This document shows positions 1 to 64,000 of a stretch of 64,000 nucleotides of DNA, piece after piece. Source of the DNA: Gemmatimonadota bacterium (GTDB lineage Bacteria > Latescibacterota > UBA2968 > UBA8231). Where the stretch lies: assembly GCA_018660835.1 (NCBI GenBank), contig JABJJN010000040.1, positions 1 to 64,000 of the forward strand. The letters are read 5' to 3'. Within the stretch, counting starts at the first letter, position 1. Every line of letters begins with the position of its first letter. The notes beneath the pieces were generated by a model that saw only the letters and a program-made list of their open reading frames with translations, searched no databases and was not told the origin of the DNA. The position numbers and the translations under genes were made by a program.

Positions 1-1
1 A

Positions 2-838
2 CTGATCCAGCATGCCCGCTACTTTGTGTGGTTGGCGCGATGGCGTGGTGTGAGCGACCAACTCGAAGCGGGCAACTATCGGCTCACGGGCACTGCCTCA
101 ACGGGACAACTACTCGACACTCTGCTCGAAGCGCCACTGGAGATGGTTCGCGTCACCATCCCCGAGGGCCTCACTCGTCACGAGATCGCATCGATTTTGC
201 AGGCGGCAGAACTCGCCGACTCGAGCCGCTTCATCGCCGCCACCAATGACGACAGTCTCATCGCGCAACTCGGTGTCCCCGCCAGTTCTCTGGAAGGCTA
301 TCTGTTTCCCGAGACCTATTTTCTGCCACCGGATATCGATGAGAAGCAGATCGCTCGACTCATGGTTGCGGAGTTTTTCAAGGTCTTCAGCGATGCGCAT
401 TTCGCTCGCCTTGAGTCCATTCAGCTGACGCTGCATGAAGCGGTGACACTGGCATCCATCGTGGAACGCGAAGCCGTCGCTGCTGAGGAGCGACCGACGA
501 TTGCCGCCGTCTTCCTGCGCCGACTGGGGCTGAAGCGACGACTCGAGTCCTGTGCGACCGTCGAATTTGCCCTGGGTGTGCATAAGAAGCGACTTACCAA
601 CGCCGACCTGTGGGTCGTGAGCCCATACAATACATACAGGCACAGTGGACTTCCCCCTGGCCCCATCGGTAGCCCCGGACGTGCCTCGATTGAGGCATCT
701 CTGCATCCGGTGCCAACGGAGTATCTCTACTTCGTCGCCCGCGGCGATGGCACCCACCAATTCAGTCGCACAAATCGTGAGCACGAGGCAGCCAAACGCG
801 CCATCCGCCTTGCGGAGCGTCGCAGTCGCCTCAATTAA
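2..838 (+). CDS. mltG: Endolytic murein transglycosylase MltG, 5' end missing
   Basis: MltG (YceG family) cleaves nascent peptidoglycan glycan strands at the inner membrane and helps set strand length. The reading frame is open to the window edge, and the residues before the first in-frame GTG (position 26) still fit the family, so the N-terminal part including the expected membrane anchor lies outside. Visible family marks are the 'PEG.T..EIA' stretch, 'LEGYLFPETY', the 'LASIVERE' segment carrying the expected catalytic Glu, and the C-terminal 'SPYNTYRHSGLPPGPIGSPG' block. It ends 19 bases before the helicase gene on the same strand. Family identity is firm; the true start cannot be seen. 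Confidence 0.93.
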   Translation: MIQHARYFVWLARWRGVSDQLEAGNYRLTGTASTGQLLDTLLEAPLEMVRVTIPEGLTRHEIASILQAAELADSSRFIAATNDDSLIAQLGVPASSLEGYLFPETYFLPPDIDEKQIARLMVAEFFKVFSDAHFARLESIQLTLHEAVTLASIVEREAVAAEERPTIAAVFLRRLGLKRRLESCATVEFALGVHKKRLTNADLWVVSPYNTYRHSGLPPGPIGSPGRASIEASLHPVPTEYLYFVARGDGTHQFSRTNREHEAAKRAIRLAERRSRLN

Positions 839-857
839 AAAGGAAAAGCTTTAGCAT

Positions 858-3221
858 TTGTACAGCCTCGAAGACCTGAACCCGGAACAACGCATCGCCG
901 CCGAGACCACCGAGGGGCCCTTGCTCATCCTCGCCGGTGCCGGATCTGGCAAGACACGTGTGCTCACCTATCGCATTGCGCACATGATCGATGCCCTCAA
1001 TGTCGCCCCCTGGAACATCCTTGCCGTCACCTTCACCAATAAGGCGGCGGGTGAGATGCGGCAACGGGTTGTCGATCTGGTAGGCCCCGTCGCCGAGCGT
1101 ATCTGGATTGGCACGTTCCACTCTGTCTGTGCCAGGCTGCTGCGTTATGAAGCGGAGGCCTTCGGGCTGCATCGAGACTTCACGATCTATGATGAAGAAG
1201 ATCGACGTGCCCTCGTGCGGCGAATCCTCAACGCGCGCGATCTGTCGGACCAGGATTACCCGCCCAGGGCTGTCGCGGGACAGATCAGTCGCGCCAAGAA
1301 TATGATGATCGATGTCGAGACCTATGCACGACAATCCGGTGCCGACCCACATAAGCGACAGATCGCCGACGTCTATGCGGACTATGAAAAAGGCTTGCGT
1401 GCCAACAAGGCCCTCGATTTCGATGATCTGATCGTCGAACCTGTGCGCGCCCTGCGTCGCTGTCCTGAGATTCTGGAGAAGTATCGACAGCGCTTCAAAT
1501 ATGTCCTCATCGACGAATATCAGGATACAAATCGCCCGCAATATCTGCTCACTCGTCTACTGGCTGAGGAGCATCGCAACATCTGCGTCGTCGGCGATGA
1601 TGATCAGTCCATTTACCAATTTCGCGGCGCCGATCTGCGCAACATTCTCGATTTCGAGAAAGACTATACCGAGACAGCCATCGTCCGTCTCGAGCAGAAC
1701 TATCGTTCCACCGCACGTATTCTGGCTGCTGCCAATGCGGTGATCGGCAACAATCTTGATCGCAAGGGCAAGAAACTCTGGACCGCTGATGCCGACGGCG
1801 ACATGATCAACTACGCCGAATGCGGCGACGATCGCGGCGAAGCGCGACATGTGGTAACGAAGATCGAGGCCCTGTGCCGTGATGAAGGCTACAGTCGCGG
1901 GGAGGCGGCCATCCTCTATCGCACCAATGCACAGTCACGCCAACTCGAAGAGGAACTGCGTCGCGGCGGCATTCCGTACACCATCATTGGGGGTCTTCGT
2001 TTCTATGAGCGGCGTGAGATCAAGGACGTGTTGGCCTATCTCCGTCTGCTGGTAAATCCCGATGACGATGTCAGCCTGCTGCGCGTCTTGAATGTGCCAA
2101 AGCGAGGCATTGGCAATACGACGATCGAGCGCCTCGTGAGTTACGGCCGGCAACAGCAACGGCAACTACTCGACGTGATTGTGCACGAACGTGAACAGGT
2201 GCAGGGACTCGGGGCACGGGCCATGAAGAGTCTCGGTGAATTTGCCGAGATCATGGAGGCGCTTCTTGGTGCAGCGGCACCTGGTGTGATGCTCCTGCCA
2301 GAATTGGTGGAAGAGGTCCTCGAGAAAAGCGGCTACCTGGAGGCGTTGCGTACCGAGGCGACGCCGGAAGCAGAAGCACGTGAAGAGAATCTCGGTGAAC
2401 TCGTGTCGAGCATTGCCGAATACGCCTCTGAACATGGGGCCGATGATGAGGATGCGGGGCTGAGTGCCTTCCTCGAAGAGGTCTCCCTCATGACCTCAGA
2501 GGATGAGGTCGATGCAGAGGGACGTGGACAGACATTGACGCTCATGACCCTACATGCCGCCAAGGGTCTGGAGTTCCCCGTGATCGCGATCTGCGGCCTC
2601 GAAGAAGAGTTGTTCCCCACCCTTCGTTCCATCGACGAGAGCAAGACCAATCCAGGCGCGATCGAGGAGGAAAGGCGATTGTTCTACGTCGGCATCACAC
2701 GGGCGCAGAAGCACCTGCTCCTGGCCAGTGCGAGTTCGCGTTATGTCTTTGGCCAGAGTCGGATGATGGAGCCCTCGCGGTTTGTCGCGGAGATCCCCGA
2801 GCATCTGGTGAAGGTGACGCAGGTCGAATCACGCACACCCTCCTGGGGCACGCCACCGGGTGCAGCACGCCGGCAACGGTGGTCTTCAGGTGACGGGAAA
2901 TCTTCCGGGGGCGGATCTTCCAAGTCCGGATCTTCCTCGTCAGGATCATCCTCGTCGTCCCGGGCAAAACATCTTTCCACGGCCGGTTACAATGCACCTG
3001 CAGCGAAGGCACCGGCCGGCGTTCATTATGAAATGGATGAAGGCAGCGCCCCGGACAGCAATGATCCCCTCGCCGTGGGACGTTGGGTCAAACATCCAAA
3101 TTTCGGCCGCGGCATGATCACCGAACGCGAGGGCACGGGCGAGGACACGAAGATCACCGTTCGTTTCGGTAGTATGAGCAAACGAATTCTCGTCGCCTAT
3201 GCTCAACTCGAGCCTGCCTAG
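858..3221 (+). CDS. pcrA: ATP-dependent 3'-5' DNA helicase, PcrA/UvrD type
   Basis: Superfamily 1A helicase of 787 residues acting in repair and replication restart. The Walker A motif GAGSGKT lies at residues 27-33, the DEYQDTN box near residue 219, and the late motifs 'TLHAAKGLEF' and 'RRLFYVGITRA' follow. Residues about 675-706 are a Ser/Gly-rich linker built from near-repeated GGATCTTCC-like codon blocks. The last 50 residues ('VKHPNFGRG...') match the Tudor-like tail through which PcrA/UvrD contacts RNA polymerase. The start is TTG at 858, chosen because the AAGGAAAAG ribosome site sits just upstream and the protein then begins 'LNPEQRIAA' as expected. The family is certain; PcrA versus UvrD naming is a convention. 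Confidence 0.95.
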   Translation: MYSLEDLNPEQRIAAETTEGPLLILAGAGSGKTRVLTYRIAHMIDALNVAPWNILAVTFTNKAAGEMRQRVVDLVGPVAERIWIGTFHSVCARLLRYEAEAFGLHRDFTIYDEEDRRALVRRILNARDLSDQDYPPRAVAGQISRAKNMMIDVETYARQSGADPHKRQIADVYADYEKGLRANKALDFDDLIVEPVRALRRCPEILEKYRQRFKYVLIDEYQDTNRPQYLLTRLLAEEHRNICVVGDDDQSIYQFRGADLRNILDFEKDYTETAIVRLEQNYRSTARILAAANAVIGNNLDRKGKKLWTADADGDMINYAECGDDRGEARHVVTKIEALCRDEGYSRGEAAILYRTNAQSRQLEEELRRGGIPYTIIGGLRFYERREIKDVLAYLRLLVNPDDDVSLLRVLNVPKRGIGNTTIERLVSYGRQQQRQLLDVIVHEREQVQGLGARAMKSLGEFAEIMEALLGAAAPGVMLLPELVEEVLEKSGYLEALRTEATPEAEAREENLGELVSSIAEYASEHGADDEDAGLSAFLEEVSLMTSEDEVDAEGRGQTLTLMTLHAAKGLEFPVIAICGLEEELFPTLRSIDESKTNPGAIEEERRLFYVGITRAQKHLLLASASSRYVFGQSRMMEPSRFVAEIPEHLVKVTQVESRTPSWGTPPGAARRQRWSSGDGKSSGGGSSKSGSSSSGSSSSSRAKHLSTAGYNAPAAKAPAGVHYEMDEGSAPDSNDPLAVGRWVKHPNFGRGMITEREGTGEDTKITVRFGSMSKRILVAYAQLEPA

Positions 3222-3330
3222 AGCCTCTCAATCCGGCCAATGCAGTTCCCGTAAGTCGTGATGGGAGTGGGACTTGCGATAGTTCCGGCATTCGAGTATT
3301 TTCGCTCACCAGCGCAACCGATCCGCTTGC

Positions 3331-3423
3331 CGATTCCAATCGATTCCAATCGACCGATTTCCAACCGACCTACTCGCGGATTCCCGATCCCGCAAAGACG
3401 CTGATTCCCTATCCCGTAGAGAC
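3331..3423. repeat. Short direct repeats upstream of mtaB
   Basis: The 220-base gap between the helicase and mtaB contains a 10-bp unit (CGATTCCAAT) in two exact tandem copies at 3331-3350, then a 21-bp unit at 3379-3399 and 3403-3423 with three mismatches, spaced 24 bp apart. I see no hairpin terminator or convincing promoter in the gap. The repeats may be slippage products; a regulatory role is not shown. Confidence 0.6.
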
Positions 3424-3441
3424 ACCGGCTACCTCCGACCT

Positions 3442-4896
3442 ATGCCTGACGCACAGATTCCACTCGAGCCTGAATCCGGTGCCCCACCGCAACGTGTGGC
3501 GATTCGGAACATTGGCTGCAAGCTCAATCTCTATGAGAGTGAGGCATTACGTGCCGGTTTTCACGAGGCGGGTTTTGATGTCGTTGACTTCGCGGATGAA
3601 GCCGACATCTACGTCGTCAACACGTGTACCGTCACGGGCGCCGGTGACGCCGATTCCCGCCGTGCCGTGCGGCAAGCAACGCGCGCGGGTAGCAATGCAC
3701 TCGTCGTCGCCACAGGTTGTTATGCGCAGCGACGCCCTGAAGAACTCACGGACGCCGGCGCCGGTCTCATCGTCGCCAATGGTGACAAGGCACAACTCGT
3801 GCAAGCCGTCACGCAGCGTCTGTCAGGACAACAGGAAACAGATCTGACCCCGAGAGGTCGTCCGAAGACGGAGACCTTTCTGCAGATCGGTGGGCTCGTT
3901 GCAGGTGGCCGCACGCGTGGCACACTGCAGATTCAAGATGGCTGTGACGAGCACTGTACGTACTGCATCATCCCCCAGGTGCGCGGCGTCAGCGTCAGTC
4001 GCCCAGCGGCCCAGATCCTGTCACAGGCAAAACGCATGGTGGACGGGGGTTACGTCGAGTTGTGCCTCACCGGTGTGCATACGGGTAGTTTCGGGCATGA
4101 TCAGCAACAGCCCGATGGTCTGGTGGATCTACTGGAAGCACTGGATCAAATCGACGGCCTACAGCGAATTCGACTCAACTCCATTGAGCCCAATTTTGTC
4201 ACCGATGCTCTCATCGACTTTGCCAGCACCTCTTCGCATCTGTGTCGTCACTTCCATATTCCCTTGCAGAGTGGCGACAACGACGTCCTGCGCCGCATGG
4301 GTCGGCGTTATGATCGACAGCACTATGCCGATCGAATTCAGCGCCTCGCGGTCGCCGCACCCGGTGCCTGCATTGGCGCCGATGTGATGGTCGGTTTCCC
4401 CGGTGAGACAGAGGCACAATTTCAGAACACCTATGACTTGCTCGACGGCCTGCCCATGGCCTACCTGCACGCGTTCTCCTATTCCCTGCGTGAAGGAACG
4501 CCGGCACAGCGTCTTCCTGATCATGCGCCGCGACAGGTAAAGTCAGCACGCGCGCGCCGCTTGATCGAGTGGAGTCAGCAGCGACGTCTCACATTTCATG
4601 AAGGTTTTGTTGGTGAACAGGTGGAAGTATTGATCGAAGAAGCAAGACGAGCAGATGGCAGTGGTCTCGCAACGGGGACGACGGACAATTACATCCGTGT
4701 TCTGATTGAGGATGGTGGCAGTCTGCACCAACCCCAAGTGCGCCCGCACCAATTGCTCAACGTCGTCATCGATCGCGCCCGTGAAGACGTGACCTTTGCC
4801 TCCGTCCTTGCGCCCACGCCTGACCCTTCATTGCTGGCCATCGAGTTCCCTGTCACCTCGCAAGCCATAGCCGACTCGATGGAACTGTCACAATGA
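3442..4896 (+). CDS. mtaB: tRNA (t6A37-C2)-methylthiotransferase MtaB
   Basis: Radical SAM enzyme of 484 residues that converts t6A to ms2t6A at position 37 of ANN-decoding tRNAs. The N-terminal methylthiotransferase domain carries the auxiliary-cluster cysteines C26 ('NIGCKLN'), C62 ('NTCTVT') and C93 ('GCYAQ'); the radical SAM cluster is C168-x3-C172-x2-C175. A TRAM-like segment closes the protein. The 'GCKLN' and 'NTCTVTG' forms are those of MtaB rather than MiaB or RimO. The ATG at 3442 gives a normal length for the family. Its stop overlaps the start of miaB by 4 bases (ATGA), so the two tRNA-37 methylthiotransferases are translationally coupled. Confidence 0.95.
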   Translation: MPDAQIPLEPESGAPPQRVAIRNIGCKLNLYESEALRAGFHEAGFDVVDFADEADIYVVNTCTVTGAGDADSRRAVRQATRAGSNALVVATGCYAQRRPEELTDAGAGLIVANGDKAQLVQAVTQRLSGQQETDLTPRGRPKTETFLQIGGLVAGGRTRGTLQIQDGCDEHCTYCIIPQVRGVSVSRPAAQILSQAKRMVDGGYVELCLTGVHTGSFGHDQQQPDGLVDLLEALDQIDGLQRIRLNSIEPNFVTDALIDFASTSSHLCRHFHIPLQSGDNDVLRRMGRRYDRQHYADRIQRLAVAAPGACIGADVMVGFPGETEAQFQNTYDLLDGLPMAYLHAFSYSLREGTPAQRLPDHAPRQVKSARARRLIEWSQQRRLTFHEGFVGEQVEVLIEEARRADGSGLATGTTDNYIRVLIEDGGSLHQPQVRPHQLLNVVIDRAREDVTFASVLAPTPDPSLLAIEFPVTSQAIADSMELSQ

Positions 4897-6305
4897 CTGA
4901 CTCTGCCGCAACGACCGAGTTACCACAACTCGAATTGCTGGAATCCTGCGACGCGCTGCCCACTGCCGCTAAGGCGCGGACAGCACCCAACCATCATCGC
5001 CCCGTCTACATCGAGACGTATGGCTGCCAGATGAATGTCGCGGACACGGAAGTTGTTGCCAGCATCCTCAGCGATGCGGGATACCGAATCGTAGATAGTC
5101 CCGAAGAAGCGAAGATCATTCTGATCAACACCTGCGCCGTGCGTGAGAACGCCGAAGAACGGGTCATCGGTCGTGTCGGTCAGTTGCACGGTTTGCGGCG
5201 CACCCAGCCCGATCTGACCATCGGCGTCCTTGGTTGTATGGCACAACATCTGACGGACACCTTGCCGCAGCGCGCCCCCTTCGTCGATCTCGTCGCGGGA
5301 CCCGATGCGTATCAACGCCTGCCGGAGCTGCTGGCGCAGACGGCAGACGAAACACTCCTGGATACGCGCCTGAGTCGGACGGAAAATTACGTTGGCATCG
5401 ATCCGGCTCGCAAAGATGGCACCAACGCCTGGGTCACGATCATTCGCGGCTGCGACAAATTCTGCACCTTCTGCGTCGTCCCGTATGTGCGCGGACGTGA
5501 GCGCAGTGTCCCCTCCGACGAGATCCTGCGTCAGGTGCGCGATCTTGCGCGCGCAGGTTTTCGCGAGGTGACCCTCCTGGGCCAGACGGTAAACTCCTAT
5601 GACGATGGCCAACGAGATTTCGCCCGCCTTCTGGATGAAGTCGCCGAGATCGACGGCGTCGACCGCATCCGCTTCACCTCGCCCTACCCTGCGGACTTCA
5701 ATGAGGCGACGATCGACGCCATTGCCCGACTGCCGCAAGTCTGTCCATCACTGCACTTGCCCGTGCAGTCCGCATCAGAAGAACAACTGGAGATCATGCG
5801 CCGGGGCTACACGATCGCCGAGTATCGCGATCTGGTCGTGCGCCTGCGTGAAGCGATCCCTGACCTGGCCCTGACGACGGACATCATCGTCGGCTTCAGC
5901 GGCGAAAGTGACGACGATTTCCAGAAGACCGTCGACCTGATGGAGGAGATTCGTTTCGACAGTGCCTTCATGTTCCGCTATTCGGAACGCTCGGGCACCT
6001 TCGCCCACAAGAACATGCCAGACGATGTCCCCGATGACGTGAAGGCGGCACGCCTGCATCAGATCATTGAATTGCAGGAGGGCATTTCCGCTCAGATGAA
6101 CCAACAGTGGATTGGCCGCACCGTCGAAGTACTTGTCGAGGGCAAGAGTCGTCGTCCCGGCCCCGATGGGCAGCCAACCTTCTTTGGACGTTCACCGCAG
6201 GGTAAGGTGACGATCATCCGTGAACCGGCGCAGATGAATGATCTCGTGCAGGTACGTATCGATCGCGTCACGTCGCACACACTGTACGGAACGTCTGAAC
6301 TCTAG
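4893..6305 (+). CDS. miaB: tRNA-2-methylthio-N6-dimethylallyladenosine synthase MiaB
   Basis: Radical SAM methylthiotransferase of 470 residues making ms2i6A37 in tRNAs that read UNN codons. Auxiliary-cluster cysteines are C45 ('ETYGCQMN'), C81 ('NTCAVRENAE') and C115 ('GCMAQ'); the SAM cluster is C187-x3-C191-x2-C194 followed by 'VVPYVRGRE', the classic MiaB signature, and a C-terminal TRAM domain follows. The N-terminus has about 35 extra residues before the first conserved strand. The start overlaps mtaB by 4 bases. The stop overlaps the stop of the opposing gene at 6302 by 3 bases, leaving no room for a terminator between them. Confidence 0.96.
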   Translation: MTDSAATTELPQLELLESCDALPTAAKARTAPNHHRPVYIETYGCQMNVADTEVVASILSDAGYRIVDSPEEAKIILINTCAVRENAEERVIGRVGQLHGLRRTQPDLTIGVLGCMAQHLTDTLPQRAPFVDLVAGPDAYQRLPELLAQTADETLLDTRLSRTENYVGIDPARKDGTNAWVTIIRGCDKFCTFCVVPYVRGRERSVPSDEILRQVRDLARAGFREVTLLGQTVNSYDDGQRDFARLLDEVAEIDGVDRIRFTSPYPADFNEATIDAIARLPQVCPSLHLPVQSASEEQLEIMRRGYTIAEYRDLVVRLREAIPDLALTTDIIVGFSGESDDDFQKTVDLMEEIRFDSAFMFRYSERSGTFAHKNMPDDVPDDVKAARLHQIIELQEGISAQMNQQWIGRTVEVLVEGKSRRPGPDGQPTFFGRSPQGKVTIIREPAQMNDLVQVRIDRVTSHTLYGTSEL

Positions 6306-8215
6306 GGCTCTGCAGAACCCAACGTAGTCGCCGCTGCAATCTTCAGATGCTGGCGCACATCTGCTTCGCCTGACCACCGCCCACCGCCGGGCCAGAAAAC
6401 GGTCACGCGAACACGCTTGGCATCGCCTGTGCCAAAGTGCAGGCGGTGATCATCCTGTGACAGATAACCTGTCCCAGCCCTGACTTCACGAGTCATCTGC
6501 TTGCCATCTGGCAGGCTCACCACGACACGTGCACCGATGGCGCTCGTGTTCAGCCCTGTACCAACCAACGTAACCGTCAACCACCCCGCCTCGACGCCTT
6601 CGTTGCGCAGAAGACTCGGCACATCGTCGAGATTCACGATCACCGCATCGACATCGCCATCCTCATCCAGGTCACCGAAGGCGGCGCCACGACTTACGGC
6701 TTCGACTTGCAGGGCAGGACCGCTGAACTTGGAGACATCGCGCAGGTAGCCAAGCTCATTGCGAAAGATCTGATTGCGCTGTCTGTAGGTGGTTCCAATG
6801 CCGGCCGCGTCGACCTGCGGATAGACGTGGCCATTTGCCAGGAACAGATCCAGATCCGCATCGTGATCAAAGTCGACCAATCCTGTCCCCCAACCGAGGG
6901 TCGCCAGGGTCTGCCGTCCGAGATCAGAATCGAAGGCGGTCTCGCGAAACAGCAGAGCCTCTTCCTGCTGACGATACAGGGAGACGTGATCGTGAGAAAA
7001 ATTGCTCACCAGTAGATCGGTGCGGCCATCTGCGTCGATGTCGCCTATGCTGATCCCCATGCCTGCCTGCCGACGTCCATCCGCTGACACAGCAACACCC
7101 GCCTCGTCGCCCATCTGCTGCAGGAGGCCGGGCCAACCGACCACCTCAGAGCGCTGTCGTTCAGATCGCTGATTGCGATAGAGAAAATTCGGCGTCGCAT
7201 CGTTGGCGACATACAGATCCGCATCGCCATCTTCATCCAGATCTCCGGCGACAGCACCCAGCCCAAAGGCAGGCACGTGATCTTCGAGACCCGCCGCCAG
7301 CGACACGTCAGCAAAGAGCTGTCGTCGATCATCTGGCGCTGGATCATCTCGCGATGGATCATCTAACGATCGACCACCTGGCGGTGGATCCCCTTGGGTG
7401 TATTCGAAGAGTCTGTCCGGCGCCGCCCGCATACCCGCAGGACCGCAGAAAGCGGCGATACCGCGCCAGGAGCAGAGAGGTTCGTCGGCAAGCACTGAGT
7501 CCTGGGGGCGATCGACATATTGGGCAAGATAGAGGTCGACATCGCCATCCAGATCATAGTCAGCGGCGGCGATGCCCGTACTCCACCGATGATCCTGGGC
7601 ACCACCAGCCAGTGGCAGCGACTCGAAGGTGCCATCGCCGCGATTGCGCAGTAGTGTGTTGGGGCCCCAGGCAGTCAGATAGATGTCAGGCCATTGATCG
7701 CCGTCGACATCCCAGACGGCGACACCCATTCCCCAGCCCGCCACGGCAACACCCGCTTCAGCACTCACATCTGTGAAGTGTCCATCGCCATCATTGCGAT
7801 AGAGCATCGCCGTGGTACCCTGCACGGCCGCTCCCTGGCCAACCTCACCTGCGCTCGAGCCAGCGTCATCTGCGCCCGGGCCACCGTCACTTGCTCCCGG
7901 GCCGCCATTGACGAGGAACAGATCCCGGTCGCCATCGCCATCGTAGTCGAGGATGGCAACACCACCGGTATTGGCCTCAAGGATGTCTGTCTTGTCTGAT
8001 CCCCCGGCACGCACGATGCCGTCCACACCGGACTCGAGGGCAATGTCGACAAAGACGGGCCACGACGGGATGGGCGAGGATGGTTCGGATGTGCAGGCAG
8101 CGCCGATACCCAGACTGAGACCCAAACAGCCTCGCACCAGGATAGTAAGGGCCCGGCAAGGCAGCAGTCGCCAGATTCGCCTCGACCTGTTACAGGTCCA
8201 GATCATCCAGTCCAT
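6302..8215 (-). CDS. FG-GAP/VCBS repeat protein with C-terminal ASPIC/UnbV domain
   Basis: Probable exported protein of 637 residues. A basic N-terminus and a hydrophobic run end near a Cys ('GIGAAC'), which may be a weak lipobox. At least seven Asp-rich calcium-binding loops of the D-x-D-x-D-G type follow, each before a 'DLYL/DLFL' strand, which together form a beta-propeller. The last roughly 100 residues carry the ASPIC/UnbV module ('GARV.V', 'TGYLSQDD', 'FWPGG'). Low-complexity inserts rich in Gly/Asp and Asp/Pro (about 7825-7910 and 7335-7395) look like small internal duplications. The function of such proteins is unknown; surface carbohydrate or ion binding is usually guessed. Its start lies 26 bases inside the nuclease gene, so it is probably last in that operon. 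Confidence 0.85.
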   Translation of the reverse strand: MDWMIWTCNRSRRIWRLLPCRALTILVRGCLGLSLGIGAACTSEPSSPIPSWPVFVDIALESGVDGIVRAGGSDKTDILEANTGGVAILDYDGDGDRDLFLVNGGPGASDGGPGADDAGSSAGEVGQGAAVQGTTAMLYRNDGDGHFTDVSAEAGVAVAGWGMGVAVWDVDGDQWPDIYLTAWGPNTLLRNRGDGTFESLPLAGGAQDHRWSTGIAAADYDLDGDVDLYLAQYVDRPQDSVLADEPLCSWRGIAAFCGPAGMRAAPDRLFEYTQGDPPPGGRSLDDPSRDDPAPDDRRQLFADVSLAAGLEDHVPAFGLGAVAGDLDEDGDADLYVANDATPNFLYRNQRSERQRSEVVGWPGLLQQMGDEAGVAVSADGRRQAGMGISIGDIDADGRTDLLVSNFSHDHVSLYRQQEEALLFRETAFDSDLGRQTLATLGWGTGLVDFDHDADLDLFLANGHVYPQVDAAGIGTTYRQRNQIFRNELGYLRDVSKFSGPALQVEAVSRGAAFGDLDEDGDVDAVIVNLDDVPSLLRNEGVEAGWLTVTLVGTGLNTSAIGARVVVSLPDGKQMTREVRAGTGYLSQDDHRLHFGTGDAKRVRVTVFWPGGGRWSGEADVRQHLKIAAATTLGSAEP

Positions 8216-9029
8216 CGAGATTCTTCATCATCTCCTCGACGTCGGGTAACATCTCAGGTTCCATCTCGCCGCCCGCTTCCTGGCCACGCTCACAGTAAGA
8301 GCGGTAGGGGCAGTGGCGACACTCCCCCTCGTTCGGCGTATGCACGAAGACGGCCTCCTGATCACACTCGATCAGCCCCTTCATCTCAGCGATCACCGTC
8401 GTGAGCCGACGCCGCCCTTCCTCGTGCATCTGATCATCATACGGCAGCCGCACCGGCTGTTGTGCATCGCGAGCATGCCAATAGGTCAGTTGTACTTGTG
8501 TGGCCTCTACCTTCGGCGACTTTGCCGGCTGCTGTAGCTGTCCGCCACGCTCGGTGGCCACAAACTGATAGACAACACTCTGCCAGGTCCTGGCGAGTTG
8601 CTCGTCGGCTCTCGGTGTGCCCGTCTTCCAATCGAAGATGATCACTCTCCCATCCTCTTCGATGGCAAGATGGTCAAACTTTGCCACCACCGTCACACCC
8701 TCTATGGTGACGGCCAATTCAACTTCCGTATACTGGGCCTGTGGCGCCGCCGGCATTTGTGTGCGTGCGTGATCAAGGAAACTGTGCCACCAGTTTCTCA
8801 AGATTTCGTCGTCACTTGCCTCCACCATGGGCGTCACGTCCATGCCCAGTGATTGCTGTTGGATCAGCAGATGGAAGTGCTCGCCACGACGCATGGCCTG
8901 CTCGAAATCCAACTCAGAGGAGGTCAGAGGCGCGGGCCAATCGAGGCCACGAACGTAGCGTAGATAGTAGCGTCGTGGACACCGTTGATAGGTATCGATG
9001 GCGCTCTGACTCAGGGTCAGGTCCATCAC
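8190..9029 (-). CDS. Stand-alone PD-(D/E)XK nuclease, RecB/Cas4-like, with Fe-S cysteines
   Basis: A 279-residue protein of the RecB/AddB/Cas4 nuclease family. Nuclease marks are a 'GEHFH' His segment (49-53), Asp119 in 'KFDH' and the core 'FDWKTG' with D133 and K135. Four cysteines, C17 ('RCPRRY') and C237, C240, C246 ('CRHCPYRSYC'), sit exactly where Cas4 and AddB hold a [4Fe-4S] cluster that clamps the nuclease domain. The C-terminus is an acidic tail. It overlaps the helicase gene upstream by 4 bases (ATGA). Cas4 is unlikely because no CRISPR genes are near; a nuclease subunit of a RecBCD/AddAB-like complex fits the neighbours better. This role is inference. Confidence 0.88.
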   Translation of the reverse strand: MMDLTLSQSAIDTYQRCPRRYYLRYVRGLDWPAPLTSSELDFEQAMRRGEHFHLLIQQQSLGMDVTPMVEASDDEILRNWWHSFLDHARTQMPAAPQAQYTEVELAVTIEGVTVVAKFDHLAIEEDGRVIIFDWKTGTPRADEQLARTWQSVVYQFVATERGGQLQQPAKSPKVEATQVQLTYWHARDAQQPVRLPYDDQMHEEGRRRLTTVIAEMKGLIECDQEAVFVHTPNEGECRHCPYRSYCERGQEAGGEMEPEMLPDVEEMMKNLDGLDDLDL

Positions 9030-11302
9030 TCAGCCTCTGGCATCGTTCGACGCGCCTGGTAGAGTGTCTGCAACTGCTCAAAGGCCAGGGCCGCTTCCAC
9101 GTGGCGCGTGCGTTGGCCCACAGGCACATAATCTGAGTAGCTCAAAGACAGAAATCGGCGGGCGCGCGTGATGGCCACATACAACAGACGCAGGCGTTCG
9201 GCGATCGTCTCAAAGCGACCCTCGTGAGTGCCGTCCACCGTCTCGCTGCCGCCCTCAACGGCCTGCAGCATCCATATGCGCGCCATCTGCGCCGGATCAC
9301 CACCGAGGTGTTGCTGGTGGCCGCGGAAGTCATCATCGAGTGTCGCAGGGTATTCAACGGCGTCCACACCCAGGACGTAGACCAGGTCCCATTCCAGTCC
9401 CTTCGCCTTGTGCAGCGTCGTGAGTGTGATCCGACCTGGCGCGGGTTCGAATGAGGCCTCCGGTTGCGACAGCAGCGATCGACCGACCGCGGCATCGCTC
9501 AACTCGGCGACCAATTCCGGCAGCCGCCATGCTGGGTGCTCGTCACTGAGGCGACGCAGGAACATGGCGATTTCGTGCGCCGTCGCCAGATCATCTTCAT
9601 CGAGTAGATCATTGGCCAGGGCCATGGTCAGTTGATCTACTGGCAGCGCCGCAGCGGGCAGCCATTTTGCGACGCGCTGCGCAAACGCATCGATGCGCGC
9701 CCACGTCTCCGGATGGATGCCAGGCACCGGCGGGAATGCATCCGACGTGGTCAGCGTGTCGTCGTCCATGGGCGCCAACAGCAGTTCCGGGCGATAGCAA
9801 CTGCGCAGCAGGCGCGAGGCATTTTCATCCCCCCCATCTTCGCCCTCGCCAGAGGCGATACCGACGGCCTGCCAGGCTCGCTCCAGGGCGCGTGAATTCG
9901 AGGGTTGGGCGATGATTGATAAGGCGCGAGCCATCGTATCCACAATGGATCTGGCATTGCGCGAACTCTGTAGTCGTTCATCGAAGACGACACCCAGATG
10001 GCGCAGCGCTTCGGCGACATCGAATCCCATCTTATTTGTTGGCACCAGGATCGCCACCGTCGCGTCGGGATGGGACGTACTGAAACGAGCGGCACGGGTA
10101 CTGGCATCGAGTAACTCCTCGTGCCGATGCTCGAAACGCCTGAACAGAACGCAGGGACCGTCGCCGTCGACTGGATTCGGCTGTGGGTCGCCCTCTTCGG
10201 TTGGCATCATCGACTGATCGCGGAAGGCGCGCGAGCGAACGGCCTGGAGGGGATAGGCATCACACGTCCAGCGCACCAGATCGTTTGCCAGATTCAGAAT
10301 CGTGCGCGAGCTGCGACCTGAAATCGACATATCCACTGCCTGTACATCATCGCGATCAAGGAAGCCACGCAGCAGTTTGGGATCTGCCGATGTAAATGTG
10401 CTGGTAATGGATTGATTCGGATCACCAACGCGGATCCAGTTGCCCGTCGTCGCCGTGAGCCGACCGAGCAACTCTTCCTGCAAAGGCACACTGTCCTGCG
10501 CCTCGTCCTCCAGCACGACGGGCCAACGCTTGGCGAGTCGCTCACAGACATCCTCGGCATCTTCCAACAGGGCCACAGCAAGACGCACCATATCATTGAA
10601 GTCGATACTGCCGGATGTTTCGACAAGACTCTGATAACCGGCAAAAATCTGTGCCCCAACCTTGACCAGTAGCGCAGGCAGATCCTGCACCTGCGGATCT
10701 CCAGCTGCCGCCCTCTGCGACAGTGCTTCGAGGGCGTCGGCGTCGAGGCGGAGATTCTTCGCGCTGCCGATCACCGTATTGGCCAGGCCCCTGGCGATCC
10801 GCTGCCACTGCCCCTCCCAGCGATCGTTGTAGACATCGCCTTCGCCTGGCGCCAGTCGCCCCCAGACAGGCACATTCGCACGATTCCAGTCCGCCACGGC
10901 TTTGTCGATCAGGGCGTTCGTCGCCGCATCATCCAACACACGAAAGTCCGTCGTCGTCCCCACGTGTCCGGGATACGCCTGCACGAGACCGAAGGAAAGA
11001 CTGTGAAGTGTACGAACATCATACCCCGTCGCCGGCAGCCCGCGCTCCCGCAGGCGCGCAGCGATACGCCCGCGCAAGGTATCGACCGCCGCATTCTGAT
11101 AGGTCACGACCAATACGCGTCCCCGACGGCCGAGAGGTCCATCGCCATGCACCCGTTGCTCCAGAAGTCGTGACGTCAGGGCAGCGATGGTCGCCGTCTT
11201 GCCACTGCCAGGAACGGCGGCCACACCGAGTCGCCCGCCTTCGTAGTCGAGGATTTCGCGCTGGCCCGCTCGCGGTCGAAAGCCCGTTGACGTATCAGGC
11301 AT
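9026..11302 (-). CDS. UvrD/RecB-like ATP-dependent DNA helicase
   Basis: Active-looking superfamily 1 helicase of 758 residues from the chosen start. Walker A is 'PGSGKT' at residues 31-36; the Walker B segment reads 'EDEAQDS'; late motifs are 'TLHKAKGLEWDLVYVLG' and 'RLLYVAITRAR'. The open frame runs 52 codons further upstream, but that part is encoded by the repeat array inside the preceding gene; ATG at 11302 has GGGGAG seven bases upstream, overlaps the upstream stop by 8 bases and puts Walker A at the usual distance. It has no nuclease domain of its own, which is supplied by the gene downstream. Together with both neighbours it resembles a split AddA/RecB. Confidence 0.9.
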   Translation of the reverse strand: MPDTSTGFRPRAGQREILDYEGGRLGVAAVPGSGKTATIAALTSRLLEQRVHGDGPLGRRGRVLVVTYQNAAVDTLRGRIAARLRERGLPATGYDVRTLHSLSFGLVQAYPGHVGTTTDFRVLDDAATNALIDKAVADWNRANVPVWGRLAPGEGDVYNDRWEGQWQRIARGLANTVIGSAKNLRLDADALEALSQRAAAGDPQVQDLPALLVKVGAQIFAGYQSLVETSGSIDFNDMVRLAVALLEDAEDVCERLAKRWPVVLEDEAQDSVPLQEELLGRLTATTGNWIRVGDPNQSITSTFTSADPKLLRGFLDRDDVQAVDMSISGRSSRTILNLANDLVRWTCDAYPLQAVRSRAFRDQSMMPTEEGDPQPNPVDGDGPCVLFRRFEHRHEELLDASTRAARFSTSHPDATVAILVPTNKMGFDVAEALRHLGVVFDERLQSSRNARSIVDTMARALSIIAQPSNSRALERAWQAVGIASGEGEDGGDENASRLLRSCYRPELLLAPMDDDTLTTSDAFPPVPGIHPETWARIDAFAQRVAKWLPAAALPVDQLTMALANDLLDEDDLATAHEIAMFLRRLSDEHPAWRLPELVAELSDAAVGRSLLSQPEASFEPAPGRITLTTLHKAKGLEWDLVYVLGVDAVEYPATLDDDFRGHQQHLGGDPAQMARIWMLQAVEGGSETVDGTHEGRFETIAERLRLLYVAITRARRFLSLSYSDYVPVGQRTRHVEAALAFEQLQTLYQARRTMPEAE

Positions 11303-13634
11303 CCACTGGCTCCCCAGACCCAGAATCAGGCTCGACATCGGCACCTGGCGAATCGAAATCGACAGGACGCCGATCGACACCAACCGAAGGTTGGTCCAAA
11401 CAAACCGCAGGTTTGTCATCAACCGCAGGTTGGTCCAAATCCGCCGAAGGCGGATCATTGTCCGCAGGACGATCTATGACCAGATCCGTCACGGCGTGCA
11501 GCAGAGGACTGTCCTGAGGCTCCCCCGCCGCCTCAAGTTCACTCCAACACAGGTAGACGACATCGCTTACACGGGTGCACAGCCCACGCACAAGACGACC
11601 GAGGACTTCGTTGCGCCGTTGAAAATCGATCTTGTCCGTCCACGCCTGCCCAAGGGGCCAGCCGCGTGCCAGCACGTGGGGATTGGTTAAGGGTTGATGC
11701 GGCGGCGCCCACCAATGGATGGAGCCAACATCCAGCCAGAATTGGAAGCGCACCTGGCGCTCATCGAGCAGATACGTCGTCACAGGCGCGACGACGAGCA
11801 CCGCCTCAGACACAGCCTGCGACATCGGTGTTTCGTAGGCCGCTGCGACGACCCCCTCAGCGACCATCTGCGCATAGCGCTCTCCCACTTGTCGCCCTTG
11901 CAGACTCAGGGCCGGTGCCGTCTTACGGAAGGCCTCAGCGGAGGCGATGAAGCGGGCGAAGAGTGTGCCGTACGTCGGATCAAGATCGGGTCGAGACAGA
12001 ATCTCGCCGAAAAGGCGACGCAGGAAGTGATCCAGTGGCATGGTCGCGCCTTCACGCATGCGCTGCAGCCACTGCCACAGGCCGTCATAGGCGCGCATGT
12101 TGTCGGCTCCGACGCGTTCGTCAAGATCCTCCTGCGCCAGGTCGGCGAGGCCACGCAGTTGTCCTTGGCCGCGATCATAGACGGCTCGCCCAAGAATCGC
12201 GGCGCGAACGGCATCGATCCCCAGGACCTCTGCGAGACCCTCAGCGACATCCCACGGATGCGGTCGCAGGGTCCACTCCGCATGTGCCAGAGCGGCCAGA
12301 GCCAGAGCGCCACGTACCAGGGGCTCCTCGCGCAGACTCTCAAACCGGCGCACCACGGCGAAAGGAATCTCATGCTCGCGAAGGGCCTGCTGCAATACGA
12401 ACCGCAGAACGCCATCAGCATAGGGCGCCACAATGGCGATCTCACCGGGCTCAGCCTCGCCCGAGGCAACCAACTCAACGACTTGTGCTGACACGGCATC
12501 GATCATCCCGCCTCGATGGCGTGCGGCGATGGAGCGCACCGTCGTCGCCGCAACTGCTGCATAGGGGCGTTCGTTGCCCGTATCATGCGACAGATCATCG
12601 AGGTCGCTGATGATGTGCTCCGCCAGATGGTCGACGGGAGCAAGTGGCGTCTCCACACTCAGCTGTTGGGGACAATCGTCACGCAGGCGCAGCGCCCCCA
12701 ACGGATCGACACCGAGAAACACCCGAAACCCCCCGTGACGACGGTAGACCAGCAACGCCTCGGAACTTTCCTGCAACTGTCGAGCAAGGAAGTCCTGTGC
12801 GACGGGCACCGATTCCTCTACCCCTTCGACGGCAAGATGGCTGAAGTGAGACAGATAGGCTGCGCAGGCATCCCCAGGCCGTAGAAATCGATGAAACAGA
12901 TCGATGGCAAGAGAGATATCGAGAAGATTGTGTTGCAGACAATGAGAGCGGAAGCGCTCGATGCACTCCTGCGCCTGATCGAAGAAGCGCAGACTCTCCC
13001 GATCCCCGCTCCACGCGGCCTTCAGGCGTTGCCCGACCTGCTCGATGGCGTAGCCATTCACGGCGGCCTTGTTCAGATTATCCAGCAGCTGCGACAACAC
13101 GCGCTGCGGCCGCATGGCGAGCCCCTCAAAATATCCCTCAGCCAGCAGCGGCCCAATCATCTGACTCATCAGATATTGAGCTGTTTCGTAGGTGAGAAAT
13201 ACAGGTGGATCCAAAGGGCGCTGAAAACCCGCTGCCGCCGCCACATCCGGCCATAACAGACGCACTGCACTGGAGGCGAGGCCGTAGTAGGTCTGGATAC
13301 CGACACCAGCCGCCAGGGAGGGATCGTCCAACTCGGACGCCAGAGAGGAACGGTATTGTTCGCGCCGATCGAGCTGCGGCAGCAGAACGAGGATCTGTCG
13401 TGGTGGCACACCGTGCTGAATCCAGGTGCGCAAACGCGTCAGGATCAGTTGGCGCGCGATGGCGCCCTGAGGCGATTCGACCCAGATACGGGATGGTTCA
13501 GGATCCTGCAGTCGCAGGATCACATCGGCGAGGGGGGAGGCAGGTGATTCAACCACGGCGACGCCCAGTGGTAAGCGGACAACCTGTGGTAAGCGGACAA
13601 CCCGTGGCAGGCTGCCGCCTCGCAGGGGACGCAC
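11295..13634 (-). CDS. Helicase-fold protein lacking Walker A (AddB/RecC-like subunit)
   Basis: A 779-residue protein with overall UvrD-type layout. Where Walker A is expected (residues about 54-61) it reads SPQGAIAR, so the Gly-Lys-Thr that binds ATP phosphate is gone. A later segment, 'AIVAPYADGVLRFVLQQALREHEIPF', matches helicase domain 2A. This is the pattern of RecC and AddB, catalytically dead helicase relatives that guide DNA. The last roughly 50 residues are an Asp/Pro/Val-rich repeat ('DQPAVDD', 'KPAVCL', 'DQPSVGV') encoded by a hairpin array. The GTG at 13634 is uncertain, since the first 25 residues come from an 18-bp tandem repeat. Stop and next start overlap by 8 bases. Confidence 0.75.
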   Translation of the reverse strand: MRPLRGGSLPRVVRLPQVVRLPLGVAVVESPASPLADVILRLQDPEPSRIWVESPQGAIARQLILTRLRTWIQHGVPPRQILVLLPQLDRREQYRSSLASELDDPSLAAGVGIQTYYGLASSAVRLLWPDVAAAAGFQRPLDPPVFLTYETAQYLMSQMIGPLLAEGYFEGLAMRPQRVLSQLLDNLNKAAVNGYAIEQVGQRLKAAWSGDRESLRFFDQAQECIERFRSHCLQHNLLDISLAIDLFHRFLRPGDACAAYLSHFSHLAVEGVEESVPVAQDFLARQLQESSEALLVYRRHGGFRVFLGVDPLGALRLRDDCPQQLSVETPLAPVDHLAEHIISDLDDLSHDTGNERPYAAVAATTVRSIAARHRGGMIDAVSAQVVELVASGEAEPGEIAIVAPYADGVLRFVLQQALREHEIPFAVVRRFESLREEPLVRGALALAALAHAEWTLRPHPWDVAEGLAEVLGIDAVRAAILGRAVYDRGQGQLRGLADLAQEDLDERVGADNMRAYDGLWQWLQRMREGATMPLDHFLRRLFGEILSRPDLDPTYGTLFARFIASAEAFRKTAPALSLQGRQVGERYAQMVAEGVVAAAYETPMSQAVSEAVLVVAPVTTYLLDERQVRFQFWLDVGSIHWWAPPHQPLTNPHVLARGWPLGQAWTDKIDFQRRNEVLGRLVRGLCTRVSDVVYLCWSELEAAGEPQDSPLLHAVTDLVIDRPADNDPPSADLDQPAVDDKPAVCLDQPSVGVDRRPVDFDSPGADVEPDSGSGEPVDA
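11381..11470. repeat. Array of five mini-hairpins with GAA/GCA loops
   Basis: Five perfect short inverted repeats, each with a three-base GAA or GCA loop on the + strand: CAACC-gaa-GGTTG at 11381-11393, ACAAACC-gca-GGTTTGT at 11400-11416, CAACC-gca-GGTTG at 11420-11432, ATCCGCC-gaa-GGCGGAT at 11439-11455 and GTCC-gca-GGAC at 11460-11470. Spacing is about 19-20 bases. The array lies in frame in the 3' end of the Walker-less helicase gene, where it encodes a 6-7 residue degenerate repeat, just before the start of the active helicase. Confidence 0.8.
13567..13602. repeat. 18-bp tandem repeat, two copies
   Basis: Two tandem copies of an 18-bp unit (GTGGTAAGCGGACAACC core) that differ only at the first base, followed by a decayed third partial copy. 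On the minus strand they encode the duplicated 'VVRLP' at the N-terminus of the Walker-less helicase, upstream of its conserved part. They may lie before the true start codon. Confidence 0.75.
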
Positions 13635-13649
13635 CCAAGCTTGGCGCGG

Positions 13650-14105
13650 TCAGGAGCCGGACTTGAAGATGGCCAACACCTGCTCCGCATCTGCAGCGGC
13701 GACGATCTCGTCGCGGACCCAGCCCTGCTGCAGCAACCGAGAAAGCTCTGCGAGCAACTCCATATGCTGCTTCTGATGCTTCCGGGGTGTTCCGAGCATG
13801 GCAACGATGTGCACGGGGGCTTCGTCGGCGGACTCGAAGTCGATGCCCTCGCGGGAGACGCCGATCGCCAGAATCTGGCGACTGATCGAATCCTCGTGAG
13901 CGTGGGGTACGGCAACGCCCTTGCCGATTCCCGTCGAACTCTCCTGCTCCCGTCGGATCAAATCCGCAAGAAACTGCTTCGGATCTTCGATCGCATCGTC
14001 GTCGTCGAACACGGCAGACAATTCGCGCAGAACATCGAATTTTCGCCGCGACTTCAAATCTACGAGGACATTGTCCTCGCTCAGGATACGGTCCCATTTG
14101 TCCAT
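13650..14105 (-). CDS. ptsN: PTS IIA-like (PtsN/EIIA-Ntr family) protein
   Basis: A 151-residue single-domain EIIA of the fructose/mannitol/Ntr type. The motif 'STGIGKGVAVPHAH' carries the phosphorylatable His at residue 68. No PTS permease, HPr or EI gene is visible nearby, so a regulatory phosphocarrier role as in the nitrogen PTS is more likely than sugar uptake. The ATG at 14105 gives full domain length. It is the first gene of a leftward run that continues into the helicase/nuclease genes with a 15-base gap. The substrate of signalling is unknown. Confidence 0.9.
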   Translation of the reverse strand: MDKWDRILSEDNVLVDLKSRRKFDVLRELSAVFDDDDAIEDPKQFLADLIRREQESSTGIGKGVAVPHAHEDSISRQILAIGVSREGIDFESADEAPVHIVAMLGTPRKHQKQHMELLAELSRLLQQGWVRDEIVAAADAEQVLAIFKSGS

Positions 14106-14200
14106 AGGCGCGCGGAAAAGGCCTTGCTAGAAAAGGAAGAATACTGTGAAAATCCACCACCCTTGAACGCCGCCGAAACTAACCGTGACCAAGGGGGAAG

Positions 14201-16060
14201 TCAAGGAAAGACCCCCCAAAAACGTGCTCGTTTGTGCAGTTCTCCAAGCGCTTCTTCATCGCCTCGTCGGCGCAGGATCTGCGCTGCCAATCGGTACGGT
14301 CCCGGACGCATTGGATCAATGGAAATAGATTGCATTATGACATCATATGATTCATCTATTTCATTGTGTCGCAATAACATAAGACTAATATTGAAAAGTG
14401 TTGACTGAGATCTCGGGGCGATCTGTGCGGCGCGACGATAGGCAATCAGCGCGGCAGGTATGTCATTGAGAGCACGGTAGCGTTCCCCAGCCATCCACCA
14501 ATAGTTGGCTGCCAGCTTCGCCAGCCAGGGATCTCGAATCTCACTGTCCATGCCCGCCGACAGCAAGCGCTCAACAGGATCGATGACGGGCATCGACGCC
14601 GGAGCCACACCGCTTTCCTGGATACGGTATACGAGGCCATGCGGCACAAACTGCAACCCCTCGACGGGTGGTCGTCTCGGTACAACGACATAGAGATCTC
14701 TGCCCTGACGCCACAGGTCAGCTTCCCTGGCTGATCGAAGTCGTTGGCGTTGGCGTCCTGTCCCTTGTGTCGCCAGATCACGGCCACGTCCCTGACGATT
14801 ATAGATCTCCACGTCTGGACGCTCTCCCTCTACCCGCTGCAGGTAGTCGAGGACAAAGGCCACGTCATCCCCTTCTGCCAGCAAGACCGCCTGGGGCGGC
14901 AAGTATCCTAGAAGGTCACGTCCATACTGACCTGCGAGTCGAGCCGAGGAACGATCCACCAGGGGGAAATGAGATGCCGCAAGGAAGCCGGCGAAAATCA
15001 CCAAACCCACCGTAGCAGGCAGCCGCCAGCGTGCGATCAGCTCGTGGGCACCTGCGCCGATCAGTAGAGCACCACAAGAAATGGCCAGTAAGAAGAAGAC
15101 GTCGATGCCCGCCGGATCCCGATGGTAGTTGAGGGCGAGCAGGAGATTGAGTCCGATGGCGGCACCGACGATGGCCAGAAGCTCCCGATCCGTGCGCCAC
15201 AACCTGAACATCCCGATCAGAGCAATCACGGCACCGACGATCTGCCATTCGTGCAGCCACAGTTGCAGGAATCTCTCTGCATTGCGCAGCATGGCGACAG
15301 CGGGCACCGAGAAGAATGAGGCGCGATAGTCGGCCGCCGTCAGGTGCTCCCACAAACCGGCCGCATGCGAGACATCCACCCAGTGGAAACCAGAGCCCCT
15401 GCCACTGCGCAGGGGCAGATATAGCCATAGACTCAGGCCCACAACGCCAGCCAGGACGAAGAGAGCCACTGCACGAATGGGTATCGTCCGCCTCTGGCGA
15501 GCTTGCTTCCAAGCCGGTCTCAGGGCGACAAAGACCGCCATAGGCAACGCCAGAATCGCCTGCAGATGGGTCGTTGCTGCCACCCCACACAGATAGCCCG
15601 CCAGAAGACGGCGGCGCGGTGTGGACTGGTCTGCTGCGGCCAGGCACGCTGCGATGGCGACCAGTGTCACGGCAATAAACAGACCGTAAACCTCCGCGAT
15701 CACGGCCTGACTCCAGAACACACGCCCCCACGCCAAGGCCAGACCCGCGATAACGGCGGCGACAGGTTGTATCCCGCGAGTCAGCAGCAGCCACGTCAGC
15801 ATCGCCGCGGCGGCAGCGGCAAACAGAGCAGAAGCGAAATTGATCTCAACTGCAGGAGAACTCAGGGGCAGGATGAGGGCCACGAGGCGCCCGAGGAGGA
15901 CAAAAAAGGGATAACCCGTCGGATGCGGCGTCCCCAACAGATACGTTGCCCCAATCAGTTCCCCCGCTCCCTCCGTGTAGACATCGGGGCAAAGGGTCAG
16001 ACAATAGGTCACCAGAGCGAGACCGAAAACGAGGCCCACGGCCATTCTTGTGCGCATCAT
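14201..16060 (-). CDS. DUF2723 polytopic membrane protein with TPR-like tail
   Basis: A 619-residue integral membrane protein. The N-terminal part holds the DUF2723 signature: an acidic loop 'TEGAGELIGATYLLGTPHPTGYPFFVLLGRL' region after the first membrane helix, then about ten hydrophobic segments to roughly residue 370. The remaining soluble part includes a TPR-like stretch near the end ('AALIAYRRAAQIAPRSQSTLFNISL'). DUF2723 proteins resemble GT-C glycosyltransferases in layout, but their reaction is unknown. The last 90 bases or so are more AT-rich than the rest. The start overlaps the stop of the YfhO-like gene by 4 bases, so the two are co-translated. Confidence 0.85.
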   Translation of the reverse strand: MMRTRMAVGLVFGLALVTYCLTLCPDVYTEGAGELIGATYLLGTPHPTGYPFFVLLGRLVALILPLSSPAVEINFASALFAAAAAAMLTWLLLTRGIQPVAAVIAGLALAWGRVFWSQAVIAEVYGLFIAVTLVAIAACLAAADQSTPRRRLLAGYLCGVAATTHLQAILALPMAVFVALRPAWKQARQRRTIPIRAVALFVLAGVVGLSLWLYLPLRSGRGSGFHWVDVSHAAGLWEHLTAADYRASFFSVPAVAMLRNAERFLQLWLHEWQIVGAVIALIGMFRLWRTDRELLAIVGAAIGLNLLLALNYHRDPAGIDVFFLLAISCGALLIGAGAHELIARWRLPATVGLVIFAGFLAASHFPLVDRSSARLAGQYGRDLLGYLPPQAVLLAEGDDVAFVLDYLQRVEGERPDVEIYNRQGRGRDLATQGTGRQRQRLRSAREADLWRQGRDLYVVVPRRPPVEGLQFVPHGLVYRIQESGVAPASMPVIDPVERLLSAGMDSEIRDPWLAKLAANYWWMAGERYRALNDIPAALIAYRRAAQIAPRSQSTLFNISLMLLRHNEIDESYDVIMQSISIDPMRPGPYRLAAQILRRRGDEEALGELHKRARFWGVFP

Positions 16061-18615
16061 TGGCTACCCAGCAGCGCCTGCACATTGAGCCTCGTGCTCC
16101 AGGCGAGCCATGCATCTGTCCGCATCGCCAATCCATACAGAATGAAAATGAGTGCCCCCTGGATCAACCACGCACGTGAACAGATCGGTGACTCCACTGC
16201 AGCGAGTTTGGGCTGTGCACTAGCCAATACGTGCTCACCGACCTGGTCGTGCTCGCGGGTTTGCCGAAACAGCCAGATCCAGCAGATGAGCCCGGCGACA
16301 CTCAGCCACATTCCCAGGCGAAAGGATGCGGGATCATAGTCGAATTCGACGCGCTGCGCCGTGGGTGTCAGCGGCACGCCTCTGAACATGTGATTTGCCG
16401 TCTCGATCGGCACCGCCTCGCCATCCACTGTGGCAGTCCATCCTGGATAATCTGCATCCGTCAGGACCAGATACGCATCGCCCTCACGGGTTGGCAACTC
16501 GACCTCTACATGAGTTGGCTCATAGGTGCTGATCCGCGCCGCGATGGCACGCCCCTCGGTCTGCCGCAGCGACTCGCCTGCAGATAGCAACACACGTCGA
16601 GTCGGATCAAATGCCGACTCAAGGGCTCGTAGTCTGATGGCGCGATCTTCTACGACAATCGCTTCCGTCACGACATAGGCCCGAGGCAACCAGTCAGCCA
16701 CCTTGCGCACGACCACCGATGATGTTGGCATCGAGGGCAGATAAACATCCGTGCCGCTTGCATCTGTGACCACAGCGTCAGATAGATCAGATCGTGGCGC
16801 CACAATGTAGGCGACACTCGCCAGATCCAGGATCGCCGGCGAGTTGTCGGCCAAATCTCTATGCTGCGCCAGATGCAGAGGACTCCAGCCAGGCAGGGCA
16901 TTGGCCAGGCCGAACATGCCACCTGTATAGTGGCGCAGAGCTTCTGGATACACTTGGTACGGCTGCGTGTCGTGGCGCCATCCGGCGTGACGATCGGCGC
17001 CAGTATTGGCTTCGGTGACGACACTGGCAATTCGAAATCTGGCAGCCCCTGCGAGAGCATCAGGTGCGCCTGTCTGCTCGTGGTGTCGTTGGATCGCGAC
17101 AGCTGTCGCCGGCGCCATCTCATAAACAGCGGCGTCGATCACCGCATTGAAACCACGCCCAAAACCACTCAGATCTGCGACAACGACGATGGGCAGCACG
17201 ACAGCGACCAGCCTGCGTCCGAGCACATGACGACGCCAACGGCCACTGATCACAAGCAGGGCAAGCAGCACGAGGAGAGTGGCTGCACGAACAGCTTCAC
17301 CGATCAGTCGTGATCGCCACAAGCCCATGCGAGCCACATCTGCACTGGTCAGATCTGCTGCAACCTGCACAGACGGGAGGGCGCCGATGGTTAACATGCA
17401 TGATGCAAGACACAGCCCCAGCAGGACCGCACTTGCAAGCCACTGTCGACGCCGAACCGGGCCGTTCAGGAGGCGGTCTGCACCCAACCCAACCAGGGCG
17501 GAACCTGCCATCGCCCACCAGAGCAGAAATCGCGTGGGAATACGCAGAGGACGCATGACGGGCACTTGATACAGAATCTCAAAGAGTCCCGTGAACTTGC
17601 CCATCGACAGAATGAGCCCTGCGATCGCGATCACACCCAGAGCGAAGGTTGGCGCCTCCCTGCGCTCACTCAGGGCCAGCCAGCAGAGAGGCAGAGCCAA
17701 CACGCCGAGATAGGGGCACATCTGGATGAAGAAATCGCCCGCGCCCCCCCAGTAGGTGCCATAGGAGGAATCGCCAAGCAGTGACGGCAACAGCAAGGTC
17801 AGTAACCGTTCGGGCGCCATGGACATTTGTACGAATCGTTCGAATCCCAGCCCTCCCGCACGAGCCGAGTGTTGCATCAGTTCCAGCGTCGGCAACACCT
17901 GCACTGCCGCCAGCCATAATCCGCCACTGATAGCAAAACCGACCCACACGACACGCATGAGACTGCGCCGGCGGGTCCGCAGGGCTGCATAGATCAGGAC
18001 CGCCACCGCCGTGTAGGCTGTCGCCTGCGGATGCCCCGCCAGCAGTTGCAGCGCCAGAATCGCAGTGGCCCACAACAGCGGCCGACGGCGATCAGTTGTG
18101 ATCGCCGCATCGACACAGAGAAACAGCAGAGGGCTCCACGCCGCGACGGCCAGAAAATTTGGCGACATGGCGCGCACAACCAGGTAACCACTCAGGCCAT
18201 ACGTGAGTCCCGCAGTGAGGGCACCACTGACGCCCGAATGCAGGTGGCGGACAAACAGTGCCATCGCCACGGCGGCCAGCATCAGATGCCCGACGATGCT
18301 GGCATTCACCGCTTGCCACGGCGAAAGAAACAAGGCAAACAGGAGGTTGGGCGGGTACAGAGCGCCGACCTGCCCCTCGGCAAACAGCGGAAAACCAGCA
18401 CTGATCTGCGGCACCCAAAGCGGTAGCTCGCCGCGACCAAGCGCGTCGTGCAGGTAGAACCGGAAGGGCACATTCTGCACCATCACATCTTGTACAAAGA
18501 GTGCCCCACCGCCGAAGGTTGCATCGGCAAAGAACCAAGCTACGACCAGACAAAGCCCTGCCGAACCCCATAGGATGGGGCGCTGGATCCAGGACGCCGT
18601 CACGGCGTCAGCCAT
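16057..18615 (-). CDS. YfhO-family polytopic membrane protein (GT-C-like)
   Basis: An 852-residue membrane protein of the bacterial YfhO family. After the first helix comes the characteristic loop 'FVQDVMVQNVPFRFYLHDALGRGELPLWVP' with 'GFPLFAEGQVGALYPPN', followed by many hydrophobic segments and a large soluble domain (about residues 480-790) that ends in a final membrane pair. YfhO of Gram-positives helps glycosylate lipoteichoic acid; in a diderm it probably moves sugars from a lipid carrier in the envelope, which is inference. It starts 16 bases inside the SGNH gene and overlaps the DUF2723 gene by 4 bases: a three-gene envelope operon. Confidence 0.86.
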   Translation of the reverse strand: MADAVTASWIQRPILWGSAGLCLVVAWFFADATFGGGALFVQDVMVQNVPFRFYLHDALGRGELPLWVPQISAGFPLFAEGQVGALYPPNLLFALFLSPWQAVNASIVGHLMLAAVAMALFVRHLHSGVSGALTAGLTYGLSGYLVVRAMSPNFLAVAAWSPLLFLCVDAAITTDRRRPLLWATAILALQLLAGHPQATAYTAVAVLIYAALRTRRRSLMRVVWVGFAISGGLWLAAVQVLPTLELMQHSARAGGLGFERFVQMSMAPERLLTLLLPSLLGDSSYGTYWGGAGDFFIQMCPYLGVLALPLCWLALSERREAPTFALGVIAIAGLILSMGKFTGLFEILYQVPVMRPLRIPTRFLLWWAMAGSALVGLGADRLLNGPVRRRQWLASAVLLGLCLASCMLTIGALPSVQVAADLTSADVARMGLWRSRLIGEAVRAATLLVLLALLVISGRWRRHVLGRRLVAVVLPIVVVADLSGFGRGFNAVIDAAVYEMAPATAVAIQRHHEQTGAPDALAGAARFRIASVVTEANTGADRHAGWRHDTQPYQVYPEALRHYTGGMFGLANALPGWSPLHLAQHRDLADNSPAILDLASVAYIVAPRSDLSDAVVTDASGTDVYLPSMPTSSVVVRKVADWLPRAYVVTEAIVVEDRAIRLRALESAFDPTRRVLLSAGESLRQTEGRAIAARISTYEPTHVEVELPTREGDAYLVLTDADYPGWTATVDGEAVPIETANHMFRGVPLTPTAQRVEFDYDPASFRLGMWLSVAGLICWIWLFRQTREHDQVGEHVLASAQPKLAAVESPICSRAWLIQGALIFILYGLAMRTDAWLAWSTRLNVQALLGSQ

Positions 18616-19775
18616 CCCTGCTTGTGCAGGAAATCACGCGTTTCGATCGCCGCCAGATGATGTCCCTCTGCACGCCAATGACTGTCCTTGTAATACAGTT
18701 GCCCCCCAGCCAGATGCTGCCGCAGAAACGCCGGATACAGATCAAGAAAATGCACGCCCTGCTGGCGTGCCCATGCAGAGAGAATGTGGTTTGGCTTCAT
18801 CAGATCGTAACTGCCTTCAAGAGCGAACTGTTGGCGCTTGCGCTCCCAGTTCGAACTCTCGATCTGCACGATGGCTGGCGCATAGACCACGGCAAAGAAG
18901 CCACCCTGCGCCTCTACCGTATCGCGAAAGCGGGCCAGCAGCCTGCAAGTCAATTGCCAGTGTTGGGCGTATTCGGGTGCATCCCAGCCATACAACCCGG
19001 CGTAGTAGGCATCCTGTTGCCCCGCTGCGACCTCGCCTCGCCTCAGGGCACCTGCCAGCAGTGCTGCCACATGCCACTGACGCAAGAGACTCCTCGTAAA
19101 ACTCGCGTCGCCATCCCATGCCGGATCGCGACGTACCGGGACTCCCTGCAGTCGCAGCGTACCCAATGAATCGAGAGTGAAAAATGGTTTGTCGCCACGC
19201 TCGGCGCCGATGCCTCGACGTGAAGTATTGTTCCACAGGTCATTGCCATAGAACAGCACGAGGACGATGTCGCTCGCGAGCTGTCGACCTACCTGCGTAT
19301 GCAACAGCAACTGTTGATCTGTGCCATATCCGGCTACACCTAGATTGCTGACGCTGACTCCCGGATGGTCTGCCAGCAGCAGCGACCGCAATTGGCCAGA
19401 GAGACTCTGGTGTGCCTCAACACCCCATCCTTCGGCAAAGGAATCGCCATACAATGCGATCCGTGGCATCGAGCCTTCTGAGACCTCCAGTTGCGACGTC
19501 TCCTGCGACACGTCTGCCTGTGTCGCATCGGTCTCCACACGCCGACCGCCGCCGTCGATCTGATAGGTCACATCGAATTCAGGCGTCCGCATTCTTCCCG
19601 ATGATTCGGGCCGATGCCGCCAGCCAAGTCTCTCATCAAACGCCCATACATCAGGCAACTGGTGTACTTGCGGTGCCCAGATCTCAAGGACCAACTCCGC
19701 CAGCAACAGCGCGACGAGAACCGCGCTGGCTGCCAGGCCAAAGACCTTCGCCGTCGCCAGCAGACGCTGTGTCAC
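18600..19775 (-). CDS. Membrane-anchored SGNH/GDSL-family hydrolase
   Basis: A 391-residue protein with one N-terminal membrane helix (residues about 8-30) and a periplasm-facing SGNH hydrolase fold. Block I is 'LYGDSFAEGWG' with the nucleophile Ser112; block II includes 'NLGVAGYGTDQ'; block III is 'FYGND'; block V is 'KDSHWRAEGH' with the catalytic Asp/His. Residues about 80-101 are an acidic, Gln/Thr-rich insert absent from the usual fold. Such enzymes commonly add or remove acetyl groups on polysaccharides. As first gene of the SGNH-YfhO-DUF2723 operon, a role in envelope glycan O-acylation is likely but unproven. Confidence 0.86.
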   Translation of the reverse strand: MTQRLLATAKVFGLAASAVLVALLLAELVLEIWAPQVHQLPDVWAFDERLGWRHRPESSGRMRTPEFDVTYQIDGGGRRVETDATQADVSQETSQLEVSEGSMPRIALYGDSFAEGWGVEAHQSLSGQLRSLLLADHPGVSVSNLGVAGYGTDQQLLLHTQVGRQLASDIVLVLFYGNDLWNNTSRRGIGAERGDKPFFTLDSLGTLRLQGVPVRRDPAWDGDASFTRSLLRQWHVAALLAGALRRGEVAAGQQDAYYAGLYGWDAPEYAQHWQLTCRLLARFRDTVEAQGGFFAVVYAPAIVQIESSNWERKRQQFALEGSYDLMKPNHILSAWARQQGVHFLDLYPAFLRQHLAGGQLYYKDSHWRAEGHHLAAIETRDFLHKQGWLTP

Positions 19776-19930
19776 AGGGATCTAAAGGGGATCGTAGAGG
19801 CCGAGATCATGGGGGTCGAAAGTATCCGTGGATGCGCCAAAATGTCAACAGACATCACGTGCGTAACCGTCTGTGAACACTATATTTGGATCCACCAGAG
19901 ATTCTTCGAAAAAGGGCTGCCTTCCACCAC

Positions 19931-21058
19931 ATGAAGCACATTCTCGTCACCGGTGGCGCCGGATTTATCGGCTCACATACGGTTGACCTCTTATTGGCCC
20001 AAGGCTATCAGGTCCGTGTCCTGGATCTGTTGCAGCCACGGGTGCACCCCCACGGATGGCCGTCGTATCTACCCGAGCAAGTGGAGCGCATCCAGGGCGA
20101 CGTTCGCGACACAGATGCAATGCGTCGCGCCCTTGAGGGCATCGATGGCGTCGTTCACCTGGCGGCCTATCAGGATTACATGCCCGATTTCAGCACGTTC
20201 TTTGACGTCAATACCACGAGCACTGCCCTGCTATTCGAACTGATCGTCCGCGACCGCTTGCCGGTTGAACGGATCGTTCTTGCCTCATCGCAGTCCGTCT
20301 ACGGCGAGGGTCACTATCGTTGCGACCAGCACGGTTTCTTTCAACCGGATTTCCGCTCGGATGATCAACTGGCACGCGGCGAGTGGGAGATTCTGTGTCC
20401 TGAGTGTGTGCAGGTGCCAGCGTCGCCCGTGCTGATCAGCGAGGACCTCGTCAAACCGCACACGCCCTACGGCATCTCCAAATATGCTCTGGAAATGACG
20501 GCGCTGAATCTGGGACGCAAATACGGTATCGGCGTCACCAACATGCGCTATTCCATCGTTCAGGGGCCGCGCAATTCCTTCTACAACGCCTACAGTGGTC
20601 TTGCCCGGATCTTCACCTTGCGTCTACTCCACGATCAGCCCCCCATTGTTTACGAAGACGGGCAGCAGCGTCGTGACTACGTGCACGTGTTGGATGTTGC
20701 CCGGGCGAACGTCCTCTGTCTGGAACACCCGCAAGCAGTTGATCGCAGCTTCAACGTGGCGGGACGCAAGGCGACGACCGTCCTGGAAGCGGCGCAACTG
20801 CTAGGCGCAGTGTGTGAAAAGTCGAGTATCGAGCCTCAGATCAGCGGCGAATATCGCTTTGGCGACACGCGCCATACCGTGTCTACTGGCGCGGCCCTTG
20901 AGCAACTTGGTTGGGAATCAGAACGCGATCTTGAAACGATTTACAGCGACTACGTCGAATGGGTTCGGCAACAGCCCAACCTGAGTGACTTCTACGCCAA
21001 TTCACAGCAAGCGATGCGACGGGCTGGCATCTTACGACACAGTGCCGCAACCGAATGA
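19931..21058 (+). CDS. NAD-dependent sugar-nucleotide epimerase, dTDP-L-rhamnose 4-epimerase-like
   Basis: Extended-SDR enzyme of 375 residues. The NAD-binding motif TGGAGFIGSH is at residues 7-16, 'SSQSVYGEG' follows near 120, and the catalytic Tyr180-x3-Lys184 lies in 'PYGISKYALE'. An insertion at about 127-165 with cysteines C131, C156 and C159 ('YRC', 'CPEC') is typical of the dTDP-L-rhamnose 4-epimerase subgroup. An upstream extension of 15 codons exists, but the ATG at 19931 puts the Rossmann motif at the normal position. It overlaps the nucleotidyltransferase gene by 4 bases. Exact substrate is inferred; rmlA lies far downstream at 63.6 kb. Confidence 0.85.
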   Translation: MKHILVTGGAGFIGSHTVDLLLAQGYQVRVLDLLQPRVHPHGWPSYLPEQVERIQGDVRDTDAMRRALEGIDGVVHLAAYQDYMPDFSTFFDVNTTSTALLFELIVRDRLPVERIVLASSQSVYGEGHYRCDQHGFFQPDFRSDDQLARGEWEILCPECVQVPASPVLISEDLVKPHTPYGISKYALEMTALNLGRKYGIGVTNMRYSIVQGPRNSFYNAYSGLARIFTLRLLHDQPPIVYEDGQQRRDYVHVLDVARANVLCLEHPQAVDRSFNVAGRKATTVLEAAQLLGAVCEKSSIEPQISGEYRFGDTRHTVSTGAALEQLGWESERDLETIYSDYVEWVRQQPNLSDFYANSQQAMRRAGILRHSAATE

Positions 21059-21786
21059 AGGCGATGATCCTCGCCGCCGGCCGCGGCTCGCGTCTTCGTC
21101 CACTGACGGATACGGTGCCAAAACCGATGATTCCCATCGCCGGGCTCCCCCTCCTCGAACACACGCTGCGCCTGCTCCGATCTCACGGCTTCGATGATCT
21201 GATCATCAATCTGCATCATCTGCCGCAAGTCATTCGCCAGCATTTCGGCAATGGCGATCGCTTCGATGTGCGGCTGCGTTACGCCGACGAGCCACAGTTG
21301 CGCGGCACGGCAGGCGCCATTCGAGATGTCGCCACCTCTGGCTTTTTCGGCGCTGAAGAGTTCCTCGTGTTCTATGGCGACAATCTCATCAATGCAGACC
21401 TCACCGCACTCTGGCAAAGTCATCTGAACACCCAGGCTCAAGCGACCATTGGTTTGGTCTGGATGCCCGACCCACACGATCGTGGGATCGTCGGACTTGC
21501 CCCCGATGGACGCATTGATCGTTTGGTCGAAAAACCCTCGGCGCAACAGATCTTCGACGACTATCTGATCAACGCCGGTGTGTATGCCATCGGCCCCGAT
21601 GTGGTGGATGCGATCCCAGCGACGGGCACACCGGATTTTGCCGCCGATGTCTTTCCCCACTTGCTGGAACGTGGCGACCATCTGGTTGGACATCGCCTCG
21701 TGGGCCAGCTACTTTCCACCGATACCGCCGAGCGCTACCAAGCCGCCTGCGAGCAGGTTGCTGCAGGGCGATTCGCCCTGCCCTAG
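21055..21786 (+). CDS. Sugar-1-phosphate nucleotidyltransferase (HddC-like)
   Basis: A 243-residue nucleotidyltransferase with the N-terminal motif 'ILAAGRGSRLRPLTDTVPKPM', the base-contact segment 'RGTAGAIRD' and the metal Asp in 'FYGDN'. It lacks the C-terminal left-handed helix domain found in GlgC/GlmU. Families sharing this form include D-glycero-alpha-D-manno-heptose-1-phosphate guanylyltransferase (HddC), mannose-1-phosphate guanylyltransferase and MurNAc-1-phosphate uridylyltransferase (MurU). The next genes encode a heptose kinase and a GmhA-like isomerase, which favours HddC; that choice rests on context. Start overlaps the epimerase stop (ATGA). Confidence 0.82.
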   Translation: MKAMILAAGRGSRLRPLTDTVPKPMIPIAGLPLLEHTLRLLRSHGFDDLIINLHHLPQVIRQHFGNGDRFDVRLRYADEPQLRGTAGAIRDVATSGFFGAEEFLVFYGDNLINADLTALWQSHLNTQAQATIGLVWMPDPHDRGIVGLAPDGRIDRLVEKPSAQQIFDDYLINAGVYAIGPDVVDAIPATGTPDFAADVFPHLLERGDHLVGHRLVGQLLSTDTAERYQAACEQVAAGRFALP

Positions 21787-21836
21787 ATCGTTTCGCACGC
21801 CGACCACCGCCGACTCCATTCCATTAGATATATCCG

Positions 21837-22826
21837 TTGATTACTACGCGAGCCCCGCTGCGCATTCCCCTTGGTGGCGGTGGCACCGATCTGCCTTCCT
21901 ATTACCGCGATCACGGTGGCTTCATTCTGAGCGCCGGCATCGACAAATACGTCTACATCCAGTTGAACACGTTGAAGGTGGAGTCCTTCATTCGCGTCAA
22001 GTATGCGGAAACCGAAAGGGTCGAAGAGCCATCACAGATCCAGCATCCACTGCTGCGCGAGTCGCTTCTACACACGGGGATCGAGTCGGGTCTTGAGATT
22101 GGCGCCATGTCCGACGTACCAGGGCGAACAGGTCTGGGATCATCCGGCTCCTTCACGGTTGCCCTTCTGGCAGCGCTGCGCGAACACACACGCCAACCAC
22201 TTGCTCGACAGCAACTGGCCGAGGAAGCATTTCACGTCGAGGCCGTGCGTGCAGGACAGCCGTCAGGTAAGCACGACCATTATCTGGCGGCCTTCGGCGG
22301 TCTGACCTGCCTCGAAATCGATACGCAAGGCGTGGTGACCGTCAGCACCCTGCAGATGTCATTGCATGACATCGAGGAACTACGCAACAACATGGTGCTG
22401 TTCTATACGGGCATCACCCGCGAGAGTTTCGACATCCTGTCGCAACAAGAGGCGGATACACGCGCCGGTACAAGCGAAGTGGTCGACAGTCTACATGAAG
22501 TGAAGGAGCTCGGTTTGCAGATCAAGGCGGCTCTGCAGCTGGGACAGTTGGATCGATTCGGCGAACTTTTGCATTCGCATTGGGAGACGAAGAAGCGGCG
22601 ATCAGCAAAAGTCAGCAACGCCAAAATCGACGCCTGGTATGATCTTGCACGCCGTCACGGTGCCCTCGGTGGCAAGCTGATGGGCGCCGGCGGCGGTGGC
22701 TTCCTCATGTTCTACTGCCCCGCCGCCGATCGAAAACAGTTGCGCGAAGCGATGGCAACAGAAGGACTTCCAGAAATGAGTTTTCACTTCGATGACGAGG
22801 GCGCCAAGGTCCTTATGAATGCCTGA
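21837..22826 (+). CDS. hddA: GHMP kinase, D-glycero-alpha-D-manno-heptose-7-phosphate kinase-like
   Basis: A 329-residue GHMP-superfamily kinase. The N-terminus 'TRAPLRIPLGGGGTDLPSYY' is the signature of the HddA/fucokinase-like branch; the ATP loop 'GRTGLGSSGSFTVALL' follows at about residue 99, and the C-terminal 'GGKLMGAGGGGF' motif is present. HddA phosphorylates heptose-7-phosphate at C1 in GDP-heptose synthesis. The start is TTG at 21837, 50 bases after the upstream stop; no strong ribosome site is seen, but no other start keeps the conserved first strand. Its stop overlaps the GmhA-like gene if that begins at 22819. Confidence 0.87.
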   Translation: MITTRAPLRIPLGGGGTDLPSYYRDHGGFILSAGIDKYVYIQLNTLKVESFIRVKYAETERVEEPSQIQHPLLRESLLHTGIESGLEIGAMSDVPGRTGLGSSGSFTVALLAALREHTRQPLARQQLAEEAFHVEAVRAGQPSGKHDHYLAAFGGLTCLEIDTQGVVTVSTLQMSLHDIEELRNNMVLFYTGITRESFDILSQQEADTRAGTSEVVDSLHEVKELGLQIKAALQLGQLDRFGELLHSHWETKKRRSAKVSNAKIDAWYDLARRHGALGGKLMGAGGGGFLMFYCPAADRKQLREAMATEGLPEMSFHFDDEGAKVLMNA

Positions 22827-23430
22827 CATGACGAACCAGCAATACATTGACGGGTTCCTGTCGCAGATGACGGATGCCTTGGCACGCGTGCCGGTCGCTG
22901 ATATCGATGCCGCCATCGACCTGCTCTTCGAAACGTGGCAGCAGGGCCGCACGGTCTTCATCGCCGGCAATGGCGGCTCCGCTTCGACAGCGAGTCACTT
23001 TGCTTGCGATCTTGCAAAGTGGACGATCTGCGAGGGCCAACCACGCTTTCGAGCGATGGCCCTGACCGACAACATGCCCCTCTTCAGTGCCCTCATGAAT
23101 GACGAGGGCACCGCCTCCGTGTACAGCGAGCAACTGGCTCCTTTCATCGGCGCCGGAGATCTGTTGATCCTGATCAGCGTACATGGTGGGTCCGGGACCG
23201 GAAATGCTGGCACCTGGTCACAGAATCTTCTCCGTGCCCTGGAACTCGCCCACCAACAGGGCGCTCGCTGCCTCGGTTTTAGTGGATTTGACGGTGGTGC
23301 TTTGCAGCAGTTGGCTGATGTGTGTGTGACGGTCCCCATCAACTCGACACCACACGTCGAATCCGTCCATCTGGCCCTGGAGCACCTGATCTGTGATTGT
23401 CTACGCCAGCGCATCGCAGCCCTGCCCTAA
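22819..23430 (+). CDS. gmhA: SIS-domain phosphoheptose isomerase (GmhA-like)
   Basis: A 203-residue SIS-domain protein. 'FIAGNGGSASTASHFACDLAKW' and 'ISVHGGSGTGNAG' are the phosphosugar-binding loops, and 'HVESVHLALEHLICD' is the C-terminal GmhA-type helix. GmhA isomerises sedoheptulose-7-phosphate to D-glycero-D-manno-heptose-7-phosphate, the step before HddA. Two starts are possible: ATG 22819 (overlapping the kinase by 8 bases, with AAGG upstream) and ATG 22828 just after its stop; I list the longer. The kinase, isomerase and nucleotidyltransferase together complete most of the GDP-heptose branch. Confidence 0.87.
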   Translation: MPDMTNQQYIDGFLSQMTDALARVPVADIDAAIDLLFETWQQGRTVFIAGNGGSASTASHFACDLAKWTICEGQPRFRAMALTDNMPLFSALMNDEGTASVYSEQLAPFIGAGDLLILISVHGGSGTGNAGTWSQNLLRALELAHQQGARCLGFSGFDGGALQQLADVCVTVPINSTPHVESVHLALEHLICDCLRQRIAALP

Positions 23431-23450
23431 CCCTCTCGGAGAATCGAACG

Positions 23451-24098
23451 ATGGAACTATTCATCGACAGCGCCGACCTCGAGCAAGTGCGTCAAGCGGC
23501 AACCCTCGGTGTCATCAGGGGCTGCACGACGAATCCGAAGCTCGCTGCGACCTCGGGGGGCGGCGATTTCCGCGACCGCGTCCTGCAAATCCTGCAGCTG
23601 ATTTCGGGCCCTGTAAGTGTTGAAGTCACCGCCGAGGACGCGGAGGGCATGTTAGCTCAGGCCATCGAATTCTCGCGTTGGGACGAACGCGTCGTCGTGA
23701 AGATCCCCATGTCGGCAGCAGGACTTGAAGTGACCTCCAGACTCGAAGGCAAACATGACATTCGTGTCAATGTGACGTGCATGATGAATTCCAATCAGGC
23801 AACCTTGGCGCTGCTGGCCGGTGCCAGCTATGTCTCTCTTTTTGTGGGACGCATCAATGACCTGGGCTACGATGCAGATTCCACTCTGCGGGAGACGGCC
23901 CACTTCATCGACCAGGGCGGCTTCTCAGCACGCATCATCGCCGCAAGCATGCGTGGCGTTGCCGACATCCAACGCTCCTTTCTCGCCGGTGCCCATATTG
24001 TGACGATCCCGCATCGCTTCCTTGCGGAAATGATCCATCATCCACGGACCATTGAGACAATCGACGAGTTCAAGCAAGCCTGGGACAACCGCGATTAG
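23451..24098 (+). CDS. tal: Transaldolase / fructose-6-phosphate aldolase family protein
   Basis: A short (215-residue) TalC/FSA-type transaldolase. The Schiff-base lysine is K84 in 'VVVKIPMSAAGLE'; other family marks are 'FIDSADL', 'GCTTNPKLA' and 'GASYVSLFVGRINDLG'. ATG at 23451 is preceded by CGGAG at normal spacing; a longer frame from a TTG inside the isomerase gene is unlikely. It directly follows gmhA by 20 bases. Transaldolase activity would form or consume sedoheptulose-7-phosphate, the GmhA substrate, so its place in the heptose operon is sensible. FSA activity cannot be excluded from sequence alone. Confidence 0.88.
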   Translation: MELFIDSADLEQVRQAATLGVIRGCTTNPKLAATSGGGDFRDRVLQILQLISGPVSVEVTAEDAEGMLAQAIEFSRWDERVVVKIPMSAAGLEVTSRLEGKHDIRVNVTCMMNSNQATLALLAGASYVSLFVGRINDLGYDADSTLRETAHFIDQGGFSARIIAASMRGVADIQRSFLAGAHIVTIPHRFLAEMIHHPRTIETIDEFKQAWDNRD

Positions 24099-24099
24099 C

Positions 24100-24969
24100 A
24101 TGATGGCTCCTGCCTCGTATGCTTCACTTGATCTGGGTGGCATGCGCGTGACAACGATCAACGCGGGGCGTTTCGCTCTCGACGGTGGCGCCATGTATGG
24201 CGTCGTGCCACGCCCCTTGTGGGCACGCGTGACACCACCCGACGACCGTCACAGGATTCCCATGGCCTGCAACTGCCTCGTCGTGGAAACGCCGCACGAA
24301 TGCATCCTCATCGACGCCGGACTTGGACAGCGCTTTGACGCTCGCGCTCGCGAGATATTCGACGTGGACACAGACTCGAGCTTGCAGAACGGGCTGAGCC
24401 GGGCGGGCATAGATCCCGAACAGATTACCCATGTCTTGTTCACACACCTGCATTTCGACCACAGTGCAGGTGCCCTGACCACGGTCGCAGACAAGGTGCG
24501 ACCCACCTTCGTCAACGCACAGCATCTGGCCCAGGACGGCGAAATCGACGATGGTCTCGCCTGCCGCAGCATCATGGGTTCCAGCTACGTGCCGTCAGAT
24601 ATCTCGCTATTGCGAACTGCGACGCGCCTGGAAGGCATTTCGGGTGACACGGAGATTTTCCCGGGAGTACACGTAGAGGTAACCGGCGGTCACACCGAAC
24701 ATCATCAAGCCGTGTGGTTGCGAGGCCGTGAACAGACCCTCGTGTACCCCGCTGACCTGCTGCCCACGCGCCACCACCTTCGCCCTTATTGGATCATGGC
24801 GTACGACATGTTCCCCCATGAAACGCTGACTGTGAAACACGACTTCATTCGTCGCATCCTCGAGCAAGACTGCATCGTCGCGTGGGATCACGATCCCCTC
24901 TCCCCCTTCAGTCATCTTCGCAAGACGCCCGACGGTGTGGAAGCCATCGATATCGGGACCATGCCATGA
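24100..24969 (+). CDS. Metallo-beta-lactamase-fold hydrolase
   Basis: A 289-residue MBL-fold protein with the metal motif 'THLHFDH', a later His ('GGHTEHH'), the bridging Asp in 'YPADLLP' and a final His in 'WDHDP'. The arrangement resembles the lactonase/AttM-like branch, though the substrate is unknown. Two ATGs at 24100 and 24103 are possible, both right after the transaldolase stop; the 16 extra upstream codons lie inside that gene. Its stop overlaps the following small gene by 4 bases, so it belongs to the same operon. Confidence 0.85.
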   Translation: MMAPASYASLDLGGMRVTTINAGRFALDGGAMYGVVPRPLWARVTPPDDRHRIPMACNCLVVETPHECILIDAGLGQRFDARAREIFDVDTDSSLQNGLSRAGIDPEQITHVLFTHLHFDHSAGALTTVADKVRPTFVNAQHLAQDGEIDDGLACRSIMGSSYVPSDISLLRTATRLEGISGDTEIFPGVHVEVTGGHTEHHQAVWLRGREQTLVYPADLLPTRHHLRPYWIMAYDMFPHETLTVKHDFIRRILEQDCIVAWDHDPLSPFSHLRKTPDGVEAIDIGTMP

Positions 24970-25298
24970 CCTTGAGGCATGCCGTGACGGCCGTCGTCGA
25001 GCGCAACACGCGCTGGGAAGGAGAGGTCGCAACCGAGCCGTGGGAGGTTGGCTGGGCGTCGGAGGCGATTTTCTTTGTTCGAATTCTGGATCAAGACGCA
25101 CCCAAGACAGCGACATTGCGCATACAGGTGTCACCCGATGGCATGGAGTGGGTGGATGAAGGCACCTGCCTGTCCCACGATGGCGAGTCCCTGCTGTGGG
25201 CCCGTGTCAGTCATTTTGGTGGTTGGTTGCGCCTGGCAGGATCGATCCCACCCGGCCAACACCTGCAGGTCATCGTATATCTCAGCCTTAAGGAGTAG
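24966..25298 (+). CDS. Small protein of unknown function, 110 aa
   Basis: I do not recognise this protein. It starts at ATG 24966, overlapping the MBL gene stop (ATGA), which argues that it is real and co-translated. It is Trp-rich (eight tryptophans), with alternating polar and hydrophobic residues that suggest a beta-sandwich ('ATLRIQVSPDGMEWVDEG', 'LRLAGSIPPGQHLQVIVYLSL'). No signal peptide or cysteine cluster beyond a single Cys is seen. The 'VSPDG..W' pattern occurs in phage-like and carbohydrate-binding beta proteins, but I would not assign a function. A strong AAGGAG at its 3' end serves the next gene. Confidence 0.7.
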   Translation: MTLRHAVTAVVERNTRWEGEVATEPWEVGWASEAIFFVRILDQDAPKTATLRIQVSPDGMEWVDEGTCLSHDGESLLWARVSHFGGWLRLAGSIPPGQHLQVIVYLSLKE

Positions 25299-25302
25299 AA
25301 AT

Positions 25303-25536
25303 ATGGCACCCGATGTAATCACGCTCACTGAACAGCATCAGCAATTACTGACTCGGTTGAGTGAGTTAGTCGAAGACCTCGACCCGGAGCGCCCCGAGAG
25401 CCTGCAGCGGATTTTCGGACTGGGGCTGATTGCCTTGACGATGCAGGTCACGAGCAAGGCTCGTTCTGAGGAAAAAGACGAATTGGTTGAAGAGCTCGGC
25501 GAGCTCGCCAAAGAGATGGTGGAGGCAGAGAAGTGA
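25303..25536 (+). CDS. Small acidic helical protein of unknown function, 77 aa
   Basis: Starts at ATG 25303 behind an excellent AAGGAG site (25290-25295). The 77 residues predict two or three amphipathic helices: 'LTEQHQQLLTRLSELVEDL', then a hydrophobic stretch 'IFGLGLIALTMQV', then a highly charged Glu/Lys helix to the end. It could be a small dimerising or coiled-coil protein. Its stop overlaps the start of the downstream SDR by one base (TGATG), so it lies in the same operon. I cannot name a family. Confidence 0.7.
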   Translation: MAPDVITLTEQHQQLLTRLSELVEDLDPERPESLQRIFGLGLIALTMQVTSKARSEEKDELVEELGELAKEMVEAEK

Positions 25537-26321
25537 TGGAGGAACTAACGACCAACACGCAGTCACTATTTCGCCTGGACAATCAGGTCGCTCTGGTTAC
25601 CGGTGGCAGCAAAGGCCTCGGCGAAGCGATGGCTCGGGCGCTGGCAGGTGCAGGAGCCAGTGTGGTGATCACCAGTCGCCACCAGGATGAGGCCCAGCAG
25701 GTTGCTGATCAGATTGCCGCCGACTGTGGACAGCGCGTCCTGGCATTCCAGGCCGACGCCGGAGACCGCAAACAGGCGGATGCATCCGTCGCCTTCGCGA
25801 TTGAACAACTTGGGCAGTTGGACATTCTCATCAACAATGCGGGGATCAATCTGCGCAAGCCCATCGTTGAAATGGAGGATGAGGACTGGCAAGCGGTCAT
25901 GGCGATCAACATCGATGGCCCGGTCTACTATTGCCGTGCCGCAGGCAGGCATATGCTCGAACGAGGATACGGACGAGTCATCAATATGGGATCGACGCTA
26001 TCGACAATTTCTATCCCGGGACGCGTCCCATACGCCTCCAGCAAGGGGGCCATCGTGCAACTGACCCGGACCCTCGCTCTCGAGTGGGCTGCGTCCGGTG
26101 TGACAGTGAATGCTATCTGTCCGGGGCCCTTCGCGACGCCAATTAACCAGCCTTTGCTCGATGACCCGGAGGCGACGGCGGCTATGGTCTCCAAGGTCCC
26201 ACTGGGACGATGGGGTGACCCGCGGGAACTGGCGACAGCGGCCCTTTATTTCGCCTCTCCGGCCTCCTCCTTTACCACGGGCTCGACCTTGCTGGTTGAC
26301 GGCGGCTATACGTCGCAGTAG
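25536..26321 (+). CDS. SDR-family NAD(P)-dependent oxidoreductase
   Basis: Classical short-chain dehydrogenase of 261 residues. The cofactor loop is TGGSKGLG, followed by 'LINNAGIN', the catalytic Ser in 'INMGSTLS', and Tyr-x3-Lys in 'VPYASSKGAIVQ'. The C-terminus 'GSTLLVDGGYTS' is the usual form. It resembles gluconate/2-deoxygluconate 5-dehydrogenase-type SDRs, but many sugars, sterols or acyl substrates are possible. The ATG at 25536 overlaps the small gene upstream by one base and has GGAGG 12 bases upstream. It closes the run that started with the heptose genes. Confidence 0.9.
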   Translation: MEELTTNTQSLFRLDNQVALVTGGSKGLGEAMARALAGAGASVVITSRHQDEAQQVADQIAADCGQRVLAFQADAGDRKQADASVAFAIEQLGQLDILINNAGINLRKPIVEMEDEDWQAVMAINIDGPVYYCRAAGRHMLERGYGRVINMGSTLSTISIPGRVPYASSKGAIVQLTRTLALEWAASGVTVNAICPGPFATPINQPLLDDPEATAAMVSKVPLGRWGDPRELATAALYFASPASSFTTGSTLLVDGGYTSQ

Positions 26322-26429
26322 CGACGAACTTTACAATCCCACGCCGGCCGCTATATTTGCCGCTCGACCTGAAAAATGAGCTCTTTTTCCATTGCAATGA
26401 CCCTTCATAGGACCTAGCCCAAATCCCCC

Positions 26430-27251
26430 ATGGCAGCCAGCTGGTCTCTCGTAACTGACGATCTCAAATCCCCGCACGGATTGGCCTTTGACGATGAGGA
26501 CGTCCTCTTTGTCGCAGAAGCCGAGCGTGGTCGTATCTGCCGTGTTGATGACGGGCGCGTCCATGCCTTCGCCGACACGGGCGGGAAGCCTCGCGGCATC
26601 GCCTTCGACGACTCCGGAGACCTCTTCGTCGCCGAGTCAGCGCGTCATCATCTGCTGCTGATCTCGGTAGATGAGGCTGTAGAGGTCTATGCCAACCAGT
26701 GCCGCGGCGAACGAATCGTTGCTCCTCAGGAGTTATGCTTTTCTCCTGAGGGAGACATTCTGTTTACCGATGGCGGCCGCGATGGCAAAACAGGCAGTGT
26801 CTACAGGGCTGATCTCGATGGCGAGGTAAATCGCCTGGCTTCCGGCCTGGCCAATCCCACGGGGATGGTCTGGTCGCAGGATGCGACCACCCTCTATGTC
26901 AGCGAGACGGGAGCACAGCGTGTCATCTCTCTCGAACTTGATGAGGCAGGTCAGAACATGGTCAACCAGCAGACGGTCGTCACCTTCGATTCAGGGGAAC
27001 CTGGGGCGCTGACCTTCGATAGCCAGGGCAACCTCTACGTCGCACTGCGTGGTGTCGGCCTCGTTCTGATTGACGATGCAGGAGACACACAGGAAACCAT
27101 GGAAGTCGGATCTGGCGAGCCGGCGGCTCTTGTCTTTGGCGGGTTGAACTATGACGAATTGTATGTGAGTGATGTCGGCAGTGGCAGCGTCTTCTGCAGC
27201 CAGCGCGAGAGCTCTGGCCAGCGGCCATTCGCAGGGCCACGCTCAGTCTGA
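26430..27251 (+). CDS. SMP-30/gluconolactonase-like beta-propeller protein
   Basis: A 273-residue protein with six propeller-like repeats, each containing a 'GLAFD..G.LFVAE' or 'LYVSE' strand pattern, as in the SMP-30/gluconolactonase/LRE family. 'NPTGMVWSQDATTLYVSETGAQRV' matches the family's Asn/Asp metal-binding region. No signal peptide is seen, so it is probably cytoplasmic. Sugar-lactone hydrolysis is the usual guess and would suit the neighbouring sugar-type SDR, but the family is broad. It follows a 108-base gap with no clear terminator. Confidence 0.85.
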   Translation: MAASWSLVTDDLKSPHGLAFDDEDVLFVAEAERGRICRVDDGRVHAFADTGGKPRGIAFDDSGDLFVAESARHHLLLISVDEAVEVYANQCRGERIVAPQELCFSPEGDILFTDGGRDGKTGSVYRADLDGEVNRLASGLANPTGMVWSQDATTLYVSETGAQRVISLELDEAGQNMVNQQTVVTFDSGEPGALTFDSQGNLYVALRGVGLVLIDDAGDTQETMEVGSGEPAALVFGGLNYDELYVSDVGSGSVFCSQRESSGQRPFAGPRSV

Positions 27252-27310
27252 CAACGCGTAGCTGGCCGCATCGTTGCACCGCAAATACAGCGACGCGGCA
27301 TGGCCCCTCG

Positions 27311-28117
27311 TCAGGATTGCCGCTTTGCTCGCCGATAGGCTGCAGCGAAGATCATCCTGAAAATGCGCGGCCAGTGTCGCTTCACACCGATCAACGATGC
27401 GACGAGGCGATCGGCGATATGGTGCCGGGCATTGCGCCGCATCGCGCTGCGGACCTCCGCCGCCGCTTGTGCAGATGATTTGGATGGCACGTAGCGGTAT
27501 CGTACCAGAGGCGTAGCGGCCTGCGCCGCGAATTCGGAACGCACAAGCCCGGGTTCGACGAGAACCACCTCGATTCCTCTCGGTTCCAGTTCGTAGGACA
27601 AGCTTTCTGCAAAGCCACTGACCCCCCACTTGCTGGCAGCATAGACGGCATGCTCGGGAGCAGGCAGGCGCCCGAGCACACTGGAGACAAACACAACCTG
27701 CCCTTTACCGCGGGCCAACATCTGCGGCACAAAGGCGTGCGTACAGGCGATGACACTGTCGAGGTTGATCGTCAGGACCTGACGGTGCGTCGACATGTCG
27801 ACCGCTTCGAACGCACCGTGGGCGCCGCGCCCGGCATTGTTCACCAACACATGTGGTGTGCCCAGGGCTTCGCTGATCCGGCCGGGTAACGACTCGATCG
27901 CTGCAGCGTCGGCCAGATCACAGGGAAATGCCTTTGCCACCCCTCCCGTAGCAATGATCTCTTGTTCCAATTCCAGCAGACGCTCCGCGCGGCGCGCAAT
28001 CAGGGCAACATGCGCCCCATCGGCGGCCAGTTTCCGTGCAAGCTCCCAGCCAATGCCACTGCTGGCACCGGTGATAGCCACGACCTGTGGATCTGCGTCC
28101 TGCCCGGTGCGGCTCAT
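27311..28117 (-). CDS. SDR-family oxidoreductase (DltE/YdfG-like)
   Basis: A 268-residue short-chain dehydrogenase with TGASSGIG cofactor loop, 'VLVNNAGRGAHG', catalytic Ser in 'FVSSVLGR' and Tyr-x3-Lys in 'AVYAASKWGVSGF'. The C-terminal 60 residues are basic with an amphipathic or hydrophobic segment ('WPRIFRMIFAAAY'), which suggests membrane association as in several acyl- or retinol-type SDRs. The start overlaps the stop of the 606-aa gene by 4 bases, so both are expressed together. Substrate unknown. Confidence 0.88.
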   Translation of the reverse strand: MSRTGQDADPQVVAITGASSGIGWELARKLAADGAHVALIARRAERLLELEQEIIATGGVAKAFPCDLADAAAIESLPGRISEALGTPHVLVNNAGRGAHGAFEAVDMSTHRQVLTINLDSVIACTHAFVPQMLARGKGQVVFVSSVLGRLPAPEHAVYAASKWGVSGFAESLSYELEPRGIEVVLVEPGLVRSEFAAQAATPLVRYRYVPSKSSAQAAAEVRSAMRRNARHHIADRLVASLIGVKRHWPRIFRMIFAAAYRRAKRQS

Positions 28118-29934
28118 TCCTTTTCGAGGGCCCAGCCCTCACGCCCCTTAATGACATAACGCTTGCTACCACGTCGACGCGCCGGCACAAGCTCGCCGGT
28201 CTCCGGGTCGCGCTGGGCGATCACGTGCCTGGAGGGATCGTCCGGATCGGGCATGATCTTTTGCGGTATCTGCCGCAATCGTCCGGCAACCCGCATGGGA
28301 ACTCGATGTATCTGCACGCCCATCTTCTCTTCCTCAGCACTGAGCCCATCTTCACCTTCTTCTTCCGACATCTGAGTCGTCGTCACAGTGACGCCACTCG
28401 CCTTGCGCTCGGCAACGATCTTCTGCTCTACCGCTTCGAGCATCTTCTGGCCCTGCTCCTGCATCGCTTGTGATTCTTCGCTACTCATATCGGGATACAA
28501 GCTCTTGAGGCGTGTATTGAGAAACTCCTGCGCCTGCGTCCTGGCATGTTCGATGTTGTCGCTGGAGCGGTAGAATTCTTCGATGATGAGATTCACTTTC
28601 AGCATGCGAATCTCTTTGCGAATCGGTGTGGGCTTGATCAATCGACCAAGCAGGACCGTCATCGTAATCATCGCCGCCGCCGGACGCGCCCGTTCGCGCT
28701 TGTCACCCGAGTGCAACACAGTTGCGATATCTTCAGGGGTTTGCTGTCGCAGTTGGTCGACGAATTCTGCCGTCACGGCAACGCGCTCGACCCGACCTTG
28801 ATCGCGTCGAACAATGTGGCTGTATGGCGGCAGACGAGCGCCGATCATGCGCACTTCTGCATCCTTCTTGTCCATCAGATCGATGAGCAATTTCAGCGTG
28901 TCAACGTCCTCAAAAAGAGCCATGACAATCTCGCCCAGTTTTCCTACTGCTTCGTCGTCAGCGTCGGCGTTGACAACCAGGCCGTTGTCGGCGAGAAACT
29001 TCAGCGCTGGATCGAAACGATCTTCAATCCGGCCCAGCGAGCGGAAGACCTGCATATACACGACCGCATAATCGAGGGCTTCCTTGACTCCCTTCTCGAT
29101 CCGATCCCGAGCCGTACCGGCCAGGACGCTATTGCGGATCTTGCTACCCTTCTGCTTGTCGACCTTGCCGTCGCGGATCGCCTCGTCGACGCGATGGGCC
29201 TTGCGCAACTTCTCGGCGTCCTCTTCAGTGATGCGGCCAAGCTTTACGTAGTTGTCAATGTTGGCAACGAGCTCACCCATCTGCGTCTTGCGCAGATCCC
29301 CGCGCTCCGCTTTCTGCTCTTGCTGTCTCTGCTCGACCTCTTCCTCATTCGGGTCGTCCACAGGATCCGTGAGCAGACCCGACAACACTTGACGGTGGTG
29401 TTCGTGATCTTCCGCTGCAGGTTCGGCCGCCACGGGCGCCGGCGTGGAGGCCTTGAGTTGTGCGAGTCGAGCCTCCGCATTTCGATGCGAGGGGTCCTGC
29501 TTGCCGCTGATCACATTCACAACGGAGCGCAGGCAATTGCGCTGATTCAGCTGCTTAACGTCCACCCCTAGCTGCGCCATCAACGCCGTCGCTTGCGGGC
29601 CTCTGACAAAATCTCGTATGGCCTGGTTGCCCTGCTCCTGAACCTCCGTGATCCCCCAGCCGGCCTTGCGCGCCTGACCCAGCACAGACTTGGCAATCCA
29701 GTTCTCCACACCGGGGGCCAGCAGGATGGCGGGATCCTGCTCGTTGGTTGTCTTCACCAGTTGCGCGAAGTGTTCACGTTGAGGCGCATCTGCCTCCATA
29801 CCCGTCAACTGCTGCTGAACGACAGCCAATGCATCCACAAAGTGCTGCGGCGTCAGCAGCACGTCCCCCGTGTTCAACTGATCAGCCAGAACACTGAGCA
29901 ACTGCTGATCGGTGACCGTACTGGACTCTGTCAC
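28114..29934 (-). CDS. Large helical protein of unknown function, 606 aa
   Basis: I do not recognise a family. The 606 residues are soluble, strongly charged and mostly helical, with no signal peptide, membrane span, ATP motif or metal-binding cysteines. Residues about 160-215 are Ala/Pro then Glu/Gln-rich linker; 215-300 form a Lys/Arg/Glu-rich helical block; the middle third carries Leu-rich helices ('LGEIVMALFEDVDTLKLLIDLMDKKD'); residues about 525-540 are an acidic run, and the last 60 residues are basic. The start codon lies at the edge of the AT-rich region shared with groES, transcribed in the opposite direction. A divergent promoter with chaperonin genes hints at stress-linked expression, but that is only context. 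Confidence 0.75.
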   Translation of the reverse strand: MTESSTVTDQQLLSVLADQLNTGDVLLTPQHFVDALAVVQQQLTGMEADAPQREHFAQLVKTTNEQDPAILLAPGVENWIAKSVLGQARKAGWGITEVQEQGNQAIRDFVRGPQATALMAQLGVDVKQLNQRNCLRSVVNVISGKQDPSHRNAEARLAQLKASTPAPVAAEPAAEDHEHHRQVLSGLLTDPVDDPNEEEVEQRQQEQKAERGDLRKTQMGELVANIDNYVKLGRITEEDAEKLRKAHRVDEAIRDGKVDKQKGSKIRNSVLAGTARDRIEKGVKEALDYAVVYMQVFRSLGRIEDRFDPALKFLADNGLVVNADADDEAVGKLGEIVMALFEDVDTLKLLIDLMDKKDAEVRMIGARLPPYSHIVRRDQGRVERVAVTAEFVDQLRQQTPEDIATVLHSGDKRERARPAAAMITMTVLLGRLIKPTPIRKEIRMLKVNLIIEEFYRSSDNIEHARTQAQEFLNTRLKSLYPDMSSEESQAMQEQGQKMLEAVEQKIVAERKASGVTVTTTQMSEEEGEDGLSAEEEKMGVQIHRVPMRVAGRLRQIPQKIMPDPDDPSRHVIAQRDPETGELVPARRRGSKRYVIKGREGWALEKE

Positions 29935-30314
29935 GACGTACTCCGCAAGCCGAGATCACTTCCAGACACACGGAGCATCAGAGGAGATCTGACTTTCCTC
30001 TTATGAGAAACTTGCACTTTATTGATTCTCCTTTTGGCAATTTTGCCTGAATATATTGATTTTATTGCGCTTACAGTCACCATGGTTGACCCATAAAAGA
30101 ATCTATGCCTAATATAATTCCCATTACGAGAATTTATCTGCGTCTGTCCAATCAACCAGATCGCCTCAACTATAATACAAACAGCTGGTTGTGACATTCA
30201 CGCACTGCTGGTACGGCCATTGCATTGCGTAAGCCGAATGACAGGTCTCTTTCAATTCACTCAAGTCTACTTGCAGTTCACTCATCTGTAAAAACTCATG
30301 TAAGGAGCTCCACC
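29935..30314. promoter_or_regulatory. AT-rich 380-base divergent control region (groES / 606-aa gene)
   Basis: A gene-free stretch, far richer in A and T than the coding DNA around it, between two divergent genes. It holds two TATAAT boxes (30113-30118 and 30171-30176) and a TTGACC hexamer at 30086. I looked for the CIRCE element (TTAGCACTC, nine bases, GAGTGCTAA) that HrcA binds and did not find it, nor a clear sigma-32-type promoter. Any heat control here therefore uses another signal. Confidence 0.7.
30086..30115 (+). promoter_or_regulatory. Candidate sigma-70-type promoter for groES-groEL
   Basis: TTGACC at 30086-30091, an 18-base spacer and TAATAT at 30110-30115, with an overlapping TATAAT at 30113. 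It would leave a leader of nearly 200 bases before groES. A second TATAAT at 30171 lacks a good -35 box. The assignment rests on motif and spacing only. Confidence 0.45.
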
Positions 30315-30611
30315 ATGGCGAAGTCGAAGATCCAGCCGCTGGCCGATCGCGTGCTGGTCAAGCGCGTCGACGAAGACGAAGAGCAGAGCATCGGGGGCAT
30401 CATCATCCCGGACACAGCCAAAGAGAAGCCACAAGAGGCTCTCGTTGTCGCTGTCGGCCCTGGTCGTACCGAAGATGGCAAGCGTGTCAGCCTTGACGTA
30501 AAGAAGGGCGACAAAGTTCTGATTGGTAAGTATTCCGGCACCGAGGTCAAGCTCGATGGCGAAGAGCATCTCATCCTCCGCGAGGAAGAAATCCTCGCTG
30601 TCATATCGTAA
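30315..30611 (+). CDS. groES: Co-chaperonin GroES
   Basis: The 10-kDa lid of the GroEL folding chamber, 98 residues, full length. It shows 'LADRVLVKR', the mobile-loop region '[15 protein letters not shown]', '[12 protein letters not shown]' and the closing '[10 protein letters not shown]'. ATG at 30315 has TAAGGAG at ideal spacing; the 30 codons upstream in the same frame are not family-like. groEL follows after 21 bases, the normal operon order. Confidence 0.98.
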
Positions 30612-32258
<1,647 letters not shown>

Positions 32259-32319
32259 TTGACCAACCGCTGGCGATCAATTAGTTGATCGTGCAGCCTC
32301 TATAAGAAACAGCATTGCC

Positions 32320-32360
32320 GAAGGGGTGGGACATCTGAATGTCCCACCCCTTCTCTTGTT
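32320..32360 (+). terminator. Rho-independent-type terminator after groEL
   Basis: A perfect 15-bp inverted repeat (32320-32334 and 32339-32353) with a CTGA loop, GC-rich in the stem and followed by a T-rich run (TTCTCTTGTTTC). It lies 62 bases after the groEL stop and also between groEL and the convergent fliN-like gene, so it may serve both strands, though T residues favour the + direction. Confidence 0.88.
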
Positions 32361-32394
32361 TCTGCGGTGATCTGTGACCGAAATCTGACAGGAG

Positions 32395-32670
32395 TCAGGG
32401 TCGCTCAGGCGTGGCCAGCATCTGCGTAATCTGCACACCATACGCGTCATCCACGATCACCAGACGGCCCCGGGCTACGACTTCGCCATTGACGCATAGA
32501 TCAATCGGTTCATCACGCTGATTCTGCAGCGTCACAAGACGATCAGCGGCGAGTTCGACAGCCTCCTCGAAGGTCAGCTCCGTGCGCCCGAGAATCGCGG
32601 TAATTCGCACCTTGACGTCACCGAGGCCGGCGACCAGGGCTGCTGAGGATGTAGGCGGTTCCTGCGCCAA
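32395..32670 (-). CDS. fliN: Short FliN/SpoA-domain flagellar switch-like protein
   Basis: A 91-residue protein that is almost entirely one SpoA (FliN C-terminal) domain: 'VKVRITAILGRTELTFEEAVELAAD', 'LCVNGEVVARGRLVIVDDAYGVQIT'. In flagella FliN forms the lower C-ring and binds export chaperones; in type III secretion the same domain is in SctQ. No other flagellar or secretion gene lies in the window, so which system it serves cannot be told from here. The start is TTG at 32670 with AGAAGG upstream; it is preceded by about 12 non-conserved residues. Transcribed toward groEL. Confidence 0.85.
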   Translation of the reverse strand: MAQEPPTSSAALVAGLGDVKVRITAILGRTELTFEEAVELAADRLVTLQNQRDEPIDLCVNGEVVARGRLVIVDDAYGVQITQMLATPERP

Positions 32671-32681
32671 GAATAACCTTC

Positions 32682-32735
32682 TGTGTCACATGCGACGATC
32701 ACGCCGCAATCTTGTGACAAGTAGATAGTGACACT
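32682..32735. promoter_or_regulatory. Three short palindromes with a GTGACA/TGTCAC core
   Basis: Between the divergent fliN-like and SelA-like genes lie TGTGTCACA (32682-32690), CTTGTGACAAG (32711-32721) and AGTGACACT (32727-32735), each a perfect palindrome about a central base. Their centres are 30 and 15 bases apart. The clustering and shared core suggest operator sites for a dimeric regulator. No regulator gene is adjacent. Confidence 0.45.
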
Positions 32736-32828
32736 ACCCTTGCCGGGCAGTGAGAGACTGTAATAACTGTGAAGAGACCGCTAACGTACTCTGGCCTGAC
32801 AAAATCTGTCAATCGAGGAAGCAACAAC

Positions 32829-33938
32829 ATGGCAACGATCTACGAACGTCTGGGCGTGCAAACCTTCATCAACGCCCGCGGTACGATCACCACGTTGGGT
32901 GGCTCTGTCATGCCGGCCGATGTCGTGGAGGCGATGGCCCAGGCATCCCGTCACTTTGTGCAGCTCGATGAGCTCCAGAAGAAGGCAGACGCGCGGATCT
33001 GTGAACTGACAGGTGCGCCAGGTGCCTTTATCTGTTCCGGTGCCGCCAGTGGCATGCTGTTGTCAGGTGCCGCCTGTCTGACCGGTAGCGACAACGATGC
33101 GATTGCGGCTCTTCCGGAGACGGCAGGTCGCCCCAATCAGTTCGTCATCAGCCTCGTCGACGCGCACTATTATGTCCATCAGGGATTTGCTGTGTCCGGT
33201 GGTGAGCTGGTACGGATTGGCTCCCGCGAAAGCGTGACCCCCAAAGACTATGCGGATGCCATCACCCAACAGACGGCGGCCGTCGTCTATTTTCTCGGAT
33301 CTCAACCAGACGATGAACTCGGCGAAATCGTCGAGATCGCCCACGCACGCAATGTGCCCGTCATCGTCGACGCGGCGGCCCAACTCCCGCCGCGATCCAA
33401 TCTCACGGATCTGGCGACGAAGGTCGGCGCGGATCTGGTCGTATTCAGCGGCGGCAAGGGACTCTTTGGTCCGCAGGCAAGCGGCTTAATACTGGGGAGA
33501 GCAGACCTGATTGAAGCGGCTCGCCTCAACAGTAGCCCCTTCTCAGGTATCGGCCGTGGTATGAAGGTTGGCAAAGAGGAGATCGCAGGCCTGCTGCGTG
33601 CCGTTGAACTGTTCTTTGAGCAGGATGAGGACGCCCTGATCGGCGAATGGGCGCGACGCTGTCGGTTGATCGGCGCCGTGGCAGAACAGATCGATGGCGT
33701 CGAGGCCGTATACCATGCACCGTTCAGCCATCGCTTTCCGCCAGCGAGTCCACTACTGGATCTCACCTTCTCCGCCACAGCAAAGCAGACGGCCGCTGCC
33801 GTGCGCCAGCAGTTGCAGGAAGGTGAGCCGTCGATTCTGTCCTCCGGCGGCGAGGAGTCGATCCGGTTCGGGCCGCAGACTCTGCAGGATGGTGAGGCTG
33901 AGATTATCGCGCAGCGATTGCAGGCGATTCTCTCCTAG
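32829..33938 (+). CDS. SelA-like PLP-dependent enzyme (fold-type I)
   Basis: A 369-residue PLP enzyme of the L-seryl-tRNA(Sec) selenium transferase-like group, which also includes D-glucosaminate-6-phosphate ammonia-lyase-like lyases. It starts 'YERLGVQTFINARGTITTLGGS', has the cofactor Asp181 ('VPVIVDAAAQLPP') and the Schiff-base Lys210 in 'FSGGKGLFGPQASG'. True SelA is about 460 residues and has an N-terminal domain for tRNA(Sec); that domain is missing, and no selB or selC is near. A sugar-acid or amino-acid lyase role is therefore more likely. The ATG at 32829 has GAGGAAG upstream. Confidence 0.85.
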   Translation: MATIYERLGVQTFINARGTITTLGGSVMPADVVEAMAQASRHFVQLDELQKKADARICELTGAPGAFICSGAASGMLLSGAACLTGSDNDAIAALPETAGRPNQFVISLVDAHYYVHQGFAVSGGELVRIGSRESVTPKDYADAITQQTAAVVYFLGSQPDDELGEIVEIAHARNVPVIVDAAAQLPPRSNLTDLATKVGADLVVFSGGKGLFGPQASGLILGRADLIEAARLNSSPFSGIGRGMKVGKEEIAGLLRAVELFFEQDEDALIGEWARRCRLIGAVAEQIDGVEAVYHAPFSHRFPPASPLLDLTFSATAKQTAAAVRQQLQEGEPSILSSGGEESIRFGPQTLQDGEAEIIAQRLQAILS

Positions 33939-33961
33939 TCATCCAGGATCAATGTCGTCCC

Positions 33962-34972
33962 CTACAATCGAACCTTGCGACCACGGCGTACGGACTCGAT
34001 CTCCTTGAGACACATCCGCAAGGAGTCCGTCGCACTGCGCGCTGAGAGGATCTTCGATTCTTTTCCTGCCTTGATGGCATCGACGGCCTCCTGTAACTCG
34101 CCAACGAAGCCATCGGTACCCGGCAACCGGGGATTCTTGCTCTTGCCATCCTTTGTCAGCAGCACCGGTGGCTGCCCCCAGGAGCTATTGAATTTCAGCG
34201 TTGCCTCTTCAAAGAACACATCGTATCCGTGCTCGAAGGGGCATCCCTGCTGTGACAACCAGCCGCCAGAGGCACTGATAGCCGATCCGGAGGCATAGTC
34301 ATAGTGGGTGTCGATATGTTCGACGATCCCGCCTCGTCGGATGAACCCTGAGGAAGTCACCGCCTTGGGCAGACCAAACAAATGCTGCACGAAGTCCGCG
34401 TCGTGAATATGCAGATCGATCGCCGGCCCCCCCGTGCGCGCCAATGCCTTCGGGTCCCACCAGCTTGGTTGTGAGATCACACGCTTGAACTGCGCCGCCT
34501 GTACCTTCCCGTGCTTCTTCCCTTCCACAAGGGATTTCACCAGTCGATACTCTGGAAAATAGCGCAGCACGTGCGCCACCATGAGGCGCCGCTTGTGCTT
34601 CTTCGCCATCGCCATCATGCGCTCGGCTTGCTTCAGATCCAGAGAAATCGGCTTCTCGACGAAGACATGCTTGCCTGCGGCAAGCGCTTTCATCGTCCAG
34701 TCGTAGTGCATTGTCGTCGGCAGACAGATGTCGACAAGATCCACATTTGGGTCTTCGAGCAAGGCCTCGACTTCGGCGTGAGCAGAGATCCCCTTCAAGT
34801 CCTGACGTCCACCACCCCCGCCAAAGTTTCCCTGCACTGCCCGCCAATCGCCGCGCAATTTCTTGGCGTCGCGTGTTGCGATGGCCGTCACCTTCGCGCC
34901 TTTGACTTTGTCGATGGCTTTGAAGTGCGTCACTCCCATGAAGCCCACGCCGACGATACCGATACGAACCAT
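33962..34972 (-). CDS. Gfo/Idh/MocA-family oxidoreductase
   Basis: A 336-residue NAD(P)-dependent oxidoreductase. It shows the Rossmann start 'RIGIVGVGFMGVTHFKAI' and the signature 'GKHVFVEKPISLDL' with the catalytic Lys; 'GGPAIDLHIHDADFVQHL' matches the substrate-side His/Asp motif. Members act on inositols, sugars and their nucleotides. A 13-residue Gly/Arg/Asp loop after residue 48 ('GNFGGGGGRQD') is an uncommon insert. AGGAGA lies upstream of the ATG. It follows folE by 11 bases on the same strand and is convergent with the SelA-like gene. Confidence 0.92.
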   Translation of the reverse strand: MVRIGIVGVGFMGVTHFKAIDKVKGAKVTAIATRDAKKLRGDWRAVQGNFGGGGGRQDLKGISAHAEVEALLEDPNVDLVDICLPTTMHYDWTMKALAAGKHVFVEKPISLDLKQAERMMAMAKKHKRRLMVAHVLRYFPEYRLVKSLVEGKKHGKVQAAQFKRVISQPSWWDPKALARTGGPAIDLHIHDADFVQHLFGLPKAVTSSGFIRRGGIVEHIDTHYDYASGSAISASGGWLSQQGCPFEHGYDVFFEEATLKFNSSWGQPPVLLTKDGKSKNPRLPGTDGFVGELQEAVDAIKAGKESKILSARSATDSLRMCLKEIESVRRGRKVRL

Positions 34973-34983
34973 GGATCAGTCTC

Positions 34984-35529
34984 CTAAGGTCGATTGACGA
35001 AGCTGAGAAATTCACTGCGCGTCTGCGAATTGTCACGGAAGGCACCTAGCAGACAGGAGGTGACCATCTCGGAGTTCTGTTTCTCCACACCACGCATCAT
35101 CATACACATGTGCCGCGCCTCGATGACCACGCCGACACCGGCAGGCTGAATCAAGTCCATCAGACTTTGGGCAATCTGCGTCGTCAGATTCTCTTGAATC
35201 TGAAAACGCCGTGCAAAGACATCGACGATGCGGGCAACCTTTGACAAACCGATCACCTTGCCTTTCGGCAGATAACCAACGTGACAACGCCCCAGGAAGG
35301 GCAATAAATGGTGTTCACATAAAGAATACAGTTCGATATCGCGGACGACGACCATCTCGTCCATCTCACTGCTGAAGATGGCATCCCCCACGACTTGCTC
35401 AGGATTCTGCGCGTAGCCCTGCGTCAGGAACTCCATGGCACGTGCTGCGCGCCCCGGTGTGTCACGCAGCCCCTCGCGGTCTGGATCCTCACCGACAGCC
35501 TCAATCAGCCGCGTAAATTGCTCTTCCAC
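34984..35529 (-). CDS. folE: GTP cyclohydrolase I, type IA
   Basis: A 181-residue enzyme converting GTP to 7,8-dihydroneopterin triphosphate, the entry to folate and to queuosine synthesis. The zinc ligands are C71, H74 ('LCEHH') and C142 ('[10 protein letters not shown]'); other marks are '[21 protein letters not shown]' and '[20 protein letters not shown]'. The start is GTG at 35529. It is divergent from queE, separated by 187 bases in which I could find no preQ1 riboswitch. The pairing with queE suggests that part of its product goes to queuosine. Confidence 0.97.
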
Positions 35530-35716
35530 TCAAGACCTTTCCTTGCGCTCATCTTGTTAGCGTGTTGTCTCGTGTCGTTGACGACTCTTTGCTGCGTAGC
35601 GAGTATCTTTCCCCGTCAGGAATCCGGCCCAACATCTAGGCGCCGCCAGCCTCTGCGTCAATGCCTCGGCATGGCTCAAATCGAATGCGCCCATCAAATC
35701 GACTGCGTCTACCTAC

Positions 35717-36400
35717 GTGCTGATTTACGAAATCTTCGAAACATTGCAAGGCGAGGGAAAATACGCCGGGCATCCGTGCATCTTCATCCGCACATCCGGG
35801 TGCAACTTACGCTGCGTCTGGTGCGATACGCCGCACACATCGTGGCGACCGACGGGCCACAAACGCAGTGCCGACCAGATCCTCGCAGAAACGAGTCAAT
35901 GGCAGGATGTTGAGCACGTTGTCATCAGCGGCGGCGAACCGATGCTGCAGCCAGATCTCGCAGTGTTGGTACACAGGCTTCAAGAGCGAGGTCACTTTGT
36001 CACGATTGAAACAGCAGGAACCATCTTTCGTGAAGACCTTCACCCCGACTTCTATTCGATCTCGCCGAAGCTTGAACATGCGCGGCCAGTAGAGCACGAG
36101 AGACATCGGCGTCTCCATGATCGCAACAATCGACATGCCCCCCTGCAGCAATTTGTCGCCACTGCCGCAGATTTGCAGATCAAATTTGTCGTACAAGGTG
36201 AAGATGACCTGCAGCAGATTCTACAACTCATCGAAGAATATCGTCTACCTCGCGATGGCGTCTACCTCATGCCCGAGGGGATCGACGATGAAACCCTGCA
36301 CGAACGGGGCCTCGTCGTGGCCGAAATCTGTCGCCGCGAAGGCTTCAGCTTCACGGGACGCATGCACATCGAGCTATGGGGGCATCGACGTGGAACCTAA
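35717..36400 (+). CDS. queE: 7-carboxy-7-deazaguanine synthase QueE
   Basis: Radical SAM enzyme of 227 residues that contracts 6-carboxytetrahydropterin to 7-carboxy-7-deazaguanine on the way to queuosine. Features are 'EIFETLQGEGKYAG', the cluster motif C29-x3-C33-x2-C36 ('CNLRCVWCDTPHTSW'), 'VISGGEPMLQPDL' and 'IETAGTI'. The start is GTG at 35717. No queC or queD lies in the window. The stop is one base before the ABC ATPase start, so the transporter genes that follow may share its transcript. Confidence 0.95.
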   Translation: MLIYEIFETLQGEGKYAGHPCIFIRTSGCNLRCVWCDTPHTSWRPTGHKRSADQILAETSQWQDVEHVVISGGEPMLQPDLAVLVHRLQERGHFVTIETAGTIFREDLHPDFYSISPKLEHARPVEHERHRRLHDRNNRHAPLQQFVATAADLQIKFVVQGEDDLQQILQLIEEYRLPRDGVYLMPEGIDDETLHERGLVVAEICRREGFSFTGRMHIELWGHRRGT

Positions 36401-36401
36401 G

Positions 36402-37199
36402 ATGGCGACAACAATCGTCGCCCGCGATGTCGACATGACCTTTGATGGCGGCGTTGAGGCGCTGGCGCAGGTCAACGTGGCGATCGAGGCAGGATCATTC
36501 GTGTCCATCGTCGGGCCATCCGGATGTGGCAAGTCGACCTTTCTGCGACTGGTTTCGGGCCTGACCCAGGCCAGCCGGGGTAGCATCGAAGTGGACGGTT
36601 CCGTGCCCTCTGAGGTTCGCCGCCAGCGCCGGCATCTATCCTATGTATTGCAGGACGCGACACTGCTGGACTGGCGCCGAGTCGCCACCAATGTCGCGTT
36701 GCCTCTCGAACTACGTGGAACCGCGCAGAGCGAAACAGATCAGCGTGTCGAAGCGTGCCTGCAACTTGTGGGACTGCAGGACATGGCTCATCTGTATCCA
36801 CACCAACTGTCGGGTGGTATGCGAATGCGCGTCTCCATTGCCCGCGCCCTCGTGACCGATCCGGGGCTTTTGCTGATGGACGAACCCTTTGGTGCACTTG
36901 ATGAAATCAGTCGCCAGCGACTCAATGACGATCTGTTGGCACTGTGGTGCCAACGGCAATGGACGTGTCTCTTCGTCACGCACTCGGTACAAGAGGCGGT
37001 CTTCCTGAGCCAACGTGTCATGGTCATGACGCCGCGCCCAGGACAGATCCGCGCCGTCCACGATGTGGACTTTCCCTATCCGCGGCCACGATCCTTGCGC
37101 ACAGACCCTGCCTTTGGTCGTCTCGTAGCACGGGTTTCCGAAGATTTGGTCTCTGCAGAACAAGACACCGGCGCCTTGGCGGGAGGTCTGCAGATTTGA
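36402..37199 (+). CDS. ABC transporter ATP-binding protein, NitT/TauT type
   Basis: A 265-residue ATPase with Walker A GPSGCGKS (residues 38-45), a Q-loop 'YVLQDATLLDW', the signature 'LSGGMRMRVSIARAL', Walker B 'LLLMDEPFGALDE' and the H-loop 'FVTHSVQEAVFLS'. The sequence is that of the nitrate/sulfonate/taurine/pyrimidine uptake group. ATG at 36402 follows the queE stop by one base; the much longer frame upstream is inside queE. The stop overlaps the permease start by one base. Partner of the permease and binding lipoprotein downstream. Confidence 0.93.
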   Translation: MATTIVARDVDMTFDGGVEALAQVNVAIEAGSFVSIVGPSGCGKSTFLRLVSGLTQASRGSIEVDGSVPSEVRRQRRHLSYVLQDATLLDWRRVATNVALPLELRGTAQSETDQRVEACLQLVGLQDMAHLYPHQLSGGMRMRVSIARALVTDPGLLLMDEPFGALDEISRQRLNDDLLALWCQRQWTCLFVTHSVQEAVFLSQRVMVMTPRPGQIRAVHDVDFPYPRPRSLRTDPAFGRLVARVSEDLVSAEQDTGALAGGLQI

Positions 37200-38005
37200 T
37201 GGTTGCCAAACACTCCGGCCCCGCAACTGGGCACGTGATGAAGATCCTGCGCGGCGTGCTGCCACCAGCTCTGACGCTGGTGCTCGTGGTGGCGGCCTGG
37301 CAACTGCTCATCCTCGTGTTTGCGATCCCCCCCTATATCTTGCCAGGCCCCCTTGTCGTGGCAGCGGCGATCAGCAAACATCTCGACAGCCTGTTGCATG
37401 CGGCAGCGCTGACGGCACAAGCCGCTGTTGCTGGATTTGTTCTCAGCTTCATCGTCGGCTTCGCCACGGCTGTGTTGTTCTCACAGTCTGAGTGGATCGA
37501 GCGCAGTCTGTATCCCTACGCCATCTTCCTGCAGACCGTTCCCATTGTCGCCGTCGCACCACTGATTATTCTGTGGATCGGGCACGGACTCACGGGTGTG
37601 ATCGCTGTATCCTTTATCATTTCTCTATTTCCCATTGTCGCCAATACCACAGCAGGGCTCACCAGTGTTGCACCACCACTACGTGATCTGTTCGCGCTGC
37701 ACGATGCGAGTCGATGGCAGCGACTCTGGAAACTGCAGGTGCCCCATGCGGTACCCGCCATGCTCACGGGCGCCCGCATCTCTTGCGGTTTGTCGGTCAT
37801 AGGCGCCATCGTGGGAGAATTTTTTACCGGCTACGGCACGCAGGACTTTGGTCTTGGCTATTGGATTATTCAGACCAATGCCCATGCAAAGACGCCTTAT
37901 CTGTTTGCCTGCGTTCTATTCTCCACCGGTCTTGGCCTGTTATTCTTTGGTGCGATCAGTGTGATGAATCGCTTTGTTTTACGTCGCTGGGCAGCAGCCC
38001 ATTAA
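37199..38005 (+). CDS. ABC transporter permease, NitT/TauT type
   Basis: A 268-residue membrane permease with about six hydrophobic segments and the coupling loop 'LRDLFALHDASRWQRLWKLQVPHAVPAMLTGARI', which contacts the ATPase. 'QTVPIVAVAPLIILWIG' is characteristic of the SsuC/TauC/ThiX group. The first ATG at 37199 overlaps the ATPase stop (TGATG); a second ATG at 37238 is possible and would remove 13 polar residues before the first helix. Sits between its ATPase and its binding protein. Confidence 0.92.
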   Translation: MVAKHSGPATGHVMKILRGVLPPALTLVLVVAAWQLLILVFAIPPYILPGPLVVAAAISKHLDSLLHAAALTAQAAVAGFVLSFIVGFATAVLFSQSEWIERSLYPYAIFLQTVPIVAVAPLIILWIGHGLTGVIAVSFIISLFPIVANTTAGLTSVAPPLRDLFALHDASRWQRLWKLQVPHAVPAMLTGARISCGLSVIGAIVGEFFTGYGTQDFGLGYWIIQTNAHAKTPYLFACVLFSTGLGLLFFGAISVMNRFVLRRWAAAH

Positions 38006-38024
38006 ATCAACTCGGAGAGCTTAC

Positions 38025-39017
38025 GTGCAGGTTCGCAATCCTTTCTGTGCTGCAATGTTGTTTGTGCTAACACTCCTTGCCGTTGCTTGCGGCCCCTCCA
38101 CCGATTCCGAGCCTGCATTGCGCCTGGCACTCAACTGGTTTCCCGAAGCAGAACACGGTGGCTACTATGCTGCCCAGGTCCACGGCGACTATCAGCAGCG
38201 AGGCCTTGACCTGGAGATACTTGGTGGCGGGCCCGATGCACCGGTGGTAAAGCGCGTGGCGACAGGTGAAGTGGAATTCGGCCTCACAAATGCAGATGGC
38301 GTGATCACGGCTCGGGCCGCGGGGATCCCCATCGTTGCCGTCTTTGCTCCCTATCAGATCAATCCTCGCTGTATCGTCGTCCACGAGGGCAGTGGGATTC
38401 GACAGATCTCCGACATTGCCAACTTGACCCTTGCCCTGTCACAACGACCTGCGTTCTCCCACTTCCTGCGGCAGCGCTACGAGTTTCCTGGGGTGAGCAT
38501 TGTGCCTTATCACGGCAGTGTCGCCCCATTCGTGAACGATCCTGCCTATGCGGTGCAGGGATATATCTTCAGCGAGCCTGTTGTAGCCCAGCGGCTGGGT
38601 GCGACGCCTCGAGCCCTGCTGGTGTCAGAGACGGGGTTCAATCCCTATGCGAGTGTCCTGATTACAACCGAGAAGCGGCTGCAGGAGCAACCTGAGACGG
38701 TTGCAGCCGTCGTGGCAGCCGCACAGCGGGGCTGGATACGGTATCTGGAGCAACCACAGCAGACGAATGAGCACATCCACACGCTCAATCCCGACATGGA
38801 TGTCGAGATTCTGGGTGTCGGTGCCGAATTGTCACGCAATCTCGTCATCACCGGTGATTCAATTCAAAAAGAGCAGATCGGTACCATGACCCTGCACCGA
38901 TGGCAAGTCCTCGTTGACCAGATGGTCGAGGCCAAAATCATCGATGCGGGGCAGGTTTCACCCGGTTCCTGCTTTGCCACCGACTACCTGCCGGATTCCC
39001 CGAGAACCGGGGGTTAG
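38025..39017 (+). CDS. NMT1/THI5-like substrate-binding lipoprotein
   Basis: A 330-residue periplasmic-binding lipoprotein. From GTG 38025 (with GGAGAG upstream) the signal peptide ends in the lipobox LAVAC with lipidated Cys22. The mature part starts 'RLALNWFPEAEHGGYYAAQVHGDYQQRGLDLEI', a close fit to the NMT1/THI5 family that binds pyrimidine thiamine precursors, and continues 'GEVEFGLTNADGVITARAAGIPIVAV'. Import of such a precursor is a reasonable guess but not proven; no thi genes are near. The stop codon lies inside the first copy of a 23-bp tandem repeat. Confidence 0.9.
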   Translation: MQVRNPFCAAMLFVLTLLAVACGPSTDSEPALRLALNWFPEAEHGGYYAAQVHGDYQQRGLDLEILGGGPDAPVVKRVATGEVEFGLTNADGVITARAAGIPIVAVFAPYQINPRCIVVHEGSGIRQISDIANLTLALSQRPAFSHFLRQRYEFPGVSIVPYHGSVAPFVNDPAYAVQGYIFSEPVVAQRLGATPRALLVSETGFNPYASVLITTEKRLQEQPETVAAVVAAAQRGWIRYLEQPQQTNEHIHTLNPDMDVEILGVGAELSRNLVITGDSIQKEQIGTMTLHRWQVLVDQMVEAKIIDAGQVSPGSCFATDYLPDSPRTGG

Positions 39018-39064
39018 GTTCCCCGAGAACCGGGGGTTAGGTTCCCCGAGAACCGTGGGTTAGG
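38996..39064. repeat. 23-bp tandem repeat, three copies
   Basis: Three adjacent copies with exact 23-base period at 38996, 39019 and 39042; the first two are identical and the third has one change. Each unit contains CCCC-gagaacc-GGGG, and in the first two copies AACC-ggg-GGTT, so each can fold into a small hairpin. Copy one encodes the last residues and stop of the binding protein; the rest lie in the intergenic region before the MamK-like gene. The unit has no long T-tract, so it is a poor terminator by itself. Confidence 0.9.
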
Positions 39065-39094
39065 AGGCACTCATTTCCCGAGGGGGATTTCGGC

Positions 39095-39124
39095 TTGACA
39101 TATTCTGGCCCTCCCTGCTTATAT
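39095..39124 (+). promoter_or_regulatory. Sigma-70-type promoter of the MamK-like operon
   Basis: A consensus TTGACA at 39095-39100, an 18-base spacer and TTATAT at 39119-39124 (or TATATT one base on). The implied leader of about 130 bases contains two hairpins: GGTGCC-N7-GGCACC at 39159-39177 and a CTCTC-ttc-GAGAG stem at 39211-39223. A CGGAG ribosome site lies before ATG 39260. Confidence 0.65.
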
Positions 39125-39259
39125 TTGACTGCAAAATAGAGCTTTAGGTCGAATTACTGGTGCCGCGTTTTGGCACCCTGATTTACGACCAGCGCCCTTC
39201 CACTTTGGAGCTCTCTTCGAGAGTGCTCCATTCCCGTCGACAGAACGGAGTATTGATCT

Positions 39260-40336
39260 ATGGCTGCTGAAGGTCCGGGGGCTGCTGCCTCCCAGGACGG
39301 CGACATTCTGCATGTCGGCTTAGATCTGGGCACGTCCCAAACCTCGATCGAGACAAGCACTGACATACGTCGGACAGTAACCAGTGTCGTGGGTTGGCCA
39401 AAGGATCTAATCTCCTACAAGTTCCTGCAGAAGCAGGTGGTGATCGGCGACGAATGCCTTGAACATCGCATGGCCGTCGACATGATCTGGCCGATGGAGC
39501 ATGGCGTATTTCGTGCCCGCCCTGAAGGCGAGCCGAGTGGTGAGGACGACAGAGAGGCTGAGGCAATCGAGCATTTGGTCTCCTACGTCATCGAATTGTC
39601 CGAAGCCAATCCCAACCAAGAAATTCGTGCCGTCATCGGCTGCCCCGCCCGTGCCACCCCCGAGGATCGTCAGGCGCTCATCGACGCGGTCAGCGGTCTC
39701 GTGTCGCACGCGATGGTCGCCTCAGAGCCCTTCCTTGTCGCCTACGGTCTGGATCTGTTCAATAACGCGCTCATCATCGACATCGGTGCCGGTACACTCG
39801 ACCTGTGTCGGATGCACGGCACGATTCCCGGCGAAGAAGATCAGCAGACGCTGATCAAGGCCGGCAACTACGTCGATTCCAGATTTCACATGCTCTTGCA
39901 GGAGAAGGTTCAGGACTCGCCTATCACCTTGGAGATGGCGCGCAAGATCAAAGAGAAATACGCCTTCGTGTCCTCCAACAAGGAAGTCATTGCCGTTGAC
40001 TTCCAGGTCGATGGCAAGCCGAAGACCTATGATGTGACCGACGAATTGCGTGAAGCTTGCGAGAGTGTCCTCCCCGACATGATCTCGAGTGCCAAGGAGT
40101 TGATTGTCAGCTTCGACTCAGAGTTTCAGAATGAACTGCGGCAGAACATCGTCCTGGCGGGTGGTGGCAGTCAGATTCGGGGATTGGGCGAGGAAGTTCG
40201 TTCAAATCTCACCGAGTTTGGTCCCTGTCGCGTCAGCACGGCTGAAGACCCGATTTACGCCGGTGCCCATGGGGCTCTGAGACTGGCAACGGATATGCCA
40301 GAATCCGAGTGGCGGCGTCACGCAATCTCCAAGTAA
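39260..40336 (+). CDS. MamK-like bacterial actin
   Basis: A 358-residue actin-superfamily ATPase. It carries phosphate-1 loop 'GLDLGTSQTSIETS' (20-33), 'SVVGWPKDLI' (42-51), 'VIGDECLEHR' (61-70), 'AVIGCPARATPED' (124-136), 'ASEPFLVAYGLD' with Glu156, phosphate-2 loop 'IIDIGAGTLDLC' (172-183), 'KAGNYVDSR' (200-208) and adenosine motif 'LAGGGSQIRGL' (299-309). From memory of Magnetospirillum MamK, these blocks match it in order and spacing, including the Glu of 'SEPF' that is needed for ATP turnover there; MreB, ParM and FtsA lack this combination. MamK filaments align magnetosomes, but no other mam gene is present here. The first 15 residues are Ala/Gly-rich and differ from MamK. A coiled-coil gene follows in the same transcript. 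Confidence 0.9.
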   Translation: MAAEGPGAAASQDGDILHVGLDLGTSQTSIETSTDIRRTVTSVVGWPKDLISYKFLQKQVVIGDECLEHRMAVDMIWPMEHGVFRARPEGEPSGEDDREAEAIEHLVSYVIELSEANPNQEIRAVIGCPARATPEDRQALIDAVSGLVSHAMVASEPFLVAYGLDLFNNALIIDIGAGTLDLCRMHGTIPGEEDQQTLIKAGNYVDSRFHMLLQEKVQDSPITLEMARKIKEKYAFVSSNKEVIAVDFQVDGKPKTYDVTDELREACESVLPDMISSAKELIVSFDSEFQNELRQNIVLAGGGSQIRGLGEEVRSNLTEFGPCRVSTAEDPIYAGAHGALRLATDMPESEWRRHAISK

Positions 40337-40443
40337 TGGATCGCCAACCGACGGCCTGTCTGATCTTGGCCACCCAGAATATCGTCTCCCCGATGATACT
40401 CCCTTCGTCCTGGCACCCCTTCGTGGTAGGATTCTGAGGAACC

Positions 40444-40980
40444 ATGGGTCTTCTAGCATTTCTAACATCATCTCGACTTAAGGCGGAACTTACGCGCCAG
40501 CGGGATGAGATTGCCCGCATGCACCAGATGCTGGATATGGAGGTCAGTCAACGGCAGGAAGCCGAACGACAGACCGAAGAACAGACGCAGCAAATGCAGG
40601 ACATGGAGTCGAAAACATCGACTCTCGCCGAGCAGCTGGAGGTAAAAGAGCAAGCACTCCAACAGGAGCAGCAGAGGCTGCAGAAGCAGTTGGAGGAAGA
40701 AGGCCGTCGTCTGCAAGAAGAAGCGGAGCGCAAGATCCGTGATACGGAGGTGCGCATTACGACCTTACGCCAGGAATTGGACGAAAAACAGCGCCAGCGG
40801 GCAGATGTGACGGATAAGAATTCCAAGCTGGCCGAAAAATCAGCGCAACTTGAGCAGCGTCTGAACGAAATGGCAACAGCCGTCCAGCAGGGCGAAGATC
40901 GCGTGCGTGCGCTGGAAGGCGAGAAGCAAGAATTGCAGAAGGATCTCGACAAGATCATGGGAAATCTGACCAAGTGGTAG
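40444..40980 (+). CDS. Coiled-coil protein in operon with the MamK-like actin
   Basis: A 178-residue protein that is coiled coil for nearly all of its length (residues about 10-175), rich in Gln, Glu, Lys and Arg with regular hydrophobic heptad positions ('QLEVKEQALQQEQQRLQKQLEEEGRRLQEE'). A short hydrophobic start 'MGLLAFLTSS' may touch the membrane. It has no other domain. ATG at 40444 is preceded by TGAGGAACC; the gap from the actin gene is 107 bases and holds no terminator. A strong terminator follows. It could be a filament-associated or membrane-linking partner of the actin; this is inferred from adjacency only. Confidence 0.82.
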   Translation: MGLLAFLTSSRLKAELTRQRDEIARMHQMLDMEVSQRQEAERQTEEQTQQMQDMESKTSTLAEQLEVKEQALQQEQQRLQKQLEEEGRRLQEEAERKIRDTEVRITTLRQELDEKQRQRADVTDKNSKLAEKSAQLEQRLNEMATAVQQGEDRVRALEGEKQELQKDLDKIMGNLTKW

Positions 40981-41040
40981 CAGCCCTTATGTAGGCCGAA
41001 TCGAGATTTCCTGGTGTTTCGGTTTTGTCATTTTGCCCAA

Positions 41041-41083
41041 GGCCCCTAGGTGACACACTTGTGCCACGGGGCCGTTTTTTTTT
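41041..41083 (+). terminator. Rho-independent terminator after the coiled-coil gene
   Basis: GGCCCC at 41041-41046 pairs with GGGGCC at 41068-41073, extended inward by GTG/CAC and a CACA/TGTG inner stem, then nine T residues at 41075-41083. It lies 60 bases after the coiled-coil stop and closes the two-gene unit. Confidence 0.9.
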
Positions 41084-41149
41084 GCCAATCCCGTCCCACA
41101 ACTCGACTCCTGCCTTCAAACACGATCGCTGCCGGAAGTGCGCCAAAAG

Positions 41150-42307
41150 ATGCCTACAGACGAAGCATACGGTGTGCTGTTGGTCAGCTTCAGTCGACAC
41201 AGCCATCAACGCAACTTTGTCCCCTTGTACAAGCAGCATCCACGGACACAGATTGTCGCCGTTGCCGATGACGACGATACGATCGATGCAGATCTACGCC
41301 GACTCAACAGAGTCTGGGCCCAGCAACTGGGTGTGCCCTATGTCACGAGCGTAGATGCCGCATTGCGACGAGAGGATGTTTCGATTGTCAGCATTGGTCA
41401 TGACATCGAACGCCGAAGTGAACTCGCCCAAGCGGCAGCAGCCGCCGGCAAACATCTCTGGATCGACAAATTCCTTGGTGCCACGCTCGGCGAATGTGAT
41501 CTCGTCGTGGATGCCGTAGCTGCCGCCGGCATAACGGCCATCGTACCCAGTTATGGATATGGCACCCTGTTACGCCAGGCACGCCCCATCCTCGCCTCTG
41601 GTCGGCTGGGTCAGCTGCTGGGTTGTCATGTGGATCTGCACTTCGCCAAAGGATTGCCGCGCCCTATTCACGACCACAGCATCCCCTTCCTTGGTGCAGA
41701 CACGGGCGAATGGAAGTATCCAGAGCTGAAACGCGAACTGTTAACCACTGGGTCATACAGTGTGGGGCTGTTGCAGACCTGCCTGGGTCGCACCGCTCGT
41801 ATTCACGGCACAGGCGGCGCGTTCTTCTTCCCCGAACACGCTCAGCACGGCGCCGATGATTTCGCCTGTCTGACACTGGTCGATGAAGATGGACACCTGG
41901 GTACGCTCAGCGCCGGTCGTGTCGGACTGGGCAGTCATCCAGCCGGCGGCCCCTGCCGTGCCTGGCTGGTGGGATCCGACGCCACTGCGATCATCGATGC
42001 AAAACGACCGGCGACACAGGCCTATCTGCGCAGTGATTTGCTCGACCTGACCCGTCCCCCAGCGGCGAATGACCCCATGGGATGGGCCACAGGTCCACCG
42101 GCACTCCACCCTCCTGCCGAGGATGATTCGGCCGGTCTGTCGACAGCCTTGGGGGAGTTCGTGACAGCCCTCGATGGCGGGCCTGCCCTCCAATACACTG
42201 TCAGCCATGCACGTGACAACATGGAGATCCTCTTGGCGGGCTACCGCGCAATGGCCACAGAGCAGGAACTTCATCTACCCCTGTCGCGACAGGCGTCCGG
42301 GTCATGA
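41150..42307 (+). CDS. Gfo/Idh/MocA-family oxidoreductase (divergent)
   Basis: A 385-residue relative of the Gfo/Idh/MocA dehydrogenases. Instead of the usual GxGxxG start it begins 'YGVLLVSFSRHSHQRNF', so the dinucleotide loop is changed, but the second half of the Rossmann domain is normal: 'IVAVADDDD', 'VSIVSIGHDIERRSELAQAAAAAGKHLWIDKFLGATLGECD' with Lys in the catalytic position ('DKF' for the common 'EKP'). Start ATG 41150 has GGAAG upstream; GTG 41138 is an alternative. The stop overlaps the next gene by 4 bases (ATGA). With that partner it could form a two-subunit enzyme. Confidence 0.82.
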   Translation: MPTDEAYGVLLVSFSRHSHQRNFVPLYKQHPRTQIVAVADDDDTIDADLRRLNRVWAQQLGVPYVTSVDAALRREDVSIVSIGHDIERRSELAQAAAAAGKHLWIDKFLGATLGECDLVVDAVAAAGITAIVPSYGYGTLLRQARPILASGRLGQLLGCHVDLHFAKGLPRPIHDHSIPFLGADTGEWKYPELKRELLTTGSYSVGLLQTCLGRTARIHGTGGAFFFPEHAQHGADDFACLTLVDEDGHLGTLSAGRVGLGSHPAGGPCRAWLVGSDATAIIDAKRPATQAYLRSDLLDLTRPPAANDPMGWATGPPALHPPAEDDSAGLSTALGEFVTALDGGPALQYTVSHARDNMEILLAGYRAMATEQELHLPLSRQASGS

Positions 42308-43185
42308 ATCGACTTGTCATTGTTGCCGCCGCACATCAGATGAGTTGGATTCAGGATCTGCATGACATCGATCCCCAGCTTGTCGTGATTTGGAAATCGA
42401 AGAAGACCCCTGCGAATCTCTCTTGTGCCAAGTGCCTGGAGGATGCCGTGGCGGATGGGGTTCAGAACGTGCTGTTCCTGACGCCCCAGGCCAGCCTTGC
42501 CGCCGACATCGCGTTGTGCCGTGATCAGGGAATCAGGGTTCTCTCAGCTGGGCCCATACCTGTTACTGGTCAAGGTCGCCTCGAAAACACACAGGACGAG
42601 GGGATTGTGTGTGGGATGCCCTGGCGTCATGATGCGCCGTGGAAGAGGATGGAGAACACGCGCCAGAGACCCGCCTTCGGTTCCCCCGTCTTCTATCGAC
42701 GTGTCAGTGGTGGCGGCGCCTCAGGCCTGCTGTCCACATGGTGGGCACTGTGGCAGGGCCTGATGGAGAGCGCACAGACATTGGCATCACCCGTCACTCA
42801 CGCGAAGCTGAATGTGACCCGCATGGGTCCACGGCGGCTCTGGCATGCAACCTTGCACTTACATGTCGAAGGTGGGGCCACTGCTCAGATCGTGGTGACG
42901 CCGCAACCAGACGCCGACCGTGCCGACAGACTTCTGGTGGGAACAGGTGGATCGGTCTCAACAGACACGACGGATACAGGACTTCATCTGCTCGATGGCG
43001 ATGGTGGGATACAGCCCCTCGAGGCTCGCACGCCACTGCAGGAGTGGGTCCGGGCGACGCTCAACAGTTCGAGTGTTGTGCCTGATCCACAGATCTCCAG
43101 ATGGCAGCAACTCACGACAAGCGATTCCCTGCTCAACGCCATCCGCCGCGCCGCGCGTCACGGACAAACCGTCACGCTCACCTAG
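42304..43185 (+). CDS. Protein of unknown function coupled to the oxidoreductase, 293 aa
   Basis: I do not recognise a family with confidence. It overlaps the upstream oxidoreductase by 4 bases. The first 110 residues look like a degenerate alpha/beta domain ('RLVIVAAAHQMSWIQDL', 'VQNVLFLTPQASLAADIALCRDQGIRVLSAGP') of the kind seen in the first domain of Gfo/Idh/MocA proteins, without a nucleotide loop or catalytic Lys. The rest is beta-rich ('LWHATLHLHVEGGATAQIVV') and ends 'LLNAIRRAARHGQTVTL', again like an oxidoreductase C-terminus. It may be a non-catalytic partner of the gene before it; this is inference. Confidence 0.7.
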   Translation: MNRLVIVAAAHQMSWIQDLHDIDPQLVVIWKSKKTPANLSCAKCLEDAVADGVQNVLFLTPQASLAADIALCRDQGIRVLSAGPIPVTGQGRLENTQDEGIVCGMPWRHDAPWKRMENTRQRPAFGSPVFYRRVSGGGASGLLSTWWALWQGLMESAQTLASPVTHAKLNVTRMGPRRLWHATLHLHVEGGATAQIVVTPQPDADRADRLLVGTGGSVSTDTTDTGLHLLDGDGGIQPLEARTPLQEWVRATLNSSSVVPDPQISRWQQLTTSDSLLNAIRRAARHGQTVTLT

Positions 43186-43227
43186 CCAACGGCCATGTAC
43201 AGTTGGCAGCCGCACTGCATGGGCGGC

Positions 43228-46200
43228 TTAGTCAGTGGCGTCGTGAACTACGGTGTGGGTAGCCACCGTATCGTTGGAACCTGACTTCAACCTCACCATC
43301 TGCGCATCAACTTCCCTTCTGACGCGTTCGGCCGCTTCGATCTTCACCACTTCGAAACCACGTATTTTCTGCGCTTCAGCGGCGATCTGTGTGCAGCGTT
43401 CGAGATTCTCTGCATCCAGGCTGTCGACAAGCCGTGCGCACAATTCTACATACCAATCAATCAACGAACGCTCCACCCGACGACAGGCAGAGAGACCAAA
43501 CAGATCCCATGGCCGGCCCCGCAAGCGGCGCATTCGATAGAGCAACGCCATCAGCGGCCGCGTCCACGTACCGACACGAATCTTGCCTACGCCCAGCCAG
43601 CGCAACGCCGGCGGGTGCAGATGTCGTTCAACACGGACCTTGCCATCGAAGCGATCAATCATTCGTTGCTCCGCTTCCCCGTGGGCCAGCAGTCTGGCGA
43701 CTTCGTACTCGTCCTTGTATGTCATCAGTTGATGCAGAGACTTGGCCACAGTCTCCGTCAGCTGTGAGTCAAATCCGTGTAACCTTTCCGCATTCCTGAC
43801 CCCCTTCACGATCTCCACGTAGCGCGCAGCATAGTCGAGATCCTGATAGTCAACTAGATGTCGTATACGACGGCTGATCGTTTCGGCGTGCTCAGGCGGC
43901 AGGTCGAGTGTGTCGAGGGCCTGATCATGTAGCTGTCGTGCTTTGCCATTCCCCAATGCGACACGCTGCAGTTGGATCGCCGCTGTCGCCGTTGGCATAA
44001 CACCGCCAAGCGCATCCTGCAGGCGCTGTGGATCTGCCACTGCCAATCGTCCCCAGCGAAATGCCTGAATATTGGTGTCAGCCTCTTTGCCATTGAACAC
44101 CAGGCCCGCTTCGATCGCTGCCGCACTGACAGGGAGCAACCCAGCCTGGCAGGCGGCGCCCAGCAGGATGACATTGGCAAACAATGTGTCGCCGAAGAGT
44201 CTCTCCGCCATCCAGTAGGTATCCAGGAAGACGCCGTCGTCACTGCGAGTACAGGTGTCGACGATCTCCCGCAGTCCATCGGGCTCGGGAAACTCAGCCT
44301 CCGGATGACGATTCTGCTCAGCAGTGGGAATACGCGTCGTACTCACAACGGCGACGGTGCGTTCCGTGTCGGCGTAACGAAGGTTGTGTGACTCCGCGGC
44401 ACGGAACAGGTCAAAACCCATATACAGGTCGGCGCTGCCCGGCACGAGTCGATGGAACACTGGTTGGTGCACGCGGCTGAACTGAATGGGCGCTTCCACG
44501 GGCCCGCCCTTCTGCGCCAACCCTGTGTTGTTTGCCAGATACACGTGCAGACCGTCGACCATGGCGGCATAAGCCAACACGTGGGAGATCGTCACGACCC
44601 CCGTTCCCCCGCGGCCAACAGCATACAGCGTATAGATCTGCTGCTCATCGCTCAGCAGATTTCGCACGGGAGGCGCTGGCAGCTTGTCGATGATCTGCTC
44701 TGGAAGTTGACGCTTCAGTGTGGTCCCAGGTGCGGGAATTACGCTGACGAAGGATGGACACTCACCGTCGATGCACAAGCCATCCTGGTCACAGGAGGAT
44801 TGCCGGATCTGCGTCTTGTCACCAAAGGCTGTCGGCACGCGATAAAGTGCAGCGCAGCCCTCAGATTTTCTGTAGCAATCCCCACACCCCTCACAGATTT
44901 CCTCATCGATAACGATGTGACGAGAGGGTGTGATGCCGGCACGACGATTTCGTCGCAGCTTCTGCGTGGCGCATTCCTTGTCGAGGATGATCGCCGTCGT
45001 GCCGGCGAATTCGCGAAACTGCTCAAGTGCTTGTGGGTGCTGGGCGAGACGAAAATTGTGCACGCGCTCAGAGGCGGGACGGTGGTCGACTTCGCCAACG
45101 ATTCCCACATGTTTTACACCAAGGGCGAGCAACTCATCGACGACATCAGCGACACACCGCTGTCCCCCGGGCGTCTGCCCACCGGTCAGTGCCACGGCGC
45201 CATTGTAGAGCAAGAGGAAGGTGATATTTACCTCCCCCTGCACACAACTCTGAATCGCGCCGCGCCCGCTGTGAAAGAAGCTGCCATCGCCCAGATACTG
45301 ATAGATGTGCTGATTGCCATTAAACAGGGCCGTGCCTGAGTAGATCGATCCCCCGGCCCCCATCGTTGGGATATAGCGAACCCCATCATCATAGGCGCCA
45401 ATGGCGCGAATCGAACTACAGCCGATCGCTCCTCCGGGTTTTTCACCCTTCAGGTCGCGGAAGACGTTGTAGGGACATCCGCCGCACGACATGGGTGACA
45501 CGGCGGGGACCGGACGGAATCGGCGTGACGCGATCTGCTCAAAGCGGGTCAGAGCGACGGCAGCGATGGCACCCGTACGCAGATACGGCGCCAACCGTTG
45601 CGCCAGAACCTCTGGATCTACCTCGCCAAAGGACGGGATCAAGGTGGCACCTGTCGCGTCGCGCTCGCCATAGACCGCACGTACACCTTCGACGCCGAGA
45701 AGAGCCGCTTTCACTCCCTCCTCGACAAAGGGGCCCGGCTCTTCAACGACAATGACGGTTTCCAGACCCTGTTCGGTAGCAAAACGCCTGATGCCCTCTG
45801 CATCGAGGGGCCAACTGACCCGTAGGTGCAGAGTCGGCACGCGTGTGCCAAGCAACTGTAACGCCTGATCCACATCGACGAAGCTCTTACCACTGGTCAC
45901 AATCCCAACAGGCCCAGAGGCATCAGACCAATGAACCCGGTTGAGGTGATTGTCCCTGATGTATGCCTCAATGAGAGGCACCTTGGTCTCGACCAATTCC
46001 TGCTGCATGGGCAGCGCGCCAAGGGCCATGACAATCGGATGAAAACGCTTGTTGTATTGAGCGGGTCGTTGTGGCATTACCCTCGTGCGCGCCAGATCAA
46101 TCGTGCTACCGCCATCGCACACAGGCGTGACCAGCTTCATCGCCGTGACCACGCCAAGCCATCTACTCAGATGAACCGCGTGCATCCCAAGTTCGATGAT

Positions 46201-46866
46201 CTCGGCAACGGATGCGGGATAGAAAATCGGTACGAGACTTGAACGCAGAGCCCAGTCGCTGGTGCCTGGTGATACGGACGACTTGGATCGATGATCTTCA
46301 CCACAAAGAAGGACCATGGATCCGCGCCCATTGCTCCCTGCCAGATTGGCGAGCCACGTCTCATCTGGAATCCACTGCGTGCCGTGCGCCTTCCCATACC
46401 AGAAGGCGTCGACGTCACCACTGTCGGCGTATTGGCTCCCGAGAATAGCTGAGGCAGCCGTCTTCTCGTTGATGCCGAATTGGTGTACCGTCCGGCCACG
46501 TTCGTTGAGAAGTTCCAGGTGAGCGACCACCTCAAGGTCGAAGCCTCCAAGAGGTGACCCTTCATAGCCGGTGATGAAGGTCTGATTGACGTCGCCCGCA
46601 CCGTCGGTCTCGTCGTAGCGTTGTTTGTCGACCAATAGGCGAACCAGTGCCTGCATCCCCGTGAGGAATACGGGGCCCTCTTCCCGGGCATATCTGTCCG
46701 TCCAGGCGACTGAATCCAGCAAGTGAACTAGCTCTATGTTATGGTTTTTACTACGGTTGAACTTCAGTATATGAGTGGCCCTCGCATGCGGCAAGGTGTC
46801 TTGCCCACGCATGGGATGCGGGATAAGTTGCCACGGCATCCGCCTTGCAGCCCTGTGCCGATTCAA
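43228..46866 (-). CDS. Fused indolepyruvate:ferredoxin oxidoreductase (IorA-IorB)
   Basis: A 1212-codon frame for the one-chain 2-oxoacid oxidoreductase that decarboxylates aryl pyruvates to acyl-CoA with ferredoxin. The alpha half begins 'GPVFLTGMQALVRLLVDKQRYDE' and 'ITGYEGSPLGGFDLE'; a TPP-binding region holds 'GDGSFFHSGRGAIQSC'. The Fe-S region has 'MSCGGCPYNVF' and 'EEICEGCGDCYRKSEGC...C...C'. The gamma half shows 'AVGRGGTGVVTISHVLA' and 'NNTGLAQKGGPV', then a C-terminal DUF6537-type domain. The first 45 or so codons do not look conserved; the real start is probably between 46836 (ATG) and 46722 (TTG). Divergent from the next oxidoreductase. Confidence 0.92.
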   Translation of the reverse strand: MNRHRAARRMPWQLIPHPMRGQDTLPHARATHILKFNRSKNHNIELVHLLDSVAWTDRYAREEGPVFLTGMQALVRLLVDKQRYDETDGAGDVNQTFITGYEGSPLGGFDLEVVAHLELLNERGRTVHQFGINEKTAASAILGSQYADSGDVDAFWYGKAHGTQWIPDETWLANLAGSNGRGSMVLLCGEDHRSKSSVSPGTSDWALRSSLVPIFYPASVAEIIELGMHAVHLSRWLGVVTAMKLVTPVCDGGSTIDLARTRVMPQRPAQYNKRFHPIVMALGALPMQQELVETKVPLIEAYIRDNHLNRVHWSDASGPVGIVTSGKSFVDVDQALQLLGTRVPTLHLRVSWPLDAEGIRRFATEQGLETVIVVEEPGPFVEEGVKAALLGVEGVRAVYGERDATGATLIPSFGEVDPEVLAQRLAPYLRTGAIAAVALTRFEQIASRRFRPVPAVSPMSCGGCPYNVFRDLKGEKPGGAIGCSSIRAIGAYDDGVRYIPTMGAGGSIYSGTALFNGNQHIYQYLGDGSFFHSGRGAIQSCVQGEVNITFLLLYNGAVALTGGQTPGGQRCVADVVDELLALGVKHVGIVGEVDHRPASERVHNFRLAQHPQALEQFREFAGTTAIILDKECATQKLRRNRRAGITPSRHIVIDEEICEGCGDCYRKSEGCAALYRVPTAFGDKTQIRQSSCDQDGLCIDGECPSFVSVIPAPGTTLKRQLPEQIIDKLPAPPVRNLLSDEQQIYTLYAVGRGGTGVVTISHVLAYAAMVDGLHVYLANNTGLAQKGGPVEAPIQFSRVHQPVFHRLVPGSADLYMGFDLFRAAESHNLRYADTERTVAVVSTTRIPTAEQNRHPEAEFPEPDGLREIVDTCTRSDDGVFLDTYWMAERLFGDTLFANVILLGAACQAGLLPVSAAAIEAGLVFNGKEADTNIQAFRWGRLAVADPQRLQDALGGVMPTATAAIQLQRVALGNGKARQLHDQALDTLDLPPEHAETISRRIRHLVDYQDLDYAARYVEIVKGVRNAERLHGFDSQLTETVAKSLHQLMTYKDEYEVARLLAHGEAEQRMIDRFDGKVRVERHLHPPALRWLGVGKIRVGTWTRPLMALLYRMRRLRGRPWDLFGLSACRRVERSLIDWYVELCARLVDSLDAENLERCTQIAAEAQKIRGFEVVKIEAAERVRREVDAQMVRLKSGSNDTVATHTVVHDATD

Positions 46867-46942
46867 CGCCTGCGCCGAAGACCGATTGCTCCTATTTTCC
46901 TAAGTCACCCCCACCCATCGCCGCCACAAGGTACTGTCTACT

Positions 46943-48025
46943 ATGAGCCAGCAGGATCCCACCCAAAATCATCGCGCTGTGCTGATCGGCCTTGGAGGGA
47001 TTGGCGCCAATCGGCCACCTGATGATTCGATCTACGGCACGATGCCTCGTTCACATGCACAGGCTTACGCCCTGCATCCTGCCGTTGAACTGACAGCCGT
47101 GTGTGATCTGAACCCGCAGATGCTGGAACGCTTCAAGGCTGATTGGCAGGATGTGTGGCCGGACATGCGCACCTATACCGACGCGGATGAGATGTTCGCA
47201 GCCGAGAAGCCAAGTCTCGTCAGTGTCGTCACCTCCGACCATGCGCATGCCGATCTGGTTGTGAATGCGGCGCGAACACCCAGTGTTCGTGCCATTCTCT
47301 GCGAGAAACCAATCGCCACAACCCTCGCCGATGCGGATCGGATGATCGCAGCGACCGATGCAGAGGGTGTGTTGCTGTCCATCGAACACACGCGACGCTG
47401 GGACTCTCGTTATGTTGAGGCCAAGCGCCTGATCGACTCGGGTGAGCTAGGCCCCGTGCGCACGATTCACGCCGAGTTGTATAGTCAGCGTGCGATGTTG
47501 TTTAGAAATGGCACGCATCTGATTGACCAGATCAACTACTACGCCGACGGTGATGCGGCATGGGTCATGGCAGACCTGGAAGAGGGATACGAAGACTTCA
47601 CCGAATATCGTGGCGATGGTGGCCGCGACCCGGATTCGGAACCCTATGCGAGCGCCTATATTCGTTACGACAATGGCGTGCGCGCCTTTTACAATTCGTA
47701 CAAAATGGATTTCCCGGGCTCGCAGATTGTCATCACCTGCGAACAAGGCCGCCTGGAACTTTCGGATCAGCACGCGCACGTGATCCAGGGTAAGTCTCAT
47801 TATGAATGGCCGACGACGGATCTCGTCGTGGGAGGATTCATGTATGAGAGACTGATCGGCGCCCTGCATGAGTTGATCCACACCTTGGAACACGGTGGGC
47901 AGCTGGTCTCTGATGGTCCCGAAGGACGCAAGACCCTGGAACTGATTCTGGCGATGATGGCGAGTCACGAACACGGCAACGCCCGTATTGATCTTCCACT
48001 GAATCCCAATCGAGCTGGCGATTAG
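46943..48025 (+). CDS. Gfo/Idh/MocA-family oxidoreductase
   Basis: A 360-residue NAD(P)-dependent oxidoreductase with Rossmann loop 'AVLIGLGGIGANR', 'ELTAVCDLNPQ' and the catalytic segment 'VRAILCEKPIATTLADAD'. 'RNGTHLIDQINYYADGDAAWV' is the substrate His/Asp motif (here 'GTHLID'). Substrate probably a cyclitol or sugar. ATG at 46943. The stop is four bases before ispG, so ispG may be read through from here, an odd pairing of functions. Confidence 0.92.
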   Translation: MSQQDPTQNHRAVLIGLGGIGANRPPDDSIYGTMPRSHAQAYALHPAVELTAVCDLNPQMLERFKADWQDVWPDMRTYTDADEMFAAEKPSLVSVVTSDHAHADLVVNAARTPSVRAILCEKPIATTLADADRMIAATDAEGVLLSIEHTRRWDSRYVEAKRLIDSGELGPVRTIHAELYSQRAMLFRNGTHLIDQINYYADGDAAWVMADLEEGYEDFTEYRGDGGRDPDSEPYASAYIRYDNGVRAFYNSYKMDFPGSQIVITCEQGRLELSDQHAHVIQGKSHYEWPTTDLVVGGFMYERLIGALHELIHTLEHGGQLVSDGPEGRKTLELILAMMASHEHGNARIDLPLNPNRAGD

Positions 48026-48029
48026 ATAG

Positions 48030-49163
48030 ATGCAGCGAAATCCGACACGAGCCGTACGCATCGGCGACGTAACCATCGGCGCCGGGCACCCGATCGCCGT
48101 GCAGAGCATGGCGGCAACGAAGACCCAGGATGTTGCCGCCACAATCAGGCAGGTTCAGTTGCTTGAGGCTGCAGGTGCCGATCTGATTCGCATCGCCGTC
48201 GACAGTCGCAAAGACACGGATGCACTGGCGAAGGTTGCCGAACATGCGACGCGTCCCCTGACGATCGATCTGCAGGAGAATTACCGTCTCGCCGAGGTCG
48301 TCGCTCCCTGGGTTGCCAAGCTACGCTACAATCCGGGTCACCTCTATCACCATGAACGTGACCGCCCGATACGAGACAAGGTCGCCTACCTGGCTGAGAC
48401 GGCGGCGACAAATGACTGTGCGATACGGATCGGCGTGAACTGTGGCTCCGTCGATCCAGACAAGCTGGAACAGTTTCCAGCAGATGATTCAATCTCTCCC
48501 ATGTTGGCATCGGCCCTCGAACACTGCGAACTGCTCGACGATCTGGGATTCGAACGCTACTGCGTGTCCTTGAAAGACTCAGATCCGAACAAGGTCATCG
48601 AGGCCAATCGGCGCTTTGCGGCACAACGACCGGACGTACCGTTGCATCTCGGCGTCACCGAGGCAGGTATGCCGCCTGAGGGAGTCATCAAGACTCGAAT
48701 TGCCTTTGAGCAATTGATCTCTTCGGGTATCGGCGATACGATCCGCGTGTCTCTCACCTTGCCCTTTGACGACAAGGGTGACGAGATCTCTGCGGGGCGA
48801 CAGATTCTTGATGATATCGAGGCCGGCAGATTCCGCTCGGTTCCGGAGTATCGGCCCGAGGGCCTCAACATCATTTCCTGCCCGTCCTGTTCGCGGGTTG
48901 AGAACGAAGCCTTTATCGATCTGGCCCACCAGGTGCGTGACGTCACAGCCTACGCCAAGGCTCACTCGATTACGATCGCCGTGATGGGCTGTCGGGTGAA
49001 TGGTCCGGGCGAGACAGATGATGCCGATCTGGGTATGTGGTGCGCGCCAAACTTCGTCAATCTCAAGCGCGGTCCCGAACTCATCGGCCAGTTTCCCTAC
49101 GACGCGGTACTTGATGTCTTGCGCGAAGAAGTCGACAAGCTCATCGCCCAGGAAACCGCCTAG
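48030..49163 (+). CDS. ispG: 4-hydroxy-3-methylbut-2-en-1-yl diphosphate synthase (flavodoxin)
   Basis: IspG/GcpE of the MEP isoprenoid pathway, 377 residues: reductive opening of MEcPP to HMBPP by a [4Fe-4S] enzyme. It begins '[22 protein letters not shown]', has 'RYNPGHL' and 'RIGVNCGS', and the cluster ligands in '[12 protein letters not shown]' and '[11 protein letters not shown]'. The length is that of the common bacterial form, without the large insert domain of chlamydial and plant enzymes. No other MEP genes are in the window. It is convergent with the DapA-like gene across a 30-base gap that contains a small GGTCA-N5-TGACC stem. Confidence 0.96.
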
Positions 49164-49193
49164 TCCGGCAGACCTATGGGGTCAGATGTTGAC

Positions 49194-50102
49194 CTAAACC
49201 ACCTTCCCCCACGTTTCCCGCAGTTCGTCAGCCAGAGCGACCCGGCCCTCATCAGACATATCTGTTCTCGGTGGCCGCACGCCCCCGCCGTATAGCCCCA
49301 CCAGATCCAGCCCGGTCTTGATCGTGGCATCGCCGAATCTGTTGCGCAGACGTTCCAGCGGTGCCAAACGGCGTTGTCCGACGATCATCGCATCCCAGTC
49401 TCCTGCCCGCGCCTGCGCCTCGAGTTCCAATTCTGGCTGCGGCAGAAAGTTGATAAACCCCGCAGTGAACCCTTCGATCCCCGCTTGATACCGTAGATGT
49501 AGAACACCGGGATCGTGACGCTTATTGCCGATCCAGACGAAGCGGTCTCCGAGTCGCTGGATCGCGCGAAACAGTGGGTGATCATCGAAACAGGGGTCTT
49601 TTACGCCAACGACAGCATCTACTTCAGCGAGGCGTTCAAAGATCTCGAGAGACCAGCCCTGCGTGTTGTATGGCAGCAAGCCCAGTTCAGGAACGTGCTG
49701 CTCGATCAGGCTCAGATGGTTGACGATCCCCTGCGGATCATCTGGGATCCCGTGTCGCTGGTAGGGAGCCATGGCGAGGCAGACTCTTACGCCCATGTCC
49801 CGGTAGCGTCGGGCCAGTTCCACGGCAGCACCTGTGTTGCCCGGAAGAGTCGGCGTGATCAGCGCCCGATCTCCCACTGTGGCGAGAGCGACTTCGGCGA
49901 TCCGTGCCAGTTCTCGGTTCGTGAGTGCATCGATTTCACCTGTTCCACCACCGACATTGATCACTCGGACACCGGCCTGCACGAGGAAATCGAGATTGCC
50001 GGCAAATCCTTCCTCGTCCACAGACAGCACGTCGTCTGCTGCAAAGGGGGTCGCAGCGTACGCGTGGACTGTTTTGAGAGAATCTCGCAGATCTGCGTCC
50101 AT
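49194..50102 (-). CDS. DapA/DHDPS-family class I aldolase
   Basis: A 302-residue TIM-barrel lyase of the dihydrodipicolinate synthase / N-acetylneuraminate lyase family. The Schiff-base Lys168 ('VVGVKDPCFDD') and Tyr145 ('LLPYNTQGW') are present, with 'NVGGGTGEIDALTNRE' in place of the usual 'GTTGE' phosphate loop. The loop change and the nearby catabolic genes favour a sugar-acid dehydratase or aldolase over lysine synthesis. ATG 50102 is chosen because the 16 residues upstream are not family-like. Divergent from the creatininase operon. Confidence 0.88.
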   Translation of the reverse strand: MDADLRDSLKTVHAYAATPFAADDVLSVDEEGFAGNLDFLVQAGVRVINVGGGTGEIDALTNRELARIAEVALATVGDRALITPTLPGNTGAAVELARRYRDMGVRVCLAMAPYQRHGIPDDPQGIVNHLSLIEQHVPELGLLPYNTQGWSLEIFERLAEVDAVVGVKDPCFDDHPLFRAIQRLGDRFVWIGNKRHDPGVLHLRYQAGIEGFTAGFINFLPQPELELEAQARAGDWDAMIVGQRRLAPLERLRNRFGDATIKTGLDLVGLYGGGVRPPRTDMSDEGRVALADELRETWGKVV

Positions 50103-50286
50103 TACCAACGGTTCCCTTTCATGCCCATCACATCGTCCAACTCGGCCCATGTCAGCCGATGGTAGCGAGATTCTTCCGCAGGATTGTCCATTGTTCTACG
50201 TTGTCCCCTTGTCGTTTGCTTTCACCGAGCATGGAAGTTGCGCATAATAGATCCTCCTCAAGAGGCGGTCAAAGAAAGGTAGACTT

Positions 50287-51027
50287 GTGATTACTGGTGA
50301 AGTGCGTTTGTGGAAACTGACTCGCAAGCAAGTTCGCGAACGAATCGCAGCAGGGCAGATGAAGGCAGCCATTCTGCCGACAGGCAGTACAGAGCAACAC
50401 AATGAGCATCTGGCAATGGAACACGACACAGCAAGTGCACTTGTCGTGGCCGAACAGGCAGCATTGTCGCTGTTTCCGGATGTCGTCGTCGCCACCCCCA
50501 TGCCCGTCGGCATCAGCGAGCATTGGATGGAATGGAAAGGCACGCTCAGTCTCCGTCCGGAGACCTTTTTCTCCGTCGCCTTCGACATCTGTGAGAGCCT
50601 CAAGCGCCACGGAGTCGAGCACATCTTCATCTGCAATGGCCACGCAGGCAATGGGCCGCTACGCAACGAGATGGCTGCGTTCAGTGAGAAACTCGGGATC
50701 GATGTCCGCTTTCACTCGTATTGGGAGGCCTATTCCAAGGAATTCGTCGCCGAACATCTCGAATCTGGAGACTGCCCCGCCCACGCCGCCGAATTCGAGA
50801 CATCGATGGCCTTGGCCGCTTTCCCCGGAAATGCCCATTGGGATGGTGTCGATTATGACGCCGAGACCTTCGACATTCAGAATGAGAATTACCGAGACAA
50901 AGATGCCCCCTACCACTACGCTGCCCGTGATCTGGCAACACCAGGTAAGGGCCGGATCATGATCGACGAAGCATCAAACTGGGTTGCTGGACAGGTACGT
51001 AGCATGCTGGACGGAAGTGCCGCATGA
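50287..51027 (+). CDS. Creatininase-family amidohydrolase
   Basis: A 246-residue protein of the creatinine amidohydrolase family. The metal-binding motif 'LPTGSTEQHNEHLAMEHDTASA' holds Glu, His and Asp ligands; 'ICNGHAGNG' and 'DCPAHAAEFETSMALA' carry the later His and Glu. Real substrates in this family include creatinine, formamides and mycofactocin or riboflavin precursors, so substrate is open. The GTG at 50287 follows AAAGG. It is first in a five-gene rightward run to 55330. Confidence 0.9.
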   Translation: MITGEVRLWKLTRKQVRERIAAGQMKAAILPTGSTEQHNEHLAMEHDTASALVVAEQAALSLFPDVVVATPMPVGISEHWMEWKGTLSLRPETFFSVAFDICESLKRHGVEHIFICNGHAGNGPLRNEMAAFSEKLGIDVRFHSYWEAYSKEFVAEHLESGDCPAHAAEFETSMALAAFPGNAHWDGVDYDAETFDIQNENYRDKDAPYHYAARDLATPGKGRIMIDEASNWVAGQVRSMLDGSAA

Positions 51028-51082
51028 CTCGGTGGCCCGAAAGCCAGAGGCCGTTGGCGGGTCCGCGGTCTGCCCGGCAGAT

Positions 51083-52504
51083 ATGACAGACCGCGTGCAG
51101 CGTCCCCGCGCACGTGTCGGCGTCTTTGCCATCGGTCTGGAGGCCTATTGGGATCAGTTTGATGGTCTCAAGAGTCGTCTCGAGGGCTACCAGACTGATG
51201 TCGAAGCGCGCCTCTCGTCCTGCGATGTAGAAATCATCAGTGCTGGACTCGTCGATACGCCCGTGAAGGCGCGCTTGGCGGCAGAGTTGTTCGTGCGTGA
51301 GGCAGTAGATCTGATCGTCTGCCATGTCGCCACCTACGCCACCAGTTCACAAGTCCTGCCAGTGGTGCAAGGTCGACGCGTCCCGGTACTGGTTCTTAAT
51401 CTGCAACCCGTCGACCGCCTCGACTACGAACAGGTCGATACCGCTGAGTGGCTGGCGAACTGCTGCGCTTGCTGTGTGCCCGAATTATCCAATGCCTTCG
51501 CTCGCGCCGATATCGATTTCAATGTCGTGTCCGGAATGCTCTACGACGACGAAGGACCCGCATGGCGGCGTATCAAAGACTGGTGCCACGCGGCCACTGC
51601 CGTGTGTGCCTTGCGCGGGGCACGAATCGGCTTCCTCGGCCACACATATCCAGGCATGTTGGATATGTACTCAGACTTCACCATGCATCACGGACAATTG
51701 GGATTGCATGTTGAGATCCTGGAAATGTGTGATCTGCAGACACGGGTTGAGGCGGCCACCGAAGATCAGATCGATGCGAAGATCGCCGACATCCGATCTG
51801 CCTTCGAGATCCTGCCCGGCGTCGACGACGAGGCGCTGCGCTGGTCCGCCCGAGTCGCCGTCGGACTCGACCGACTCGTGGCCGATTTCGATCTACAGGG
51901 ACTCGCCTACTACTACCGAGGTGTGGACGGTAATGACTACGAGGCCCTCGGCGCCGGGTTGATCGTCGGCAACAGTCTGTTGACGGCACGTGGTATCCCA
52001 TGTGCCGGCGAGGGAGATCTCAAAACCTGTGTCGCCATGCTCTTGATGGACGCACTCGGCGCCGGCGGGTCCTACACCGAGTTCTATGCGATGGACTTCG
52101 TCGATGACTTCCTGCTCATGGGCCACGATGGTCCAGGTCACGTCGCGATATCCGAGCAGCGCCCACAACTGCGGCAGTTGGACGTCTACCATGGCAAGGC
52201 AGGAGCGGGGATCTCCGTCGAATTCAAGGTAGCCGCCGGCCCCGTCACGATCCTCGGATTGACCCAGACCCGTGCCGGCGATCTCAAGTTCGTCGCTGCC
52301 CAGGGCGAGAGCATTCCTGGTCCGATCATGCAGATTGGCAACACGAATTCACGTCTCTCCTTCAGCCTGGATCCAGCCTCCTTTATGGACGCTTGGTGCG
52401 CGGAGGGTCCCACTCACCATGTTGCCCTCGGCGTGGGTCACCAGGTTCCACGACTGAAGATGGCAGCACGACTGCTAAACCTGAAACTGGCCACCACAGG
52501 CTAG
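51083..52504 (+). CDS. L-fucose/L-arabinose isomerase-family protein
   Basis: A 473-residue protein of the fucose/arabinose isomerase fold. The start of the conserved part is 'ARVGVFAIGLEAYWDQFDGL'; it continues with 'LIVCHVATYATSSQVLPVVQ' and 'ARIGFLGHTYPGMLDMYSDFT', and with the metal-site Glu and Asp regions ('GVPxxGEGDLKT'-like 'IPCAGEGDLKTCVAMLLMDAL', 'YTEFYAMDF'). The C-terminal domain has 'GHDGPGHVAISEQRP'. Aldose-ketose isomerisation is expected. ATG 51083 is the clearest start; GTG 51032 in the same frame would begin right after the creatininase stop. The next gene follows by 19 bases. Confidence 0.86.
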   Translation: MTDRVQRPRARVGVFAIGLEAYWDQFDGLKSRLEGYQTDVEARLSSCDVEIISAGLVDTPVKARLAAELFVREAVDLIVCHVATYATSSQVLPVVQGRRVPVLVLNLQPVDRLDYEQVDTAEWLANCCACCVPELSNAFARADIDFNVVSGMLYDDEGPAWRRIKDWCHAATAVCALRGARIGFLGHTYPGMLDMYSDFTMHHGQLGLHVEILEMCDLQTRVEAATEDQIDAKIADIRSAFEILPGVDDEALRWSARVAVGLDRLVADFDLQGLAYYYRGVDGNDYEALGAGLIVGNSLLTARGIPCAGEGDLKTCVAMLLMDALGAGGSYTEFYAMDFVDDFLLMGHDGPGHVAISEQRPQLRQLDVYHGKAGAGISVEFKVAAGPVTILGLTQTRAGDLKFVAAQGESIPGPIMQIGNTNSRLSFSLDPASFMDAWCAEGPTHHVALGVGHQVPRLKMAARLLNLKLATTG

Positions 52505-52523
52505 GTCGAAAGGATGTTGTCCC

Positions 52524-53264
52524 ATGGATAACGCGATTCGCCAGGCGCTGGCTGATGGCAAACCCAGTGTCGGAACATGGCTCAATCTCGGTTCTCCCCT
52601 GGCAGCGGAGGTGCTCGCCGCAGCAGGCTTCCCGTGGCTCTGCATCGACGCGGAGCATACGGCGTACGGGATGGGTGAAATCGCCCACAGTCTCAGAGCA
52701 ATCGAGGCAAGAGGGGCTCTGCCCCTGGTGCGTGCCTGGGATCATGCGCCCACGACGATCGGCCGTCTCCTCGATGCCGGGGCACGTGGGATCGTGTTCC
52801 CCCACGTCAGCACCCCTGAGCAGGCGCAGAATCTGGCGCAGGCTATGCGCTACCCGCCGACAGGCCATCGTTCCAGCGGTACTGGCCGCTGCACGACCCT
52901 GCACCCGGATTATCGTGCCCTCGCCAATGACGACGTATTGTGCATCCCTCAGATCGAAGATCCTGAGGGGATTGCAAATGCCGAGGCCATCGCCGCCGTT
53001 GAAGGAGTCGACATTGGTTTCCTGGGTCCAAATGACCTTGCTCTGGCAATGGGTGTCGATGCCGGTAGTGCCGAGCACGAGGCTGCCCTGCAATCCTTCC
53101 GCCAGGGCTGTGAACGAGCCGGGACCCCCTCGGGTATTCCAGCAGCGGATGGCACGATGGCGCGTCAGCGCATCGACGAGGGATTCGCCTTCATCGACCT
53201 GACCAATGATCTGAGATTCCTGCAAGAAGGCGCGCAAGCAGCGCTCGCCCAACTGGTTCAGTAG
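52524..53264 (+). CDS. HpcH/HpaI-family aldolase
   Basis: A 246-residue class II aldolase of the HpcH/HpaI/2-keto-3-deoxy-L-rhamnonate aldolase type. Marks are 'SVGTWLNLGSPLAAEVLAAAGFPWLCIDAEHT', 'DAGARGIVFPHVST', and metal ligands Glu and Asp in 'IPQIEDPEG' and 'DIGFLGPNDLALAMG'. These enzymes split 2-keto-3-deoxy sugar acids into pyruvate and an aldehyde. Its stop abuts the kinase start with no gap. With the enolase-superfamily dehydratase downstream it could complete a non-phosphorylated sugar-acid route. Confidence 0.92.
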   Translation: MDNAIRQALADGKPSVGTWLNLGSPLAAEVLAAAGFPWLCIDAEHTAYGMGEIAHSLRAIEARGALPLVRAWDHAPTTIGRLLDAGARGIVFPHVSTPEQAQNLAQAMRYPPTGHRSSGTGRCTTLHPDYRALANDDVLCIPQIEDPEGIANAEAIAAVEGVDIGFLGPNDLALAMGVDAGSAEHEAALQSFRQGCERAGTPSGIPAADGTMARQRIDEGFAFIDLTNDLRFLQEGAQAALAQLVQ

Positions 53265-54209
53265 ATGAGAAAGATTCTGAACTTCGGATCTCTCAACATT
53301 GACCATGTGTATACGGTGCCTGGCATCGTCCAACCTGGGCAGACCTTGCCCTCCAGCACCTACCAGATCCACTCGGGAGGCAAAGGGGGGAATCAGTCCG
53401 CCGCCCTGGCAAAGGCCGGGGCGGAGGTTTTCCATGCTGGACGCGTCGGCACCGACGGGATCCATCTGCTCGAGCATCTCGAGAGTCTGGGCGTCGATAC
53501 ACATTGGACCATCGTCGACCCACTGGAGAAAACGGGTCACGCCATCATTCAGGTAGAGGATCAGGGCGGTGAGAACGCGATCCTATTGTATCCGGGCGCG
53601 AACTACCGCATCGATCTCGATCAGATCTCCAGTACCATTGATGATTTTTTTCCTGATTCTATCTTATTGTTACAGAATGAGATATCGAACATAGCTTCAC
53701 TTTTGGACATAAGCCAAGCTCACTCTTTTGAGGTGGTTCTGAATCCCGCGCCCTATACGCCGGACCTGGGGCAGAGAGGTCATCTGGAACATGTCGATCT
53801 TCTGATCGTGAACGAATCAGAGGCGGCCGGCATCTGCGATGCCCCAGCGGAATCAGGGGGGCCCCTTGATGCAGCCAAGATGCTCGCTGCCCTTCGTTGT
53901 CACGTAAGAGATTCGACGCAGATCCTGCTGACACTCGGCACACGAGGTGCGATTCTCGATGCGCCAGGTCAGAGGCAGATCAGCGTCGCTGCATATAATG
54001 CAGGTCCCGCTCTCGACACGACCGCTGCAGGTGATACGTTCATTGGCTTCTTTCTCGCCGCCCGTGCCGCCGGTTCTGCCGACGAGGTCGCCATGCATCG
54101 AGCCCGTGTTGCTGCTGCCTTGTGTGTCACCGCACCGGGGGCGATGGACTCGATCCCTTCCAAGTCACAGGTCGATGCGCTAACTCATTGCGACAGAGAT
54201 GATTCATGA
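53265..54209 (+). CDS. PfkB-family carbohydrate kinase (ribokinase-like)
   Basis: A 314-residue ribokinase-like kinase. The N-terminal motif 'HSGGKGGNQSAALAKAGAEV' and the C-terminal 'DTTAAGDTFIGFFLAARAAG' with the catalytic Asp are both intact. Codons about 53640-53720 are strikingly AT-rich, with TTA and ATA codons not seen in flanking genes, although the frame stays open. The start follows the aldolase stop directly; the stop overlaps the next gene by 4 bases. Substrate probably a sugar or deoxysugar made by the operon. Confidence 0.91.
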   Translation: MRKILNFGSLNIDHVYTVPGIVQPGQTLPSSTYQIHSGGKGGNQSAALAKAGAEVFHAGRVGTDGIHLLEHLESLGVDTHWTIVDPLEKTGHAIIQVEDQGGENAILLYPGANYRIDLDQISSTIDDFFPDSILLLQNEISNIASLLDISQAHSFEVVLNPAPYTPDLGQRGHLEHVDLLIVNESEAAGICDAPAESGGPLDAAKMLAALRCHVRDSTQILLTLGTRGAILDAPGQRQISVAAYNAGPALDTTAAGDTFIGFFLAARAAGSADEVAMHRARVAAALCVTAPGAMDSIPSKSQVDALTHCDRDDS

Positions 54210-55330
54210 AGATCACTCAATTTGATGTCACGCCCATTCAGCGCCGGGGTCTGATTCTGCAGATCAGAACAGATGAGGGTCTTACGGGCATCGGTGCGCC
54301 CATGAACTACGAGCACGGTCGTACCATTGAGCGCGCAATACGAGATATGAGTGATTACCTCATCGGCAAGGACCCACGGCAGATTGAGGATCACTGGCAG
54401 GTATTGTTCCGCTCCAGTTACAGCCGCCAGATGCCGATCCTGCTGGCTGCTCTGAGTGGGATCGATATGGCTTGCCTGGATATCCTTGGACAGTCCCTCG
54501 GTGCACCGATCTGGCGTCTACTGGGCGGATCTGTGCGACAGAAGATCCGTGTCTATTCCTCGACTGGGGGGCCAGAGCCCGAGAAATACGCCGAAGGTGC
54601 CCTGCGTGCAGTGGAGCGTGGATTCACGGCGGTCAAGATGTGCCCCTTCCCTGAACCCGTGCGTTTCATTGACACACCGGCCATGGTCGACAAGACGATT
54701 CGACGTGTCGCTGCAGTGCGGGAAGCCGTTGGGCCCCAGATAGATGTGGCACTCGATTTCCATCGAGCTGTGAGCCCTGCCATGGCTCGCATGGTCTTAC
54801 CCGAGTTGGAGCCATTGAAGCCGATGTTCGTTGAAGAACCCACGCATCCTGAGAACGTGGATGCACTACTCGAGATCGCCCAGTCTACGTCGATCCCCAT
54901 CGCGACGGGAGAACGAAATACGACCCGCTGGGGTTTTCGCGAGATCTGTGAAAAACGAGCCGCCGCCGTTCTACAGCCCGATATCCGCCATTGCGGTGGG
55001 ATTCTGGAGATGCGCAAGATCGCCTCTCTCGCAGAGATCCACTATCTGTCCATTGCCCCACACTCGGCCTCCGATCCTCTGGGTGTGGTCGCTTCCGTGC
55101 ATGCCATGGCGGGCGTGCCCAATTTCCTGATCCAGGAGTATGGCGGTGGTAATGGTGAAGAACTCTTCCACGAACCCCTCACCTTCCAGGATGGTTTCGT
55201 CGAATTACCCGAAGGCCCCGGAATGGGCGTCACCATCGATGAGCAAAAGCTGGAGGCACTACGCATAACCGAGTGGGGACAACGATCCTCCCGGCGGCAT
55301 CCGGAAGACGACTCGGTCAACGACATCTAG
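54206..55330 (+). CDS. Mandelate racemase/muconate lactonizing enzyme-family protein
   Basis: A 374-residue enolase-superfamily enzyme. The first metal ligand region is 'IDVALDFHRAVSP'; then 'MFVEEPTHPENVDAL', the third ligand in 'PIATGERNTTRWGF', the 'LQPDIRHCGGI' strand and a catalytic His in 'SIAPHSASDP'. This is the sugar-acid dehydratase (galactonate/mannonate-like) layout. The product, a 2-keto-3-deoxy acid, is what the HpcH/HpaI aldolase in the same operon would use. The 3' end is duplicated as a 22-bp copy after the stop. Confidence 0.92.
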   Translation: MKITQFDVTPIQRRGLILQIRTDEGLTGIGAPMNYEHGRTIERAIRDMSDYLIGKDPRQIEDHWQVLFRSSYSRQMPILLAALSGIDMACLDILGQSLGAPIWRLLGGSVRQKIRVYSSTGGPEPEKYAEGALRAVERGFTAVKMCPFPEPVRFIDTPAMVDKTIRRVAAVREAVGPQIDVALDFHRAVSPAMARMVLPELEPLKPMFVEEPTHPENVDALLEIAQSTSIPIATGERNTTRWGFREICEKRAAAVLQPDIRHCGGILEMRKIASLAEIHYLSIAPHSASDPLGVVASVHAMAGVPNFLIQEYGGGNGEELFHEPLTFQDGFVELPEGPGMGVTIDEQKLEALRITEWGQRSSRRHPEDDSVNDI

Positions 55331-55377
55331 ATAGTGTGGCTAGTTGCCCGAGCTTCGACTCGCTCAACGATATCTAG
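55309..55377. repeat. 22-bp direct repeat spanning a gene end
   Basis: The last codons and stop of the enolase-superfamily gene (55309-55330) recur at 55356-55377 with two mismatches. The copies are 47 bases apart. The second copy lies just before the promoter of the PilZ gene. Confidence 0.8.
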
Positions 55378-55389
55378 GTCAATAACTCG

Positions 55390-55419
55390 TTGACCTTTGG
55401 GTGCAGGTCTTGGTATCAT
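55390..55419 (+). promoter_or_regulatory. Candidate promoter for the PilZ-domain gene
   Basis: TTGACC at 55390-55395, an 18-base spacer and TATCAT at 55414-55419, in the 169-base gap before the PilZ gene. Motif and spacing fit a vegetative promoter; transcription would give an approximately 75-base leader. Confidence 0.5.
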
Positions 55420-55499
55420 GAATGCAACCTTCACCGCCACAATGAGTTGCGCCCAGTTGGCGTCGAACCGTCCCCTATCCCGACATCCTGCGAGACATT

Positions 55500-56879
55500 T
55501 TGCGAGAAGGCTCCCTCAAGGAAATCCTGCCCCTTCTGCGTCCACGCTCGGCGGAGCCGACCCTTTTCACGCAGACCGTCTGGTATCTATTGTGGGTCGG
55601 TCTGGCGATCCTCGTCATCCTCTACCTCTACCGCCTCTGCCGCCAGCGCAAGCAACGACACGCCGATTTCCTCGCAGTCTGCCAGGAGGCGGGGCTCAGC
55701 GTGGCTCAAACCAGCCTCCTCGAGAAAGTTGCCAAGTCGCGCAAGTTGCAGCAGCCAGAGCGACTCATTTCTAGCGCGCATGCCTTCGAGAGGCAGGTAG
55801 GTGGCTACGCCCAGCAGCTTGCCCATCGACATCCAAAGCACAAACACCTGCGCCAGATCGGCAGATTGCGAGAGGAACTAGGATTTGATGACCTTCCTGC
55901 CGATCAGGCGTTGATCTCGACTCGCCAGATCGACCGGGGGCAGAGGGTCATGCTGTTGGACATCGACGAACAGACGCATGAGGAAATCCTCATCCCCTGG
56001 CTGGTCCTCGAGCGAGATGAAGCCGTCCTCGAGTTGTCACCTCTCCTCAGAGAGGTGGGTGGCCACCAGATCCGACGTGGTGAGCATATCGATGTGCGCT
56101 TCTGGCGTGAGGGCGATACAGAATACCACTTCCAGGGCCTTGTTCGATCAGTCCAGGGGGAGAATCTGACGATCCCGCACGCAACACGCGTGGAACGCAT
56201 GCAGCACCGCGACTTCTATCGCATCCATGTCGACTTCCCCGTTGATCTGTATGGCCTTCATCAAGGAGAGGACACGGCAGAAGCGGCCAACCAGTCGCCG
56301 GAAGCCGCGGGGATCGCCCTATTGGGCGAGGATGGCTCGTCTGCTGAGGAAGGCGGCTCGGCCGAGATAAGTTCTGGCGAGATGGCCGCAGACCAGGGCA
56401 CTGTTGAATCGGGGGCTGAAGACCCATCAGCTGAAACCATCCCGGAGGATGCTGAACGACTGCACGGCCGGGTGGAGAATCTCTCAGCCGGCGGACTCGC
56501 TGTGGTGCTAGCCGCCGGCGCCCTGCCCGAGGGCAGCCTTGCCCAGCAAGCGGGCGAGGCTGAATGGCTGTGGATGATCGACCCCGCTTTCGAGGACGAG
56601 TTTCCCTTGGCAGGGGTCATCTGTCGCGCTGTCAGCACCGAAACGGTGGCTGCGGGCGAGCAACTGGTAAAAATGCAATTTGAAGGGCTGCCGACGGCTG
56701 TGGAGAAAGAGATCGTGCAGCGAGTGTATCAGCACCAGCTCGATACGGCGGGGGGAGCCCCCTCCCCGCCTCGCCCTACACAAGCCGACATTGAAATAGC
56801 TCCCGAAGAAGAGCCAGGCCTGGACGACGAGATCCCCCTGGAGCCGAACGACTCAGCCTCCTTGCCTGACGAGGCGTAA
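55500..56879 (+). CDS. Membrane-anchored PilZ/YcgR-like c-di-GMP effector candidate
   Basis: A 459-residue protein with one membrane helix near the N-terminus (residues about 24-43, 'TVWYLLWVGLAILVILYLY'), a basic helical linker to about residue 120, then a YcgR-N-like domain ('GQRVMLLDI', 'WREGDTEYHFQGLV') and a split PilZ domain starting 'RVERMQHRDFYRIHVDFPV'. The PilZ Arg motif is present as 'R...R'-type; the 'NLSAGGLAV' motif appears about 100 residues later, after an acidic low-complexity insert (residues about 255-320). Such proteins brake flagella on binding c-di-GMP. The tail is Pro/Glu-rich. Start is TTG; no better one is seen. Confidence 0.8.
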   Translation: MREGSLKEILPLLRPRSAEPTLFTQTVWYLLWVGLAILVILYLYRLCRQRKQRHADFLAVCQEAGLSVAQTSLLEKVAKSRKLQQPERLISSAHAFERQVGGYAQQLAHRHPKHKHLRQIGRLREELGFDDLPADQALISTRQIDRGQRVMLLDIDEQTHEEILIPWLVLERDEAVLELSPLLREVGGHQIRRGEHIDVRFWREGDTEYHFQGLVRSVQGENLTIPHATRVERMQHRDFYRIHVDFPVDLYGLHQGEDTAEAANQSPEAAGIALLGEDGSSAEEGGSAEISSGEMAADQGTVESGAEDPSAETIPEDAERLHGRVENLSAGGLAVVLAAGALPEGSLAQQAGEAEWLWMIDPAFEDEFPLAGVICRAVSTETVAAGEQLVKMQFEGLPTAVEKEIVQRVYQHQLDTAGGAPSPPRPTQADIEIAPEEEPGLDDEIPLEPNDSASLPDEA

Positions 56880-56894
56880 GGTTAGCGATCGCCC

Positions 56895-58025
56895 TCAGAT
56901 CGGCATGTAGGAAAGCCCGAACAGGCGCTCAACGAACCAACCGACACCAAAAAGCAGGATGATGGCGGAGGCGATGTGTATGAGTCTGCGTTGATATCCC
57001 CGTCGCGCTGCCAGCAGTATCACGGGGAGCATGATGGCGACGATGACGATCTGCCCCATTTCCACACCGATATTGAATGCCAGCAGTGACGCGATGAGCC
57101 CCTCGGATGGCAGTCCAAGGTCTCTGAGCACATTTGCAAAGCCAAAACCGTGTACAAAACCAAAACCAAAGGTCAACAGCCAGCGGTGTTTGCTGTCCCG
57201 AATCCAGAAATTCTCCAACGCCACATAGGCGATACTCAGGGCGATGCCCGCTTCGACCCAGCGCGTGGGCAGAGTGACCACATCGAGGGCCGCCAGGATC
57301 AGTGTAATACTGTGGGCGACGGTAAAAGCGGAGACGATCTTCACCAGCGGCCCAAGTCTGGAGCCGATCACTATGAGAGCCGCCAGAAACATGATATGAT
57401 CGTAGCCGACAAAAATGTGCTCGATGCCCAGCCAGATGAAGTGGCCTACCTGGGCGAGCAGATCGACCTCTTCGCGAAGTTGGAATCGATCCTCTGGAGA
57501 AGCAGCCGACAAGACGGACAGTAGCTCCGGCTGCAGTGCGTCAACACGGAAGCGCACCAGATTCTTGTGCTCCGCCAACAGCGGTGGTTGCAGCAACAAG
57601 GACAGATCGAGGACGAGTTCACGCGGTTCGCCGGTTGTCGGCACAGCGTACACAGCGCGCAGGAAGAGATTGCCATCGCCGTCGATATCCGGCGATGCGT
57701 CTTGCATTTTCAACCCGATCGCTACGTCGTCGAGTTGCACCTGAACTCGGTCGCGCAGCAGCTGCGCAACCCGTCCCCCGCCTGCCTCCACTTCATCCCG
57801 CCACAGAACCCCATCGCCATTCGCATCAATCTGAGGATCCAGACGGAGCAGATCGGCTTCATCTATGGAAAGCACGACGCGGATCTCATCTGCTTTCAGT
57901 GTGAGGGCCGAATAGGATGTATTTATCTCGTGGGCATCACTTGCCAGTGGCAGTAGCAGCAACATCGCCACCCACCACGGGGTGATCGCAACGACGCACT
58001 TCTCCCACGAAAACACGCTGTTCAT
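56895..58025 (-). CDS. HupE/UreJ-family membrane protein with EF-hand-like periplasmic domain
   Basis: A 376-residue protein: signal peptide, extracytoplasmic domain of roughly 170 residues, then about six membrane helices with the HupE/UreJ motif 'LGIEHIFVGYDHIMFLAALI' (His and Asp in the membrane) and 'GFGFVHGFGFANVL'. The outer domain has two EF-hand-like loops, 'DANGDGVLWRDE' and 'DIDGDGNLFLR'. HupE proteins move metals such as nickel or cobalt; this subgroup may handle copper or another metal because SCO1 and a cytochrome c lie just upstream. ATG 58025 is preferred over 58046. Last gene of the glgC operon. Confidence 0.87.
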   Translation of the reverse strand: MNSVFSWEKCVVAITPWWVAMLLLLPLASDAHEINTSYSALTLKADEIRVVLSIDEADLLRLDPQIDANGDGVLWRDEVEAGGGRVAQLLRDRVQVQLDDVAIGLKMQDASPDIDGDGNLFLRAVYAVPTTGEPRELVLDLSLLLQPPLLAEHKNLVRFRVDALQPELLSVLSAASPEDRFQLREEVDLLAQVGHFIWLGIEHIFVGYDHIMFLAALIVIGSRLGPLVKIVSAFTVAHSITLILAALDVVTLPTRWVEAGIALSIAYVALENFWIRDSKHRWLLTFGFGFVHGFGFANVLRDLGLPSEGLIASLLAFNIGVEMGQIVIVAIMLPVILLAARRGYQRRLIHIASAIILLFGVGWFVERLFGLSYMPI

Positions 58026-58054
58026 GTTAACTCTATCCTCTATCAAGACGGGGG

Positions 58055-58624
58055 TTAGTTCTCTACATGGTCGATGGCGTCGACCATGTGATCAATGTCA
58101 TCATCACTGCCAAAGACATCGCACACTTTATCGGCCGCATCGAGAAGATAAATGCGCGAAGAGTGGTCGATCGCCCCAGCACTCGTGCGGCCGAGACCGG
58201 CGGCAAAGGAGCGTGCAATGGTGGTGATCTGTCCTGCATCCTGGCTCGTAAGACCTACCATGGGAAAATCGTATTCGTGGACGTATTGTGCCAGACGCTC
58301 GGGCGTATCTCGGCGTGGATCGACGCTGATGAACAGCACCGTAACATCCTCTCTCTGCAGCTCTCTCATCACCGAGGCCAGTCGGGACATCGTTAATGGA
58401 CATACGTCGGGACAGGAGGTAAACCCAAAAAACAAGAGACTGACACCGCTGTGCTCGCTCAACACGAAGCGCTGCCCCTCGTGATCCGTCAACGTGAAAT
58501 CGCTACCAAGGTGACGATAGATATTGGGATCCTGGGCGTCGCTCTTGCTCCTGTCCCCCGAGCAGGCAAAGCAGATAGCAGCAAGAGCGACCATTGCACA
58601 AGCAAGGGGTCTCGGGCTAGTCAT
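58055..58624 (-). CDS. SCO1/SenC-family lipoprotein
   Basis: A 189-residue lipoprotein with lipobox Cys21 ('AICFAC') and a thioredoxin fold. The copper ligands C71 and C75 ('TSCPDVCP') and His154 ('GAIDHSSRIYL') are all present. SCO proteins load copper into the CuA site of cytochrome oxidase or act as thiol reductases. It overlaps the cytochrome c gene upstream by 8 bases. No oxidase genes are in the window. Confidence 0.94.
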   Translation of the reverse strand: MTSPRPLACAMVALAAICFACSGDRSKSDAQDPNIYRHLGSDFTLTDHEGQRFVLSEHSGVSLLFFGFTSCPDVCPLTMSRLASVMRELQREDVTVLFISVDPRRDTPERLAQYVHEYDFPMVGLTSQDAGQITTIARSFAAGLGRTSAGAIDHSSRIYLLDAADKVCDVFGSDDDIDHMVDAIDHVEN

Positions 58625-59006
58625 CCGCCGGCTCTGCCAGAGACGTGATGTATGTCGCCAGTGCGCGTCGATGCTCTAGTGCAAGGTGACCGTAGCCGGG
58701 CATTGCCCCACGCCCCCCCGCACCCGTCCGAATCGCTTCGGCGATCTCGTCGACTGAGTGACCAAGATTGAATTGGCCAGATTTGGAGAAATCTCGTGGC
58801 GGCGGATCCAGGGAGCGCGCCATGCGGCCGTCGCCTCTGCCCTTCTCGCCGTGGCACAACGCACATCCGTGGTCGCGATATAACCGCTGTCCCGCTTCGA
58901 CGCTGACCGCCGCCTGCGACTCAGACGCGGGGGCAGCGCCGTCACAGCCCACCAGCAGCCCGAAGACACACGCCACGATGCCTCCAAGTCTGTGTATCGG
59001 CGTCAA
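58617..59006 (-). CDS. Small c-type cytochrome lipoprotein
   Basis: A 129-residue lipoprotein with lipobox Cys21 ('LLVGC'), one heme site C48-x2-C51-H52 ('CALCH') and a likely axial Met102 in 'GAMPGYG'. The layout is that of a class I cytochrome c such as those serving oxidases or dehydrogenases at the membrane. It overlaps glgC by 4 bases and the SCO1 gene by 8, so it is co-translated with both; the link to glycogen synthesis is unexplained. Confidence 0.93.
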   Translation of the reverse strand: MTPIHRLGGIVACVFGLLVGCDGAAPASESQAAVSVEAGQRLYRDHGCALCHGEKGRGDGRMARSLDPPPRDFSKSGQFNLGHSVDEIAEAIRTGAGGRGAMPGYGHLALEHRRALATYITSLAEPADD

Positions 59007-60268
59007 ATCCTCATTCCATCAGGGATGACGCCATCCTTGGGAATCACAACAATCCCTTCGCGGATGTAGTAACCTTCACCGTCGATATCATCAACGCCGG
59101 CATCGTTGGTGATATAGACGCCTTCCCCAATTCTCGCATTCTTGTCGACAATCGCCTTTTCGATGACGCTGCCTGCGCCGATACCGACGGGCGGAATATG
59201 CATCGCCGCATCTCTCTGTTTATCTGCTGAGGTCTGGTAGAAATCAGCCCCCATCACGATCGACTCACGAACTTGCACGCCGGAACCGATGATCGAGCGC
59301 ACGCCGACGACAGATTCTTCGATATGTGCATCCGCGATCACACAGCCCTCGGCGACAATACCGCGATCAACCCGGCATCCATGCATACGCGACGCAGCAA
59401 GATTTCTCTGATGCGTGTAGATCGGTGCATTCGGTTGGTGGAACTCAAAGGCTGGCGTCTGTTTGACGAGCGAAATATTTGATCGATAAAAAGCCCCAAT
59501 CGTGCCAATATCCTCCCAGTAGCCGTCGTAGGTATGGGCATAGACGTTGAGAGTTTCGATCGCTTTGGGAATGATATGTCGACCAAAATCGTCCTCCGGC
59601 ACACTCACAAGCAGACTTGTCAGTACTTGTGGCTCGAAGATGTAGATGCCCATGCTCGCCAGATACTTCGCCTCCGGATCGTCACCCGGCGCGGCTGGCA
59701 ATTCCAGGGCATCGAGTTCTTCCTCGGTCTGTGGTTTCTCACAGAAGGCGATGATCCGCCCCTCCTCGTCGACCTTTAGAATCCCCAATTCGGAAGCCTG
59801 ATCCCGCCGAACGGGTTTCACGGCAATACTGACATCCCCTGCCCGCTCGCGATGCTCTTCGACAAAGGTGCGGTAGTCCATCCGATACAGATGATCGCCC
59901 GACAGAATCAGGATTTCGTTGCCACGACGCGAGTGAATGCGACGAAGCTGCTTACGTACAGCATCCGCCGTCCCCTGATACCAATTCATGTCGGCCGTGG
60001 TCTGCTCTGCGGCAAGAATCTCGACAAACCCATCACCAAAATTATCAAAGCGATAGGTCAGGCCGACGTGTCGATTCAGAGACCCGGAATTGAACTGGGT
60101 GAGAACAAAAATCTTGTCGACGCCTGAATGGATGCAGTTGCTGATGGGAATATCGATGAGCCGATATTTACCACCAATTGGCACAGCGGGCTTCGAGCGA
60201 TACTGGGTCAAGGGAAACAGACGTGCCCCCTGACCACCCCCGAGTATCACTCCAATGACATTGCGCAT
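59003..60268 (-). CDS. glgC: Glucose-1-phosphate adenylyltransferase
   Basis: A 421-residue ADP-glucose pyrophosphorylase, the committed step of glycogen synthesis. It starts 'VIGVILGGGQGARLFPLTQYRSKPAVPIGGKYRLIDIPISNC', has 'GTADAVRKQL', 'LSGDHLYRMDY' and a C-terminal left-handed beta-helix with 'YTHQRNLAASRM' and many 'V.G' turns. The length fits the allosteric bacterial enzyme. It is first of a leftward operon with cytochrome c, SCO1 and HupE. No glgA or glgB is present nearby. Confidence 0.96.
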   Translation of the reverse strand: MRNVIGVILGGGQGARLFPLTQYRSKPAVPIGGKYRLIDIPISNCIHSGVDKIFVLTQFNSGSLNRHVGLTYRFDNFGDGFVEILAAEQTTADMNWYQGTADAVRKQLRRIHSRRGNEILILSGDHLYRMDYRTFVEEHRERAGDVSIAVKPVRRDQASELGILKVDEEGRIIAFCEKPQTEEELDALELPAAPGDDPEAKYLASMGIYIFEPQVLTSLLVSVPEDDFGRHIIPKAIETLNVYAHTYDGYWEDIGTIGAFYRSNISLVKQTPAFEFHQPNAPIYTHQRNLAASRMHGCRVDRGIVAEGCVIADAHIEESVVGVRSIIGSGVQVRESIVMGADFYQTSADKQRDAAMHIPPVGIGAGSVIEKAIVDKNARIGEGVYITNDAGVDDIDGEGYYIREGIVVIPKDGVIPDGMRI

Positions 60269-60346
60269 ACGCTTTGTCTCCCAAGTGCTGATACCACGTA
60301 CAGTTATGGCTGCTTAAGTTCCGCCAAACGCAGATGCACGCAAGCC

Positions 60347-61795
60347 CTACGGCGCAGCTGATTCGTTCCAGGAACGCGTCTGTGCAGTGGCTGTTGCCAG
60401 CCGCCACGCTTCGATCAACTGAGCATCCTCACCATAGACATCCGTCAGACGCCGCAGTTGTCCGTCCACCACATCCAAAGTCCAATAGATGAAGAAGACG
60501 GGTAGCGGTCGCTGCAACGACACAACACCCGTCTTGTGAGCAACCAGAAGGGACTCAAAACGAGCTTCGCCGCGCCCCCCGGCGAGTAGGCCCCTGGCCA
60601 GATCGACAGCTTGCTCAACTCGCACACAGCCATGACTCAAGTCACGCTCGTCACCACCAAACAGTGCCGGCGACGGTGTATCATGAAGAAAAATGGCGAA
60701 GGGGTTCTTGAGATTGAACTTCACTTCCCCCAGGGGGTTGCTACCACCTGGTGCCTGGACAAAAGCGAGTCCTTGCGTCTGCGATCTGTCACGCCAGTCG
60801 ACACGGTTCAGTTCAACAGGTCGAGCCTGTCGAAAGACATGGAATCCGCTCGAACGCAGGAAACGAGCATCATCCCGTGCGCGTGGGAGTAGTTCATCGC
60901 GTGCGATGGACGCCGGAACGTGCCAGGATGGGTACACAACTATATCCGTGATCTGGCTGGCAAAGGATGGCGTCCGCCGGAAGGGCTCTCCCACAATGAC
61001 GCGGCGACTCGACTGATGAACGCCCCCGCGAATCCAGTCTAACTCGAAGGCAGCGAGGCGAACCAACAGATAGTCGTCGCCAAGATCTCGGGGTAGCCAA
61101 CGCCAACGGTCAAGATTGGCCTCCAGGCGAAGCAGTTCGTCGCCCTCTGCTGTCGCAAGAAATCCTGCGAGTTCTGCGTAGGCGAGGCGCCGCGGCGTGA
61201 GTCGCTCAAGAGCAGCAGCTACATCATTGAAGGCGAGACTTGTCGTGAGCAGTCCCGCCAGGTCGCTGGGCCGATCGGGCACATGCCAGTGATCTGTCAC
61301 TTGGCGAGGATCAAGCAAACCACGACGAAGGTGATCTGCGTGCACGATAAATGTCTCACTGAGGGACAGGTCCAGCCGGGCCAACTGACGGTCATCTATG
61401 CGTCCCTGTCTTGAGGCAGTCACGGACACACGCAGCGCCTCGAGTCGATAGAGATTCGGTGGCAAGCCCTGTGCAGCAGCTGCCTCGAGAGCCCCGAGCA
61501 GATCGTCTGCCTGAGACAGGGCTCCTTGGGGCCCTACCCAACCGGGTTTGTATCCTCTGGAAGCGTAGAAACGTTCCAACATCTGTCGCCTATAGCGACT
61601 ACGTGCGATCTGAGTCGGGGCTGTCGGCCCGTGGGTCGGTTGCGTGTCGTGAGATGGCCCACGGCCACCGGACAACAGCTGACGAAGCTCCGCTTCGATG
61701 TGGCCCAGACTCAGCAGCTCACCATCGATCGTTCCTCCACAGCTGGAGAGACTGACAATCAGCCCCCCTATCAGTGCCTGGTAGACGCGTCGCAA
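60347..61795 (-). CDS. L,D-transpeptidase, YcbB/LdtD-like
   Basis: A peptidoglycan cross-linking enzyme making 3-3 bonds. From TTG 61795 it has 482 residues and begins with a basic residue pair, a hydrophobic run and a lipobox-like Cys ('IVSLSSC'). A peptidoglycan-binding-like region ('FYASRGYKPGWV', 'AAAQGLPPNLYRL') comes first, then the YkuD domain with 'PFAIFLHDTPSPALF' and the nucleophile in 'LSHGCVRVEQA'. The frame is open to GTG 61930, but that part is unlike the family. A codon run near 60805-60835 contains an ACAGG-N5-CCTGT stem. The lipoprotein start is my inference. Confidence 0.88.
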   Translation of the reverse strand: MRRVYQALIGGLIVSLSSCGGTIDGELLSLGHIEAELRQLLSGGRGPSHDTQPTHGPTAPTQIARSRYRRQMLERFYASRGYKPGWVGPQGALSQADDLLGALEAAAAQGLPPNLYRLEALRVSVTASRQGRIDDRQLARLDLSLSETFIVHADHLRRGLLDPRQVTDHWHVPDRPSDLAGLLTTSLAFNDVAAALERLTPRRLAYAELAGFLATAEGDELLRLEANLDRWRWLPRDLGDDYLLVRLAAFELDWIRGGVHQSSRRVIVGEPFRRTPSFASQITDIVVYPSWHVPASIARDELLPRARDDARFLRSSGFHVFRQARPVELNRVDWRDRSQTQGLAFVQAPGGSNPLGEVKFNLKNPFAIFLHDTPSPALFGGDERDLSHGCVRVEQAVDLARGLLAGGRGEARFESLLVAHKTGVVSLQRPLPVFFIYWTLDVVDGQLRRLTDVYGEDAQLIEAWRLATATAQTRSWNESAAP

Positions 61796-61953
61796 GGTCG
61801 TCAGACCACCCAGTTGGAGACAAGCCCTGCAACAGCAAAGTAAATGAGCAAGGACAGCACATCGTTCACCATCGTGGTCTGGCCTGTTGCAAGTCAGAGG
61901 GGAGGTCAAGAATATACGGGCAGTTGCCACGACAGTGATCCACCGCTACTGTC

Positions 61954-62796
61954 TTGCTCGTGCTCTGGTTACCTCTGGCTTCTCTCCTCTCATTTGGCTT
62001 CGGCCAGCTCTTCAAGTGGTCCCAGCGTCGTGGCTGCCATGCACCGACGGTGGTGAGCACAAACTACATTGTGTTGTCCAGTGCTCTTGCCCTGGCCCTA
62101 GGGTCGCAGGGCAATCTGCAGGTAACCGATACGGCGTTGCTCGTCGGCGCCTGTATGGGCGTGAGTTTCATCGTCTCCATGTGGACGATGACTCGTGCAT
62201 TGGAGCGCGCCCCGGTCAGCATCGTACTGACCTCCTTCCGTCTGGCGATCCTGGTACCTGTCGTCGCCTCTGTCGCACTCTGGGGCGAAAGTCTCTCTCT
62301 GCTACAGTCAGCGGGCATCGTCCTTGCGCTTACGGGCGTTGCCTTGACGACACAGACCTCTACACCGCATAAGTATTCAGGGATCTGGGCACTGCTGGCA
62401 GCGGCTGTGGTCGTATTTCTAACACAAGGTATGAGCCAGGTTTGCCTTCGATGGGTACATTACGCCGGACTCGATGCGCAACGCCTGGTGGTCCTGATGA
62501 TTTGCGCCGCCGTCGCCGGTGGCATTGGCAGTGGCATTGTGGTGTTGGGACCGCATCGGCCCCAGGCGCGGGATCTGGCGATGGGTAGTGCCATCGGTTT
62601 GTATAATCTTCTCGCCCTGGCCGTACTCTTGACGGCCTTGAGTCAGCTGGAGGGCACACGATTCTTTCCCGCCCATGGCTGCCTGGTCGTCATACTGGAT
62701 GGACTTTTCGCTCACTTCATTTGGCGTGAACCTCTTGGGCGCCTCGCCACCCTTGGAATCTGTATCAGTGCCGCGTCCATCCTGTTGGTCTTGTAG
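61954..62796 (+). CDS. DMT-superfamily (EamA-like) transporter
   Basis: A 280-residue membrane protein with about ten hydrophobic helices arranged as two five-helix EamA repeats; repeat ends carry the typical 'ALERAPVSIVLTSFRLAILVPVVASVALWGE' and 'EGTRFFPAHGCLVVILDGLFAHFIWRE' patterns. Such proteins export amino acids, nucleotides or small metabolites; the substrate cannot be read from sequence. The start is TTG 61954 (GTG 61960 possible). It is divergent from the L,D-transpeptidase. Confidence 0.86.
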   Translation: MLVLWLPLASLLSFGFGQLFKWSQRRGCHAPTVVSTNYIVLSSALALALGSQGNLQVTDTALLVGACMGVSFIVSMWTMTRALERAPVSIVLTSFRLAILVPVVASVALWGESLSLLQSAGIVLALTGVALTTQTSTPHKYSGIWALLAAAVVVFLTQGMSQVCLRWVHYAGLDAQRLVVLMICAAVAGGIGSGIVVLGPHRPQARDLAMGSAIGLYNLLALAVLLTALSQLEGTRFFPAHGCLVVILDGLFAHFIWREPLGRLATLGICISAASILLVL

Positions 62797-62865
62797 AGCA
62801 ACGAGGGTGCAGCGGAACTCGTCCTCCATAACGACGTCCTCTATTCGATGCAGCGAGGGATCTGA

Positions 62866-63606
62866 ATGACTGGTAGGCTGGAAGGACGCACCGCGTTGGT
62901 GACGGGTGGTGCGCGCGGCATTGGTGCAGCGATCTGTCACTGTTTTGCACAAGAGGGCGCACGCGTCGCTGTCGCGGATATCGATGCAGACGGAGCGGCA
63001 AACACAGCGCAAGATCTCGCCGGTGAGTCGATGAGTCTCACCATGGATGTCGCCGACGTGAATGCCTGTAGATCTGGTGTCGAACATGCTGTGAGTCACT
63101 TCGGCCATCTCGACATCCTCGTAAACAATGCAGGATTCCTCGTATTCACGACGGTCCATGACTGTGACGTTGAAACATGGGACCAGTTAATGGCTATCAA
63201 TCTGCGCGGCCCCTTCTTCTGCGCCCAGGCGGCGCTGCCGCACATGCAGGAACGCGGCAAAGGCGTCATCATCAATATGTCTTCCCTGGCGGCCAAGAAC
63301 GGTGGCCTTGCTGCCGGCCCCTCCTATGCGGCGGCTAAAGCCGGCGTGTCCAATTTGACCATTCACCTTGCCAGGGCCATGGCACCCCATGGCGTGCGCG
63401 TAAATGCCATCGCACCGGGTATCATTGATACCGACATGACGCGTGGTTTGTCACCAGAGCACGCAGCTCTGGCGCAGCAGATCCCTTTGGGCTCCAAAGG
63501 GCAACCAAATGACGTCGCCCGCTGTGCACTTTTCCTTGCCAGCGATGATGCGGCCCATATCACCGGAGAGATCGTCGATGTCAACGGCGGTCTCCACATG
63601 GACTAA
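62866..63606 (+). CDS. SDR-family oxidoreductase
   Basis: A 246-residue classical short-chain dehydrogenase with 'LVTGGARGIGAAI', 'DILVNNAGFL', the catalytic Ser in 'INMSSLAAKNG', Tyr-x3-Lys in 'PSYAAAKAGVSNL' and 'APGIIDTDMTRG'. It resembles the FabG/glucose-dehydrogenase group; substrate is unknown. It starts at ATG 62866 and is followed after 16 bases by rmlA. Confidence 0.92.
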   Translation: MTGRLEGRTALVTGGARGIGAAICHCFAQEGARVAVADIDADGAANTAQDLAGESMSLTMDVADVNACRSGVEHAVSHFGHLDILVNNAGFLVFTTVHDCDVETWDQLMAINLRGPFFCAQAALPHMQERGKGVIINMSSLAAKNGGLAAGPSYAAAKAGVSNLTIHLARAMAPHGVRVNAIAPGIIDTDMTRGLSPEHAALAQQIPLGSKGQPNDVARCALFLASDDAAHITGEIVDVNGGLHMD

Positions 63607-63622
63607 GAGCAGGTAGATTATT

Positions 63623-64000
63623 ATGAAGGGAATCGTGCTAGCCGGCGGTACAGGATCGCGACTTTATCCACTGACGCGGATCGTCTGTAAACAACTGTTG
63701 CCGATCTACGACAAGCCGATGATCTGCTATCCCCTTTCGACACTCATGTTGGGAGGAATGCGCGAGATTTGCATCATCTCTACGCCGCGGGATCTGCCAA
63801 TCATCGAGTCCTTCTTGGGCGATGGTAGCGACTTGGGCGTTGAGTTCACCTATGTCGTCCAGGAACATCCCGAGGGAATCGCCCAGGCCTTTCTATTGGC
63901 CGAGGAATTCCTCGCCGGTGAGCCGGCGTGCCTCATCCTTGGTGACAATATTTTTTACGGTGACTATTTCCAGGGCGGCCAGGCAGAGGGTAACGACAGT
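63623..64000 (+). CDS. rmlA: Glucose-1-phosphate thymidylyltransferase RmlA, 3' end missing
   Basis: The frame from ATG 63623 runs open to the window edge (126 codons). It begins '[33 protein letters not shown]', followed by '[13 protein letters not shown]', '[13 protein letters not shown]' and the metal Asp in 'LGDNIFYG', all RmlA signatures. Most RmlA proteins read 'VSKQ' where this has 'VCKQ'. RmlA makes dTDP-glucose for dTDP-rhamnose, which would supply a rhamnose 4-epimerase like the one at 19.9 kb. The rest lies beyond the window. Confidence 0.95.

Follow-up and report, generated by a model that had tools for sequence, protein, structure and literature searches.

A conserved pair of genes for a MamK-family actin and a coiled-coil partner, without a detected magnetosome cluster, in a Latescibacterota genome

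Overview

The window, a 64,000-nucleotide stretch of contig JABJJN010000040.1, encodes an actin of the MamK family followed by a dedicated coiled-coil protein. The two probably constitute a unit that acts outside any magnetosome system, in which a filament and a rod-shaped linker would position or partition a cell structure. MamK is the actin that aligns magnetosomes in magnetotactic bacteria, and magnetosome MamK forms an ATP-dependent double-stranded filament. MamK homologues in non-magnetotactic bacteria are already known, and excerpts of the literature propose horizontal transfer or a relic as their origin (PMC5955933).

Organization of the locus

The unit comprises four elements:

39095..39125, + strand: promoter, with TTGACA at 39095-39100, a 19-nt spacer and TATATT at 39120-39125
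39260..40336, + strand: MamK-family actin gene, 358 aa; the protein has a short extension at its N-terminus and, after 'HGVF', an insertion specific to the clade
40444..40980, + strand: coiled-coil partner gene, 178 aa, predicted continuous helix over residues 3-177
41041..41083, + strand: terminator-like element, a GGCCCC/GGGGCC stem (41041-41073) followed by nine T

The sequence-only reading had described a 358-aa actin and a 178-aa coiled coil within 39095-41083; both open reading frames stand, and the motif blocks that it had matched to MamK are all present in the actin. The TTGACA element of its promoter stands, while its -10 hexamer, TTATAT (39119-39124, 18-nt spacer), is one base off: it agrees with TATAAT at 3/6 positions, against 5/6 for TATATT with the 19-nt spacer. 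In the same family, TTGACA precedes the actin at 9/9 loci. Between the window and its nearest relative, a pair with synonymous sites near saturation (dS 1.6 and 2.0 for the two genes), the block of about 72 nt around TTGACA shows 3 differences. The promoter is missing from the output of a standard promoter scan of the window. As for the terminator, the stem and the nine T are present, while the folding energy of the stem is ordinary (z -1.42; 19/200 shuffles equally good) and the element was missed by a standard scan. The stem and T-run are also found in the nearest relative; five of seven loci have no five-T run within 200 nt.

Three tandem copies of a unit of about 23 bases (TTCCCCGAGAACCGGGGGTTAGG and variants) occupy window positions 38995-39066, between an NMT1-like gene and the promoter; the repeat is absent from the nearest relative. 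Ten flanking window genes were scanned for domains: nine carry ordinary enzyme or transporter domains and the tenth none, and no cargo gene linked to the pair is found among them. A large protein on the minus strand (43228-46866), combining POR, TPP_enzyme_C and DUF6537, is a constant right-hand neighbour in the 8 loci reaching that far.

Family assignment of the actin

Judged from its sequence, the window actin belongs to the MamK family. It passes the NCBIfam MamK model NF040964 with 412.8 bits (curated cut-off 400); two homologues scanned with the same model scored 411.0 (G045) and, just below the cut-off, 397.4 bits (G019, from a sister family). The models for BeeR (NF053558, 203.4 bits against a cut-off of 530), MreB (TIGR00904, 44.8 against 365.75), ParM (14.9 against 417) and Alp7A (13.7 against 22) all failed. 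The earlier assignment as MamK-like, and not as a member of another actin family, is therefore borne out by the profile models, and the trees agree with it. Among relatives of solved structure, three MamK entries rank first by sequence (E 2.7e-87), with BeeR next. A Foldseek search with the predicted actin structure, which is of modest confidence (pLDDT 68), returns MamK as the top three hits and the fifth, with BeeR fourth, adding little to the sequence evidence.

The closest characterized protein is MamK from Magnetospirillum magneticum AMB-1 (PDB 5ljv, 5ljw, 5jyg), which has the same fold and 44% aligned identity to the window actin; identity is 39-41% to two SAR324 MamKs and 33% to BeeR. 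Equivalents of MamK Glu143 and Asp161 (E143/D161), for which an excerpt of PMC5059902 reports loss of ATPase activity and of filament dynamics on mutation, are retained in 19/19 non-MreB alignment rows, the window included, where they are E156 and D174. Compared with AMB-1 MamK, the clade has 5-13 inserted residues around AMB-1 positions 83-90, and the window actin has a longer N-terminus and a different partner; its genome has no match to MamP or MamQ. With start codons picked by script, 19-32 residues precede the column of AMB-1 residue 15 in the clade, versus 0-15 in six SAR324 rows. BeeR from Verrucomicrobiota (PDB 8r2n), as described in passages of PMC11929497, is likewise related to MamK, non-magnetotactic, endowed with a disordered N-terminal extension and without an assigned function. 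Besides its lower identity and failed model, the window actin differs from BeeR in its extension, which is shorter than the 30-50 residues described there. BeeR filaments are three-stranded, those of MamK double-stranded. AMB-1 itself also has a mamK homologue, MamK-like, outside the main island, in a genomic islet; however, AMB-1 is magnetotactic and the islet carries other mam-like genes (PMC2818848, excerpt).

In the phylogenetic trees, eleven actins of the phylum form one clade outside the AMB-1 and SAR324 MamKs (support 90/95 in the first tree and 94/94 in the second, not starred). Both trees were built without G053 and G018, where the actin is split by frame breaks, and without G063, where it is cut at a contig end; the second also lacks the MreB of the SAR324 genome G064. 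The AU test keeps two alternative topologies, which join the clade to AMB-1 MamK (p-AU 0.152) or to SAR324 MamK (p-AU 0.068). As neither joining is rejected, BeeR is placed with uncertainty and the trees contain just two lineages of MamK, the clade is called MamK family and not a proven sister of magnetosome MamK.

The coiled-coil partner

The partner is predicted as a single helix spanning residues 3-177 (mean pLDDT 93.8), which, if continuous, would be about 26 nm long at 0.15 nm per residue. In seven sequences, invariant positions are concentrated at the start (19/31) and the end (6/9) of the protein, versus 28/138 in the middle, and the partner of G045 has an 11-residue insertion within the variable part. 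Conserved ends flanking a free middle are the pattern expected of a two-ended linker, and the partner may be one.

A filament with a rod could also act beneath the membrane as a scaffold for cell shape or the envelope, in the manner of MreB or crescentin, which we consider very unlikely. The hydrophobic N-terminus of the partner (MGLLAFLT) could sit on a membrane, and the crescentin model PF19220 gives a weak match. Yet this match (16 bits against a cut-off of 100, failed) is accompanied by many other weak coiled-coil matches, and the genome of the window (G000) encodes its own MreB, a separate gene (450 bits) to which the window actin is 23% identical. A membrane anchor at the N-terminus was rejected as a candidate, the hydrophobic moment of residues 1-18 being unremarkable (0.24).

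Distribution and conservation of the pair

Among 64 genomes of the phylum, the actin is found in 14: 9/25 in the family of the window, 5/22 across three further families within the class and 0/17 elsewhere. A partner match is present in 9/64, all within the family; at E <= 1e-8, none of the 39 genomes outside it has one. The sequence-only reading had treated the two genes as a unit, and in relatives they do remain together, the partner directly following the actin in 8/8 same-family loci showing both. No intact partner without the actin was found among the 64 genomes. In G063, the ninth actin-bearing genome of the family, the contig ends inside the actin. In two genomes the genes are broken: in G053 both are frame-shifted, possibly by an assembly error, and in G060 both have decayed to fragments in different frames (L114, about 3110-3466, minus strand), still flanked, as in the window, by the NMT1-like and Gfo/Idh genes.

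The dN/dS ratios range over 0.03-0.16 for the actin (19/21 pairs) and 0.04-0.27 for the partner (12/21 pairs); they derive from seven of the nine loci where the partner is matched and are rough, many dS values exceeding 1. By this measure, both genes are under purifying selection. The right-hand neighbours are common to 8/9 family actin loci (the contig of G063 is too short), and the left-hand ones vary between genera. In G061 and G043 the right-hand genes are kept and the pair is absent; of the 16 genomes of the family that lack the actin, 13 were searched for the neighbour and 3 have it. The actin is probably dispensable, as none was found in 16/25 genomes of the family, although many of these are incomplete.

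Search for magnetosome genes

The absence of other mam genes, previously noted around the pair, extends genome-wide for two mam families: the MamP and MamQ models match nothing in the whole of G000 (about 93% complete) at E <= 0.001 and 0.01, nor in its closest relative, G059. Nine widely conserved mam genes, among them those for MamB, MamE, MamI, MamM and MamO, are named in an excerpt of PMC12713370; the genome-wide model search covered MamP and MamQ. Within the reach of these two models, no magnetosome cluster was found elsewhere in the genome. The control was the SAR324 genome G064, whose mamK lies beside mamP-, mamE- and mamA-like genes, the reason why it is presumed to be magnetotactic. 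Both models matched it (MamP 250 bits, MamQ 190 bits), below both curated cut-offs. Ordinary control genomes also give sub-cut-off matches, 10/14 with the MamP model and 6/14 with the MamQ model.

These results bear on whether the actin is a magnetosome relic, the last surviving mam gene of an ancestral cluster, whether its retention was fortuitous or due to some minor function. Such an origin seems unlikely. It is in line with the proposals of transfer or relic cited above, and the same excerpts discuss a Latescibacteria genome with a magnetosome cluster (PMC5955933); nesting of the clade with either MamK group is unrejected; and sub-threshold MamQ matches occur in 15/64 genomes of the phylum, including 7/14 actin-bearing ones, G000 not among them. 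However, the MamQ cut-off (250) is reached in 0/64 genomes, the top score being 92 bits (SAR324 control, 190), and the four of the 15 weak matches that were scanned are LemA by Pfam (193-195 bits versus 86-93 for MamQ). Other points against a relic are the purifying selection, the dedicated partner, the conservation of the promoter and the best tree, with the clade outside the AMB-1 and SAR324 MamKs.

Actin operons of the sister families

Five genomes from other families encode a TPR protein and a short, linker-like protein ahead of an actin of the same clade. The short protein looks disordered by eye, and ends in ITIELQSH or a close variant in four genomes; a scan of one such protein matched nothing in Pfam or NCBIfam. 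In four of the five genomes the actin is followed by a ParB-like protein (about 204 residues), the contig of G025 ending before that point. ParB_N and HTH_ParB domains were found in the two ParB-like proteins scanned; that of G026 is 72% identical to that of G019, and that of G018 was recognized by eye. Close relatives of the sister TPR or ParB-like protein are absent from the seven same-family genomes searched, G000 included; the only ParB found in G000 has about 300 residues and 30% identity to the sister-family protein. That these short, TPR and ParB-like proteins stand in the place of the partner suggests one actin motor with exchangeable adaptors.

The sister TPR proteins score 145.2, 149.9 and 146.1 bits with the MamA model NF040959 (cut-off 200). 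Seven other TPR proteins reach 110-339 bits with it and a SAR324 MamA 204.9. Two TPR proteins, L073 (G026) and L074 (G050), score 339 and 272 bits, and no mam cluster was found there. The NCBIfam MamA model does not by itself identify MamA; identity by this model is doubtful because TPR proteins of genomes without a found mam cluster exceed its cut-off. An alignment of the sister TPR proteins covered 4 of the 5 (that of G018 left out). The segment preceding the repeats is no more than moderately similar to MamA (z 0.6-4.5 against shuffles in 8 comparisons). The sister TPR protein was thus not accepted as MamA: the layout is similar, but the controls span 110-339 bits and a model built from two SAR324 MamAs does not set it clearly above other TPR proteins, which leaves MamA as a possibility only.

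In the SAR324 genome G064, a minus-strand run (L117, 6255-9534) consists of a ParA-like gene, a coiled-coil-rich protein, a small protein and mamK. Near their ends, 'LFTSYEVVKK' is common to the two proteins preceding mamK.

A ParB_N and HTH_ParB protein adjoining the actin in the sister families, together with a ParA-like gene near a SAR324 mamK, would fit a ParM-like system for DNA partition, with the coiled coil (or, in the sister families, the ParB-like protein) as the DNA adaptor. This too appears improbable for the window. Neither of its two proteins has a DNA-binding domain above cut-off, the actin falls far under the cut-offs of ParM-type models, and no plasmid, phage or viral-contig relatives of it were found. 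In addition, a close relative of the sister ParB is missing from G000, and a search of the five sister loci for parS-like sites found none below 4 mismatches.

Proposed function

The reading we favour, with some reserve, is the two-gene unit outside any magnetosome system. The actin, which retains the catalytic residues, would use ATP to polymerize into filaments like those of MamK, and hydrolysis would drive their turnover. One conserved end of the partner might bind the filament and the other a cargo, the membrane or a second filament, whereby filament and partner could position or partition a cell structure. The sequence-only reading had likewise suggested a filament that positions something other than magnetosomes, with the coiled coil as linker or regulator; the MamK-family actin, the conserved pair and the failure to find a magnetosome cluster speak for it, while polymerization, binding and positioning are steps that we infer.

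By analogy, the closest precedent for a filament with a linker would be Desulfovibrio magneticus RS-1, where, according to passages of PMC12748827, the coiled-coil proteins Mad20, Mad23, Mad25 and Mad26 organize magnetosomes with MamK and the actin-like Mad28, with interactions in two-hybrid tests. In both systems actin-like and coiled-coil proteins are paired, in RS-1 to organize a cell structure; the Mad proteins, however, sit inside a magnetosome cluster.

Microcompartments are a possible cargo, because actin-like families are noted among microcompartment locus genes in an excerpt of PMC4207490 and G000 has 16 matches to shell proteins. Several of these matches are clustered, e.g., at C4:292371-296232. 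As a discriminating cargo, microcompartments were rejected: shell genes are present in 57/64 genomes overall, in 14/14 with the actin but also in 43/50 without it.

A wider scenario, to which we give limited credence, is that a positioning machine of non-magnetic nature, which predates magnetosomes, survives in this clade. Its adaptors would be exchangeable, either the rod or a MamA-like TPR protein with a linker and a ParB-like DNA/CTP switch; magnetosome chains would later have recruited MamK and perhaps MamA, and the sister form would be a partition system in which an actin works with a ParB-like protein.

Significance

MamK has served as the query in searches of open databases for magnetosome clusters, and it has been put forward as a magnetotactic marker; in the excerpt of PMC7449369, 2798 potential MamK sequences from metagenomes were reduced to 227 by a check of their scaffolds for other Mam proteins. 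No report of a constrained actin/partner pair of this kind or of the ParB-linked operon was found in the open-licence PubMed Central literature. That a MamK-family unit is under constraint where no cluster was detected is a warning against taking MamK as a shortcut to magnetotaxis. The unit also bears on the origin of MamK. How bacterial actins choose their cargo could be tested on the two gene arrangements, which are short adaptor systems.
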